Source of the DNA: a virus | Direction: 5' to 3' (one strand) | Length of the DNA: 38,922 nucleotides | IMG/VR virus record: IMGVR_UViG_3300025879_000003 | Span: 1-38,922 of that record | Shown here: positions 1 through 38,922 of the stretch, one piece after another | How the letters are laid out: each line of letters begins with the position of its first letter | How positions within the stretch are numbered: the first letter of the stretch is position 1 | Made by a program: the position numbers and the translations under genes | The notes under the pieces: generated by a model | Database searches by the model: none | What the model was told of the DNA's origin: nothing | The model's input: only the letters and a program-made list of their open reading frames with translations

Positions 1-60
1 ATCACAAGTGACCACCACCTCAAGCGTCATATCAGCATCGGGCATAAATGAGAGCGCCAT
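1..60 (-). CDS. Duplicate 5' fragment of the tail assembly chaperone gene
   Basis: This is the start of the gene found complete at 38349-38855, present here only because the contig ends overlap. The start codon is at 58-60 and the frame runs off the contig edge. It should not be counted as a separate gene. Confidence 0.9.
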   Translation of the reverse strand, partial: MALSFMPDADMTLEVVVTCD

Positions 61-127
61 ATCTTTAAACCCCCAGAGCCAAACGGACAGGGCTGTTGCC
101 TGCGCCGCTCTCGCTCACATCACCACC
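1..127. repeat. Terminal direct repeat, left copy (assembly overlap)
   Basis: These 127 bases are identical to the last 127 bases of the window. The overlap falls in the middle of two genes (the tail tube 3' end and the chaperone 5' end), not between genes. A k-mer overlap at the join of a circular assembly is therefore more likely than a functional attachment site. The unique genome would be 38,795 bases. Confidence 0.97.
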
Positions 128-1357
128 AAAGCGGCTCGCCTTGTAAACGATCTGTTGGCGTGTGATGTCGTTGCCTGATGGGTCATACTTAGAAGGATCA
201 ACGGTAAGGTAAGCAGCAGGGATCATCACCGCAGCTCCAAGACCATCACCAATCGGCCCCATACCAACGAGCACTTGACGCAAGGTGCGATTAAAGAAGT
301 CATTGTTGATGGTGGTGTTGGGTGAGCTCACAGTAAGGCTCAGCTCAACATCCACATCACTGATCTCCATATCGCTCATCGCTAACAGGCTGTTGCTGTG
401 ACCGATAGGTGTGAGCGTGTTGGTGATGGTGAAGGTGAAGTCCTCAACATCAAGCGCGAGGCGTCCTAATGTGTCGCCTGTGGTCGCGTTGGTGAGCGAG
501 GTGGGTGAGGCGTCAGACAAGACCACATAAGAGCCTCGGAAGAAGGCAGGCGCGCCGCTGTTATAGGTGGGCTCGATAGGCCCAACAGCGTTGCCGTGAT
601 CGTCTTGGATAAGCGCTGCTTGATAGGTGAGGTCAGCCATCACGCGCCCATTATCAAGGCTGAGGCTGATACTCTCAAGCACACAGCCATAAGCGTATGA
701 ACGGAAGCCCACGCCATCAACACGGAAGCTGAGGCTGTGCTCGCGTGTGCCGAGCGCTGAGCGTGAACCTGGGAACCAAGTCTGCATGAGGCGCAGAGTA
801 GGTGTGCCTGTAAAGCCTGCTGAGAAGGCAGGGCTCACAGTCACATCACCTGTAACGTCATTATCAGTGACAGCGCTAAACTCAGCGCGACCATTAAGAT
901 CAGCACCAACGAGCGCACCGATCTCATAATTGGTTGAGGTGGTGGTGGGTGTGAAGGTGTTCACATCGCTGATCGCAGAGAGCACATCACTCTGAGCACC
1001 ATGACTCTGTGTGAGGAGGCCAGCGCCAAGCAGGTAACCGAGATAGTTGCTGTCATAGTTGGCAGCGCTTGAGCCGATGGTGGTGAGGTCAAGACGTACA
1101 CTGACTTGACCTGTACGCCTACGAACGCGAGAGCCTGAAGCCCAAACAGTGTCGGGCTCAGGAGCGAGACCATAAGAACCATCACGCGCATCAGCGCGCT
1201 CGCTGACCACAGGATCGCCATAAATGATGATGGGGTCACGCTCGCAAGGGATAGAGGTGAAGGTGAGCCCGCTGTTGTCGGGCAGACCTGTAGAAGCGCT
1301 GAGAGAACCAAAGGCGCTCTCTACCGCCACGCTAAGAGATCGATGAGTCACGCTCAT
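65..1357 (-). CDS. Tail tube / major tail protein candidate
   Basis: A 430-residue soluble, beta-rich, Ser/Thr/Gly-rich protein with no membrane segment. It lies after the neck genes and immediately before the tail-assembly chaperone (across the circular join) and the tape measure gene, which is where siphoviruses encode the tail tube subunit. The start codon overlaps the stop of the upstream neck gene as ATGA, with a GGAGG Shine-Dalgarno just before it. At 430 residues it is longer than a minimal tube protein (about 150-250), so an extra surface domain is likely. The role is inferred from position and composition; no diagnostic motif was recognised. Confidence 0.6.
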   Translation of the reverse strand: MSVTHRSLSVAVESAFGSLSASTGLPDNSGLTFTSIPCERDPIIIYGDPVVSERADARDGSYGLAPEPDTVWASGSRVRRRTGQVSVRLDLTTIGSSAANYDSNYLGYLLGAGLLTQSHGAQSDVLSAISDVNTFTPTTTSTNYEIGALVGADLNGRAEFSAVTDNDVTGDVTVSPAFSAGFTGTPTLRLMQTWFPGSRSALGTREHSLSFRVDGVGFRSYAYGCVLESISLSLDNGRVMADLTYQAALIQDDHGNAVGPIEPTYNSGAPAFFRGSYVVLSDASPTSLTNATTGDTLGRLALDVEDFTFTITNTLTPIGHSNSLLAMSDMEISDVDVELSLTVSSPNTTINNDFFNRTLRQVLVGMGPIGDGLGAAVMIPAAYLTVDPSKYDPSGNDITRQQIVYKASRFGGDVSESGAGNSPVRLALGV

Positions 1358-1815
1358 AATGCCTCCAGATAGAGTAGATCAAAGGGGAAAGACAAGATGA
1401 TTGACTGCGCCTCTGTGGTCGGGTCAATCGAGGGCTCTGTGGTTGGCTCACCTGGGATAAGGCTGATGATGCCTGTGGTGGCAAGGTTGTATGAAGGGCC
1501 GTTGAGAGTGACGAGCAAGGCGCTCGCATCTTCTGCGATCATGCGCTCCATATAGTGCAGCTCACCCACCTCATACTTAACACGCAAAACACAGCGAGCG
1601 CGCCGCCTACCCGACAACCCCGCCGCGCCATCATCGATACCAAAACTATCAAGGCGAACCTCAAAGAAGCGTGAGGTGTGTTGCCTAGCCTCAAGAGGGC
1701 CAACCCTGCCTGAGCTGTTGATGGCCACAAAGCCGTGATGAGTATCGGTCTTGGGCGTTGTCGCTTCAATCTGTCGCTCGATATAAGAGAGCGCCTCATG
1801 GATGCCTTGGCTCAT
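1354..1815 (-). CDS. Tail terminator / tail completion candidate
   Basis: A 153-residue protein between the Mu gpG-like neck protein and the tail tube candidate, overlapping both neighbours by ATGA junctions (1812-1815 and 1354-1357). The gene before the tube in siphovirus operons usually encodes a tail terminator or completion protein of about this size. The sequence starts with a short helix (residues 4-17) and is otherwise strand-rich with a hydrophobic C-terminus. I see no family motif, so the role rests on gene order. Confidence 0.45.
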   Translation of the reverse strand: MSQGIHEALSYIERQIEATTPKTDTHHGFVAINSSGRVGPLEARQHTSRFFEVRLDSFGIDDGAAGLSGRRRARCVLRVKYEVGELHYMERMIAEDASALLVTLNGPSYNLATTGIISLIPGEPTTEPSIDPTTEAQSIILSFPFDLLYLEAL

Positions 1816-2330
1816 CGCTTGCCACCCTTCTTGAGCTTCTTGGTCAGCTCATATTCTACCGCTGAGACTATCACATTGATGTCTTGAGCAGATAGGCCGA
1901 GATACTCACGATCAGCGTTCACATGATAGCCATAGTGTCTGACATTGGGTGTGAGCCCTAAGATGAACTTTTCAGCGCTCGCATGAAGCACCACTAAGTT
2001 ATTCATCAGCGCTCCGCTAGACACAAGATCAACAAGCGCGCTTGAGCCTGCGCCCCTCCTGCGAGACTCCTGCTTATATTGCTGATAGCCTCCAGCGTAG
2101 AAGATCGAGCGCCCTGTGCGTGATGGTCTGCCCCCTTTGGGCTTTAGGCGCGCACCTCTAAAAGCCACATAGATGGGTTTGGTCGAGTAGTCTTTAAAAG
2201 GCTTGCGATCAGCATCAAGGCCCTCAGACGTTCTCAGCTTAATCATCGCCAGCGTGTTAGAGGCGAGGCGCGCTGTGTCTTTAGCTGTCCAAAGCGAGTT
2301 GGGCAGATTGAGCTGAACCTTAGCGCCCAT
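1812..2330 (-). CDS. Neck / virion morphogenesis protein (Mu gpG- or HK97 gp10-like)
   Basis: A 172-residue basic protein. The motif YLGLSAQD near residues 143-150 resembles the 'R-x-F/Y-LGLS-x-x-D' signature near the C-terminus of phage virion-morphogenesis proteins (Mu gpG, HK97 gp10 type) that join head and tail. The central region is rich in Arg, Lys and Gly, and the end is very basic (KKLKKGGKR). A GAGG Shine-Dalgarno stands 8 bases before the ATG, just after the upstream stop. The position between a connector candidate and the tail terminator/tube candidates fits a neck role. Confidence 0.6.
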   Translation of the reverse strand: MGAKVQLNLPNSLWTAKDTARLASNTLAMIKLRTSEGLDADRKPFKDYSTKPIYVAFRGARLKPKGGRPSRTGRSIFYAGGYQQYKQESRRRGAGSSALVDLVSSGALMNNLVVLHASAEKFILGLTPNVRHYGYHVNADREYLGLSAQDINVIVSAVEYELTKKLKKGGKR

Positions 2331-2332
2331 GC

Positions 2333-3286
2333 TTAGTGCCTCATGCCCCTCGTTGGGGAGAAGGTCTGATCATAAGCTGTGCGCTGATAGGAGCGCCAAG
2401 AAGCGCGCAGGTCACGCGCTGACCCTCCGCTCTTGGCTTGGTCAAGCTCACCATCATCAACCACGTTGTCACCATCGCGATCAATCGCCACCGAGCGCAG
2501 AGCTAAGTCCATGAGCTCCATACAGCGCTCACGCATAGCATTGGCAATATCGAGCTGACCCGCCATCTCATACACGCGCGCGGCGGTGCAATAGGCGTGA
2601 GCGTTGAGGAACACTGAAGGGTTGAACACCTCATCTTCAGTCAGTGACTCATCACGCAGATGATCGCGCACCACATGAGCCACCTCATCAAGCGCCGCCT
2701 TGATCTGAGGTGCGTAGCTCGTCTGTCTGCGTGGCACCATGTCAGCGAGCTGGGGAAAAGTATCAACAAGCCCATCGTGATCAAGCGAAGTGTTAAAAGG
2801 GCGAGGCGTGACCTTAACCAAGCCCTTCTCAATGCGGCTCTCTGTGCCTTGACCGAGGTCAACAATAAACTCTACCTGCCAAGGATAGTAGCCGCTCTCA
2901 TCTGTGATGATGCTTGGGATTGTGCATGAGTACATCGCAAAGACTAAGGACGCGCTTGTGGTTGTGTCCACCTCGCGTGGTAGAGGCTCAGCCAAGATCG
3001 CAGTCGTGCCGACCATACGCACCACACTCACAGGATAGATCATGTCTCCCTCAGTGATGAGGTAAGCCTTGCTCTGGTCAGCTTGGAGAGCTGAGGCTTG
3101 GTTGTCTATTGTGAGGGTGCGTCTATCGTTAGCCACTGCACTAACTGAGGCGCTCGCCCGCGTGGCGTTCATGGTCACGCTGTGACCTGTGCCGTTACGA
3201 TAAGCCTTAAAGGTTGGAGCTGCGCTAAGAGGCCCAGGGGCGATCCACTCAAAGAGGTATGACTGACCTGTGACTGCTTTGATCAT
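2333..3286 (-). CDS. Head-tail connector/adaptor candidate with an EF-hand-like loop
   Basis: A 317-residue protein. The N-terminal half (to about 150) is beta-rich; the C-terminal half is helical (about 195-265). A textbook EF-hand-type calcium loop starts at D269, with D269, D271, D273, D277 and E280 at loop positions 1, 3, 5, 9 and 12. The start ATG overlaps the stop of the MuF-like gene (TGATG) and follows an AGGAG. It sits between the minor head protein and the gpG-like neck protein, where adaptor proteins are encoded. Adaptor function is inferred from position; the calcium loop is seen directly. Confidence 0.45.
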   Translation of the reverse strand: MIKAVTGQSYLFEWIAPGPLSAAPTFKAYRNGTGHSVTMNATRASASVSAVANDRRTLTIDNQASALQADQSKAYLITEGDMIYPVSVVRMVGTTAILAEPLPREVDTTTSASLVFAMYSCTIPSIITDESGYYPWQVEFIVDLGQGTESRIEKGLVKVTPRPFNTSLDHDGLVDTFPQLADMVPRRQTSYAPQIKAALDEVAHVVRDHLRDESLTEDEVFNPSVFLNAHAYCTAARVYEMAGQLDIANAMRERCMELMDLALRSVAIDRDGDNVVDDGELDQAKSGGSARDLRASWRSYQRTAYDQTFSPTRGMRH

Positions 3287-4191
3287 CAGCGCGCTCCTGC
3301 GTTGGCTTTGGCTATATCTGAGGCTTTAGCCTTCTTCAGCTTTGCGGCAACCATAAAGCCCTCAGTGATAGGGCTCCATGAGTGTCGGCAGTTATACCCG
3401 CCTCCGCTTGTTTTGACAGGTAGACCCTGCCCATTAGATAGCGCTCGCATCTGCTTCTCATCGACCACCAAGTTGATCAGCGCGCGACAGAAGTCGCGTG
3501 TGATGCCATCGCGTGGCCCTGTGTAGAGATACAGATCAAGCCCAGCAGACTCAGCCACCACAGCTGTGATGTTGCGCCCATACTGAGAGAGCTTGGTTCT
3601 CACCTCGGTGAGCTGTCGGCCCTCGCTCTTTTCCAATCGTTGACTCAGCGCTGTCATGGCTTGATTGGTTGGAACACCAACCACCATAGCCTCAAGCGCC
3701 TCCCTCACACTCTTGAGGGTATCGGGCAAGATCACATCTTGAAAGACTGCATCAGCCGAAGATATAGCGAGCGCGTCTATCTGCTCTTGCACTGAGTCGG
3801 TCTTTAACCCTTCCACCACCTGAGAGATGGATGAGAGGGCAGCTTCTGCAATTCTCTCTTGCTGAGCGATGAAGTCATCAACAGCAAGGCCCAACCCACC
3901 TCTCAGCACAAAGTCTAAGAGGCGATCACGAGGGAGGGCTAGAAGGGTCTGAGGGTCTGCAAGATCGAGCGCGGCTTGGAGAGTCTTAAGCATCTCCGAG
4001 CGCCCTCTCTTGAGAGCCTTGAGCATATCGGCCTCAGCTTTCACCTCGGCCTTTAGCTCCTTGACCTTTGCTCTAGTCAGTCCTGCGGTCGGCCCACTAG
4101 CCTGCTTACTGAGATCATCGATGGCCTTTTGATCAGCATCGATGCGCTCAGCTAACAGGGTTGTGTGAGGTCGACCACAAGAGCAGAGCAT
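3286..4191 (-). CDS. Minor head protein, MuF / SPP1 gp7-like
   Basis: A protein of about 301 residues if it starts at the ATG one base after the capsid gene stop; the open frame runs 50 codons further into the capsid gene but has no good start there. The long N-terminal part is helical and charged. The C-terminal 60 residues carry the pattern RDFCRAL...GGGYNCRHSWSPI, which matches the Cys/His C-terminal region of Phage_Mu_F/SPP1 gp7 minor head proteins. These sit at the portal vertex inside the head. The gene lies downstream of the capsid gene instead of beside the portal, a less common order. The N-terminus MLCSCG is unusually Cys-rich. Confidence 0.65.
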   Translation of the reverse strand: MLCSCGRPHTTLLAERIDADQKAIDDLSKQASGPTAGLTRAKVKELKAEVKAEADMLKALKRGRSEMLKTLQAALDLADPQTLLALPRDRLLDFVLRGGLGLAVDDFIAQQERIAEAALSSISQVVEGLKTDSVQEQIDALAISSADAVFQDVILPDTLKSVREALEAMVVGVPTNQAMTALSQRLEKSEGRQLTEVRTKLSQYGRNITAVVAESAGLDLYLYTGPRDGITRDFCRALINLVVDEKQMRALSNGQGLPVKTSGGGYNCRHSWSPITEGFMVAAKLKKAKASDIAKANAGAR

Positions 4192-4192
4192 C

Positions 4193-5194
4193 TTAGAGGC
4201 AGTCGGTGAGCACGAAGCCGAGGTCAGCGTCAATCGCCTGGAAGATGTGGCTCTCCTCAGCGTAGACATGGCGGCGGGTGCGGTCGAGGCTGTCGTACTG
4301 ACCTGCAACCATGCCACCAAACTCGAAGTTGAGCGCGGCAACAGGCATGGCCTTCACGCCACCGCTCTTTTGAACGATAGCGTCAGAGCCGTGAAGGAGG
4401 CCCATGAAGATGGTGTCAGCAGTCCAGATGTAGCCCTCAGAGCTAGAAGCACCAGGCACAGCAAGGTCTTGACGAGCCTCACCCACCATGATGTTGGGGA
4501 TGCCGAGGATGTCACGAAGAACAGCCTTAACAGCCTCATCGCTGAGGATGCGGTTGCCTGCGGCGATACCTGCGGAGCTGTCACCTACATAACCACGGAT
4601 CTCAGGGTTGCGAGCGAGGGCGCGGAACACCTCACGACCGAGAACCATTGAGTCAGGGTTGATGCCGTGAGCGTTAGCAAAGAGGGTGTCTTTGAGCTCA
4701 TGGAGGTAGGTGAGAGGCTCAGCGCCTGAAGCGTTGAACTTACCACCGAACTGAGCAGTCGCAGTCGCAGTGTTGAAGTTAGAGCCGTCAAAGAGAAGAT
4801 CAGCAGCGCGCTTCTCCTTAGCGAGCTTCATCACGCGAGCAACCTTCTTAGCGATGCGCGCCTCCTCAGAACCTGGGTACTGAGAGTCAATGATGTCCTC
4901 CATCGCGATGGAGTCTGCTGCGCTGTAGATCTTGCTCTTGAAGGTGGTAGAGCTACGATCAAAGCCACCGATGTTGGTACGAGATGCACCGGGTGCGCGC
5001 TCAAGGTCGAGGCCTGCGCCTGCGCCCATGAAGTTGCGGGTCTCCTCAAGGAGGAGGGTGCCTGAGCGCTCAGGAGTCTTGATAGACTCAAAAAGCTGAT
5101 CAGCGATGAGCTGACTATCACTAGGAACAGCCTCAACGACAAGTGAGCTTAAAATCTCGTCAACAGGATGCAGGTTGCTGTATGAGCTAGCCAT
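4193..5194 (-). CDS. Major capsid protein (HK97 fold)
   Basis: A 333-residue protein in the capsid position, right after the protease/scaffold and cement genes. Features typical of HK97-fold capsids: a helical N-terminal arm (residues 8-40), an LLLEETRNF segment, an E-loop-like stretch around 65-90, and a C-terminal domain with an MPVAALNFEFGG strand near 290. AAAGAGG lies 6-7 bases before the ATG, one of the strongest Shine-Dalgarno sites in the window, as expected for the most abundant virion protein. There is no delta domain within this protein; scaffolding is supplied by the nested product of the upstream gene. Confidence 0.85.
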   Translation of the reverse strand: MASSYSNLHPVDEILSSLVVEAVPSDSQLIADQLFESIKTPERSGTLLLEETRNFMGAGAGLDLERAPGASRTNIGGFDRSSTTFKSKIYSAADSIAMEDIIDSQYPGSEEARIAKKVARVMKLAKEKRAADLLFDGSNFNTATATAQFGGKFNASGAEPLTYLHELKDTLFANAHGINPDSMVLGREVFRALARNPEIRGYVGDSSAGIAAGNRILSDEAVKAVLRDILGIPNIMVGEARQDLAVPGASSSEGYIWTADTIFMGLLHGSDAIVQKSGGVKAMPVAALNFEFGGMVAGQYDSLDRTRRHVYAEESHIFQAIDADLGFVLTDCL

Positions 5195-5211
5195 AATGGA
5201 TCACCTCTTTC

Positions 5212-5598
5212 TTAGTTAGCGGTCACAGGGCCGTGGAAAAGCACAACGATCTGCTCACCAGAGGCAGAGGTTGAGGTCTGATTGACGTTGGGGAGAACGC
5301 GAGCGACAGGGAAGTCACCAGAGGTTGAGCCATCAACAAGCACACCCGCAGCGCCAACAGTGAGGCGAGGGGTAGAGCTAAAGGTGAGGGCTGCGCCTGC
5401 GATGGCGCGGGTCTCGCCGTGAACGATGACATCAACGACATCACCCGCAGAAGCGCCGCGCTGAGCGACACCTACGATGAGGTCAGAGGTGGCGTCAGTA
5501 GCGACAGCGACCTTGCCGTTTGAGTCGAGGGCAACAACAGCGAACTCCGTGATGGTGCTCGCTGCCACAAAGGACTTGCAGATGTTAGGCGTGTTCAT
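5212..5598 (-). CDS. Capsid cement/decoration protein (DUF2190-like)
   Basis: A 128-residue, Val/Ala/Gly-rich all-beta protein. The pattern of an early VALDSNGKV strand, DLIVGVAQRGASAGDVVDVIVHGE in the middle and a turn such as TVGAAGVLVDG near 80-90 is typical of DUF2190/capsid-cement proteins that trimerise on the capsid surface. It lies between the protease-scaffold gene and the capsid gene, the usual place for head decoration proteins. The start has a GGAG about 8 bases upstream, directly after the previous stop. Confidence 0.8.
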   Translation of the reverse strand: MNTPNICKSFVAASTITEFAVVALDSNGKVAVATDATSDLIVGVAQRGASAGDVVDVIVHGETRAIAGAALTFSSTPRLTVGAAGVLVDGSTSGDFPVARVLPNVNQTSTSASGEQIVVLFHGPVTAN

Positions 5599-5600
5599 GC

Positions 5601-6260
5601 TTAGGCTCCAAACACAGAGTTGTATTGATCAGGGTTCTGCTCACGGAACAGGTTGAGAGCAGACTCAAAGGAAATAGACTTCTCGCTGGCGAGGGCTTTG
5701 ACCTTCTCAGCGAGGGTGGCGCGGTTAAGCTCCTCACCGCTTGCGCCATGACCGACCTCAGCGAGAGGCACAGCAAAGCTAGCGGGACGCTCACTAAACA
5801 TCTTCCAAAAGACAGGCGCGCTCTCACGCTGATCCCAAGCGGCCTCAACAGCCTCGGTCTCAGCAGGTGCCACCTTGCCCTCACGAAGTAGCGCGCTCAC
5901 AGCCTCACGGCGCTCTACGCTGCGCTTCTCTGCCTCGATCACCTCAAGGCGCTCGCTGAGCTGTGTGTTCTTGGCGCGGAGAGAGTTAATCTCGCTGAGG
6001 AGGGTTGCCTCGCTCATAGCCTGCACTGCGGGCTCCTCAGAGAGCTTCTTCTGCTTCTCCTCGTAGTCATCGCCCATCATCTCAGGCTTCTCCTCATCCT
6101 CTTTGGGCTCATCCTCAGCCATCTCCTCGGGCATCTCGCCAGCGAGGGAGGCGTCAGACTCCTCCATCATATCTTTCATCTTCTGCTCAAGCTCTGCGAT
6201 CATGGCATCCTTAGCCATCAGCGCTGCCTTGAGCTCATCGATAGACATTTGCTCGTCCAT
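5601..6260 (-). CDS. Scaffold protein from an in-frame internal start
   Basis: A 219-residue product in the same frame as the protease gene and sharing its stop. The internal ATG at 6258-6260 is preceded by AAAAGGAG at 6 bases, a near-ideal ribosome binding site inside a coding region. The product would begin just after the protease domain. It has helix (residues 5-30), a Glu/Asp/Met-rich acidic segment (35-75), a long coiled coil (85-130) and a helical C-terminus. This matches the lambda C/Nu3 and Mu I/Z logic, where the scaffold is the separately translated C-terminus of the protease gene. Confidence 0.75.
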   Translation of the reverse strand: MDEQMSIDELKAALMAKDAMIAELEQKMKDMMEESDASLAGEMPEEMAEDEPKEDEEKPEMMGDDYEEKQKKLSEEPAVQAMSEATLLSEINSLRAKNTQLSERLEVIEAEKRSVERREAVSALLREGKVAPAETEAVEAAWDQRESAPVFWKMFSERPASFAVPLAEVGHGASGEELNRATLAEKVKALASEKSISFESALNLFREQNPDQYNSVFGA

Positions 6261-7184
6261 CTGTTGCTCCTTTTCGCTAAGAGTGACCCGATCAATCTTG
6301 TCATGAGACTGAGCTGGGCGTGGGGTGAGAGTGACAGCGAGGAGCTGAGCATCGCCCACCTTCTCGCCACCATCGCGAGTGTGTATCTCGCCTTGAAGGT
6401 ATTCGGGAGATGACCACAGAACCCCGCCTGCATCTTGCACAACCTTGAGGCCGCGCTCGTTGTAGGCAGGGATTGCATAAAGCCCATCTTCACGGAGCTC
6501 TAGGTCAACGATCATACCGAGAGCGCTACCGCTTTCAGGAGGCGCAGGAGTGCCACCTTGAAAGGGTGAGGTCGCATGCTGCCAATCGATGATCACAGGA
6601 TCAGCATCACGCCTCTCTTTATAGACGCGCACCATCTCCTCAAGGAGGAGGCGGTCAATCTCAGCGCCAATCTTCTCACCGCTCATGCGTGAGGAGACTT
6701 GACCGAGCGCCAACGTCTTAAAGGCTTTGCCGAGGGTTAAGCCCTCTGGAACATCATAGGTCACTTGAGGTGAGACCTGCACTGCCTCGCCATAAGCGCG
6801 GAGGGCAGTCACCTTTTCATCAGCTGCTTTCATCTGCTTCACAACCTTTCGCGCCCACGCATAGCCCGCATCACCTCCCCAACCATCCCAAGCTTGGCGA
6901 CCCTTGCCATAGTCGTCCCAAGTTGAGCCCTGCTTATCGACCTCATGTCGGTTGAAGTAGGCGAGCATGCGCTTGACTGTATCGGGAGAGAGACGCTTAC
7001 CTGCGATGAGGTCACGCGCGCGAGCGATGCCCACAGGAGTCATGCCACGCTGTGACTGAGGCTTATCAGCGCGCCGCCTCAGTGCTCGCTCTGCTGCCTT
7101 GCGAGCGCCTTGAGGTGGCTTAAAGTCAATGTGGCTATACTTCTTAGGTATGGCCAGCTTGATCATGCGCTTAAGTTTTCTCAC
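5601..7184 (-). CDS. Head maturation protease fused to scaffold (Mu gpI-like)
   Basis: About 527 residues from a GTG start preceded by AAGGAGG; an upstream ATG at 7214 has no ribosome site and lies further inside the portal gene. Residues 20-120 are a basic helical domain (MTPVGIARARDLI...KRMLAYFNRHEVDK) often found at the front of phage capsid proteases. The protease part, about 195-300, resembles Mu gpI: IIDWQHA with candidate catalytic His203, then WSSPEYLQGE with candidate catalytic Ser258/259, then LLAVTLTPRPA. The C-terminal third is an acidic, coiled-coil scaffold that is also made separately from an internal start. The protease is expected to cleave scaffold and head proteins during prohead maturation. 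Confidence 0.85.
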   Translation of the reverse strand: MRKLKRMIKLAIPKKYSHIDFKPPQGARKAAERALRRRADKPQSQRGMTPVGIARARDLIAGKRLSPDTVKRMLAYFNRHEVDKQGSTWDDYGKGRQAWDGWGGDAGYAWARKVVKQMKAADEKVTALRAYGEAVQVSPQVTYDVPEGLTLGKAFKTLALGQVSSRMSGEKIGAEIDRLLLEEMVRVYKERRDADPVIIDWQHATSPFQGGTPAPPESGSALGMIVDLELREDGLYAIPAYNERGLKVVQDAGGVLWSSPEYLQGEIHTRDGGEKVGDAQLLAVTLTPRPAQSHDKIDRVTLSEKEQQMDEQMSIDELKAALMAKDAMIAELEQKMKDMMEESDASLAGEMPEEMAEDEPKEDEEKPEMMGDDYEEKQKKLSEEPAVQAMSEATLLSEINSLRAKNTQLSERLEVIEAEKRSVERREAVSALLREGKVAPAETEAVEAAWDQRESAPVFWKMFSERPASFAVPLAEVGHGASGEELNRATLAEKVKALASEKSISFESALNLFREQNPDQYNSVFGA

Positions 7185-8625
7185 TGCGCCTCCTTGCAAG
7201 CGCCAACTCTGCAAGGGCGCTCACACCACCAACCCCTCGATCTCTGCGATCAAAGCCACCACGAATAGCCATGAGCCGATCAATAGCATCACGCTCGGCT
7301 TCTTCAGGTAGAGCCCCCGCACCGAGTCGCTCACGAATAGCGCGCTCAAGCTCGTTGTCAGGAGTCAGCAAGCCAGAGAGCACTAGATCGGGGATCATCG
7401 CCAAGCTGTCAGCGAGGTCGTCAGTATCGAGACCTGTGTGAGTAAGGCGAGGGAGCTTGGAGGGGTCAACCGCGCCATAATTCCATCTCACCAAGCGCCC
7501 AATCGTTCCACCACCTCTGCGGTCAACACCGCTCACAGCAGACGCCACGATGTCACAGAGGTTGATAGCAGCTCGCCTAAACATGGAGAGGTGAACCTCA
7601 CCCACCGAGCGAGAGCCTGTGTCAGTGATGCCGAGGTTGGCGAACTGAGCAAGGAAGGCTTGGCTGATCTGATTGTCACACTCTCGGATAATATCGAGAG
7701 GGCCTTGCGCGTAAAGGTTAGGCGCAGCGCTGTATGTCTCAAAGCTGACCACAGGGTTGTCGATGAGGTAGCTTTGCTCGGCGGCAAGGAAGGCTTGGGC
7801 CTGTGCCTCTGCCTCATCGATCATCGCGTTGATGTCGGCATCGGTGAGGCCCTGCTGTTCAGCGAGCGCGCGGTCTACTTTGACCTTGGGCGCAGGTATA
7901 GCCCACCTGTCAGTGCCAACGCACATGAGGTTAGCGATACGCTGCTTAGTGCGCCACCACCACCACACAGGGCGAAGCATGCCAGAGCCCTCAAAGTTAG
8001 AGCCTGTACGATTGAGGGTGAGGAGCAGGAGCTTATTGGAGGGAATAGGCTCAGCCACCTTACCCACGCCCACAGTGTTCTGAAGAACCCCATCGAGGTG
8101 CTGATTGTCACGGCTGAGCCAACGCTGATGAGCAGAAGGCTCACGGTCTGCGTAATGGTCGAGCCACACGCGCGTCTTGCCGTTCTCATCGAGGCCTACT
8201 CGGTAGACCTCCTCAGCATAGCGATAACCCAAAGGAACGAACTCAAGCAGGTAGCTGAGCTGTTCTTCCCATGACAGGGTTGTCTGCCCTGCATACCCAT
8301 CAAGACCCCAAGCCTCATTGGCAAAGCGCGCGAGCTCGTTGCAAGCTGGATCTTCCTCATCAGCACTCTCCCAACGCCAAGTCGCGCTGAGTAGTGTCTG
8401 CCTAAGCATATGCCAAGAGCGTCTGACCACAGGGTCAGTCCTCAGCATATCCTCAGCTTCAGTCACCCAGTTGAGCCCTGTGAGGCTCGGGTTTCGCTCA
8501 TATCCCGTGAGAACCCCACCGCTCAACTGAGTGCCGCTGATCCCCCTCACCGAGAAGCGAGGGTGAAGCGCGCGCATATGGCGTGGTGCCTCACCTGGCT
8601 CTGATTGATAATCGAGCTTTCTCAT
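7171..8625 (-). CDS. Portal protein (DUF935 / Mu gp29-like)
   Basis: A 484-residue protein in the portal position. Family-like features: TGLNWVTEAEDMLRTDPVVRRSWHMLRQTLL near 50-80, a conserved WRWESA, then LLTLNRTGSNFEGSGMLRPVWWWWR near 200-225, the usual 'G-x-G-x-LRP-x-y-x-x-w' motif of Mu gp29-type portals. A long helix follows (AQAQAFLAAEQ), and then the DNQISQAFLAQFANLG segment near 325-340. Portals form the dodecameric ring through which the terminase packs DNA. The start is ATG with GAGGG about 5 bases upstream. It overlaps the protease gene by 14 bases. Confidence 0.85.
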   Translation of the reverse strand: MRKLDYQSEPGEAPRHMRALHPRFSVRGISGTQLSGGVLTGYERNPSLTGLNWVTEAEDMLRTDPVVRRSWHMLRQTLLSATWRWESADEEDPACNELARFANEAWGLDGYAGQTTLSWEEQLSYLLEFVPLGYRYAEEVYRVGLDENGKTRVWLDHYADREPSAHQRWLSRDNQHLDGVLQNTVGVGKVAEPIPSNKLLLLTLNRTGSNFEGSGMLRPVWWWWRTKQRIANLMCVGTDRWAIPAPKVKVDRALAEQQGLTDADINAMIDEAEAQAQAFLAAEQSYLIDNPVVSFETYSAAPNLYAQGPLDIIRECDNQISQAFLAQFANLGITDTGSRSVGEVHLSMFRRAAINLCDIVASAVSGVDRRGGGTIGRLVRWNYGAVDPSKLPRLTHTGLDTDDLADSLAMIPDLVLSGLLTPDNELERAIRERLGAGALPEEAERDAIDRLMAIRGGFDRRDRGVGGVSALAELALARRRSEKT

Positions 8626-8660
8626 TTAGCCCTCGATGATTAAGGATAAATCCTCCATCA

Positions 8661-8679
8661 ATCGTCAGCTATCTCCATT
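8661..8679 (-). promoter_or_regulatory. Third copy of a GGAGATA-CTGACGAT leader motif, upstream of the portal gene
   Basis: Read on the minus strand this stretch is TGGAGATAGCTGACGAT. Nearly the same sequence forms the ribosome-binding leader of the sigma-like gene (12915-12939) and of the helicase loader gene (15994-16016). Here it is not followed directly by a gene: only a 6-codon and a 10-codon mini-frame lie between it and the portal start. It may be a relic leader or part of a shared regulatory site. Confidence 0.35.
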
Positions 8680-8682
8680 ACG

Positions 8683-8901
8683 TCAATCAGCAGTGTCGTG
8701 TTTCTCTTGGGCGTTGTCAAGTGTAGGCCACTCACCCTTTGATTGAAACACGCTTAAGTCAAGAGGCTCACTATTGTCTGAACAAAGCGAGGCCGATGTA
8801 AGAAAGTAATGCTCGCCATCAGCTGGCATCATCCTCTTACATCGACCGCACCAAGTCCACACGATCTCATCAACGAACAACGAGAGAGATTGATCGGTCA
8901 T
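8683..8901 (-). CDS. Small protein with one CxxC knuckle, function unknown
   Basis: A 72-residue acidic protein. It has a hydrophobic first third with VWTWCGRCKRM (Cys18, Cys21), followed by HYF and a third Cys at 40. One CxxC with a distant Cys/His could bind a metal, but the set is not a recognised zinc finger. It lies between the 74-residue membrane protein and the portal. The start codon sits inside a 12-bp inverted repeat (8891-8902 with 8938-8949), and the GGGGG that would bind ribosomes lies in the loop, so translation may be controlled by RNA folding. I do not recognise the family. Confidence 0.55.
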   Translation of the reverse strand: MTDQSLSLFVDEIVWTWCGRCKRMMPADGEHYFLTSASLCSDNSEPLDLSVFQSKGEWPTLDNAQEKHDTAD

Positions 8902-8949
8902 GTTGCCCCCAAAGCGCCGATGTTAATCAGTGTTAATCATGACCGATCA
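8891..8949 (-). promoter_or_regulatory. 12-bp inverted repeat enclosing a start codon
   Basis: TGATCGGTCATG at 8891-8902 and CATGACCGATCA at 8938-8949 are perfect inverted repeats separated by 35 bases. On the minus strand the second arm contains the ATG of the 72-residue gene, and the loop contains its GGGGG ribosome site. Folded RNA would hide the start codon. As DNA, the same layout could be an operator pair flanking the tandem TGTTAATCA repeats. Confidence 0.55.
8921..8940. repeat. Tandem TGTTAATCA repeat
   Basis: Two adjacent 10-base copies, TGTTAATCAG and TGTTAATCAT, lie in the 68-base gap between two small genes. Similar GTGTTAA/TTAACAC elements occur in the divergent gap at 13383-13462, so a shared protein-binding box is possible. 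Confidence 0.4.
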
Positions 8950-8954
8950 TATAC

Positions 8955-8984
8955 ATAACACAGCACTGATCACTTCTCTTTCAA
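8955..8984 (-). promoter_or_regulatory. Weak candidate minus-strand promoter
   Basis: On the minus strand TTGAAA (8984-8979) is followed after 18 bases by TGTTAT (8960-8955). Transcription would begin near 8948, at the outer end of the inverted repeat described at 8891-8949. The match to sigma-70 consensus is 5/6 and 4/6; the host consensus is unknown. Confidence 0.28.
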
Positions 8985-9194
8985 GATTTCGATCATCGCC
9001 TCAAGTTTATCAATACGCTTCTCAAGCTGATCGATATGGTCGATGAGCTCCTTCTGCTCCTCCTGCTCCAGATCAAAGCGCTTGGAGGTGAAGCGATAGA
9101 ACATATAGAGGAAGGCTAGTGTGACCACAGCCACAAGGTTGTTGGGGTCGAGCGCCTTCTCAATAATGCTAGGCGGGATAGTAGGATCAGGCAT
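8970..9194 (-). CDS. Small membrane-anchored coiled-coil protein (holin-like architecture)
   Basis: A 74-residue protein with one hydrophobic segment (about residues 18-34, VVTLAFLYMFYRF), then a charged coiled coil with heptad Leu/Ile spacing (about 40-73, LIDHIDQLEKRIDKLEAMIEIL). Phage proteins with this plan include class III holins and small virion or membrane-associated proteins. The start overlaps the terminase stop as TGATG, so the two are translationally coupled. The same plan is found in the 90-residue gene of the lysis-like cluster at 21493-21765. The exact role is unknown. Confidence 0.6.
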   Translation of the reverse strand: MPDPTIPPSIIEKALDPNNLVAVVTLAFLYMFYRFTSKRFDLEQEEQKELIDHIDQLEKRIDKLEAMIEILKEK

Positions 9195-10579
9195 CAGAAG
9201 CTCCGAGGTGATGTGGAGATACCCGCTCGCTTATTGCGGTTGGGTCTTGCTCTTGGAGTATACCCACCGCGCGTCACCTCATCAGCCCAATAATGGAAGA
9301 TGCAGTCATAACGCAGAGCATCTAAGGGATCCTCTCGCCCATCCTTCTTAGGTTGCTCCTTATTATCCCAAGCGTAGCTCATGAGGGCTTTACGGAGGCT
9401 GTTGCCTGTGGCGCGCTCGCCCTGCCTCCACACCTCCTCAACGATGAGGTAGCGATTACGATTGAAGGCGCGCTTGAGGCGTTGCACACCATTGAGTATG
9501 TCAGTCCTCACAGGGTCAGTAGTAAAGCGCAGAGGTAGACCGATGCCACCCTCATCGAGGCCCTTGGCGATCTCACGGAAAGCAGAGCGCCCTGTCTGAT
9601 CGTTGCGCGCCTTACCTGCCTTGTCAGCCACACCCTCATCAAGCCATATCCGAGGGCCTGGGGCGAGGTGCTTAAGCGAGCGAGGCCAAGCCACCCGCAG
9701 TATCAGCGCGCTCAGCTGCCTGATCGTCACCTCTTGAGGGTTGATCTCATGAGTGATGATGGTGGCCTGTCGCTCCTCATCATAAGCCATGATGATCACC
9801 GAGGGCTTGCGGAAGCCCCAGTCAATAGCGATGCGCCCTGTCATCTCCTCACGATAAGAGAAGTCCTTGATCACATGGCGCTCGCTGTCAAACTCTTGAT
9901 AGACGAGACCTGTTGGAGGTTTGGGCTTGTTAAGCACCATAGCCTCACGCTCATCATCGGGCAGGAGCTTGGTAGCCTCAAACCACGCCTCACTGAGGTT
10001 GTTCTCATTAACGTATGAGGTGAACATCAGAGGTGAGCACCCTGCATCCTCTGCCATCTGTACCCACCAAGCGTCAGAGACAGGCAAGCCCACCAAGATG
10101 AGAGTCGGCTGAGGGCCAGAGCGCAGACGACCAAGCGCCTTATGTGCTACCTCTGGGCCGAGTGTTTGACACTCGTCAACGAGAGCCACACCGCTTGTGA
10201 CGTTGATACCCTCAAGAGGGTTGTGTGAGGCGTCGCGTGTGCCCGGGCGATAGTAGGAGCGACAGAGCACAGACGAGCCTGTGTGGGTGTCAGTCCACTT
10301 GTGCAGCGTGTGATTGTAGACCCACCCGCGCGGGGCCAGCCACTTCTCGATCTCAGGCATGAGCACTGAGTTGTAGCGTGGCGTGGTGTCGGTCACTAAG
10401 AGTGAGGTAGTGCCAGGCCGAGTCTTGGCGATGAACCACAGCGCGAATATTAGAGAGGAGGTCTTGCCCGATCCCCACCCACAGCGCGCGGCGATCACTT
10501 GGTCTTTACGCCTTATGCCTGTAATGACCTCACGCTGTAGGTCGTTTAGAATAAATGGGCGCTCCTCATCACTCATCAT
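9194..10579 (-). CDS. terL: Terminase large subunit
   Basis: A 461-residue packaging motor. The N-terminal ATPase has Walker A GWGSGKT at 34-40 and Walker B VALVDE with Asp135/Glu136. The C-terminal RNase H-like nuclease has AIDWGFRKPS (Asp253), WLDEG (Asp314/Glu315) and DPLDALRYD (Asp417/Asp420). It cuts concatemeric DNA and pumps it through the portal. The start overlaps the stop of the PD-(D/E)XK gene as ATGA, with GGGGAGG just upstream. A second in-frame ATG follows immediately. Length is normal for the family. Confidence 0.95.
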   Translation of the reverse strand: MMSDEERPFILNDLQREVITGIRRKDQVIAARCGWGSGKTSSLIFALWFIAKTRPGTTSLLVTDTTPRYNSVLMPEIEKWLAPRGWVYNHTLHKWTDTHTGSSVLCRSYYRPGTRDASHNPLEGINVTSGVALVDECQTLGPEVAHKALGRLRSGPQPTLILVGLPVSDAWWVQMAEDAGCSPLMFTSYVNENNLSEAWFEATKLLPDDEREAMVLNKPKPPTGLVYQEFDSERHVIKDFSYREEMTGRIAIDWGFRKPSVIIMAYDEERQATIITHEINPQEVTIRQLSALILRVAWPRSLKHLAPGPRIWLDEGVADKAGKARNDQTGRSAFREIAKGLDEGGIGLPLRFTTDPVRTDILNGVQRLKRAFNRNRYLIVEEVWRQGERATGNSLRKALMSYAWDNKEQPKKDGREDPLDALRYDCIFHYWADEVTRGGYTPRARPNRNKRAGISTSPRSF

Positions 10580-11493
10580 GCCTCCCCTAAGTATTCTCTC
10601 AAGCGCTCGACATTGAGAGACAGCGCGTGAGACTTCTTGCCTTTGCGGTAGCCTGTGACGACACCCGCCTCAACAAGGTTAAGCACTTGATGTTGTATTG
10701 CATAGATGCCCACATCATCGGTGATGTACCCTCGCGCAAAAGTCCTCACAGGTAGCAAGGCCCCCTTTGGCCACTCCGCCAACATCTTGATAGCCGCCCT
10801 CATGCTCGGCAGGAGCTCCACCCAAGAGGACAGCTCAACGAGATCATCCATTATTGAGCGTGGCTTGGTGGGCTTGATCTCGACCACAGGCGCAGGCTTG
10901 CGAGGGAGAGCGCACACCTCAAAGAACTTGCTCGGCTCAGTGTAGGAACACATTGAGGCGTCTAGGCTGTCAAAGCTTCCCCACCTCATCGAGGCCATAG
11001 GCGAGTCGCGCCCAATATCACGCCCCCAGACCAAGACCACATCAGACCACTCAGAAGCATGAGAGATCGCCATCGTTTGGAAGTTGACGCGATAGATGCC
11101 GAGAGCCACACACCATAGCGCGTTGGCCTCATGAGCTGCGCGCTGTAGATCGAGGAGGGCTGTACCCATCTGATCGAGCACCTTGTGCATGAGGTCGGTT
11201 GGGTTCTCACTGATCCCTGCGTGGCGGGTCTTGATCTCAAGCGCCACCTCAACATGACCTGAGCGCCGCGCCAAAACGAGATCACAATACTTGCCTGGGT
11301 CGGGCCAAGCAGGGCGCCCCGCCTCGATGGGGTCAGCGCTGATCCGGTAGTTGGCCCAGTCTGCGCTCTCGATCACCGAGAGGAGGAGGCCTTGAAAGCG
11401 CTGATGAATACGAACAGCGCCCGCCTCCATCTGCTCTTTACTCCATCGTTGCGGAAAAGATGGGTGCTTGATCTTAAGGAGGTCTTGTGTCAT
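10576..11493 (-). CDS. PD-(D/E)XK nuclease-like protein with a winged-helix tail
   Basis: A 305-residue protein. Residues 64-90 show the restriction-endonuclease-like core: Asp71 in a strand (YCDLVLA), a hairpin, then Glu86-Ile-Lys88 in the next strand (VALEIKTRH), giving D-x14-ExK. A helix with MHKVLDQMGTALLDLQRAA follows, consistent with the helix after ExK in these folds. The C-terminal 80 residues resemble a winged helix (IYAIQHQVLNLVEAGVVTGYRKGKKSHAL). It lies between the terminase subunits and overlaps terL by ATGA. It may assist packaging or DNA processing. The start has AAGGTGA at about 5 bases. The fold is inferred from motif spacing. Confidence 0.55.
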   Translation of the reverse strand: MTQDLLKIKHPSFPQRWSKEQMEAGAVRIHQRFQGLLLSVIESADWANYRISADPIEAGRPAWPDPGKYCDLVLARRSGHVEVALEIKTRHAGISENPTDLMHKVLDQMGTALLDLQRAAHEANALWCVALGIYRVNFQTMAISHASEWSDVVLVWGRDIGRDSPMASMRWGSFDSLDASMCSYTEPSKFFEVCALPRKPAPVVEIKPTKPRSIMDDLVELSSWVELLPSMRAAIKMLAEWPKGALLPVRTFARGYITDDVGIYAIQHQVLNLVEAGVVTGYRKGKKSHALSLNVERLREYLGEA

Positions 11494-11496
11494 TGT

Positions 11497-11544
11497 TCAC
11501 CTTGCTCGGTTTGTGTTGTCGAGCGCCTTGGCTGTGGTGGCCAT
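11497..11544 (-). other. 15-codon upstream mini-ORF with its own ribosome site
   Basis: An ATG at 11544, preceded by GGGAGGGG, opens a 15-residue frame whose stop (AGG TGA) is part of the Shine-Dalgarno of the PD-(D/E)XK gene that starts 3 bases later. This could couple translation or act as a leader peptide. It also contains CCACCACAGCCAAGG, close to the leader repeated before the plus-strand early genes. It may be chance. Confidence 0.25.
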
Positions 11545-11545
11545 T

Positions 11546-11587
11546 AACTCACCCCTCCCTGTCAGTGTTGATGGGGAGGGGTTAGTT
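11546..11587. promoter_or_regulatory. Stem-loop at the end of the 111-residue frame
   Basis: AACTCACCCCTCCC (11546-11559) pairs with GGGAGGGGTTAGTT (11574-11587) over 14 positions with one mismatch, around a 14-base loop. On the plus strand it is followed by TTTTA. It could be a weak terminator or an RNA processing/stability element between terS and the nuclease-like gene. On the minus strand the arm also supplies the purine-rich ribosome site of the mini-ORF. Confidence 0.4.
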
Positions 11588-11882
11588 TTAGGAACTCCTC
11601 AACGATGCGCGACCAAGCGGTCAGCCTGTCTTGGTATGTGTGATAAATCAGTCTGCTGATGTTGACATCAGTACCATACACTCTCACATCGATGTGAGCA
11701 GGGAGCTCACAGGTGAGGCGCGCGCGAGGCTCCTCCACCCACTCTGGGGAGCGCACCGCTAGACGCCTGTCACCATAGATGACCGCTGTGTATAGCTCAG
11801 GCACCTCACCACGCAGAGGAGCGAGGAACTGCATGCCGTTGAGGAGGCGGTCTGAGGGCATGTACACCTTATCAATCATCAT
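11562..11882 (-). CDS. Hypothetical protein between terS and the nuclease-like gene
   Basis: About 106 residues if it starts at the ATGATG within the last codons of terS; ATG 11861 (after AAGG) and an upstream in-frame start at 11897 are alternatives. The protein is soluble and Arg-rich with mixed strand/helix character (VIYGDRRLAVRSPEWVEEPRARL, then RLIYHTYQDRLTAWSRIVEEFLKL). No motif was recognised. It is encoded in a packaging cluster, so a packaging-related or regulatory role is possible but not shown. Confidence 0.6.
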   Translation of the reverse strand: MMIDKVYMPSDRLLNGMQFLAPLRGEVPELYTAVIYGDRRLAVRSPEWVEEPRARLTCELPAHIDVRVYGTDVNISRLIYHTYQDRLTAWSRIVEEFLKLTPPHQH

Positions 11883-12366
11883 CGCCCTCGCCCTCACCTT
11901 TGGGAAAGAGCATCTCGTTGGTCTGCTCGATCATCGCCATCACTTCAGCGTTGCCGTTGAGTTGCTTAGTGCTCACTTCAATCTCACGCTTAGCGCTGTA
12001 GCGCTCGGGCCACCTGCGCTCAAGGAGCCAAGCAAGGCCCTTCCAATCTTGGCGCGCATCGATCAGCGAGCGCATCTCAGAAATCATAGCGCCCTCTCCT
12101 GCGATCTTGGCGTCATCGATGCGCTCGCGCAGCTCCTCATCAGCATCAAGCCAGCGATAGAAAGTGGCCCTGCTGAGGTTGGCACCGACACACGCCGCCT
12201 CAACGCTGTGACCTTTGGCGAGTAGGTGGCAGACCTCCTCTAGCTTCTCAGCGTTGCGGGGCGCCTTGGGGCCTGTCTTCACGCGCGCGCTTGTCTCGAT
12301 AGTCTCATTAGTCTCTCCTGCTTCACGTGAAGCAAGACCTTTGAGGTCACTCTTAGGCTTTGACAT
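11872..12366 (-). CDS. terS: Terminase small subunit
   Basis: A 164-residue protein with a basic N-terminal tail and a helix-turn-helix at about 40-75 (EKLEEVCHLLAKGHSVEAACVGANLSRATFYRWL), as in terminase small subunits that recognise pac/cos DNA. A central helical oligomerisation region follows (about 80-120, with a WKGLAWLLERRWPERY motif typical of the family), then an acidic end (GEGEGDDD). The start overlaps the end of the sigma-like gene by 14 bases and has AAAGGGAG upstream. The typical neighbour, terL, follows two genes later. Confidence 0.85.
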   Translation of the reverse strand: MSKPKSDLKGLASREAGETNETIETSARVKTGPKAPRNAEKLEEVCHLLAKGHSVEAACVGANLSRATFYRWLDADEELRERIDDAKIAGEGAMISEMRSLIDARQDWKGLAWLLERRWPERYSAKREIEVSTKQLNGNAEVMAMIEQTNEMLFPKGEGEGDDD

Positions 12367-12922
12367 ACTCGTTCTCCCTTTGCAGATAGAGCCTCATGCG
12401 CCTCATCGCACCCGCAGCAGTATTGGGCAGAATACCTAAGTCTCTCCCCACCTGCACAACGGAGATGGTTGGGTCGGAGCAGAAAGTGCGTAAAAGCTCA
12501 GCATATCGGTATTCTGCTGAGCGCTCCTCAATGTCTGTCAATGCCTGCTCATACAGCTCTATCAGCTCTAGGCGATCACTGACGAGCATATCACCATCGA
12601 TTGCTGACCACCGCTTCTGAGTAATGCTTAAATCCTCAACGCTACCGATGGGAGTATTCCCACGCGCGCGGGTGCAATTCTTCGCTCTACTCCTCACAGT
12701 CACGCTCATAAGGCGCTCAGTCAGATCAAAGTGTGGCCTTGAGCAGAGATAGGTGAGCGAGTCAGAGACTACATCATCAGCCTCAGACTCCAGCGCCCCA
12801 CACCTCATCGCGTGGAGTCTCCACTTTTCCCGATTGCCTAAGATCAGCTCACCAAATGCTTCAATCTTGGTCTTCGGCGTCCCACGTCTCGTCAAGAGAC
12901 TCCTCATCTTCATCGTGTTCAT
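12353..12922 (-). CDS. ECF-sigma-like regulator
   Basis: A 189-residue protein with the two-block plan of a small sigma factor. Residues 25-75 resemble region 2 (EADDVVSDSLTYLCSRPHFDL, then a Thr-Val-Arg-Ser-Arg-Ala-Lys-Asn segment like 'tiARN'). Residues 130-185 resemble region 4 with a helix-turn-helix (ISVVQVGRDLGILPNTAAGAMRRMRLYL). The gene heads the packaging/late block, which would suit a late-transcription switch, as gp55 does in T4. An alternative is a sigma-derived DNA-binding protein that does not contact RNA polymerase. Its leader (GGAGATACCTGACG before ATG) is nearly the same as that of the helicase loader gene. Confidence 0.6.
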   Translation of the reverse strand: MNTMKMRSLLTRRGTPKTKIEAFGELILGNREKWRLHAMRCGALESEADDVVSDSLTYLCSRPHFDLTERLMSVTVRSRAKNCTRARGNTPIGSVEDLSITQKRWSAIDGDMLVSDRLELIELYEQALTDIEERSAEYRYAELLRTFCSDPTISVVQVGRDLGILPNTAAGAMRRMRLYLQRENEYVKA

Positions 12923-13028
12923 CGTCAGGTATCTCCATCAAATCGTCTATCAGAGCGTCTAACTCCTCATCTGAGTTGATGATGAGCCACTCTGAGCCTA
13001 GGGCCATCTCTTGTCGGTTGGGTTCCAT
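12861..13028 (-). CDS. Small acidic protein (55 residues)
   Basis: An open frame of 55 codons with ATG at 13028, GGAGG about 9 bases upstream, and TGA at 12861-12863. Nearly 40% of residues are Asp or Glu, with stretches such as PDDEHDEDEES. It overlaps the end of ssb by 31 bases and the start of the sigma-like gene by 62 bases. Without it, the ssb-to-sigma spacing would be an unusual 75-base gap in a packed operon. It could be a DNA mimic or an SSB/sigma partner, but nothing proves function. Confidence 0.5.
   Translation of the reverse strand: MEPNRQEMALGSEWLIINSDEELDALIDDLMEIPDDEHDEDEESLDETWDAEDQD
12915..12939 (-). promoter_or_regulatory. Shared translation leader, copy at the sigma-like gene
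   Basis: On the minus strand TGGAGATACCTGACGATGAACAC (read in two parts: GGAGATACCTGACG, then ATGAACAC) carries the ribosome site and start of the sigma-like gene. The helicase loader gene has the same element at 15994-16016, with one base fewer in the spacer. Confidence 0.5.
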
Positions 13029-13363
13029 GTTGCGGGGCCTCCAATAGATGTACTTTCGGTCTGCACATTAGGCCCAACAAAGCGCCAATTGTCAACGATG
13101 ATGTCTACATCTTGACGCTTAACGCCGTCCTTCTCCCACTTGTTGACTTTGGCCTTGCCCTCGATTGAGACCCACTTGCCCTTTTTTACATGATCAAGGA
13201 AGGCTTTGCCGCGCTCGCCAAAGATGACCAAGTTAAACCAATCGGTTTGTTTCTCACCTTTGACATAAGCGTCCACAGCGAGCGAGGTGCTCACGATGTC
13301 TTTGTTGGCCCCGCGCGCTTCTGGGTCTCTGCCGATGATGCCAACTAATAAAATCTTATTCAT
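12998..13363 (-). CDS. ssb: Single-stranded DNA-binding protein
   Basis: A 121-residue OB-fold SSB: MNKILLVGIIGRDPEAR at the start, a DWFNLVIFGERGKAFLDHVKKGKWVSIEGKA core with the aromatic and 'F-G-x-x-A-x-x-x-x-x-x-x-KG-x-x-v-x-v-e-G' pattern, then VDNWRFVG. The usual acidic tip (DDDIPF-like) that recruits partner proteins is absent; the protein ends in NPTDKRWP. A small, very acidic protein is encoded immediately downstream. GGAGG precedes the ATG. It is the first gene of the long minus-strand late block and lies next to a divergent promoter region. Confidence 0.9.
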   Translation of the reverse strand: MNKILLVGIIGRDPEARGANKDIVSTSLAVDAYVKGEKQTDWFNLVIFGERGKAFLDHVKKGKWVSIEGKAKVNKWEKDGVKRQDVDIIVDNWRFVGPNVQTESTSIGGPATWNPTDKRWP

Positions 13364-13478
13364 CTCTGATCCTCCATTTAAGGTGTTAAAACGATGTTAA
13401 GAGGGAGGCGCGCAGCAAAAAACGCCTCCCTCTCTCCACCTTAACCCTTGCACACTTAACACGCGAACAGGCTTAGAG
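13364..13478. promoter_or_regulatory. Divergent control region between ssb and thyX
   Basis: This 115-base gap separates the minus-strand ssb block from the plus-strand thyX block. It has a strong stem-loop (13400-13433) and flanking GTGTTAA (13383-13389) and TTAACAC (13456-13462) elements, plus further GTTAAG/CTTAAC variants between them. This looks like an operator arrangement. No convincing -35/-10 pair was found on either strand. Confidence 0.45.
13400..13433. promoter_or_regulatory. 11-bp perfect stem-loop
   Basis: AGAGGGAGGCG (13400-13410) and CGCCTCCCTCT (13423-13433) are perfect inverted repeats around a 12-base A-rich loop. No T-run follows on either strand, so a simple terminator is unlikely. 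It may be an operator or a 5' UTR structure for ssb. Confidence 0.5.
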
Positions 13479-14153
13479 ATGATTGACAATAAAATAAAAG
13501 TAGGCGAGGGCAGTGTTGCGCTCGTTGATGTGATGGGCTCAGCGTTGAGCGTGGTCAATGCTGCGCGAGTATCGATGGGCAAGCGCTCCGAGAGCTTTGA
13601 TGCGCGTGACGCCAAGCTGATCAAATATCTTTGGGAGCATGGTCACACCTCGCCCTTTCGTCATGTGCACCTTCAGTTTCACATCAAAGCGCCCATCTTT
13701 GTTTTGCGCCAATGGATGAAGCACCAGGTGGGCTGCGCGTGGAATGAGATCAGCGGTCGATATGTTGAGCTTGATGAGAGCTTTTGGAGTCCTCACTTGT
13801 GGCGTGAGCAGAGCGCGAGCGTGAAACAGGGAAGCGGTGGAGCTCTTGAGCAGAGCGGTCAGATTGATGCTCACTTTGTGTATGTCGAGGCGATCAACGC
13901 CGCTGTCGCCACTTATCAGCGCTTGCTCCAGATGGGAGTCTGCAAAGAGCAGGCGCGCGCTGTGCTCCCTGTTGCCACCATGAGCGAGTGTTATTGGACT
14001 TGCTCGCTTCATGCGCTCATTCACTTCTTACGCCAGCGCCTTGATGGTCATGCTCAGCAGGAGATCAGAGAGTACGCTCAAGCGGTGAGCGAACTTGCCG
14101 AGGGCGTTGAGGGCTTGAGCTTCATCTTGGGGACTTGCCTTGATCGATTATGA
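13479..14153 (+). CDS. thyX: Flavin-dependent thymidylate synthase
   Basis: A 224-residue ThyX, which makes dTMP from dUMP using methylene-tetrahydrofolate, FAD and NADPH. Visible family features: NAARVSMGK near 28-35, HGHTSPFRH at 54-62, FHIKAPIFVLRQW at 67-79, NEISGRY at 89-95, then RAVLPV, and HFLRQRLDGHAQQEIREYA near the end. The classic RHR-x7/8-S signature appears here as KHQ-x8-S (residues 81-92), with both arginines replaced. The gene starts the plus-strand block, with AGG at 7 bases before the ATG. The dCMP deaminase that supplies dUMP follows. Confidence 0.92.
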   Translation: MIDNKIKVGEGSVALVDVMGSALSVVNAARVSMGKRSESFDARDAKLIKYLWEHGHTSPFRHVHLQFHIKAPIFVLRQWMKHQVGCAWNEISGRYVELDESFWSPHLWREQSASVKQGSGGALEQSGQIDAHFVYVEAINAAVATYQRLLQMGVCKEQARAVLPVATMSECYWTCSLHALIHFLRQRLDGHAQQEIREYAQAVSELAEGVEGLSFILGTCLDRL

Positions 14154-14219
14154 TCTCACTGACTTTGTAAGGTTCATGCTTTTATTACTGATTATGCGCT
14201 TGGCGTTTGAGGTGATGTC

Positions 14220-14702
14220 ATGAGGGCGCACTGGGTGAAGCATTGGATGCGTCACGCTGAGCTGATCGCTGAGATGAGCCCTTGCCCCCGAGGGCAGGTT
14301 GGGGCGTTTATCGTTGACGAGCGAAACAACCCAATCAGCGCAGGCTTCAACGGCCCACCGAGAGGAGCCTGCGGTGATCTGTGTGGTGGTGAGGTGTGCG
14401 ACAGAACAGCGCGCGCCATACCATCAGGCACATCAACGGAGATAGGCTGTCACCACGCAGAGCAGAACGCCTTGATGAACGCACTTCACAAAGGCGTGAG
14501 TGTGGCGGGTTGCACTTTGGTGGTGACTACGCCGCCCTGCTTGGGCTGTGCTCGCCTCATACATCACGCAGGCATTGAGCGCGTGGTGATCGGTGGGCGC
14601 TCGTATGACTCACAGGGAGCTGATTACCTTGAGAGGTTTATCGCTTTACGTCAGGGTGTCTCTTGTAGCGTGAGCGAGCAGTCTCAGGATTACAGTTCAT
14701 GA
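14220..14702 (+). CDS. Deoxycytidylate (dCMP) deaminase
   Basis: A 160-residue zinc-dependent deaminase that turns dCMP into dUMP, the substrate of the thyX product encoded just upstream. The zinc site is visible: His79-Ala-Glu81 (CHHAEQNAL) and Cys107-x2-Cys110 (TPPCLGCARLIHHAGI). CPRGQVGAFIV near 22-32 and GFNGPPRGA at 42-50 are typical of phage and T4-like dCMP deaminases. The insert with extra cysteines (CGDLCGGEVC, 51-60) is also common in the family. The start has GAGG 7 bases before the ATG. The 3' end overlaps the convergent helix-turn-helix gene by 65 bases. Confidence 0.92.
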   Translation: MRAHWVKHWMRHAELIAEMSPCPRGQVGAFIVDERNNPISAGFNGPPRGACGDLCGGEVCDRTARAIPSGTSTEIGCHHAEQNALMNALHKGVSVAGCTLVVTTPPCLGCARLIHHAGIERVVIGGRSYDSQGADYLERFIALRQGVSCSVSEQSQDYSS

Positions 14703-15099
14703 TTTCGCCCATCTTTTTATAGGTGAGTCCTTGATCTCTGAGCTGTTTGGCCCACTCCACCTCTGGCGATAGGTAGGCTCTCCCCCGGTTGCCTCGGCTG
14801 AGGTCTAGCACCCAAGTCCTAGCGCGCTGATAAGAGACTCCGATCCTGTCTGCGACCTCTTTTATCGTTAGCCCTGATTTATACAACCTGCGCGCGCGAT
14901 CTTTGAGGTACTTATGCCCCATAGAGTCACTCAGCATATCTTCAAACCTAGCGCGCTCCTCCTCATCATGAGCCTCGCGCAGCGCCTCAATGTCCTGCTC
15001 TCTGAAGACGCGAGCGCGCTCGACTGCCCAAATAGATGCTTGATGACGATGGAGGTTGTGAGCTTCCCAAGCGGCTCTCCTCTCTGCGTATGTGCTCAT
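14638..15099 (-). CDS. Double helix-turn-helix DNA-binding protein
   Basis: About 153 residues from the ATG at 15099 (GGAG 6 bases before it). A GTG four codons earlier (15111) lies inside the previous gene and has no site of its own. The N-terminal half is helical, with a Glu/Arg-rich segment. Two helix-turn-helix units follow: about 75-100 (TIKEVADRIGVSYQRARTWV) and about 120-145 (TYKKMGEIMNCNPETARSRY). It is the last gene of the replication block, overlapping the end of dCMP deaminase on the other strand. A role in regulation or in marking DNA sites is likely, but the target is unknown. Confidence 0.65.
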   Translation of the reverse strand: MSTYAERRAAWEAHNLHRHQASIWAVERARVFREQDIEALREAHDEEERARFEDMLSDSMGHKYLKDRARRLYKSGLTIKEVADRIGVSYQRARTWVLDLSRGNRGRAYLSPEVEWAKQLRDQGLTYKKMGEIMNCNPETARSRYKRHPDVKR

Positions 15100-15101
15100 G
15101 A

Positions 15102-16001
15102 TCAGCTCCACCCATCATTGATCTGAGGTCTACGATCACGCCCGATCATCTCTACAGGGCGCCCGAACATTGAGCGCATACGCGATCTCATAGCGCTGTT
15201 GTTCTCCAGGAGGTTCTCAAGGATCACCTTGGGCTTGAGGTTGGTGGTCATACAGACCGCAAGCTCACCCGCGCTCCACCTGTCATATATCGCGCCAATC
15301 AGCTCGCGTGTTTGGTCTCGGTACCAATCACCCCAATCAGAGCCAGAGCCACCGATCCCGCCAAGCTCATCGAGGCAGAGCAGATCGATGTTGTTGAGGA
15401 TATGAGTCTCAGGCTCGACAGGATTTGGGCGATCAGCCCGACCCCATGAAGCCTTGATGTCAGCGAACAAGCCCTCATGTGTGATGAACAGAGCGCGCTT
15501 GCGAGAGAAGCAGGCATGCTTGGCGAGGATATGAAGCATGGAGCTTTTGCCGTTGCCTGGCTTGCCGTGAAGCAACACACAAGGGAGCTGAGGAAGGTCT
15601 GTGTTCTTGGGTGCGTGAATGTAGTTGAGGAGCGCGCCCACCGCCTCACGCTGAGCTGGGCTGTCCCACTCATAGGTGGCGAGCGTGTGCTTGTGAGCGA
15701 CATAGGGCAGGCGCGCCGCTTCGATACGCTTGAGGGCTCGGCGTGGGGCTTCACAGTGAGGGCAGAGCTTTGAGGAGGGCGCGAGCCCTTGCGCTGCCCT
15801 CGGAGTGATCAGCCAACCATCTTGGCATCGACCGCAGTGAGGCAGAGGTGAGGAGGCCAAGAAGCCGTTGACCGAGCGCCACTCTGAGGTGGGGAAGTTC
15901 TCGGCATTGATGCCAGCGTAGCTTGGCGCGAGCTCCTGCTTGGGGCTCTCGATGACCTCAACTTGGTCAAGGTTGATGGTGTTGGTGGTGAGGGTGTTCA
16001 T
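15102..16001 (-). CDS. Helicase loader (DnaC/IstB-like AAA+ ATPase)
   Basis: About 299 residues from ATG 16001, which has GGAG 9 bases upstream; ATG 16016 directly follows the previous stop but lacks a ribosome site. Cys56-x2-Cys59 and Cys80-x2-Cys83 form a zinc ribbon as in DnaC/DnaI-type loaders. The AAA+ part has Walker A GKPGNGKS (146-153), Walker B LLCLDELGG (Asp211/Glu212), a CMTTNL sensor-1 segment and a C-terminal MRSRMRSMFGRPVEM (box VII/sensor 2). It should load the host DnaB-type helicase at the origin, together with the initiator encoded just upstream (lambda O/P logic). Confidence 0.85.
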   Translation of the reverse strand: MNTLTTNTINLDQVEVIESPKQELAPSYAGINAENFPTSEWRSVNGFLASSPLPHCGRCQDGWLITPRAAQGLAPSSKLCPHCEAPRRALKRIEAARLPYVAHKHTLATYEWDSPAQREAVGALLNYIHAPKNTDLPQLPCVLLHGKPGNGKSSMLHILAKHACFSRKRALFITHEGLFADIKASWGRADRPNPVEPETHILNNIDLLCLDELGGIGGSGSDWGDWYRDQTRELIGAIYDRWSAGELAVCMTTNLKPKVILENLLENNSAMRSRMRSMFGRPVEMIGRDRRPQINDGWS

Positions 16002-16016
16002 CGTCAGTGTCTCCAT
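15994..16016 (-). promoter_or_regulatory. Shared translation leader, copy at the helicase loader
   Basis: On the minus strand GGAGACACTGACG precedes ATGAACACC. It is nearly the same as the leader and start of the sigma-like gene at 12915-12939, including the first codons. It decides the start codon at 16001. Confidence 0.5.
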
Positions 16017-16814
16017 TTAACGTCTTATGAGGCTCTGAGGCGCTCTTTGTGTGTTGGCGAGATGCTCGATATAGGTCACGATTGAAGCGGGCGATATACG
16101 CAAATTGTGAGCTTGTTGAGCAAGGACTGCATCATGCTCATTAAGGGCGAGCCTTATATCCATCCGACCCTTGAAGCGAGCCACCTCATCAATCTTTTGT
16201 CTATAAACAAATAAAGAGCCCATGTCTTCACTCGGAGCGATGAGCCTACAGCCTGCTTGAAGCGCCGCGCGCCTCTCAGCCTCAAGCGAGTCCTCGCGCG
16301 TGGGGTTAGGCTCTACCTCTGGCTCAGCGTGTTGATTATGAGGTTGATTAATCTGTTGATCTATTAGTTGATCATTAAGTTGATAAGAGTTGATATTGGG
16401 TGCATAAAATTCCCCACCCCTAGGAACTTTGTTCACTACCCGTTGGGAACTTTGTTCACCATCGTTAGGAACTTTGTTCACTACCCGTTGGGAACTTTGT
16501 TCACCATATTGGGAACTTTGTTCACTACCCCCCTCAACCTTAGAGGTGAGCAAGGTAAAGGCTGCTTTATGGTGAAGGCCGTTCTCACGCCTCTGGGCTG
16601 TTCGCTTGATCCAACCTTCAGCTGATAAACGCTTGAGGCTGTTCTTCACACCTCGGTCACTCATGGCGGTGAGCTCTGCGAGATCGTTGACTGACGCGAC
16701 TCCCTGCCATGTCTGCCAATCTGCGCGCATGAGCAAGGCCATCATCACGACCTTATCTCCTGCGGTGAGGTTGGTATCTCGGAGAGCGGCGGCCCTCCAG
16801 TTCATCTCTTTCAT
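16017..16814 (-). CDS. Replication initiator, lambda O-like, with the origin inside the gene
   Basis: About 265 residues from ATG 16814, chosen for the GAGGGAG 5 bases upstream; the longer open frame begins at a TTG without a site. Residues 10-70 form a winged helix (LTAGDKVVMMALLMR, then VNDLAELTAMSDRGVKNSLKRLSAEGWIKR) as in phage replisome organisers. Residues about 95-135 are a repeated linker (GEQSSQRVVNKVP units) and about 135-160 are Asn/Gln-rich (INSYQLNDQLIDQQINQ). These two parts are encoded by the iterons and the AT-rich repeats of the origin. The C-terminus likely binds the helicase loader encoded next. The overall plan matches lambda O. Confidence 0.8.
   Translation of the reverse strand: MKEMNWRAAALRDTNLTAGDKVVMMALLMRADWQTWQGVASVNDLAELTAMSDRGVKNSLKRLSAEGWIKRTAQRRENGLHHKAAFTLLTSKVEGGSEQSSQYGEQSSQRVVNKVPNDGEQSSQRVVNKVPRGGEFYAPNINSYQLNDQLIDQQINQPHNQHAEPEVEPNPTREDSLEAERRAALQAGCRLIAPSEDMGSLFVYRQKIDEVARFKGRMDIRLALNEHDAVLAQQAHNLRISPASIVTYIEHLANTQRAPQSLIRR
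16331..16394. repeat. Six AT-rich 12-mers: probable DNA unwinding element
   Basis: GTTGAT occurs at 16331, 16343, 16355, 16367, 16379 and 16389, a spacing of 12, 12, 12, 12 and 10 bases. Each copy is followed by an AT-rich hexamer, making the block clearly richer in A+T than its surroundings. It lies about 30 bases from the iteron array. Tandem AT-rich 12- or 13-mers next to iterons are the standard layout of a replication unwinding region. Confidence 0.7.
16421..16525. repeat. Five-iteron array: probable phage replication origin
   Basis: The 14-mer GGAACTTTGTTCAC occurs five times without mismatch, at 16423-16436, 16446-16459, 16468-16481, 16491-16504 and 16512-16525. The start-to-start spacing is 21-23 bases, about two helical turns, so all copies face one side of the DNA. 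Each 14-mer contains the dyad GAAC-TTT-GTTC. Copies 1-2 and 3-4 belong to a tandem 45-base repeat (16421-16465 and 16466-16510). The array lies inside the initiator gene, as in lambda ori inside gene O. Confidence 0.8.
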
Positions 16815-16986
16815 AAGGTCTCCCTCGGTTGTGGTGGTGAGCTCGAACCTACACGCGAGCGCTCTAAAGATCAAGCTCTCTTTGTAGTCTCTTAATCTTT
16901 TTTATTCTCTGTGTGAAAAAAAACTTGACGCCACAGATCAAGCGAGCTATCAAGGTTGCATCACCACCAACCAAAGGAGGTCAGAC
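16815..16986. promoter_or_regulatory. Divergent control region between the initiator and the early regulator
   Basis: This 172-base gap separates the minus-strand replication block from the plus-strand early block. It contains A/T-rich runs (16888-16924), the plus-strand promoter at 16925-16953 and the AAAGGAGG site at 16973-16980. No minus-strand promoter could be assigned confidently. Confidence 0.5.
16925..16953 (+). promoter_or_regulatory. Sigma-70-like promoter of the plus-strand early block
   Basis: TTGACG (16925-16930), a 17-base spacer and TATCAA (16948-16953) give 5/6 and 4/6 matches to consensus at ideal spacing. CTTGA (16924-16928) and TCAAG (16938-16942, repeated at 16950-16954) form a small dyad over the promoter. 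That could be an operator for the helix-turn-helix protein encoded directly downstream. AAAGGAGG at 16973-16980 then precedes the first ATG. Confidence 0.6.
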
Positions 16987-17202
16987 ATGACCCTCAAGGA
17001 TCGCCTCAAGCGCGACCTTGGCAAGCATCGATACAGGTTCGTTCACTTGGCAGAGGAAGCAGGCATCTCACCCTCAACTCTCAGCCGCATCTTAGGTGGA
17101 CAAGACACCTCGATCAGAACAGCCACCAAGCTAGCCAGAGCCGCCAATCGCCTCACAGGCCTCAAGACTTATACCCCCTTAGACTTCTTCACTGACCTTT
17201 AA
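16987..17202 (+). CDS. Cro/CI-type helix-turn-helix regulator
   Basis: A 71-residue basic DNA-binding protein. The helix-turn-helix covers about residues 18-50 (RFVHLAEEAGISPSTLSRILGGQDTSIRTATKLARAAN), a typical lambda-repressor-like domain without any extra domain. It is the first gene after the strong early promoter and has the best ribosome site of the block (AAAGGAGG, 6 bases). The dyad over the promoter suggests that it represses its own transcription. No partner repressor or integrase is visible, so a lytic early/late regulator is more likely than a lysogeny repressor. Confidence 0.75.
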   Translation: MTLKDRLKRDLGKHRYRFVHLAEEAGISPSTLSRILGGQDTSIRTATKLARAANRLTGLKTYTPLDFFTDL

Positions 17203-17219
17203 ACCACCACAACCAAGGA
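17203..17219 (+). repeat. Early-gene leader repeat, copy 1
   Basis: ACCACCACAACCAAGGA is identical to 17636-17652 and directly precedes the second early gene. A related form, CACCACCAACCAAAGGAGG, precedes the first early gene at 16962-16980. It includes the AAGGA ribosome site. Confidence 0.6.
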
Positions 17220-17227
17220 CAACACAC

Positions 17228-17632
17228 ATGAGCATCATCATCTTCTTCTCTCTCATTGCTATCTTCCTCCTTAGCATCGGCTGGGCTTGGGAGGTCATTG
17301 AGGAGCGCAGCGCCAACGCCAAGAAGCCTGCCAAGATCGAGCGCACTTGGCTCACTCGCCCTTACACAGAGAACGAGGCCCTTCACCTTCACTATCACCT
17401 CCGCATCTATCACAGCATTCACCCTCTCCAACGCCGTCATCAGCATGACGCTGGCTTCAAGTTTGAGATCATGAACCACATGAGCGAGTCAGGTGTTGAG
17501 ATCCATATCCCTGGCGGTGACTGGGCTGCCATGATCGCGCTGTGGCTCACCATCGCAGACTTTGATGACATGGCTCGACAGACCCGCTTCACGAGCTCCC
17601 TCACCACCAACCGCTTCAACCCTAACGTCTAA
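17228..17632 (+). CDS. Membrane-anchored early protein, function unknown
   Basis: A 134-residue protein with an N-terminal hydrophobic segment (residues 2-21, SIIIFFSLIAIFLLSIGWAW), followed by a soluble, His-rich domain (LHLHYHLRIYHSIHPLQRRHQHD, about 55-80). The C-terminus has GGDWAAMIALWLTIADFDDMARQ. The orientation is probably N-in with the domain in the cytoplasm, or N-out by signal anchor; this cannot be decided. It lies between the Cro-like and RecT-like genes. It carries the same upstream leader and the same first residues (MSI) as the RecT-like gene. I do not recognise the family; early phage membrane proteins often modify host functions. Confidence 0.6.
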   Translation: MSIIIFFSLIAIFLLSIGWAWEVIEERSANAKKPAKIERTWLTRPYTENEALHLHYHLRIYHSIHPLQRRHQHDAGFKFEIMNHMSESGVEIHIPGGDWAAMIALWLTIADFDDMARQTRFTSSLTTNRFNPNV

Positions 17633-17635
17633 GAC

Positions 17636-17652
17636 ACCACCACAACCAAGGA
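17636..17652 (+). repeat. Early-gene leader repeat, copy 2
   Basis: Identical to 17203-17219 (ACCACCACAACCAAGGA), directly before the RecT-like gene. Both copies are followed by 7-8 bases and then ATGAGCAT, so the start region is also shared. Confidence 0.6.
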
Positions 17653-17659
17653 TTACATC

Positions 17660-18616
17660 ATGAGCATTTACACTCCCAAGACACTCGACCAAGCCAAAGA
17701 TATCGCCACCCTCATCAGTGACAACCCTCGCGACTGTGTGCGCCTTCATGCTGCCTTTGGCGCCCATTTCGGTGGAGACATGGCCCTCGCTCAGAACAAC
17801 GCATACATGCTCAAGGGCAAGCCCTCACTCAACGCTGACGCGATGGCAGGCATCGTGCGCCGCTCTGGTGTGTGTCGCTTCATGGTCATCACCTCATGGG
17901 ATAACGATCACTGCACTTATCAGTGTGCTCGCCACGATGAGCCTGAGCAGATCGTCCACACGTTCACCTACACCATTGAGATGGCTAAGGCGCAGGGCCT
18001 CACACGCAACCGCAATTGGCAACAGATGCCCATGCAGATGCTCCGCGCTCGCGCTCTGACCCTCATGCTCCGCGCTGTCTACCCTGACGCTGTGTCAGGC
18101 ATCTACTCACCCGATGAGCTGGCTGACAACATGAGCGACATCAGCGATGACGAGCGCGCACAGATCAGCGCTGACTCTCTCGGTGAGCAGATCAGCGCCG
18201 CGCCTCGCGCTCAGCGCGCTCCTAGGTCTCAGCCTCCTCGCCCTCCTCAGCCTCAGCAAGCACCCAACGAGCACAAGGCTGTGGACAGCGCGATGCCTCC
18301 AGCGTTCCGCAACGAGCCTGCTGATCAAGTGCCCTCGCCTGCTCAGATCGCTCAAGGCTTGCTCGCCGCCTCTGTGGTCGGTGAGGTCGATGAGGAGACA
18401 GGAGAGGTCAGCGATCACGCTTGGGAGAACCAAGACGATCAGAAGCTCGCCACCGAGCGCGCTGAGCGTGTGGCAGGTTGGCGTGACCTTGAGGCTTACT
18501 GCGCAGGCCTGTGGACTATCGCCAACAAGCCCAACAACGCCACACCCGCAGGTATCAACCTCTTGGTCGAGCGCGCCAAGTCCATCGGCATCGAGCGCTG
18601 GCTTGGTGTGTTCTAA
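17660..18616 (+). CDS. RecT-like single-strand annealing protein
   Basis: A 318-residue protein. The motif MPMQMLRARALTLMLRAVYPDAVSGIYSPDEL (about 133-165) is characteristic of the RecT-type annealing proteins found in many phages ('mlRaRAis...lravyPDv..Gly..eE'). The N-terminal part (25-130) has the matching core. Residues about 185-225 are a Pro/Gln/Arg-rich linker (RSQPPRPPQPQQAPN), and a short C-terminal domain follows. It would pair single strands during recombination and concatemer formation, with the SSB encoded elsewhere. No partner exonuclease lies beside it; the PD-(D/E)XK protein at 10576-11493 is a distant candidate. Confidence 0.7.
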   Translation: MSIYTPKTLDQAKDIATLISDNPRDCVRLHAAFGAHFGGDMALAQNNAYMLKGKPSLNADAMAGIVRRSGVCRFMVITSWDNDHCTYQCARHDEPEQIVHTFTYTIEMAKAQGLTRNRNWQQMPMQMLRARALTLMLRAVYPDAVSGIYSPDELADNMSDISDDERAQISADSLGEQISAAPRAQRAPRSQPPRPPQPQQAPNEHKAVDSAMPPAFRNEPADQVPSPAQIAQGLLAASVVGEVDEETGEVSDHAWENQDDQKLATERAERVAGWRDLEAYCAGLWTIANKPNNATPAGINLLVERAKSIGIERWLGVF

Positions 18617-18729
18617 GACATCAGCAGGTAGAGCACCCCACCTGCGATCACCACAAGCACCCAATCGCCCAGCTCCTCAACAATAGGATCGAGGGCGAGC
18701 AAGCATAAGATCAGAGCGATATAGAGCAT
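18613..18729 (-). CDS. 38-residue hydrophobic peptide
   Basis: ATG at 18729 to TAG at 18613-18615, just under the usual gene-size cutoff. It starts 19 bases inside the end of the nrdJ gene, with GGGGGG about 4 bases upstream. It has two hydrophobic stretches (MLYIALILCLLALDP, and WVLVVIAGGVLYLLMS) separated by an acidic turn (IVEELGD), so it may form a membrane hairpin. It ends exactly against the stop of the convergent RecT-like gene. Possible roles include a small lysis or membrane-stress factor. It fills the otherwise empty gap at the convergence point. Confidence 0.5.
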   Translation of the reverse strand: MLYIALILCLLALDPIVEELGDWVLVVIAGGVLYLLMS

Positions 18730-20714
18730 TGACCCCCCGAACAAGCGGGCTCAAGCTGAGCATCAAAATAATCGCTCTTGATGTTGCTGAGGTCAACGCC
18801 CGACCAATCGAGTGAGGCGAGCTTAAGCCAAAGCTCCTCAGCGGGTGCGCCCTCCTCAACGGTCTGATAAGGCGCTTGATCATAGGCGCTATCACCGAAC
18901 CAACCGAGGAGCGCCACGCCGCGCAGCTTGTCTCGGTTCTCATAGATGAAGGTGGCAACATCTCCCCACTCGTCATCTTTCACTGTGCATGTGTTGGAGA
19001 CGTTGTGAGTGAGGCCCTCAACGCGAGTAGGCTCAGAGCCCGGTGCCACCCAGTGCTGATAGACGAGCTTGACGCGAGTGAGGTGAGCGAGCGCGCTGTC
19101 AGTCTCTCGCGTGAGTGAGCCCTCGGGCGCAGCGCAAGCGAAAGCTACCACGCCTGTGTGCTCATCGAGGTCGGTGAGAGCATCGGGTACATGAGCCTCG
19201 AGCACAGACCATACAGGGTTGACCTTAGCCACCCTCATGCGCCTGATGTAGCGCTGAGCATGGAAAGGGTGAACGCCTGCGCTAGTACCTGCGATGGTGG
19301 AGGTGTTGCCCGATGGCTTGATTGTGGTCACGCGCGAGGCAGTCTTGATGCCGATCTTAGCGGCGGTATGTTGATTGACCTCAACGCAGAGGCGCGCGCC
19401 CTCCTCCAAGACCTCTGGGTCAAAGAGTAGATCGGGAGCTGCACACATGCCTGTAATGCTCACACCGATGAGCGCCTCCTGCTCCAAGATCATCTTGGTG
19501 GTGCGGGTGAGGTAGCCTTGATTGGTGTAACCCGCTTGGAGGGTGCCGATGTGAGCCGCCGCACAACAAGCCTCAAAGAAGTCCTCCTTGCTCTTGATGA
19601 GAGCGCCGTTGATCTCGGTGAGGTTGCACACAGCCCAACCACTTTGGAACAGATAGCCCTTGCTCTCAAGCGCCTCACGCTTACGCAGCATGTCGAGCGT
19701 GATCTCTTTGATTTGCTGACCATGAGGCGTGGTGATGGTGTAAGGGAATAGACCAATCTCCGCGCATGGGTTAGTGCCATGATGAGGATCAGCGAAGAAC
19801 GCCACCCCAGGCTCACCCCACGCCTTAGCCATCTCCACCACCTCATCAACTACTTGGCGCCCCACATCGAGCCCCACCCCTGCGCTGATGTTGGCGTATG
19901 CGCGTTGTGGGTTATGCTTCCACCAATCGCCCACCTTAGCTTTCATCATGAGCTCATCAGTCTCGTCAAAGATAGCGATGCTTGCGCTACGCCTCACGCC
20001 ACCACTGAGCACAGCCTCGGAGAGGAACATCACAATGTCGAAGGCATCAACCGAGCGCAGGCGCGCTTGACCATCAGCGATGCACCGATCAAGGAGCGCT
20101 CTGATCTTCTCAAGCGCAGTCTCAAGAGGCCCACTACCTGGAGCTTTCCCACCGCTTGAGATGTCTGCGCCCTTTGGCCTGATCGATGAGTAATCAAAAC
20201 GGATATGGCGGTAGTCCTCGTAATACCCTCGATGAAGATAGCTATCGATGAGGCTCTGAGCTGCGCGCGCCCACCCCTCAATGCTGTCTGGGATAAGCAC
20301 CTCATGCACCAAGCGGCGCTCAGCCTCTTTGGGTGTGAGGAGGCGAGGAAGGCGAGCGATGTCAGCGCCCCTCACTGAGAAGCCTGTGCCACAGCCACTG
20401 AGGAGAAGCCAGAACGCCTCAGAGAAGAAGCGGGAGCGATCACAGGGCGAGTAGGTGCAGTTGTAAATCCTCATGTTATTGCGCTCGATGGGAGCCCCAC
20501 CAAACTGAGTAGAGCGCTGAGAGGGGAACACGCGCTTCTCTCTGACGAGCTTGAAGGCGCGCTGTGTCTCACCGACCACTTGAGGGAAGCGTTTGAGGTG
20601 CATGGCCTCAACACGATTGACAGCATGAGCCCAAGTCTCACGACCCTCGCCGCCAGGTAAGGGTCGGGCATATTGAGCGGCGAAAGCCACCTCTCCAAGG
20701 ATATGATTTTGCAT
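18711..20714 (-). CDS. nrdJ: Adenosylcobalamin-dependent ribonucleotide reductase (class II)
   Basis: About 667 residues from ATG 20714 (GGAG 7 bases before); ATG 20741 is in frame but its site is too close. It resembles the monomeric Lactobacillus leichmannii-type ribonucleoside-triphosphate reductase. Key residues (short-form numbering): Cys86 in RIYNCTYSPC; the radical-site motif NPCAEIGL with Cys317 and Glu319; Cys363 in AVCNLTEI as redox partner of Cys86; and the C-terminal CSGGQC (Cys658/Cys663), which re-reduces the active site. It needs vitamin B12 from the host and works without oxygen. It sits at the end of the late block, not with thyX. It is somewhat shorter than the L. leichmannii enzyme (739). 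Confidence 0.93.
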   Translation of the reverse strand: MQNHILGEVAFAAQYARPLPGGEGRETWAHAVNRVEAMHLKRFPQVVGETQRAFKLVREKRVFPSQRSTQFGGAPIERNNMRIYNCTYSPCDRSRFFSEAFWLLLSGCGTGFSVRGADIARLPRLLTPKEAERRLVHEVLIPDSIEGWARAAQSLIDSYLHRGYYEDYRHIRFDYSSIRPKGADISSGGKAPGSGPLETALEKIRALLDRCIADGQARLRSVDAFDIVMFLSEAVLSGGVRRSASIAIFDETDELMMKAKVGDWWKHNPQRAYANISAGVGLDVGRQVVDEVVEMAKAWGEPGVAFFADPHHGTNPCAEIGLFPYTITTPHGQQIKEITLDMLRKREALESKGYLFQSGWAVCNLTEINGALIKSKEDFFEACCAAAHIGTLQAGYTNQGYLTRTTKMILEQEALIGVSITGMCAAPDLLFDPEVLEEGARLCVEVNQHTAAKIGIKTASRVTTIKPSGNTSTIAGTSAGVHPFHAQRYIRRMRVAKVNPVWSVLEAHVPDALTDLDEHTGVVAFACAAPEGSLTRETDSALAHLTRVKLVYQHWVAPGSEPTRVEGLTHNVSNTCTVKDDEWGDVATFIYENRDKLRGVALLGWFGDSAYDQAPYQTVEEGAPAEELWLKLASLDWSGVDLSNIKSDYFDAQLEPACSGGQCSISL

Positions 20715-20779
20715 GACAGGTCTCCGAGAGGCGAGCGTCATGCTCCCCTCTAAGATGGGGTTAAGTTAGGGTGAAGCGC

Positions 20780-21214
20780 TTAGGGTGTCAGTAGGGCCGC
20801 CACCGTGAGCGCGCTCATAGATAACACAGCGACCAAGCCAACCCGCCACCACCAAATCTCTTTGGTGAGGCTACTCACTTCACCTTGAGAGGTGACAAGC
20901 TTGAGCTGGAGCTCATCGCGTTGCTTGAGGTAGCTCTCATGAACTGCCTCATGGTTGGTCTGTAGCTTGCGGATATGATCAAAGAAGGCGAGGCGCTCAG
21001 CCTCAAGGCGCCTCTCACAGAAGCTCCAACCCCTCTCAAGGTCGCTCCTCACAATCGCAAAGTCCTCAACGCTCAGACAGAACTGATCAGAGGGCTCGAC
21101 ATACAGCGCCTCTATCTCAACCCCTGTGGTGAGCTTAAGGGGCTCCCTGATCACTATCGGTGAGCTGAGAGGGCTGAGGATGAGGAGGATAGATGAGAGG
21201 AGTAGTTGAGCCAT
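20780..21214 (-). CDS. Secreted/tail-anchored coiled-coil protein, spanin-like candidate
   Basis: About 144 residues from ATG 21214. This start is chosen because it begins a clear signal-peptide-like segment (MAQLLLSSILLILSPLSS); the frame is open to 21286 but has no site there. A periplasmic part with a coiled coil follows (about 70-115), and then a C-terminal membrane helix (WWWRVGLVAVLSMSALTVAALL). This two-ended membrane plan, nested in the end of the preceding membrane gene by 80 bases, recalls spanins, but no lipobox cysteine is present. It would sit between membranes, with its C-terminus anchored. The role is inferred only from architecture and position. Confidence 0.5.
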   Translation of the reverse strand: MAQLLLSSILLILSPLSSPIVIREPLKLTTGVEIEALYVEPSDQFCLSVEDFAIVRSDLERGWSFCERRLEAERLAFFDHIRKLQTNHEAVHESYLKQRDELQLKLVTSQGEVSSLTKEIWWWRVGLVAVLSMSALTVAALLTP

Positions 21215-21500
21215 TGATCTGCCTGCATATTCTGCATCTGAGGTCTTGGATAGAACTAACGTAGTCTTGACAGCGCTCGCGCTCAAGCGCCGCTACATCA
21301 TCACACGCAGCCTGCGAACACTCAAACAGATCAAGCTCACAGGCTTGATACTGCTTGGTCTGCTCGCTGAGCGCCTCCTCACAGGTCGAGCAGTCAGCCT
21401 TATCCCAATGCAGGCCCACGACAAACATCAAGGCAGACCACCCGATCAGAGCGATCACAGCGCCAGCAATCAGTCTCTGAGTGTGAGTGAGTTTATCCAT
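21135..21500 (-). CDS. Cys-rich membrane-anchored protein, inner-spanin-like candidate
   Basis: About 121 residues from the ATG at 21500, which overlaps the previous stop. An N-terminal membrane helix (about residues 10-28, LIAGAVIALIGWSALMFVVGL) leads to a charged domain with eight cysteines between about 37 and 92 (CSTC, ACELDLFECSQAAC, ERC, RCRIC). The C-terminus is Pro-rich. The topology (short N-in, large periplasmic domain) resembles an i-spanin. Many cysteines suggest disulphides in the periplasm. The next gene starts inside its 3' end in another frame, as Rz1 does inside Rz. Confidence 0.5.
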   Translation of the reverse strand: MDKLTHTQRLIAGAVIALIGWSALMFVVGLHWDKADCSTCEEALSEQTKQYQACELDLFECSQAACDDVAALERERCQDYVSSIQDLRCRICRQINGSTTPLIYPPHPQPSQLTDSDQGAP

Positions 21501-21765
21501 TGTCAATCTTCTTCATAAGGAGCTCCTCAATTCTGTTGAGCTGCTTTTGTATATTCTCCATCTGGCCCTCGATCTTTGCCACCACCACCTCCATCTGCTG
21601 CCCTCGCCGCTGAAGGCTCTTGACCTCAGATTTCAGCTCCTTGACCTCCTCGGCCTGTTGCTCAAACTTGAGGCGCGTGGTCTCCATCGCGCGCGACACA
21701 AGCAAGACCCAACCGAGCGCAGGGATTAAAACTAAGGTGATGATGTCTCTGGTCATTTCCCACAT
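21493..21765 (-). CDS. Membrane/coiled-coil protein, holin-like candidate
   Basis: A 90-residue protein with one hydrophobic segment (about residues 7-24, DIITLVLIPALGWVLLVS), then a continuous coiled coil (about 30-85, VKELKSEVKSLQRRGQQMEVVVAKIEGQMENIQKQLNRIEELL). It leads a cluster of three small overlapping membrane-protein genes that ends before nrdJ, which looks like a lysis cassette. GGAG lies 8 bases before the ATG. The same architecture appears in the 74-residue gene next to terL. A holin role is possible; tail- or membrane-associated structural roles are alternatives. Confidence 0.55.
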   Translation of the reverse strand: MWEMTRDIITLVLIPALGWVLLVSRAMETTRLKFEQQAEEVKELKSEVKSLQRRGQQMEVVVAKIEGQMENIQKQLNRIEELLMKKIDNG

Positions 21766-21766
21766 A

Positions 21767-22258
21767 TTATAATCTCCAAACTAAGACGCGAGCGTTGGCA
21801 TCCCAATTATAAACGGGGCCACCATCAATAGCCCCAGGCGTTGTACCATGAATTGCTGTGATCTTGAGTTGGACAGAGTGTGATGCGCTCGTGGCTTTAA
21901 CATAACATCGCGCGCGCTCATCAGCCCAAAAGCCCATTTGAACCTCAGCGTTATTAATCATGGTTTGACCGGTGGCGATATTCCCAGACGCGCCTCCGTC
22001 ATCGTACCACCTAAAAGAAACCCCATAAGACGTGCTCGTACTAGGTGGCGTGTCTGGAGCGAGCGCCGCCTCAAAAATATAAACGTGTCCATCGTTTGGA
22101 ACAGTGAAGGTCGCGCCACTCTGTGTCATGGTGAAATCATGACCTGTGGATCCCTTTGTGCTCCAAGAGATCGCAGTACCTACAGAGACCGCGCCGGTAG
22201 CGTTATAATATATGTTTACTTTTGAGCTCGTGCCTGAGCGCTCAGGAAGATAAGTCAT
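21767..22258 (-). CDS. Small fibre-tip/receptor-binding candidate (TNF/C1q-like jelly roll)
   Basis: A 163-residue all-beta protein. The pattern of AISWSTKGSTGHDFTMTQSGATFTVPNDGHVYIFEAAL in the middle and YVKATSASHSVQLKITAIHG towards the end recalls C1q/TNF-type jelly-roll domains seen at tips of phage fibres. No membrane segment. GAGGTGA lies before the ATG. It is the last of three similar-sized genes directly after the giant fibre gene, where tip or receptor-binding proteins are commonly encoded. The fold is a visual judgement only. Confidence 0.5.
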   Translation of the reverse strand: MTYLPERSGTSSKVNIYYNATGAVSVGTAISWSTKGSTGHDFTMTQSGATFTVPNDGHVYIFEAALAPDTPPSTSTSYGVSFRWYDDGGASGNIATGQTMINNAEVQMGFWADERARCYVKATSASHSVQLKITAIHGTTPGAIDGGPVYNWDANARVLVWRL

Positions 22259-22262
22259 GGGT

Positions 22263-22682
22263 TCACCTCAACATGATCAAAAGAGCATGACTCTTGGCGG
22301 TGTCACTCGTTGTGGGGAAAAAAGAAAGTGAACCGCTAATAGCCCAAGCATGAGAGTTGCCAAATGACAAGGCTAAGTCATCTCCCTTTGGAGCGTTCCA
22401 AGCCCCAATCCCTGCTGTGCTAGATTTATTGATCACTGAGCCTCTCATATAATCCACATTGTGAGATGTTTCGGTGTAGCCAAAAAAACCACTAGATTGG
22501 TAATTGGCGTGAACATAAGCCGCCTCACAATAAGACTCGCTTTTTAAAGAGAGAGGAGATGCTTTGATCACTCCTGAGCATGGGGAGCTTTGATTAAAAA
22601 ACAATACGTTTGACGCAGAGGGAGTAAGTATTGCGAATGGAGTTTCATGTTCTTTGCCAACAGGAGAAATAGAAAAACTCAT
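22263..22682 (-). CDS. Hypothetical fibre-associated protein
   Basis: A 139-residue Ser/Asn/Phe-rich, probably beta-structured protein with two cysteines (about 35 and 52). The base composition looks more A/T-rich than the flanking structural genes, which hints at horizontal exchange. It overlaps the preceding gene by ATGA, with GGAGG upstream. It lies between two TNF-like tip candidates, so a host-recognition or fibre-cap role is possible. I do not recognise the sequence. Confidence 0.5.
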   Translation of the reverse strand: MSFSISPVGKEHETPFAILTPSASNVLFFNQSSPCSGVIKASPLSLKSESYCEAAYVHANYQSSGFFGYTETSHNVDYMRGSVINKSSTAGIGAWNAPKGDDLALSFGNSHAWAISGSLSFFPTTSDTAKSHALLIMLR

Positions 22683-23113
22683 AGGTCAACCCTCCTAACA
22701 TAAATTTGAGAATGTGAGGTGATGACTGTGACTGTGCCTGTCACAGATGAAACCTTGAGCTTTAAGGCTGACGTATTGCCTTGATCAACTGTAAAGACAC
22801 AATCAGCTGCATCTGATCCAACTTTGCCTATAGCTTGACGCCCACCAGAGGCTCCAATTGTTGAGCCGTTCAGCTCAAATATGAAGTCAACCTCATCAGT
22901 AGATGGGTTCGAAGCGCTCGCTCCTAAAACAGCAGATGCGACATAATGCCCTTCTGATAGTGTCAATGTGTCTGTCCCTGCTCCTGTGATGCCAATGTCG
23001 TCATAAGCGAAGTTAAAGATGATATAAGCACCCGAACTGAGGGCCGAGCTGTAAGAGAGTGACCCAATCATCACCTCTATGTTTTTAATTCTGCTGTTTA
23101 GAAGATATGACAT
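22679..23113 (-). CDS. Small fibre-tip candidate, beta-sandwich
   Basis: A 144-residue all-beta protein directly after the giant fibre gene (8-base gap, GAGG site). Segments such as TDTLTLSEGHYVASAVLGASA, VDFIFELNGSTIG and ALKLKVSSVTGTVTV resemble jelly-roll strands of TNF/C1q-type tips. One cysteine, no membrane segment. It probably caps or decorates the fibre; the attribution is by position and strand pattern. Confidence 0.5.
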   Translation of the reverse strand: MSYLLNSRIKNIEVMIGSLSYSSALSSGAYIIFNFAYDDIGITGAGTDTLTLSEGHYVASAVLGASASNPSTDEVDFIFELNGSTIGASGGRQAIGKVGSDAADCVFTVDQGNTSALKLKVSSVTGTVTVITSHSQIYVRRVDL

Positions 23114-23120
23114 AAAAACC

Positions 23121-26100
23121 TCAGATCACATACCAAGATGTGCCATCACTGACAATCGTAGCCGAGGCGTTTTGAAAGCCTAAGACCAAGCCTGAGACTC
23201 CATCAATAGTGTCGTTAATTGTGATCTCATTAGCGCTTAGGTTTTTGATGTTGTATTTATAACCACTACCAGAAGCGCTCGCTGTGGGAAGCGACACAGT
23301 GCAGTTCACACTCGGCGTGAGCAGGTAAATCTCCTCAATGCCCTCATGTGTGGTGATCGCGTAGGTTGAGCCAGGTGAGGCGCTCGTGACATTGGGCGCA
23401 GGAGGTGAGAAGGTCTTAGGCTCCCAACGGCTGTTCGTATTGACCCACTGCAAAACCTGATTGTCTGTGGGCGCGCTGGGATAAGCCACATCAGCGAATG
23501 TGTCGAGGTCGAGCGCAGCGAGGTTGCTAGGCACGATGGCGCGATCAGTCGCAGTAGCCGCTTGAGCCTCTGCATCGGTGGCGAGCTCCACGAGGCCAAG
23601 CGTTGTCTCGTCTGCCACAGGAGCAGGAGGAGGGCCTGCCTTAAAGGTCGATGATACGCCGTCGAAGAGGAGGATCTGACCATCGGTCGGTGCCACGGTG
23701 AGGTCAACATCATCAAGGCCATTGAGCCCATCAGCTGCGTTCACTTTCTCGCTGAGACGAGTGTCGATGCCCGCGAGGTGCGAGTCGAGGTCACTCGCGG
23801 CTGCGGTGTAGTCGCTGGCTGTGTGCGCGGTGTCGATGTGCTCACCGCCAAGCGTGAGCGCTCCATCGGTAGGCGTGATCGTATTGACGCTGTTCACCGC
23901 CAAGCCGACCTCGGTGTCGAGCCCTGCCAGGTGTGAGTCAAGGTCAGCGGCGCTCGCTGTGTAGTTCACTGCGGTGTGCGCTGTCTCGATGTCAGCGCCA
24001 CCTAAGACCACAGCGCCATCGGTGGGTGTGAGCGTGTTGACTGTCTTAACTGCCTCACCGTCAAGCGTCGTGAGCGCCGTGTCGAGCGCGCCGAGCTCGT
24101 CGTCGATACCGCCGAGGTGATGGATGACCTTAGTGCCATCGACAGTCGCACCGCGAGTCTCGTCGTAGTTGGTCGCGCTGAAGCTCAGTGAGAGGTCGCC
24201 CAAGTCGCCTGCGTAGAGCTCTTGCTTTGTGGCGTCGTACACAGGGAGCTGACCGTCAGTCGTGAAGGAGCGCGTGTTGAGCTCGATCGACGATGAGAAG
24301 TAGCACCCCCACGCCGGCTGATAGTCCGTCCCACCTTGCGAGTAGTTGAAGCCGAACAGATCGACGGTGGCCTTTGACTCGACGGTGACTTGGCCGTTCA
24401 GCGTGATGTTTTGGCCGACGAGCAGGTGAGCGTTGGTGTCGGCTTGATCGACTTGGATCACGAGCTCACCGAGACCCCAGTTCGTGACGCGGATGTACTC
24501 GCCGTTGTTCGTCACGCTTGGGAGCGTCATCGTCTTGGTCGAGCCTGTCGCCGTACCGATGATGTAATGCTTACCACTCTCAAGGGTCAGCGCGTCGGCG
24601 TCGGTGATGAACGAAGCGCTGTTGATGAACGACGTTGGGGCGTTGCTCAGATCAGCGTAGTCGCCGCTCGTCGCGACCGTCGCAAGGTCGCTTGACAGGA
24701 CGATCTCCGTTGAGTCGGCTGTGAGAGCCGTCGCGCCACCCCCTGCGACGAGGCGACCGCTTGTGCCGTCAATCGAGACGTCGAGCTGACCTGCGCCGAC
24801 CTTGAGCGCGTTGAGATAAGCGTCTTTGGCGCGAGCGCTCGCTGAGCCGATGTCGCGTGTGCTGTTGCCGTCTGGCAAGAACGCTCCGCTCGTCGCGTTG
24901 AGCGACCACTGACCAGCCGCGAAGCCTGCCGAGCCGTCGCTCACTTGGATGACCCCCTCCGCACCTTGCGCCGTTGTGCTCAACGCACTCAGCTCGCTCG
25001 CTACGAAGGCCGTGGTCGCGATCTGCGTTGTGTTCGTGCCTTGTGAGGCTGTTGGCGCTGTCGGCGTACCTGTCAGAGCAGGTGAGGCGATGTTCGCTTT
25101 GAGGGCGAGACCAGAGGCCACAAAAGCGGTGGTCGCGATCTGCGTTGTGTTCGTACCAAGTGAAGCGGTCGGCGCTGTCGGTGTGCCTGTCAGAGCAGGT
25201 GAGGCGATGTTCGCTTTGAGGGCGAGCTCAGTATCAAGCGCCTCATCCGCCTCTTTGAGCGACGTCGCGGTGTCAAGGTAGTTGGTCGCGCCGTTGGCGA
25301 GATACGAGCCATCTTCCTCCAGACCGGCGCCAGTGATGATCGACGCGCTGACAAGCGACTTGCCTTGTAGGCTCGTGTCGATCCCTGCGAGGTGAGAGTC
25401 GAGGTCAGCCGCGCTCGCGGTGTAGCCGACCGCCGTGTGCGCTGTGTCGATGTCTGCACCACCAAGCGCCACATCACCCCCAACAGGCGAGACGCCGTTC
25501 ACTGAGCTCACGCTCGTCGTGCCGAGAGGTGACACCTCAAAGCGCCCATTTGTGGCGGAGTACACAAGCGCGTCACCGTCTGCCAAGCCCGTGAGGTCAA
25601 CGTCACTCATTTGAGCGAGGGAGTCGATCTTGCGTGGGTAGAACACATAGCGGTTCAGTGACCCGCCTACAGTGTGACGATCCATCGCGAAGTAGAGCGT
25701 GGTGCGAGGAGGCACAGTGATGGATGTGATCAGCGCGTCATACTCTGTGGCGGGGTCGCTCTCTAGCTCGCCACCGAAGTACACCTGATAATCTACACCA
25801 TCAATGTTCGCTGTCTGCACACCGAGAGCGATTGTGACATCGTTCGCTGAACGGTTACTCACCGCAAAACCGTTAGCAGCGTTCAACAGTTCCTCCGCGT
25901 CTGTCGCGTCAGGAAGGCTGATTGTGAGCGCGCTTGACCCCATAGGGATCACATACATAGCGTCTGCGTAGTCCGTGCCCACTTGAGACGTGTTGATTGA
26001 GCGCAAAACAAACTCTGCGCTGTGCTTTTGGAGGTTCGTGAACACGTTAGCCGCGAGCACCTCGTCAGCGTTTCGCAGCGATGTAGCCGTGCTGAGTAGG

Positions 26101-28772
26101 TCACCATCAACAGACGGTGCAACGTAGGAGCCATCATCCTCCAAGCCCGCGCCCGTCTGTGTCGCGTTGATCTCCGACTGGTGAGCGGCGAGCGAGGTGG
26201 TCACAGAGCCAAACTGTGTGTCGATCCCTGCGAGGTGTGAGTCGAGGTCAGCGGCGCTTGCGGTGTAGCTCACTGCAGTGTGCGCTGTCTCGATGTCTGC
26301 ACCGCCCAACGTAAGCGCTCCGTCGGTGGGGGTGAGCGTGTTGACGCTGTTCACCGCGAGGCCAAGCTCGGTGTCGATCCCTGCGAGGTGTGAGTCGAGA
26401 TCAGCGGCGCTTGCGGTGTAGCTCACTGCAGTGTGCGCTGTCTCGATGTCCGCGCCACCCAGCGTGATGTTTCCGTCTACGGCGGCGATGTTATTAACCG
26501 TCGCTGTCTCAAGTGTGCCGAGCTTGGTGTCGATCCCTGCGAGGTGAGCTTCGACGTCGGCGCTCGCGCTCGTGTAGTTTGTTGGTGTCGCGACTACGCT
26601 CGCGTCGCTCGCCGCTCCACTTGTTGCGATGTCGGCAAGGTCGGCGCTGTTCGCTTTGTCGGCGAGTCGGCTGTCGATCCCGGCGAGGTGAGCCTCAACG
26701 TCAGCGGTCGCGGCGCTGTACTCGGTGGGCGTGGCTGTGACGCTCGCGTCGCTCGCCGTTCCACTTGTCGCGATGTCGGCAAGATCAGCTGTGTTCGCTT
26801 TGTCGGCGAGTCGCGTATCAATACCTGCGAGGTGCGAGTCGAGGTCAGCCGCGCTCGCTGTGTAGTCGCTTGCGGTGTGCGCTGTCTCGATGTCTGCACC
26901 GCCCAACGTAAGCGCCCCATCGGTGGGTGTGAGCGTGTTGACGCTGTTGACCGCCAAGCCGACCTCGGTGTCGATGCCTGCGAGGTGTGAGTCAAGGTCA
27001 GCCGCCGCCGCTGTGTAGTTTACTGCGGTGTGCGCGGAGTCGATGTCTGCCGCCCCCACAGTCACATCACCAGAGACAGGTGAGATGCCGTTGACTGAGG
27101 CGACGTTGTTCGTGCTGAAGTTATCGACGAGGTCGCGTGTCTCTTTGAGCTTCGCGTCAAGCGCCTCATCTGCTCCCTTGAGCGTTGAGACGGCGCCGAT
27201 GTAGTTAGTCGCGCCGTTGGCGACGTATGAGCCATCAGTCTCAAGCCCTGCACCGCTCTGTGTAGCGTCGAGCTCGGTCTGGAGGCCGTCGATCTCGCCC
27301 TCTGCGGTCGTGAGGCGACCATCGAGCGCCGTGATGTTGCCCTCGTTCGCCGTCACACGCCCATCAAGCGAGCTGATGTCGCCGTCGTTGCTCGTGATCT
27401 GCGTCTGCAAGTTGCCGAGCTCGGTGTCAACACCGCTAAGGTGTGAGTCGAGATCAGCCGCGCTTGCGGTGTAGTTTGAGGCGGTGTGCGCTGTGTCGAT
27501 GTCTGCGCCGCCCACAGTCACGTCGCCAGAGACAGGTGAGACGCCGTTGACCGTCGCGACGCTGTTGGCGCCTAGATTATCGACGATGTCGCGTGTCTCT
27601 TTGAGCTTCTCGTCGAGAAGCGTATCAGCGTCGGCAAGGTTGGTCGCGCTCGCGATGTAGTTTGACGAGCCGTCCACGATGTACGCGCCACCGCTTGTCA
27701 GTCCTGCGCCGCTCTGTGTGGTGTTGACCTCGAACTGAAGGCTCGCGACGCCGTCCGCGTTCAGCTTCACTTGGGCGTCGAGCAACGTATCGGCACCACG
27801 AAGGCTCGTCGCACTCGCGATGTAGTTTGCCGAGGGGGAGTTGATGTACTGCCCACCCGCCGCAAGACCTGCACCGCTCTGTGTAGCGTCGAGCTCGGCT
27901 TGGATGTCGTCGAGCTCGCCCTCGGCGGTCGTGAGACGGCTGTTGAGCGAGCTCAAGCTGTCTCGGTTGACCTTCACTTGATCGTCGAGCAGAGAGTCAG
28001 CCTGCTTGAGCGTTGTCGCGGTGCTGATGTAGGTCGCGGTAGGGTCTGGCGTATAAGAGCCGTTGCTGTTCAAGCCGGCGCTACTCTGTGTCGTCGCTTG
28101 CTCGGTTTGGAGCGTGCCGATCTCGCCCTCTGCGGTTGTGAGCCGGCCGTCGATCGAGCTGATGTCGCCTTCGTTCGTCGTGACACGAGCGGTGAGCGCG
28201 TCGTGGTCGGCTTGCGTGACAGCGTTGAGCACGTCGGCGACCGTCAGCTCACGATTGATCCACTCCTCACCTGTGCCGTCGTACACCAAGACCTGTCCGT
28301 TGGCTTCAGCGTTGATCGCAACGTCGAGCAGATCGGTCAGAACACTGATCGACTCGCTGTTGTCGACCTTCGTGATCGCGTCGTCGTAGTCAGTCTCACC
28401 GCTCGCGATGTCACGAGTCACAACGAGGTGATCGCCGACCGCCCACTCTTGGCCATAGAGCTCTTTTGTGACGTTGGTGTCGGTGGGGTTCAGCTTGACG
28501 TTGGTGACGACGTAATAGTCGCCAGCTTTCGTCGAGCCTGTGGTGAGGTCTGGGACGCCGATGCCGATGTCGTAGGCGCCCTTGAACTCCATGCCGCCTG
28601 TGAGCCCGGCGAGCTCCGCTTGCAGACCTGCCGGCGTGACGGCGATCAGCTCGCTTGTGCCCGCTTGCGCCTCTGCGATGGTGGCGAGGCGCACCTTGCC
28701 AGATGTGGTGGTTGTTGCATTGGGAACAGAGGCAGAGCCTCCGAGAGATGCAGGTCTGATCCTAATCGCCAT
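23121..28772 (-). CDS. Giant repetitive tail fibre
   Basis: A 1,883-residue fibre, by far the largest gene. The N-terminus has a GKVRLATIAEAQAGTSELIAVTP segment, and a related TLGLVELATDAEAQAA occurs near the C-terminus; both are typical of phage fibre collagen-like or trimer modules. A repeated unit of about 50 residues (GGADI-TAHTA--YTASAADLDSHLAGIDT) occurs eight times, with two diverged copies. Six 'TQSGAGL--GGSY--NYI--ATSL--AD-LLD' units and two copies of the 39-residue SPALTGTPTAPTA module, well known from other fibres, are interspersed. Coiled-coil heptads (LTTAEGEIGTLQTE) link them. It would form a long trimeric fibre that binds the host. The start has AAGGGG before ATG. Confidence 0.85.
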   Translation of the reverse strand: MAIRIRPASLGGSASVPNATTTTSGKVRLATIAEAQAGTSELIAVTPAGLQAELAGLTGGMEFKGAYDIGIGVPDLTTGSTKAGDYYVVTNVKLNPTDTNVTKELYGQEWAVGDHLVVTRDIASGETDYDDAITKVDNSESISVLTDLLDVAINAEANGQVLVYDGTGEEWINRELTVADVLNAVTQADHDALTARVTTNEGDISSIDGRLTTAEGEIGTLQTEQATTQSSAGLNSNGSYTPDPTATYISTATTLKQADSLLDDQVKVNRDSLSSLNSRLTTAEGELDDIQAELDATQSGAGLAAGGQYINSPSANYIASATSLRGADTLLDAQVKLNADGVASLQFEVNTTQSGAGLTSGGAYIVDGSSNYIASATNLADADTLLDEKLKETRDIVDNLGANSVATVNGVSPVSGDVTVGGADIDTAHTASNYTASAADLDSHLSGVDTELGNLQTQITSNDGDISSLDGRVTANEGNITALDGRLTTAEGEIDGLQTELDATQSGAGLETDGSYVANGATNYIGAVSTLKGADEALDAKLKETRDLVDNFSTNNVASVNGISPVSGDVTVGAADIDSAHTAVNYTAAAADLDSHLAGIDTEVGLAVNSVNTLTPTDGALTLGGADIETAHTASDYTASAADLDSHLAGIDTRLADKANTADLADIATSGTASDASVTATPTEYSAATADVEAHLAGIDSRLADKANSADLADIATSGAASDASVVATPTNYTSASADVEAHLAGIDTKLGTLETATVNNIAAVDGNITLGGADIETAHTAVSYTASAADLDSHLAGIDTELGLAVNSVNTLTPTDGALTLGGADIETAHTAVSYTASAADLDSHLAGIDTQFGSVTTSLAAHQSEINATQTGAGLEDDGSYVAPSVDGDLLSTATSLRNADEVLAANVFTNLQKHSAEFVLRSINTSQVGTDYADAMYVIPMGSSALTISLPDATDAEELLNAANGFAVSNRSANDVTIALGVQTANIDGVDYQVYFGGELESDPATEYDALITSITVPPRTTLYFAMDRHTVGGSLNRYVFYPRKIDSLAQMSDVDLTGLADGDALVYSATNGRFEVSPLGTTSVSSVNGVSPVGGDVALGGADIDTAHTAVGYTASAADLDSHLAGIDTSLQGKSLVSASIITGAGLEEDGSYLANGATNYLDTATSLKEADEALDTELALKANIASPALTGTPTAPTASLGTNTTQIATTAFVASGLALKANIASPALTGTPTAPTASQGTNTTQIATTAFVASELSALSTTAQGAEGVIQVSDGSAGFAAGQWSLNATSGAFLPDGNSTRDIGSASARAKDAYLNALKVGAGQLDVSIDGTSGRLVAGGGATALTADSTEIVLSSDLATVATSGDYADLSNAPTSFINSASFITDADALTLESGKHYIIGTATGSTKTMTLPSVTNNGEYIRVTNWGLGELVIQVDQADTNAHLLVGQNITLNGQVTVESKATVDLFGFNYSQGGTDYQPAWGCYFSSSIELNTRSFTTDGQLPVYDATKQELYAGDLGDLSLSFSATNYDETRGATVDGTKVIHHLGGIDDELGALDTALTTLDGEAVKTVNTLTPTDGAVVLGGADIETAHTAVNYTASAADLDSHLAGLDTEVGLAVNSVNTITPTDGALTLGGEHIDTAHTASDYTAAASDLDSHLAGIDTRLSEKVNAADGLNGLDDVDLTVAPTDGQILLFDGVSSTFKAGPPPAPVADETTLGLVELATDAEAQAATATDRAIVPSNLAALDLDTFADVAYPSAPTDNQVLQWVNTNSRWEPKTFSPPAPNVTSASPGSTYAITTHEGIEEIYLLTPSVNCTVSLPTASASGSGYKYNIKNLSANEITINDTIDGVSGLVLGFQNASATIVSDGTSWYVI
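24990..25223 (-). repeat. Two tandem 117-base (39-residue) fibre modules
   Basis: Positions 25223-25107 and 25106-24990 encode the same 39-residue module (ALKANIASPALTG..., ending ATTAFVASxL), nearly identical at DNA level. This module type is common in unrelated phage fibres and is thought to spread by recombination. Confidence 0.75.
26221..26526 (-). repeat. Tandem 153-base (51-residue) fibre repeat, recent duplication
   Basis: The stretch beginning at 26221 and the one beginning at 26374 align without gaps at an offset of 153 bases. They are almost identical over at least 75 bases, giving two nearly identical 51-residue units. Other copies of this unit in the same gene are more diverged. 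Confidence 0.65.
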
Positions 28773-28782
28773 GAGTCACCCC

Positions 28783-29166
28783 TTAAAAGTCAAAGCCAGC
28801 GAGAACATAAACGCTATCATCCGCGCTACCCTTAGTAACGCTGATGGTCTGCACTAAAGCGCTCAAAGTACCCACATCATCAGTATGAGCTGAGTAAGCG
28901 AGCACAGGCATCTCATTGTCTACGCTGTCACTCGCCAAAGTGCGTGGGCGATACTTCACATAAGCCACGTTCTCAAGGCTGAGATTGACCACGCCAACCC
29001 AAGCAAACTTAAGCCCAGAGGCGCAGGCCTCACCTGTGGTGGTGTCATAGAAGTCAGCGCTGCTCAAGTCATGCCAATCAGTGTCAGCAAAGGATGAAAG
29101 ATCAGCAAAAGCGCGGATTGACCCCGCTTTGATCGGATTGGTAATGCCTAAGCCTACAGATGACAT
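28783..29166 (-). CDS. Hypothetical tail-tip protein
   Basis: A 127-residue protein between the CHAP hydrolase and the fibre, with AGGAG before the ATG. It is strand-rich and has no membrane segment. It opens with a short fibre-like segment (SSVGLGITNPIKAGSIRAF), and the middle has ASGLKFAWVGVVNLSLENVAYVKYRPR. It may join the fibre to the tail tip. No family was recognised. Confidence 0.5.
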   Translation of the reverse strand: MSSVGLGITNPIKAGSIRAFADLSSFADTDWHDLSSADFYDTTTGEACASGLKFAWVGVVNLSLENVAYVKYRPRTLASDSVDNEMPVLAYSAHTDDVGTLSALVQTISVTKGSADDSVYVLAGFDF

Positions 29167-29168
29167 AA

Positions 29169-29849
29169 TCAGCGCTCCTCAAAATCTTCAGGAAGTAGTC
29201 GATAGATGTGAGCCACGCTGTCAAGCGAGCGCTCTCTTTTGATCACACCCTCGGTAGGCCCATGAGGGCTCATGCCGTGAGCGTTGCCCTCGATGGTGGG
29301 GAAGTTGCCTGACTCATCAGGAGCTCCCACACAGAGTGTGATGTGATTGCCTTGAGAGGGTGAGTGAGTGTCATCGGTGAACACGACAACGATGTCCCCA
29401 GGCATGGGTTCTTCACCCTCACGCAAGCGAGATGTGCGCCCCCAATTATTCATGAGGCGATAACATGAGGGCATGATCTTCTTGCGTATGTCAGCGAGTA
29501 AAGCCGAGCCATAACAGAAGGCCACGAAAGCCCCACACCAAGAGAATTGACCATTCCTGGTGTAATCCTTCTCCCATGACCAACTGAGTCCATCACGCCC
29601 CTTGATGTAGGCGTTGATGCGCTCGTAATCGCCCTCATATTGAGGCTCAGTCACATCACGCTCCCACTCAGCCTCAGCGCGCTCAATGGCGCGGCGCGCA
29701 TGCTCTGAGGGATAGACAGCTCGCTCATAATAGCCACGCGCTGGCTCAGGTGAGCAGTCTAAAGACATGTGAGACACCGAGCGTTGAAGGCGTCTAACCT
29801 CATGCTCTAGGTGCTCAATCTGTGTAGAGAGTTCTGCTTTTGTAGCCAT
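29169..29849 (-). CDS. CHAP-type peptidoglycan hydrolase
   Basis: A 226-residue protein. The N-terminus (5-28) is a coiled coil. The CHAP amidase/endopeptidase domain covers about 65-220: SWCGAFVAFCYG with catalytic Cys105, PMPGDIVVVF at 148-157, then GNHITLCVG with catalytic His169, and IEGNA (Glu187/Asn189). It lies after the tail-hub gene in a tail module, so it may degrade the cell wall during DNA entry. It is also the only peptidoglycan hydrolase seen in the window, so it may double as the endolysin. Its start follows the hub stop with a one-base overlap. Confidence 0.8.
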   Translation of the reverse strand: MATKAELSTQIEHLEHEVRRLQRSVSHMSLDCSPEPARGYYERAVYPSEHARRAIERAEAEWERDVTEPQYEGDYERINAYIKGRDGLSWSWEKDYTRNGQFSWCGAFVAFCYGSALLADIRKKIMPSCYRLMNNWGRTSRLREGEEPMPGDIVVVFTDDTHSPSQGNHITLCVGAPDESGNFPTIEGNAHGMSPHGPTEGVIKRERSLDSVAHIYRLLPEDFEER

Positions 29850-32800
29850 TAAGAATACTCCTGAGCCTCTGTGCTAGAGCCTAGCAGAGGAGGGCTCGCG
29901 TTGGAAGCGAGATAACCGTCTAGCTTATGGTGTGTGCTCGCTGAGTTATATGTGGTGGGCTCAAGTGTACCACCTGCTGTGGTGATACCATGAGCGGTGG
30001 TAAAGGTGATGGCTGTCTCTGAGACCGCTTGGATGATAAGCCCTGTGATGGCGTTGTCCTCGTTGCCCTCTGGCAGATAGTCCACCACATCACCCACAGC
30101 GAAGAAGTCAGCATCATAAGATGTGGTGGCGTCTGTGAAATCGTTGGCGCTGATTAAGACTGAGGTGGAGTCAACCACTGAGCTGACTGTCGCTGAGGCG
30201 TTCCATCTCACGGACGAGATGCCGAAGGAAATCAGCTCAATCTCAGCGCCCTCTCTCATAAGGTCTTGGCGAATAGAGCGAACCATACCCACCTCACCGC
30301 TCACGCCCCACTCGTCACCATAACCCTTGAGCAGAGGGGAGCTCACCGAGACATAAGAGCCCACATCAAGAAGCATACTCTGACCTGTGCCTATGCTTCC
30401 CCTCCATGATCTGATTGGATTGGAGAGCAAGCGCCAAAGGCGAGCCATGACAGGAAGGAAAGCTCCTGTGATGTCACCCACAGCGCCGCCAATGTCCTGA
30501 CCTGTTAGCGCGTAGAGGTCGAGGTCGATCTTTGAGCGCTCGCCACCATAGCGGTTAATCGCCTCTTGATTGTTGAAGGTGAGCTGAGAGGTAAACTTTT
30601 GCTCCTCGATGAGCCAGTTATAGCTCACTCCAACCTGCGTCACTATGTCCTCATATATCGACCATGTAGGAGGCGCATCCGCGAGCCAATCACCCTCGCC
30701 TATGGTGGCCTTTACATCAACGCTCACCTCTGTCCCGATAGGCTGGAGCGTGAGCAGAGATGCCCCTGTTGAGGAGCGCGACATGATCAACGCACAGCCC
30801 ATCAGCTTGAGGAGGTCTTGCACCACATCACGCAGGTTGACGCCCTCACCACTGATTGAGCCTGAGAAGATGAAGGGTGAGATGCCATCATAAGCCAAGA
30901 AGCTCGCCTCATCTATGTCTGATGAGGGAATAGCAAGACCGAGCGAATAAACATCATAAGGGCCATTTTTGCCAAAGCCGCCGCCACTCTCCAACAGCTT
31001 GAGCAGGATTGAACCTGGGCGCTCTCGGCTGAAGCGAGCGCCGCCAAAAATCTCAACTCGCTCAGTGTCTGACCAATCACCAAAAGAGGTAATCTCAGAC
31101 CAATCTTGTCGGCGGTCAAGATGGATTAAGTAGCCTATGTTGACGCCATCATAAGAAGCCACGCTCTCATGTGTGGCCTTAATCCATTGGTAGCGCTCCT
31201 CACCTAAGTCTCGATCTGTAAACTTAACTTGAAGATCATAACTTACATCTGTGGCGATAGTAGGCAACCCTAGCGAGCCCTCAACCAAGATGGTGAGCTC
31301 ACGCCTCTGATACCACGCGCGCGCGATGTCTCTGAGAGGATAGGATGCTGTCGTGTTGTCGTCATTATCAGGCACAGACAGCTTGAGCTTGATACCTTCT
31401 GAGGCGGCGCGTTGGCTCCCCTCTTGGCGCAGGTCGAGCGGATAGCCTATGCGCTCGACATTACCAAATGGCTCATAAGGCACGATCCCAAAACCAAAGC
31501 CATCACCCACCCACCGCTTAGGCTCGTATGCTTTACCATCAACCACCAAGCGCTTCAGCGAGGCGTTGCTCAGCACGATATAAGGTCTCGTCACACCTGG
31601 TGGTCGCGTGGCTCTTACATGCACCGAGTTCCCTCGGCTGATGCTGAGGTGAGCCCATGCTGCCCTCTCGTTCCCAATCGGGGTGAGATCAAAGTTAGCA
31701 TCAGAGCTTAACTCAGCGCGCAGTACATCGGGCCAAGGCTTAACCTCTGATGTGCCTAGCTTAACAGCTTTATTCTCAATCTTTGGGTTTGTGCGTACTC
31801 TGAAAAAGTCTGCGCCTGCCTCTGTGCCGCTTTGAGATAGCCCTTCACTCTTGGCTGTATCATAGCCACCTTGTATCAGATAAACCTTGACCCCTGGCGC
31901 CTCAAGAAAGGCGTAGCGTGGGTGAGGCGTTGCGTAGTTCTCGTCATATCCATCAGGCAGACTAGAGCTAAACATCTGCAAATTGTCGGGTTGAACAGGT
32001 GAAAATGAATAGGTGCCTGCCACCTCATCAATCAGAAACTTATCAATGTAATAAACCGAGTCATTATCAAGCCCCACACCCCAATCAAACCAAGAGGCGC
32101 GTGAGCCATCAAAGTAGTGAAAGTCTTGCACTAGCTTGGTTGAGATGCGCCCTCGGTCTGACAGCTCAGTGTCGATCAGCGCACTGATAGGAAGCAGGCT
32201 GAGGCTCACCACACCTCCCTCCTCAACGATGGGCGAGGAGTCAAGGAAGCCGTTGACGAGCTCCACGAAGTCACTGAGCGATCCATCGGGGTATTGCTGA
32301 GCCACCCAGAGCGAGGCGCGCCGACCTCTAAAGGTGGTAATGGCTGATGTGACCTCTGGCACAAATGAGCCAAAGTCAGCGATCCTATGAGATTGGCGCT
32401 GAGAGCCACCGACCGCGCGCGCTGTATAGGTGAGGCGCGCGCCGCCTGTGATGGAGGTGTAGCCTGTCACCTTGAGTGTCTCTGCACCAATGTGCATCAC
32501 AGCAGGGAAGCTCAGCGCTGAAGGCTCAGTGTCGATGTCGAGCGTTCCGCTGTCGCTGTCATAGTCCAAGTCTTCGATGATCTGAGCCCTGAAGGGAGCC
32601 TCAGCGCGAGCGCCACAGCGCCCGAAGATCACAGCAGGGTCGCTCTCTCCTCCTCTAGTGCGATCACTCGCCAAGGAGATCGTGACAGCGCCATAAGAGG
32701 CGATGCCACCGCTTGGATCGATGGAGCCAGAGAAGGCCCCCACATCAACAATCGCGCGCTGATTGGCGTAGCTAATCCCATCGACAACCACCGCGCTCAT

Positions 32801-32899
32801 ATTGGCGAGCGATGGGTCAATATCATGTGAGGTGTAGCGAGTAGGGAGGCCTGCGATTTCAAGCACAAAGACGCGCCGCGCGTGTTGATCGGTGATCAT
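29849..32899 (-). CDS. Large tail-hub / tip protein
   Basis: A 1,016-residue beta-rich protein located after the tape measure, as lambda J or other hub proteins are. The N-terminus has VFVLEIAGLPTRYTSH, which resembles the start of hub proteins in related phages. The middle is strand-rich with many Ser/Asp turns. Around 700-870 it carries segments (ALIMSRSSTGASLLTLQPIG, and IGTGQSMLLDVGSYVSVSSPLLKG) like the hub-type beta domains. The end has a fibre-joining look (ISSVRWNASATVSS). It overlaps the previous gene by ATGA. Assignment is by position and length, without a diagnostic motif. Confidence 0.6.
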   Translation of the reverse strand: MITDQHARRVFVLEIAGLPTRYTSHDIDPSLANMSAVVVDGISYANQRAIVDVGAFSGSIDPSGGIASYGAVTISLASDRTRGGESDPAVIFGRCGARAEAPFRAQIIEDLDYDSDSGTLDIDTEPSALSFPAVMHIGAETLKVTGYTSITGGARLTYTARAVGGSQRQSHRIADFGSFVPEVTSAITTFRGRRASLWVAQQYPDGSLSDFVELVNGFLDSSPIVEEGGVVSLSLLPISALIDTELSDRGRISTKLVQDFHYFDGSRASWFDWGVGLDNDSVYYIDKFLIDEVAGTYSFSPVQPDNLQMFSSSLPDGYDENYATPHPRYAFLEAPGVKVYLIQGGYDTAKSEGLSQSGTEAGADFFRVRTNPKIENKAVKLGTSEVKPWPDVLRAELSSDANFDLTPIGNERAAWAHLSISRGNSVHVRATRPPGVTRPYIVLSNASLKRLVVDGKAYEPKRWVGDGFGFGIVPYEPFGNVERIGYPLDLRQEGSQRAASEGIKLKLSVPDNDDNTTASYPLRDIARAWYQRRELTILVEGSLGLPTIATDVSYDLQVKFTDRDLGEERYQWIKATHESVASYDGVNIGYLIHLDRRQDWSEITSFGDWSDTERVEIFGGARFSRERPGSILLKLLESGGGFGKNGPYDVYSLGLAIPSSDIDEASFLAYDGISPFIFSGSISGEGVNLRDVVQDLLKLMGCALIMSRSSTGASLLTLQPIGTEVSVDVKATIGEGDWLADAPPTWSIYEDIVTQVGVSYNWLIEEQKFTSQLTFNNQEAINRYGGERSKIDLDLYALTGQDIGGAVGDITGAFLPVMARLWRLLSNPIRSWRGSIGTGQSMLLDVGSYVSVSSPLLKGYGDEWGVSGEVGMVRSIRQDLMREGAEIELISFGISSVRWNASATVSSVVDSTSVLISANDFTDATTSYDADFFAVGDVVDYLPEGNEDNAITGLIIQAVSETAITFTTAHGITTAGGTLEPTTYNSASTHHKLDGYLASNASPPLLGSSTEAQEYS

Positions 32900-33543
32900 G
32901 TAGCCTCCTGATAAATGTCAAAGACGTTGAGGTTATAGATGAGCGCGCCCTCGGTCTGTATGCAGAGCGTCAAGACCTGCCCTCTATAGGCTGCGGGAAT
33001 ATATAGAGGGCGAGGCGCTGAGAAGTCCACAAAGCCCCCCGATGGAATAGGCACAGGCTCAGCCCCTGTGCTCGCCCTCTTGACCTCCATGCCCCTGATG
33101 TTGACGCTCGTTGAGATGTCCAATGGAGACTCAAACTTAATACCATCATCAATCTTAGTGTGCTTGAAGTCAGTTGCGCTCTGAGCATAGAGCTCAATCG
33201 TGATGTATGGATCAGAGCTTGTATCGCCAGCGCAGGCATAGGTGATCTCAATAGCGAGCCACTCAGAGGAGGGCATCGTGGCGAGGAATAAATCATGATC
33301 CTCTGTATGCCCTTTGAGGATTGTCTCATAACCACCTTGGAAGACCTGCGCCTCATTGTAGATGCTGAGCTCCTCAATATAGGTGGTGCGCCCTATATGG
33401 TAGGAGCCCATAGCCCTAAATTTAACCCCCTGAAGTTGCTTAAGACTGAGAGCGAGCTGAGAGACCACGCCCCCCATAACCACACGCCCTGCGTGGGTGC
33501 TCTGCGCCTGTGGAAGCCTTGAGTAGTTAATCGGTGTCGTCAT
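32896..33543 (-). CDS. Minor tail protein
   Basis: About 215 residues from the ATG at 33543, which shares one base with the stop of the previous gene (TGATG); the open frame runs six codons earlier. It is an all-beta protein. The C-terminus has VDFSAPRPLYIPAAYRGQVLTLCIQTEGALIYNLNVFDIY, a jelly-roll-like ending related in style to the 350-residue neighbour. It is probably a tail-tip or carbohydrate-binding component; no specific family was recognised. Confidence 0.55.
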   Translation of the reverse strand: MTTPINYSRLPQAQSTHAGRVVMGGVVSQLALSLKQLQGVKFRAMGSYHIGRTTYIEELSIYNEAQVFQGGYETILKGHTEDHDLFLATMPSSEWLAIEITYACAGDTSSDPYITIELYAQSATDFKHTKIDDGIKFESPLDISTSVNIRGMEVKRASTGAEPVPIPSGGFVDFSAPRPLYIPAAYRGQVLTLCIQTEGALIYNLNVFDIYQEAT

Positions 33544-34595
33544 CAGATACCCCACACACACAGAGCCTTAATGAGCCCTGGTTCTTCAAGGAACCCATCA
33601 AAGTTTGTTCCGTTGTTGTCTAGCTCAACGCGATACATGTTGAGGTGATACAGCGCGGCATCTTCCTCGTTGTGGTCGATCTCGATTGTCAGTGTCTCAT
33701 GGTTCCACCCTACAGAGTCAAAAGTGAGAGTATGACCTAGGATAGAGAGCCGCTTGCTCTGCCCTGCTGTAAGCCCCTGGATATATGCTGAGACATGGAT
33801 GGTGAAATCTCCACTAAGGATCGCCTCTTGAGGCACATGCACAGGCTGACCCAAGACGCCTATGTCACCTGTGTAAAGGTATTTAGCAGGAGCGGGATCA
33901 CTGATTGAAGTAGGTGCAGCGTCAAGGCTCTCAACGCCCGACCAAGAGAGCCACATCTGAGGGCGCCTTCTCAGCGTCTCCACGTTGGTGAGCATATTGC
34001 GCCCCCACCTTGAGGAGAGAGGATAATCAGCGCCCACACGATCAATCCCAAAGGGGATAAACTCATCAGTCCCCTGTAGGCGCTTGCCTGGGGTGACAGG
34101 AGAGGCGAGAGGCTCCCAACGAGCCATGAGCATGGTGATCTCATGGCGAGATGTAGCGCCTGCTGTGTGCTTCACATCGAAGAAGAGTTCCACATACTCA
34201 TCAGCGATGGTCGAGGTGAGCACAACATCGATGGTCACAAGGTGAGGGCCTGCGCCTGTCGAGCAGACCTCACCATCAAACTTGCCCGCTGATGTGTCGA
34301 GACTTGCCCTAATGCACCCGCTGCCCTTAGCGACAGCATACACCTTGAGCGTGTAGTGATCGCGTGTGCAGGTCGGGATCATATAGCGCAACATCGAGCG
34401 GTATGATGTGTTCTTCTGCACCATCTGTCCCTCGGCCCACGCTTGGCTCACAACGTTAGATGTGGCGCCATAGTGCCAAAGATAATTGGCAGTCTGGCTC
34501 ATGGCAGTGACCGCGCCCTCTGCGATGGGCTGACCTGCTACTGTGGTTGTCTCATCAGCGAGCGTAGGTGGTGGTGTTGGGAAGCTGTTGCTCAT
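33543..34595 (-). CDS. Minor tail protein
   Basis: A 350-residue beta-rich protein encoded between two other minor tail genes, overlapping both. Segments such as HYTLKVYAVAKGSGCIRASLDTS and VVLTSTIADEYVELFFDVKHTAG look like strands of a carbohydrate-binding-type sandwich. A second such domain occurs near the C-terminus (GDFTIHVSAYIQG, then LTIEIDHNEEDAALYHLNMYRVEL). A tail-tip role is inferred from position. Confidence 0.55.
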   Translation of the reverse strand: MSNSFPTPPPTLADETTTVAGQPIAEGAVTAMSQTANYLWHYGATSNVVSQAWAEGQMVQKNTSYRSMLRYMIPTCTRDHYTLKVYAVAKGSGCIRASLDTSAGKFDGEVCSTGAGPHLVTIDVVLTSTIADEYVELFFDVKHTAGATSRHEITMLMARWEPLASPVTPGKRLQGTDEFIPFGIDRVGADYPLSSRWGRNMLTNVETLRRRPQMWLSWSGVESLDAAPTSISDPAPAKYLYTGDIGVLGQPVHVPQEAILSGDFTIHVSAYIQGLTAGQSKRLSILGHTLTFDSVGWNHETLTIEIDHNEEDAALYHLNMYRVELDNNGTNFDGFLEEPGLIKALCVWGI

Positions 34596-35818
34596 AGGTG
34601 CTCCAATCGCATCTGCACAGGAACGCGCCGCTTAAGATCGCCAAAGCTAAGATCATAAGAGGCTGTCACCATCGAGGCTCTTATGCGCCCTTGATCGCCG
34701 TTATCCTCTGAGGTGTAGATCAGATCATAAGCGGGTTGGTCGGCTGTCACCTCGGCAGAGGTCAGCGCGCGGCGTGAGTCTCCCCAACCTTGATAGAAGT
34801 TGACCCTCTCACCCTGTGGCGCGTACTGCATGAAGCGATCAGTAAAGTGACGATAGAGATCACGCTGATCAAGCAGAGCATCAAGATCAAAGGCGAGCGC
34901 GCTTGTGATGTAGCGCCCGATAAAGTTTGAGGTGTACCCGCCACCGATGAGGCGCCTACTCTGAGAGATTGTCTCAGCGCTGAGGTGGTGATCTTGGAAG
35001 GGTCGAGATGGGAACAGCGCCCCGGGCATGGGGTGCGTGGCTGTGAGCGTCACTGTGTTGGTGGCTCCGCTGCCATTGACCACGCCCACCTCATCACCGG
35101 TGAAGCCGAGGCGATCTCTGAAGGAGCTCGACAACCAAGAGAAGGAGGAGCTGTCAAGATGCCACACCTCAACGTGACCATCATCATTAAGGATGAAGCG
35201 CGCCTCTGTGCCTGTGTCAGTCCTCACCAAAGCCTCAAGGCAGTCGGTCGCGTGTAGGTCGTCAAGGTCAGCCAAGCCACGCTGACGCAGACCACAGACC
35301 ACATCTTGTGTAGGCCAAGGCTGATCTGATGAGGAGAAGGCAGTGAATAAGGTTGGAGGTGTGCCACCATCACTGAACAGGTATCGCTCACCTCGATACA
35401 CACCGCGCACCCAATCAAGCTCACCAATCACATAATAATGAGCCTCGGTCACATCATAGGTTGCGTTCTGATTGCCGAGCCCTAAAGGATCGGTGGTGAT
35501 GGGAGACACGATGAAGTCCACATCACAGATGATCTTGATGCGATCTTCCTCGGTCAGATCCACCTGCCATGTGCCAAAGCTAGAGGCTGAGTTGAGCGCC
35601 GCCTCAAAGGTACCGATCGCCCCAGAGATAGAGCCGACAGCGCCCACGCCTCGACCATTAAGGAAGTGTAGCGCGTCCTCATAAACGCCCTCGCCTAAGC
35701 CATACTCAGGCAGGGTCACAGTCTGTGAGGCGTAGCTGATTACATCGACACCCGACCAATCACGCGCATCAAAGGAGGCGAGAAGGGCGAAGTTTGGAGC
35801 ATATACGTTATAGGGCAT
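34592..35818 (-). CDS. Distal tail / minor tail protein candidate
   Basis: A 408-residue protein encoded directly after the tape measure (one-base gap), where distal tail proteins are often found. Its N-terminus (YNVYAPNFALLASFDARDWSGVD) is unusual. The middle has a domain (EARFILNDDGHVEVWHLDSSSFSWLSSSFRDRLGFTGDE) that recalls phage proteins binding along the tail tip. No catalytic motif is visible. It starts with ATG right after the tape-measure stop and overlaps the next gene by ATGA. Confidence 0.5.
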   Translation of the reverse strand: MPYNVYAPNFALLASFDARDWSGVDVISYASQTVTLPEYGLGEGVYEDALHFLNGRGVGAVGSISGAIGTFEAALNSASSFGTWQVDLTEEDRIKIICDVDFIVSPITTDPLGLGNQNATYDVTEAHYYVIGELDWVRGVYRGERYLFSDGGTPPTLFTAFSSSDQPWPTQDVVCGLRQRGLADLDDLHATDCLEALVRTDTGTEARFILNDDGHVEVWHLDSSSFSWLSSSFRDRLGFTGDEVGVVNGSGATNTVTLTATHPMPGALFPSRPFQDHHLSAETISQSRRLIGGGYTSNFIGRYITSALAFDLDALLDQRDLYRHFTDRFMQYAPQGERVNFYQGWGDSRRALTSAEVTADQPAYDLIYTSEDNGDQGRIRASMVTASYDLSFGDLKRRVPVQMRLEHL

Positions 35819-35819
35819 C

Positions 35820-37937
35820 TTAACCTCTGCTGTTCATGCGAACCGCCCCGCGCCTGGGTCGGTTGATTGTCTCGACCAATCGGTCAGCGAGCGCCTGCTC
35901 TGCTGCGCGCCTTGTGTCATAGATCACAGCGCCACCAAAGTTAATGTTAAAGGTCATGGCCTCGGTGCTCGCTTGCTCACGCTGAGGAGCAGGAGCGCTC
36001 AAGGGTGCTCCACTCGGTGAGGCTGAGGGTGTACCACCTCCACCACCACCACCTCCAAGAGCTGCACCACCTGCGCGAGCGAGCCCCGCAGCGCCTGCGA
36101 AGATACCCGCCGCAGTGAAGTGAGCCGAGGCTTGAGCAGGGTTGAGCAGAAGCGCGGCTGTACCATAAGCGGTCTCCATGATTGCCTTAACGCCAGCCTC
36201 ACGCGCGAGGGCGTTGAGCACGTTGGCGATAGAGTCCTCAAAGCTCTCACCGAACAAGGCAGCGCCCACCGCCGCCTCAGCAAACCCCTTCCCATAATCA
36301 GAGATCACGCCACGCGCTTGCTTCATAAGCGCTTGTGATGCCTTCTGCTCTATCCTCGCCCTCTCCATCCCATAGCGCCTTAAGAGCTCAGTCCTCACCT
36401 GCTCGTTGCCCTCTGCCATCTCGATCTCTCGATCATACTTGACCTTGAGCTGTGCAAGCTCGCGCTCAGTCTCACCCTGCACAAAGCCAGCATTAAACTC
36501 AGCAGTTGAGAAGGCAAATTCACGCGCCTTCTCAGCAGCCTGCCTCTCTGCCTCCTCACGCTTGGCTAGGTTGCTCAAGTAATCAGCTTGTTCAGCTTCT
36601 CTGATTTTCTTCAGCTCAATCTGATACTGAGTCTCAACAAGCGCGCGCTTGGTTGCATCATCCTTGGCAAGCTTAAGCCCTGTCTCATATCGCTCTCTCG
36701 CTAGAGACTCCTGCTGACTCAAGCCATCAAGTGTTAATCTGATCTGAGCTTGGCGCAGTTGACTCTCTAAGACCATCTGCTGTTTAGCTAAAGCCTCCTG
36801 CATCTTTCGCTCAGCTTCCTGTTGTCTGAGCTTCTGCTGATAGGCTTGGCGCCGCTTCTGCGCCTCGGCTTCAAAAATGCGAGCCTGGCGAGCTGCTACA
36901 ACTTCTTCATAAACTTTTTGCTCATTAAGGCGCTTAAGGGCCTCTGTTTGACTCTCTACCTGTTTGAGCAAGTCAGCTCTGCTAGCATCCTCCAATTTAA
37001 GCGCATCTTCTTTTGCATAAGCCTCAATAGACTCTTTGGCAGCCGCCCGCGCTGCTTGGTCTTTGACATCAATCTCAAGCCTCATCAGGTCGATAGCCTT
37101 AAGGCGCTCAAGGTTTTCCTTAACCTTCTGTTTGAGAGAGTCTGTGGTCAACTCCTCAAGTTTCTTCTCCTGCTCGCCAGCCTCTTTCAAGACCTCAAGA
37201 TTTGATCTAAGTATGGTCTCTAACTCTTTGAGCTTGGCGTTGTATTTAGATGAAGACTTCGCCTTAATGTACTCTACCTCTGCATATTGCAGATTTTGCA
37301 GCGCTCTTGTGTATTCATCAGTCCCCTTCTTACCCTCTGATACTAACTTATTAAGAGTTTGCTGAGCTTCTGTGTAATCCTTGAGAGGCCCCTCAACCAT
37401 AGCCGATAACTTATTCATGGCTCGCTCAGTGCTCTTTTCAAAAAGCTCTTTAGCCACTTGAGCCTTGATAGTTATCCTAAAGAAATCATCAAGGGCTTTC
37501 ACAGATGGAACAACACCATTCTCAGCCAAAGCCTCTAGCTTAGAGCTGAGATCTGCCACCGCTGCGGCGTATGCCTCTTGACGATCTTCTGCCTCTTGAG
37601 CAGCGCCGCTCAGTTGCCGATAACTTTCATACAGAACACCTAAAGCTCCAACAACCATGCCAATCGGCCCGATCAAGCCAATCAGACTACCTCCCCCTTT
37701 TGCCACGCTCGACACCGCCCCACCTAACTCTGCAAAAGCTTCTTTACTCTCACCGATGGCGTCTGAAACAGATGACAGCCCCTCTCCCAGTTCCTTATTT
37801 GTTTTACCAACGAGCTCTCCGACCCCTTTAAAACTCTCGCCTACTCCATCGGCGCCTTTTGTGACCATATCCAACCCTTTGAGGGTTTCCTGTTGGCCTT
37901 TGAGTTCGACTTCAATCTCAATGGTATTCTCAGCCAT
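35820..37937 (-). CDS. Tape measure protein
   Basis: A 705-residue protein. The N-terminal 80 residues are Gly/Lys/Glu-rich helices, then comes a hydrophobic segment (GGGSLIGLIGPIGMVVGALGVLY, about 84-106). Long coiled coils follow (about 110-520, many EAL/QAEA heptads). The C-terminal part has hydrophobic helices and a poly-Gly stretch before an Ala/Pro-rich linker. This is the plan of a tape measure, which sets tail length and helps DNA enter the cell. At roughly 0.15 nm per residue the tail would be about 105 nm. Its start overlaps the end of the chaperone extension by 8 bases. Confidence 0.88.
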   Translation of the reverse strand: MAENTIEIEVELKGQQETLKGLDMVTKGADGVGESFKGVGELVGKTNKELGEGLSSVSDAIGESKEAFAELGGAVSSVAKGGGSLIGLIGPIGMVVGALGVLYESYRQLSGAAQEAEDRQEAYAAAVADLSSKLEALAENGVVPSVKALDDFFRITIKAQVAKELFEKSTERAMNKLSAMVEGPLKDYTEAQQTLNKLVSEGKKGTDEYTRALQNLQYAEVEYIKAKSSSKYNAKLKELETILRSNLEVLKEAGEQEKKLEELTTDSLKQKVKENLERLKAIDLMRLEIDVKDQAARAAAKESIEAYAKEDALKLEDASRADLLKQVESQTEALKRLNEQKVYEEVVAARQARIFEAEAQKRRQAYQQKLRQQEAERKMQEALAKQQMVLESQLRQAQIRLTLDGLSQQESLARERYETGLKLAKDDATKRALVETQYQIELKKIREAEQADYLSNLAKREEAERQAAEKAREFAFSTAEFNAGFVQGETERELAQLKVKYDREIEMAEGNEQVRTELLRRYGMERARIEQKASQALMKQARGVISDYGKGFAEAAVGAALFGESFEDSIANVLNALAREAGVKAIMETAYGTAALLLNPAQASAHFTAAGIFAGAAGLARAGGAALGGGGGGGGTPSASPSGAPLSAPAPQREQASTEAMTFNINFGGAVIYDTRRAAEQALADRLVETINRPRRGAVRMNSRG

Positions 37938-38352
37938 TATTGGCCTCCATCATTTGCTCTTGGTGGCGCGCGATCATCTGCTCAGTGTTGGAGTGTAGCA
38001 CATCGAGCGCCTCCACGATTGCACATGTAGGGCGCGGAAATACAGACTCAATCGAGCCTAAGCCTTGCCTGTGTCGGTGATAAGCCGTTATCACCGAGGC
38101 GAGGCGATTGGCGTCAGCTATCGGGCAGTGCCTGATCTTCTGATCAGAGAAGGCCTCACCGCAGTTGGGCGCCACGCGATAGGCAGGCATAAACAAACCC
38201 TCATCATCACGCTGAGCCATAGGCAGACCAGGCTTAAAAGCACCGCCACAATTGCCACGTTGACGCCTGAGCGCAGGGTTGCCCCTGCACTGCTCACAGC
38301 TCCACGCGCGCCCCCCACTGCTCGTCAACCAAACAGAGGAGGCAAGTGCTAT
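37930..38352 (-). CDS. Frameshift extension of the tail assembly chaperone (T-like)
   Basis: A 140-codon frame reached from the upstream chaperone by a -1 shift at G_GGA_AAA. It has no independent start of value: the first candidate is TTG at 38328, with no ribosome site. It is open back through the end of the upstream gene. The fused product would be about 308 residues. The extension is Cys-rich (CEQC, NCGG, NCGE, HCP, TC). It ends overlapping the tape measure start by 8 bases. This is the lambda G/GT arrangement. The Cys cluster, possibly metal-binding, recalls the zinc-binding end of some chaperone extensions but is otherwise uncharacterised. Confidence 0.75.
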   Translation of the reverse strand: MALASSVWLTSSGGRAWSCEQCRGNPALRRQRGNCGGAFKPGLPMAQRDDEGLFMPAYRVAPNCGEAFSDQKIRHCPIADANRLASVITAYHRHRQGLGSIESVFPRPTCAIVEALDVLHSNTEQMIARHQEQMMEANNG

Positions 38353-38855
38353 TTTCCCCGCTGACCTAAGAGGCTCATGCGCTGGATATGCTGCACCAGC
38401 TCTGTGATGACTGCGAGGCGGTGCGCCTCTGGCTTGATCAGGCTGAGCTTACCCTTTGCAGGTTCACCATCAATCAAAGTTAGAGCCGCCTCAACCATCT
38501 CGACAAAGACCTTGTTGAGGTAGCTCTGATACATCGCTAAAGCCTCACGCTCATCTTCTGTGAGATTGTGATGCCAACGCGCCTTCTCACGCTGATCATC
38601 GGGCGCCTCAGTCCACAGCAAGCGCCCAAGCTCAGAGCGAACATAAGCACCCGCCTTAACCTCAGCGCTCTCACGCTCAGCAGGAGAGAGAGCCTTGAGG
38701 GTAAAGATGGTGGCGCCCTCATAGCTCTCAAGCTCATCAAGATCACCTGTGAGCATATAGGCCTTTACTTGATCGGGTGAGGCGATCACCGAAGAATCAC
38801 AAGTGACCACCACCTCAAGCGTCATATCAGCATCGGGCATAAATGAGAGCGCCAT
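38349..38855 (-). CDS. Tail assembly chaperone (G-like)
   Basis: A 168-residue acidic, helical protein between the tail tube candidate (across the circular join) and the tape measure, the fixed place of tail assembly chaperones. The stop (TAG) directly follows the slippery heptamer, as CGG GGA AAA TAG. Residues near 30-45 have VKAYMLTGDLDELESYEG. The longer frameshifted form is expected at low level, and both should coat the tape measure during tail assembly. The start ATG is 4 bases after the tube stop with a poor ribosome site, so translation is probably coupled. Confidence 0.75.
   Translation of the reverse strand: MALSFMPDADMTLEVVVTCDSSVIASPDQVKAYMLTGDLDELESYEGATIFTLKALSPAERESAEVKAGAYVRSELGRLLWTEAPDDQREKARWHHNLTEDEREALAMYQSYLNKVFVEMVEAALTLIDGEPAKGKLSLIKPEAHRLAVITELVQHIQRMSLLGQRGK
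38352..38358 (-). promoter_or_regulatory. -1 programmed frameshift slippery site
   Basis: On the minus strand the heptamer is G_GGA_AAA, with the zero-frame stop TAG directly behind it. After slippage the tRNAs can re-pair with GGG and AAA, and reading continues as ATA GCA CTT. GGGAAAG, a one-base variant, is the lambda G/T slippery site. Confidence 0.75.
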
Positions 38856-38922
38856 ATCTTTAAACCCCCAGAGCCAAACGGACAGGGCTGTTGCCTGCGC
38901 CGCTCTCGCTCACATCACCACC
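38796..38922. repeat. Terminal direct repeat, right copy (assembly overlap)
   Basis: Exact copy of bases 1-127. When the two copies are merged, the stop of the tail tube gene sits 4 bases before the start codon of the 168-residue chaperone gene. That gives one unbroken minus-strand operon across the join. Confidence 0.97.
38860..38922 (-). CDS. Duplicate 3' fragment of the tail tube gene
   Basis: This is the end of the gene found complete at 65-1357, present twice because of the 127-base contig overlap. Its stop is at 38860-38862. It should not be counted separately. Confidence 0.9.
   Translation of the reverse strand, partial: GGDVSESGAGNSPVRLALGV

Follow-up and report, generated by a model that had tools for sequence, protein, structure and literature searches.

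Introduction

In bacteriophage lambda the replication origin lies inside the initiator gene O and comprises four iterons together with an AT-rich region of 39 bp (PMC6022878). The O protein consists of an N-terminal DNA-binding domain and a C-terminal domain which binds the P protein (PMC6022878, PMC7466680). In lambda-P22 hybrids replication genes are swapped (PMC3349717). For the RepA_N initiators of PLE satellites, part of one report describes a DNA-binding domain that covaries with the iterons, a conserved C-terminal domain and repeated exchange (PMC8263062).

The locus described here is located in a stretch of viral DNA of 38,922 nucleotides, the whole of which is referred to as the window. 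The window carries a direct terminal repeat (1-127 and 38796-38922) about 127 bp long, its last 100 bases being those of positions 28-127. Since the end of the window repeats its start, the genome (38.9 kb) is probably complete. Nucleotide-metabolism genes at 13479-14702 and 18711-20741 encode a ThyX-type thymidylate synthase, a dCMP deaminase and a B12-type ribonucleotide reductase. An ORF of 1883 amino acids (23121-28772) contains long tandem repeats at 25012-25226 and 26218-26834 with units of 117, 144 and 153 bp.

The initiator gene and its neighborhood

The gene of a replication initiator occupies positions 16017-16814 on the minus strand. It starts with an ATG at 16812-16814; an alternative TTG start is possible at 16874. 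The encoded protein is composed of a winged-helix domain, a disordered linker whose DNA carries the putative origin, and a C-terminal domain. In comparisons with phage protein families the initiator matched phrog_270 (E = 5e-13) and the 'O-like' family phrog_391 (E = 6e-8) as well as the further 'O-like' initiator families phrog_678 and phrog_8540. By this similarity, which is confined to the winged helix and the linker, the protein belongs to the lambda O family. Among 50,697 named phage records a single weak match was obtained.

The winged-helix DNA-binding domain (16542-16814, minus strand) corresponds to about residues 1-91. In an AlphaFold2 model the first 90 residues showed pLDDT values of mostly 81-95, with one block at 69, and the HTH helices were followed by two wing strands, forming a single winged helix. 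A Foldseek search of the PDB with the model retrieved just generic MarR-like winged helices, and a match to HTH_36 (E = 0.0005) stayed under the curated cut-off. The recognition helix MSDRGVKNSL (16635-16664, minus strand) is numbered h1-h10 in the following, corresponding to residues 51-60, so that h4 is Arg54, h5 is Gly55 and h8 is Asn58; the modelled helix spans residues 53-65. From about residue 96 to 167 the model is disordered, and this same stretch encodes the iterons and the AT-rich block. The C-terminal part (16017-16330, minus strand) is nearly invariant across the switch of iteron type described below. By analogy to lambda O, it is presumed to contact the loader or the helicase.

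The gene of a DnaC-like AAA+ helicase loader (15102-16016, minus strand) begins with the base that directly follows the stop codon of the initiator gene. It matched phrog_50 (E = 3e-23), and no match was found among the 50,697 named phage records. A previous sequence-only reading of this DNA had placed the repeats inside a winged-helix initiator gene with a DnaC-like loader gene next to it, which is borne out by the families phrog_270, phrog_391 and phrog_50. Ahead of the ATPase domain the loader carries two CxxC pairs (CGRC and CPHC), suggesting a zinc ribbon. The region 16815-17202, which consists of an intergenic stretch and a divergent gene for a Cro-like HTH protein (16987-17202), is a possible early switch.

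The iteron array and the AT-rich block

Five exact copies of GGAACTTTGTTCAC start at positions 16423, 16446, 16468, 16491 and 16512 and extend over 16423-16525. Successive starts are 23, 22, 23 and 21 bp apart, as read previously (five perfect copies at a spacing of 21-23 bases). The corresponding dyads have a 6-3-6 layout on the minus strand and are located at 16422-16436 (GTGAAC AAA GTTCCT on the coding strand), 16445-16459, 16467-16481, 16490-16504 and 16511-16525. Their spacing equals about two helical turns. With up to two mismatches allowed, no sixth copy of GGAACTTTGTTCAC was found anywhere in the 38,922-nt window, and a scan of the whole window for dyad arrays detected this array as the sole one. 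Shuffled windows contained a mean of 0.22 copies and never reached five. The iteron DNA is translated in two frames, yielding GEQSSQ and VVNKVP, and the remaining frame would contain a TGA. When this peptide was recoded synonymously 3000 times, no 14-mer exceeded three copies, compared to five in the real sequence. This confirms that the iterons are repeated beyond chance at the DNA level.

An AT-rich block is located at 16331-16400, with no strand assigned. Its six GTTGAT-led repeats start at 16331, 16343, 16355, 16367, 16379 and 16389 and cover 16331-16394. A regular 12-base period had been described for them; six repeats are indeed present and four gaps measure 12 bp, but the last one measures 10 bp. 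Nowhere in the genome are 64 bp richer in AT than these repeats. None of 5000 synonymous recodings was as rich in AT as the block (72%), and 10 of 5000 matched its six copies of ATCAA. From its composition the block is likely an unwinding element. Inspection of the ATCAA repeats by eye revealed no complete IHF consensus site. The window contains no DnaA boxes (TTATNCACA), which are dispensable for lambda-type origins.

Repeats of this kind might also be features of the protein, namely of an Asn/Gln-rich flexible linker, with the DNA repeats as a by-product of slippage or duplication. The linker is disordered in the model, and duplication took part in shaping it, as is evident from a 45-bp higher-order repeat. 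However, one DNA motif encodes unrelated peptides in the two frames used, and the sisters described below retain the spacing while the DNA motif has changed along with the recognition helix. In addition, no synonymous recoding attains the AT content, and nearly all stay below the repeat counts. This explanation is consequently considered extremely improbable. The comparison with recoded sequences supports selection at the DNA level as a force shaping the linker, in agreement with the previous suggestion that origin evolution has done so.

GC skew had been proposed as a check of the origin, and it lent no support. In the window it gives no origin mark; its sense is opposite to the expectation for a bidirectional origin, and the sign flip near 16.5 kb tracks divergent transcription.

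Conservation and exchange of the winged-helix domain and iterons

In the relative L006, whose initiator protein is 86% identical, the five dyads are kept at the same spacing, with a single change in one dyad. The previous reading had named a disappearance of the repeats from close relatives as evidence against an origin; at this distance no such loss is seen. Of that reading, the lambda-like origin is supported by the layout, the genes and L006, whereas the GC skew does not confirm it.

Two sisters, L008 and L013, carry six dyads of the GTGACA-GAT-TGTCAC type, 22-23 bp apart and some of them degenerate. Accordingly, the half-sites differ between the window (GTGAAC) and these sisters (GTGACA). 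Their winged helix has diverged, and their C-terminal part and loader are closely similar to those of the window. In the winged helix and the iterons, informative sites favored the grouping by iteron type 124:1. In the C-terminal part and the loader, 54 informative sites grouped the window with L012 (the L008 contig), 14 followed the iteron type and 5 supported the third grouping. Because of these opposed groupings we conclude that the iterons were exchanged along with the winged-helix domain. By inspection, the downstream breakpoint lies in or just ahead of the AT-rich block; the upstream one is near the start codon. Besides the winged-helix domain and the iterons, the exchangeable cassette would include the AT-rich block, at least in part. 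With domain and sites in one cassette, protein and site would remain matched when the specificity changes. Neither this exchange of a cassette nor the relation of iteron to recognition helix reported below was part of the previous reading.

Survey of initiators

In order to avoid a choice based on DNA, 80 initiators were fetched via a peptide remote from helix and iterons. Seven initiators of earlier fetches were added to the pool, and dyads were called blind to the helix. The non-redundant set comprised 39 protein-selected initiators with less than 65% identity; a broad alignment was too diverse for a column scan. As a control, the dyad caller recovered the four annotated iterons of lambda. 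At least three good dyads were present in 27 of the 39 real representatives compared to 0 of 37 codon-shuffled regions. The AT content after the iterons exceeded that before them in 37 of 37 initiators.

Pairs of GAACTTTGTTC about 22 bp apart were observed in 27 stretches of viral contigs, some of them from one phage group, and in 17 stretches of genome contigs. Many lie inside winged-helix ORFs. A search of related initiators for dyads spaced by about 22 bases had been suggested previously, and the same core was indeed found in many unrelated phage initiators. Papers retrieved by a literature search with the core sequences GAACAAAGTTC and GAACTTTGTTC were all unrelated. Some occurrences differ in context. 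An array of GAACTTTGTTC in L041 (14653-14795), with some copies at 33 bp, has no overlying initiator ORF. The same applies to an identical GAACAAAGTTC pair in L031 (10660-10693) and L057 (4751-4784) (Amphritea atlantica genome; the other is a viral contig). In a Polynucleobacter contig of 122 kb (L048, 2998-4077) scattered GAACAAAGTTC accompanies a winged-helix gene with the helix LTDRAIQKNL, which is either a prophage or a host gene.

Of 118 viral-contig loci with pairs of TGACA-N3-TGTCA, 90 lie outside recognizable winged-helix ORFs; these 90 were excluded from the helix test below, the result of which is valid for winged-helix ORF loci only. That most of these pairs are found outside such ORFs would fit operators, by which the initiator or a neighboring repressor autoregulates the early operon while replication starts elsewhere. 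The two-turn spacing of the dyads suits repressors as well, and the small divergent Cro-like HTH gene could supply one. However, the array is located mid-gene, distant from the promoter, and adjoins the AT-richest DNA of the genome. Moreover, the order of iterons and then AT-rich block is found in 37 of 37 initiators and also at the proven origin of lambda. Operators are thus very unlikely, and the region 16331-16525, judged by its sequence, is almost certainly the replication origin of the phage.

Covariation of recognition helix and iterons

A covariation scan of 80 protein columns against the 6 half-site positions (p) was performed with the 39 representatives. The top-ranked associations were h5-p6 (z = 11.5) and h4-p3 (z = 7.7), and the eight most informative of the 80 columns were all located within the recognition helix. 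Arg at h4 coincided with G at p3 in 10 of 10 initiators compared to 4 of 29 others (p = 1.6e-6). Of 16 initiators with Gly at h5, 15 had C at p6, compared to 1 of 23 others (p = 1e-8). Two further sets were selected by DNA motif alone, using a search model in which the helix was masked; they partially overlap with the sequences of this model and include relatives of the window. Initiators with TGACA-N3-TGTCA arrays showed Arg at h8 in 20 of 20 cases and Gly at h5 in 0 of 20. For GAACAAAGTTC arrays (GAAC dyads) Arg was found at h8 in 0 of 19 and Gly at h5 in 16 of 19. The difference in h8 Arg between the two dyad types is significant (p = 1.5e-11).

Mere shared ancestry, without any recognition rule, would produce associations as well. 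The surveyed initiators are related, and the strict limit of less than 50% identity outside the helix leaves 11 sequences, among which h4-p3 is the sole rule still clear (h4 Arg with p3 G in 4 of 4 compared to 0 of 7, p = 0.003). On the other hand, the columns outside the helix are equally related and less informative, and the DNA-selected sets of divergent initiators concur. Furthermore, helix and iteron have both switched as predicted within one lineage, since Arg54-Gly55 goes with GTGAAC in the window and Arg-Asn..Arg with GTGACA in its sisters. Shared ancestry alone is therefore an unlikely explanation. A recognition rule is probable, according to which Arg at h4 reads G at p3, Gly at h5 goes with C at p6, and Arg at h8 reads CA at p5-6. 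Several helices deviate from it, e.g. Gln-Gly with AAAC or CAAC. Because their own binding sites sit in each gene, the initiators probably constitute a natural library from which the winged-helix recognition code could be derived without recourse to experiments. Neither this rule nor an existing code for phage initiators was found in the open-access literature searched.

The covariation suggests which amino acids of the initiator read which DNA bases. As protein and target are both stated by each gene, DNA-reading rules of winged helices should be inferable from metagenomes. One could then predict the origins of uncultured phages from their protein sequences and trace how origin specificity has been exchanged among phages.

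Proposed mechanism

The best overall explanation, which we regard as very probable, is an origin at 16331-16525 with the initiator on the dyads, unwinding of the AT-rich DNA, hand-over to the loader and an exchangeable cassette. An initiator dimer would bind each of the five 15-bp dyads via the winged helix encoded just upstream. Each dyad would provide two 6-bp half-sites (GTGAAC or near) separated by a 3-bp spacer, and specificity is predicted to reside mainly in Arg54 and Gly55 at the beginning of the recognition helix. The spacing of about two helical turns would let the dimers stack on one face of the DNA. The stacked complex would destabilize the adjoining AT-rich repeats, and the C-terminal domain would hand over to the DnaC-like loader for delivery of the host's replicative helicase. 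The sequence itself displays the anatomy of the locus, its constraint at the DNA level, its conservation, the exchange of the cassette and the covariation of helix with iteron, whereas initiator binding with one dimer per dyad, unwinding, loading and a start of replication at this site are inferred.

Comparison with known systems

The locus has the composition of a lambda-type origin. Several dyad iterons about two turns apart lie inside the initiator gene, with an AT-rich block beside them on the C-terminal side; the protein has an N-terminal winged helix and a flexible linker over the iterons, and a helicase-loader gene follows directly downstream. An origin of the iteron-plasmid type (RepE/Pi) was rejected, as the model has a single winged helix and a TTATNCACA DnaA box is missing. 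The previous reading had also considered a new origin class. This was abandoned because geometry and order are those of lambda ori and because many unrelated initiators share the iteron core. The origin itself thus represents a textbook layout in an unstudied phage, and the wider relation of helix and iteron matters more.

In lambda, too, the origin lies within the initiator gene with the helicase-loading gene next to it, four dyad iterons are spaced by 20, 24 and 23 bp in a 6-3-6 layout with a central AAA, and the AT-rich block lies toward the C-terminal side of the iterons. In contrast, the window has five iterons instead of four, repeated 12-mers in its AT-rich block, and a DnaC-like AAA+ loader in place of P. 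Iteron sequence and recognition helix are unrelated to those of lambda, as had been noted before for the iterons. Binding sites of the initiator are likewise annotated within gene 15 of phi80, and an origin is annotated by similarity in gene 18 of P22; their iteron sequences differ, and the phi80 spacer seems about 1 bp longer. The PLE satellites, which belong to Vibrio, differ in their intergenic iterons of about 30 bp, and the account in that part of the report contains no amino acid-base rule (PMC8263062). A similar covariation analysis correlating proteins and sites is described, in part of another report, for MerR-type transcription factors (PMC5045206). There the sites came from comparative prediction of regulator binding, whereas here each gene contributes its own.

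Follow-up and report, generated by a model that had tools for sequence, protein, structure and literature searches.

A probable lambda G/GT-type programmed −1 frameshift between two predicted tail assembly chaperone frames of an uncultured virus

The analysed window is the whole stretch of 38,922 nucleotides that forms positions 1 to 38,922 of IMG/VR record IMGVR_UViG_3300025879_000003, a 38.9 kb record of an uncultured virus, and all of the structural genes examined in it are located on the minus strand. An exact 127-bp terminal repeat (positions 1–127 are identical to 38796–38922) allows the record to be read as a circle, on which the stop codon of a 430-aa gene falls 4 nt before the start of a 168-aa gene, referred to here as G. 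Since 127 is also a common assembler word length, the repeat is more likely a sign that the assembly is circular than a terminal repeat of biological origin. The resulting gene order is the 430-aa gene, G, a second open frame (T) and a 705-aa tape-measure-like gene, which begins (ATG) within the last 8 nt of the T frame (Table 1).

The 168-codon ORF of the original prediction, with its end CGG GGA AAA TAG (preceding codon, CAG), was found to be real, and the heptamer G_GGA_AAA was located where expected, with the zero-frame stop right behind it. Counted from GGG, the −1 frame stays open for 142 codons, as far as position 37930. The predicted size of the fused product, about 308 residues, agrees with the value computed from the frames (168 + 140 = 308).

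Table 1. Coordinates of the features of the G/T locus in the 38,922-nt window.
Feature	Position	Strand	Basis
G-like gene, predicted tail assembly chaperone, 168 aa, standard translation	38349–38855	−	ORF, homologues, AlphaFold2 model
Slippery heptamer G_GGA_AAA (GGGAAAA), putative −1 shift site	38352–38358	−	Kept in relatives
Zero-frame stop TAG adjoining the heptamer	38349–38351	−	Sequence
−1 frame encoding T (140 residues following GK), five invariant Cys	37930–38358	−	
Hairpin, putative frameshift stimulator	38309–38344	−	Fold, shuffles, compensatory pairs
Tape-measure-like gene, 705 aa	35820–37937	−	ORF; weak PHROG 1538 match
430-aa gene, tail tube position	65–1357	−	ORF; identity from position

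The assignment of the 705-aa gene as tape-measure-like is based on its length and on a weak profile match to PHROG 1538 (tail length tape measure; E-value, 0.005), whereas the 430-aa gene would be the tail tube gene judging from its position. A start comparable to that of the 705-aa gene was found 350–520 nt 3′ of the heptamer in 51 out of 99 loci, and a gene comparable to the 430-aa one upstream of G in 97 of the 99. The gene order is conserved and fits a G/GT locus, provided that the two flanking genes are those of the tube and the tape measure. Downstream of the tail genes, a 1883-aa gene (23121–28772, minus strand) is built from diverged direct repeats of ~115–300 nt that belong to several families, and looks like a gene for a modular tail fibre.

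The heptamer is of the X_XXY_YYZ form and is located in frame shortly before the first gene ends, as in G/GT-type arrangements. GGGAAAA occurs four times in the whole window, while 1.9 occurrences are expected. The motif alone is therefore not rare, and it is conservation, not occurrence, that raises it above chance. Relatives were chosen by protein similarity, with no condition on the DNA heptamer. GGGAAAA was present in 80 out of 80 loci that were aligned where the T domain begins, in 43 out of 43 new loci fetched with the G domain, and in 80 out of 80 loci obtained with a query headed by one of the distant members; the three sets overlap partly. The relatives range in identity down to about 47% for G and about 50% for T. 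Where the heptamer could not be read in frame, the relative was either cut off before the site (L046) or locally disrupted (L045), and every relative that holds the site keeps both GGGAAAA and the open −1 frame, which was the check proposed along with the original prediction. In 13 other genes of the same genome, GGA accounts for 42 out of 602 Gly codons (7%) and AAA for 50 out of 196 Lys codons (26%), which gives a joint synonymous expectation of about 1.8%. Given that both are minority codons and yet the heptamer is invariant, protein constraint alone does not explain its conservation. None of these 13 genes is terminated by TAG. In a few relatives (L110, L128, L155, L167, L172 and L239), the adjacent TAG has changed to TCG, TTG or CAG, and a TAG follows two codons on, while the heptamer is unchanged.

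The possibility that G and T are separate genes, with T starting by itself (at TTG 38328 or elsewhere) and coupled to the stop of G, was examined using 55 sequence clusters; these were gathered by heptamer search, and the tally is thus used to judge start codons and neighbouring stops but not heptamer conservation. According to the original prediction, the second frame is open from the heptamer onward and has no proper start. The first part holds; as to the second, the TTG at 38328 does exist in the window, but it lacks a ribosome site and is not kept in relatives. Four further sequences could be read in favour of an independent start, with an ATG (L114 and L115) or a TTG (L029 and L031) four codons into the −1 frame, preceded by the SD-like stretch GAGG, and in the L114/L115 subgroup (near 5001) a free T product might additionally start on its own. 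Conserved starts with a ribosome site, the finding named beforehand as contrary to a frameshift, are nevertheless not seen in the family: 41 of the 55 clusters have no ATG, GTG or TTG within the first ten −1 codons, and a start codon plus an SD-like stretch is found in the second frame of only three. In L002 and L036, the earliest possible start is at codon 85 or 99 of the −1 frame, yet conservation of T begins directly after GK and the heptamer. An independent start would, moreover, leave the invariant heptamer unexplained. On these start-codon tallies it was rejected, and we regard it as very unlikely. In 24 of the 55 clusters a −1-frame stop stands immediately 5′ of GGG, so that the T frame can be entered only within the heptamer.

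The distribution of substitutions gives a similar picture: 59% of those 5′ of the site are on third positions of frame 0, and 62% of those 3′ of the site are on third positions of frame −1. The coding frame switches from 0 to −1 at the site. The −1 frame is thus open and under selection at the protein level, with no conserved start of its own.

A further feature, which was absent from the original prediction, is a hairpin behind the heptamer. Its stem begins ~8 nt 3′ of the heptamer (at about position 9) in nearly all of the 60 distinct sequences. The hairpin of the window folds at −24.3 kcal/mol, and only one out of 300 synonymous shuffles folds as low; the effect is weaker in distant members, with a mean z of −2.3 for 25 related sequences. 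One consensus fold computed across all of the subgroups yielded no hairpin, as the subgroups do not share one pairing register; grouping of the sequences by register resolved this. When the sequences are divided into the two main register groups, 91% and 92% of the cells form pairs, as compared to 39–70% when the register is slid. Each group has 13 paired cells in which both bases are changed, while shuffling gives means of 3.3 and 3.5; these counts are taken from related sequences and are not to be read as probabilities. The stem pair GCCTCC/GGAGGC is replaced by GCCGCCGC/GCGGCGGC or by GCCTCTA/TAGAGGC, which is the pattern that would be expected from selection on pairing. Together with the adjacent stop, the hairpin suggests that the rate of frameshifting may be under selection. 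Scans of the region for Rfam families, promoters and terminators revealed nothing of note. A heptamer with a zero-frame stop right after it and an RNA structure downstream is also the layout of the Rous sarcoma virus gag-pol junction; the analogy is one of layout only, the virus, the genes and the heptamer being unrelated.

Some recoding sites work by transcriptional slippage, and the AAAA contained in the site might suggest that the two frames are joined by the polymerase on its A run, not by the ribosome. A run of four A residues is short for polymerase slippage, however, and both the invariant GGG and a hairpin spaced for the ribosome match the requirements of a ribosomal −1 site, which makes slippage during transcription even less probable than an independent start of T. 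Although an indel error is conceivable in any single contig, the splitting of one ORF by sequencing error or gene decay is refuted by the relatives and has a negligible probability, the identical arrangement being found in many independent assemblies over a wide divergence, with both parts constrained at the protein level. The locus very probably undergoes programmed −1 frameshifting by the ribosome in the manner of lambda G/GT, with a putative GT fusion product, as originally proposed and as backed by the conservation of the heptamer, the open −1 frame and the lack of a conserved start.

Homologues of G were found in at least 200 uncultured viral contigs. Neither G nor the T domain gave a significant match to Pfam or PHROGs when 15 members of each were searched; as families of tail chaperones are highly diverse, the missing match is compatible with membership in them. 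The AlphaFold2 model of G (pLDDT, 84.5) was aligned to 391 chains of solved structures. The best alignment was obtained with 2ob9, the tail assembly chaperone of HK97 (Z, 6.2), followed by YqbN (3klu; Z, 5.7), a tail chaperone of the PBSX-like element, while unrelated entries reached at most 4.6. The two best structural alignments therefore both fall on HK97/PBSX-type chaperones, as compared to which G is longer (168 residues) and has a long C-terminal helix; sequence identity to both is 8–13%. No significant match was obtained by Foldseek with the G model (E-values above 0.01), but annotated tail assembly chaperones recur among the weak matches, and the best weak viral ones include two such chaperone products from Arthrobacter phage Molivia. 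The modelled likeness in fold (Z about 6, modest) would by itself be insufficient for homology, and it is in line with how the genes are ordered and with the frameshift.

In the T domain, Cys residues at positions 21, 24, 37, 78 and 112 are present in all of the 29 distinct members, and a Cys at position 66 in 24 of them. The alignment of 15 diverse members contains 43 invariant columns, and the structural model of the domain is poor (pLDDT, 55.8). Binding of zinc by the T domain is a guess. It is conceivable, if somewhat doubtful, that the family constitutes a distinct subtype, which would combine GGGAAAA, directly followed by UAG, and a covarying hairpin at ribosome distance with tuning to an unusual G:GT ratio and with a Cys-rich, possibly metal-binding T adaptor unlike the known T domains.

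No match for G, T or the tape measure was detected in the cultured phage collection, and no relative of G or T was confirmed in 84,980 bacterial and archaeal genomes. The portal protein shares only about 27% identity with those of Gordonia, Arthrobacter and Mycobacterium phages. Elsewhere among the structural genes, the listed ORF at 3286–4341 (region 3286–5194, minus strand) overlaps the major capsid ORF (4193–5194) by ~150 nt in a different frame, and its true start is probably further downstream. The window also contains a gene for a 676-aa B12-dependent (class II) ribonucleotide reductase (18711–20741, minus strand; Pfam insertion domain match), and a 224-aa ORF (13479–14153, plus strand) that by eye resembles flavin-dependent thymidylate synthase ThyX and is adjoined by a deaminase-like ORF (14220–14702).

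According to the proposed mechanism, most ribosomes would halt at TAG and yield the 168-aa G chaperone. In a minority of ribosomes, with tRNAs on GGA and AAA and with the hairpin ~8 nt ahead causing a delay, movement back by one base to GGG AAA would allow translation to continue through T, giving a GT fusion of 308 aa. If the analogy with lambda holds, G would coat the tape-measure protein, and tube subunits would be recruited through the T part of GT. The analysis itself establishes the anatomy of the sequence, its conservation, the change of coding frame and the covarying hairpin; that ribosomes slip, how often they do so, that the hairpin stimulates them and that the products act as chaperones is inferred.

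In phage lambda, gpG and gpGT are likewise two chaperone products made from one start by a −1 shift, and their genes lie between those of the tube and the tape measure (PMC5009743). The ratio of G to GT in lambda is about 30:1, with T recruiting the tube protein to the tape measure, and G_GGA_AAG is named as a highly shift-prone heptamer (PMC5009743). In contrast to lambda, the heptamer of the present family is GGGAAAA, the zero-frame stop adjoins it in most members, and a conserved hairpin is located 3′ of it; G and T fall into no detectable sequence family of Pfam or PHROGs together with the known chaperones. For an HK97-related chaperone cluster, a shift of 6–7% was measured in a reporter (PMC3711429). 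Among actinobacteriophages, a −1 shift within GGGAAAA has been reported for the tail assembly chaperones of Microbacterium phage Bush (PMC11749239); the heptamers are identical, yet G and T described here have no sequence match in the cultured phage collection.

The frameshift mechanism is thus already known, and so is the same heptamer from phage Bush, whereas the protein family and its hairpin are new, as is the finding that some members have lost or shifted the adjacent stop. The analysis provides a name and a likely function for two protein families that have no match in the libraries searched, and the second of them would be missed by gene callers, since this half has no start codon. With its covarying hairpin, the family provides a naturally occurring set of stimulator variants behind an unchanging heptamer, which would help to measure the influence of structure on the G:GT ratio.
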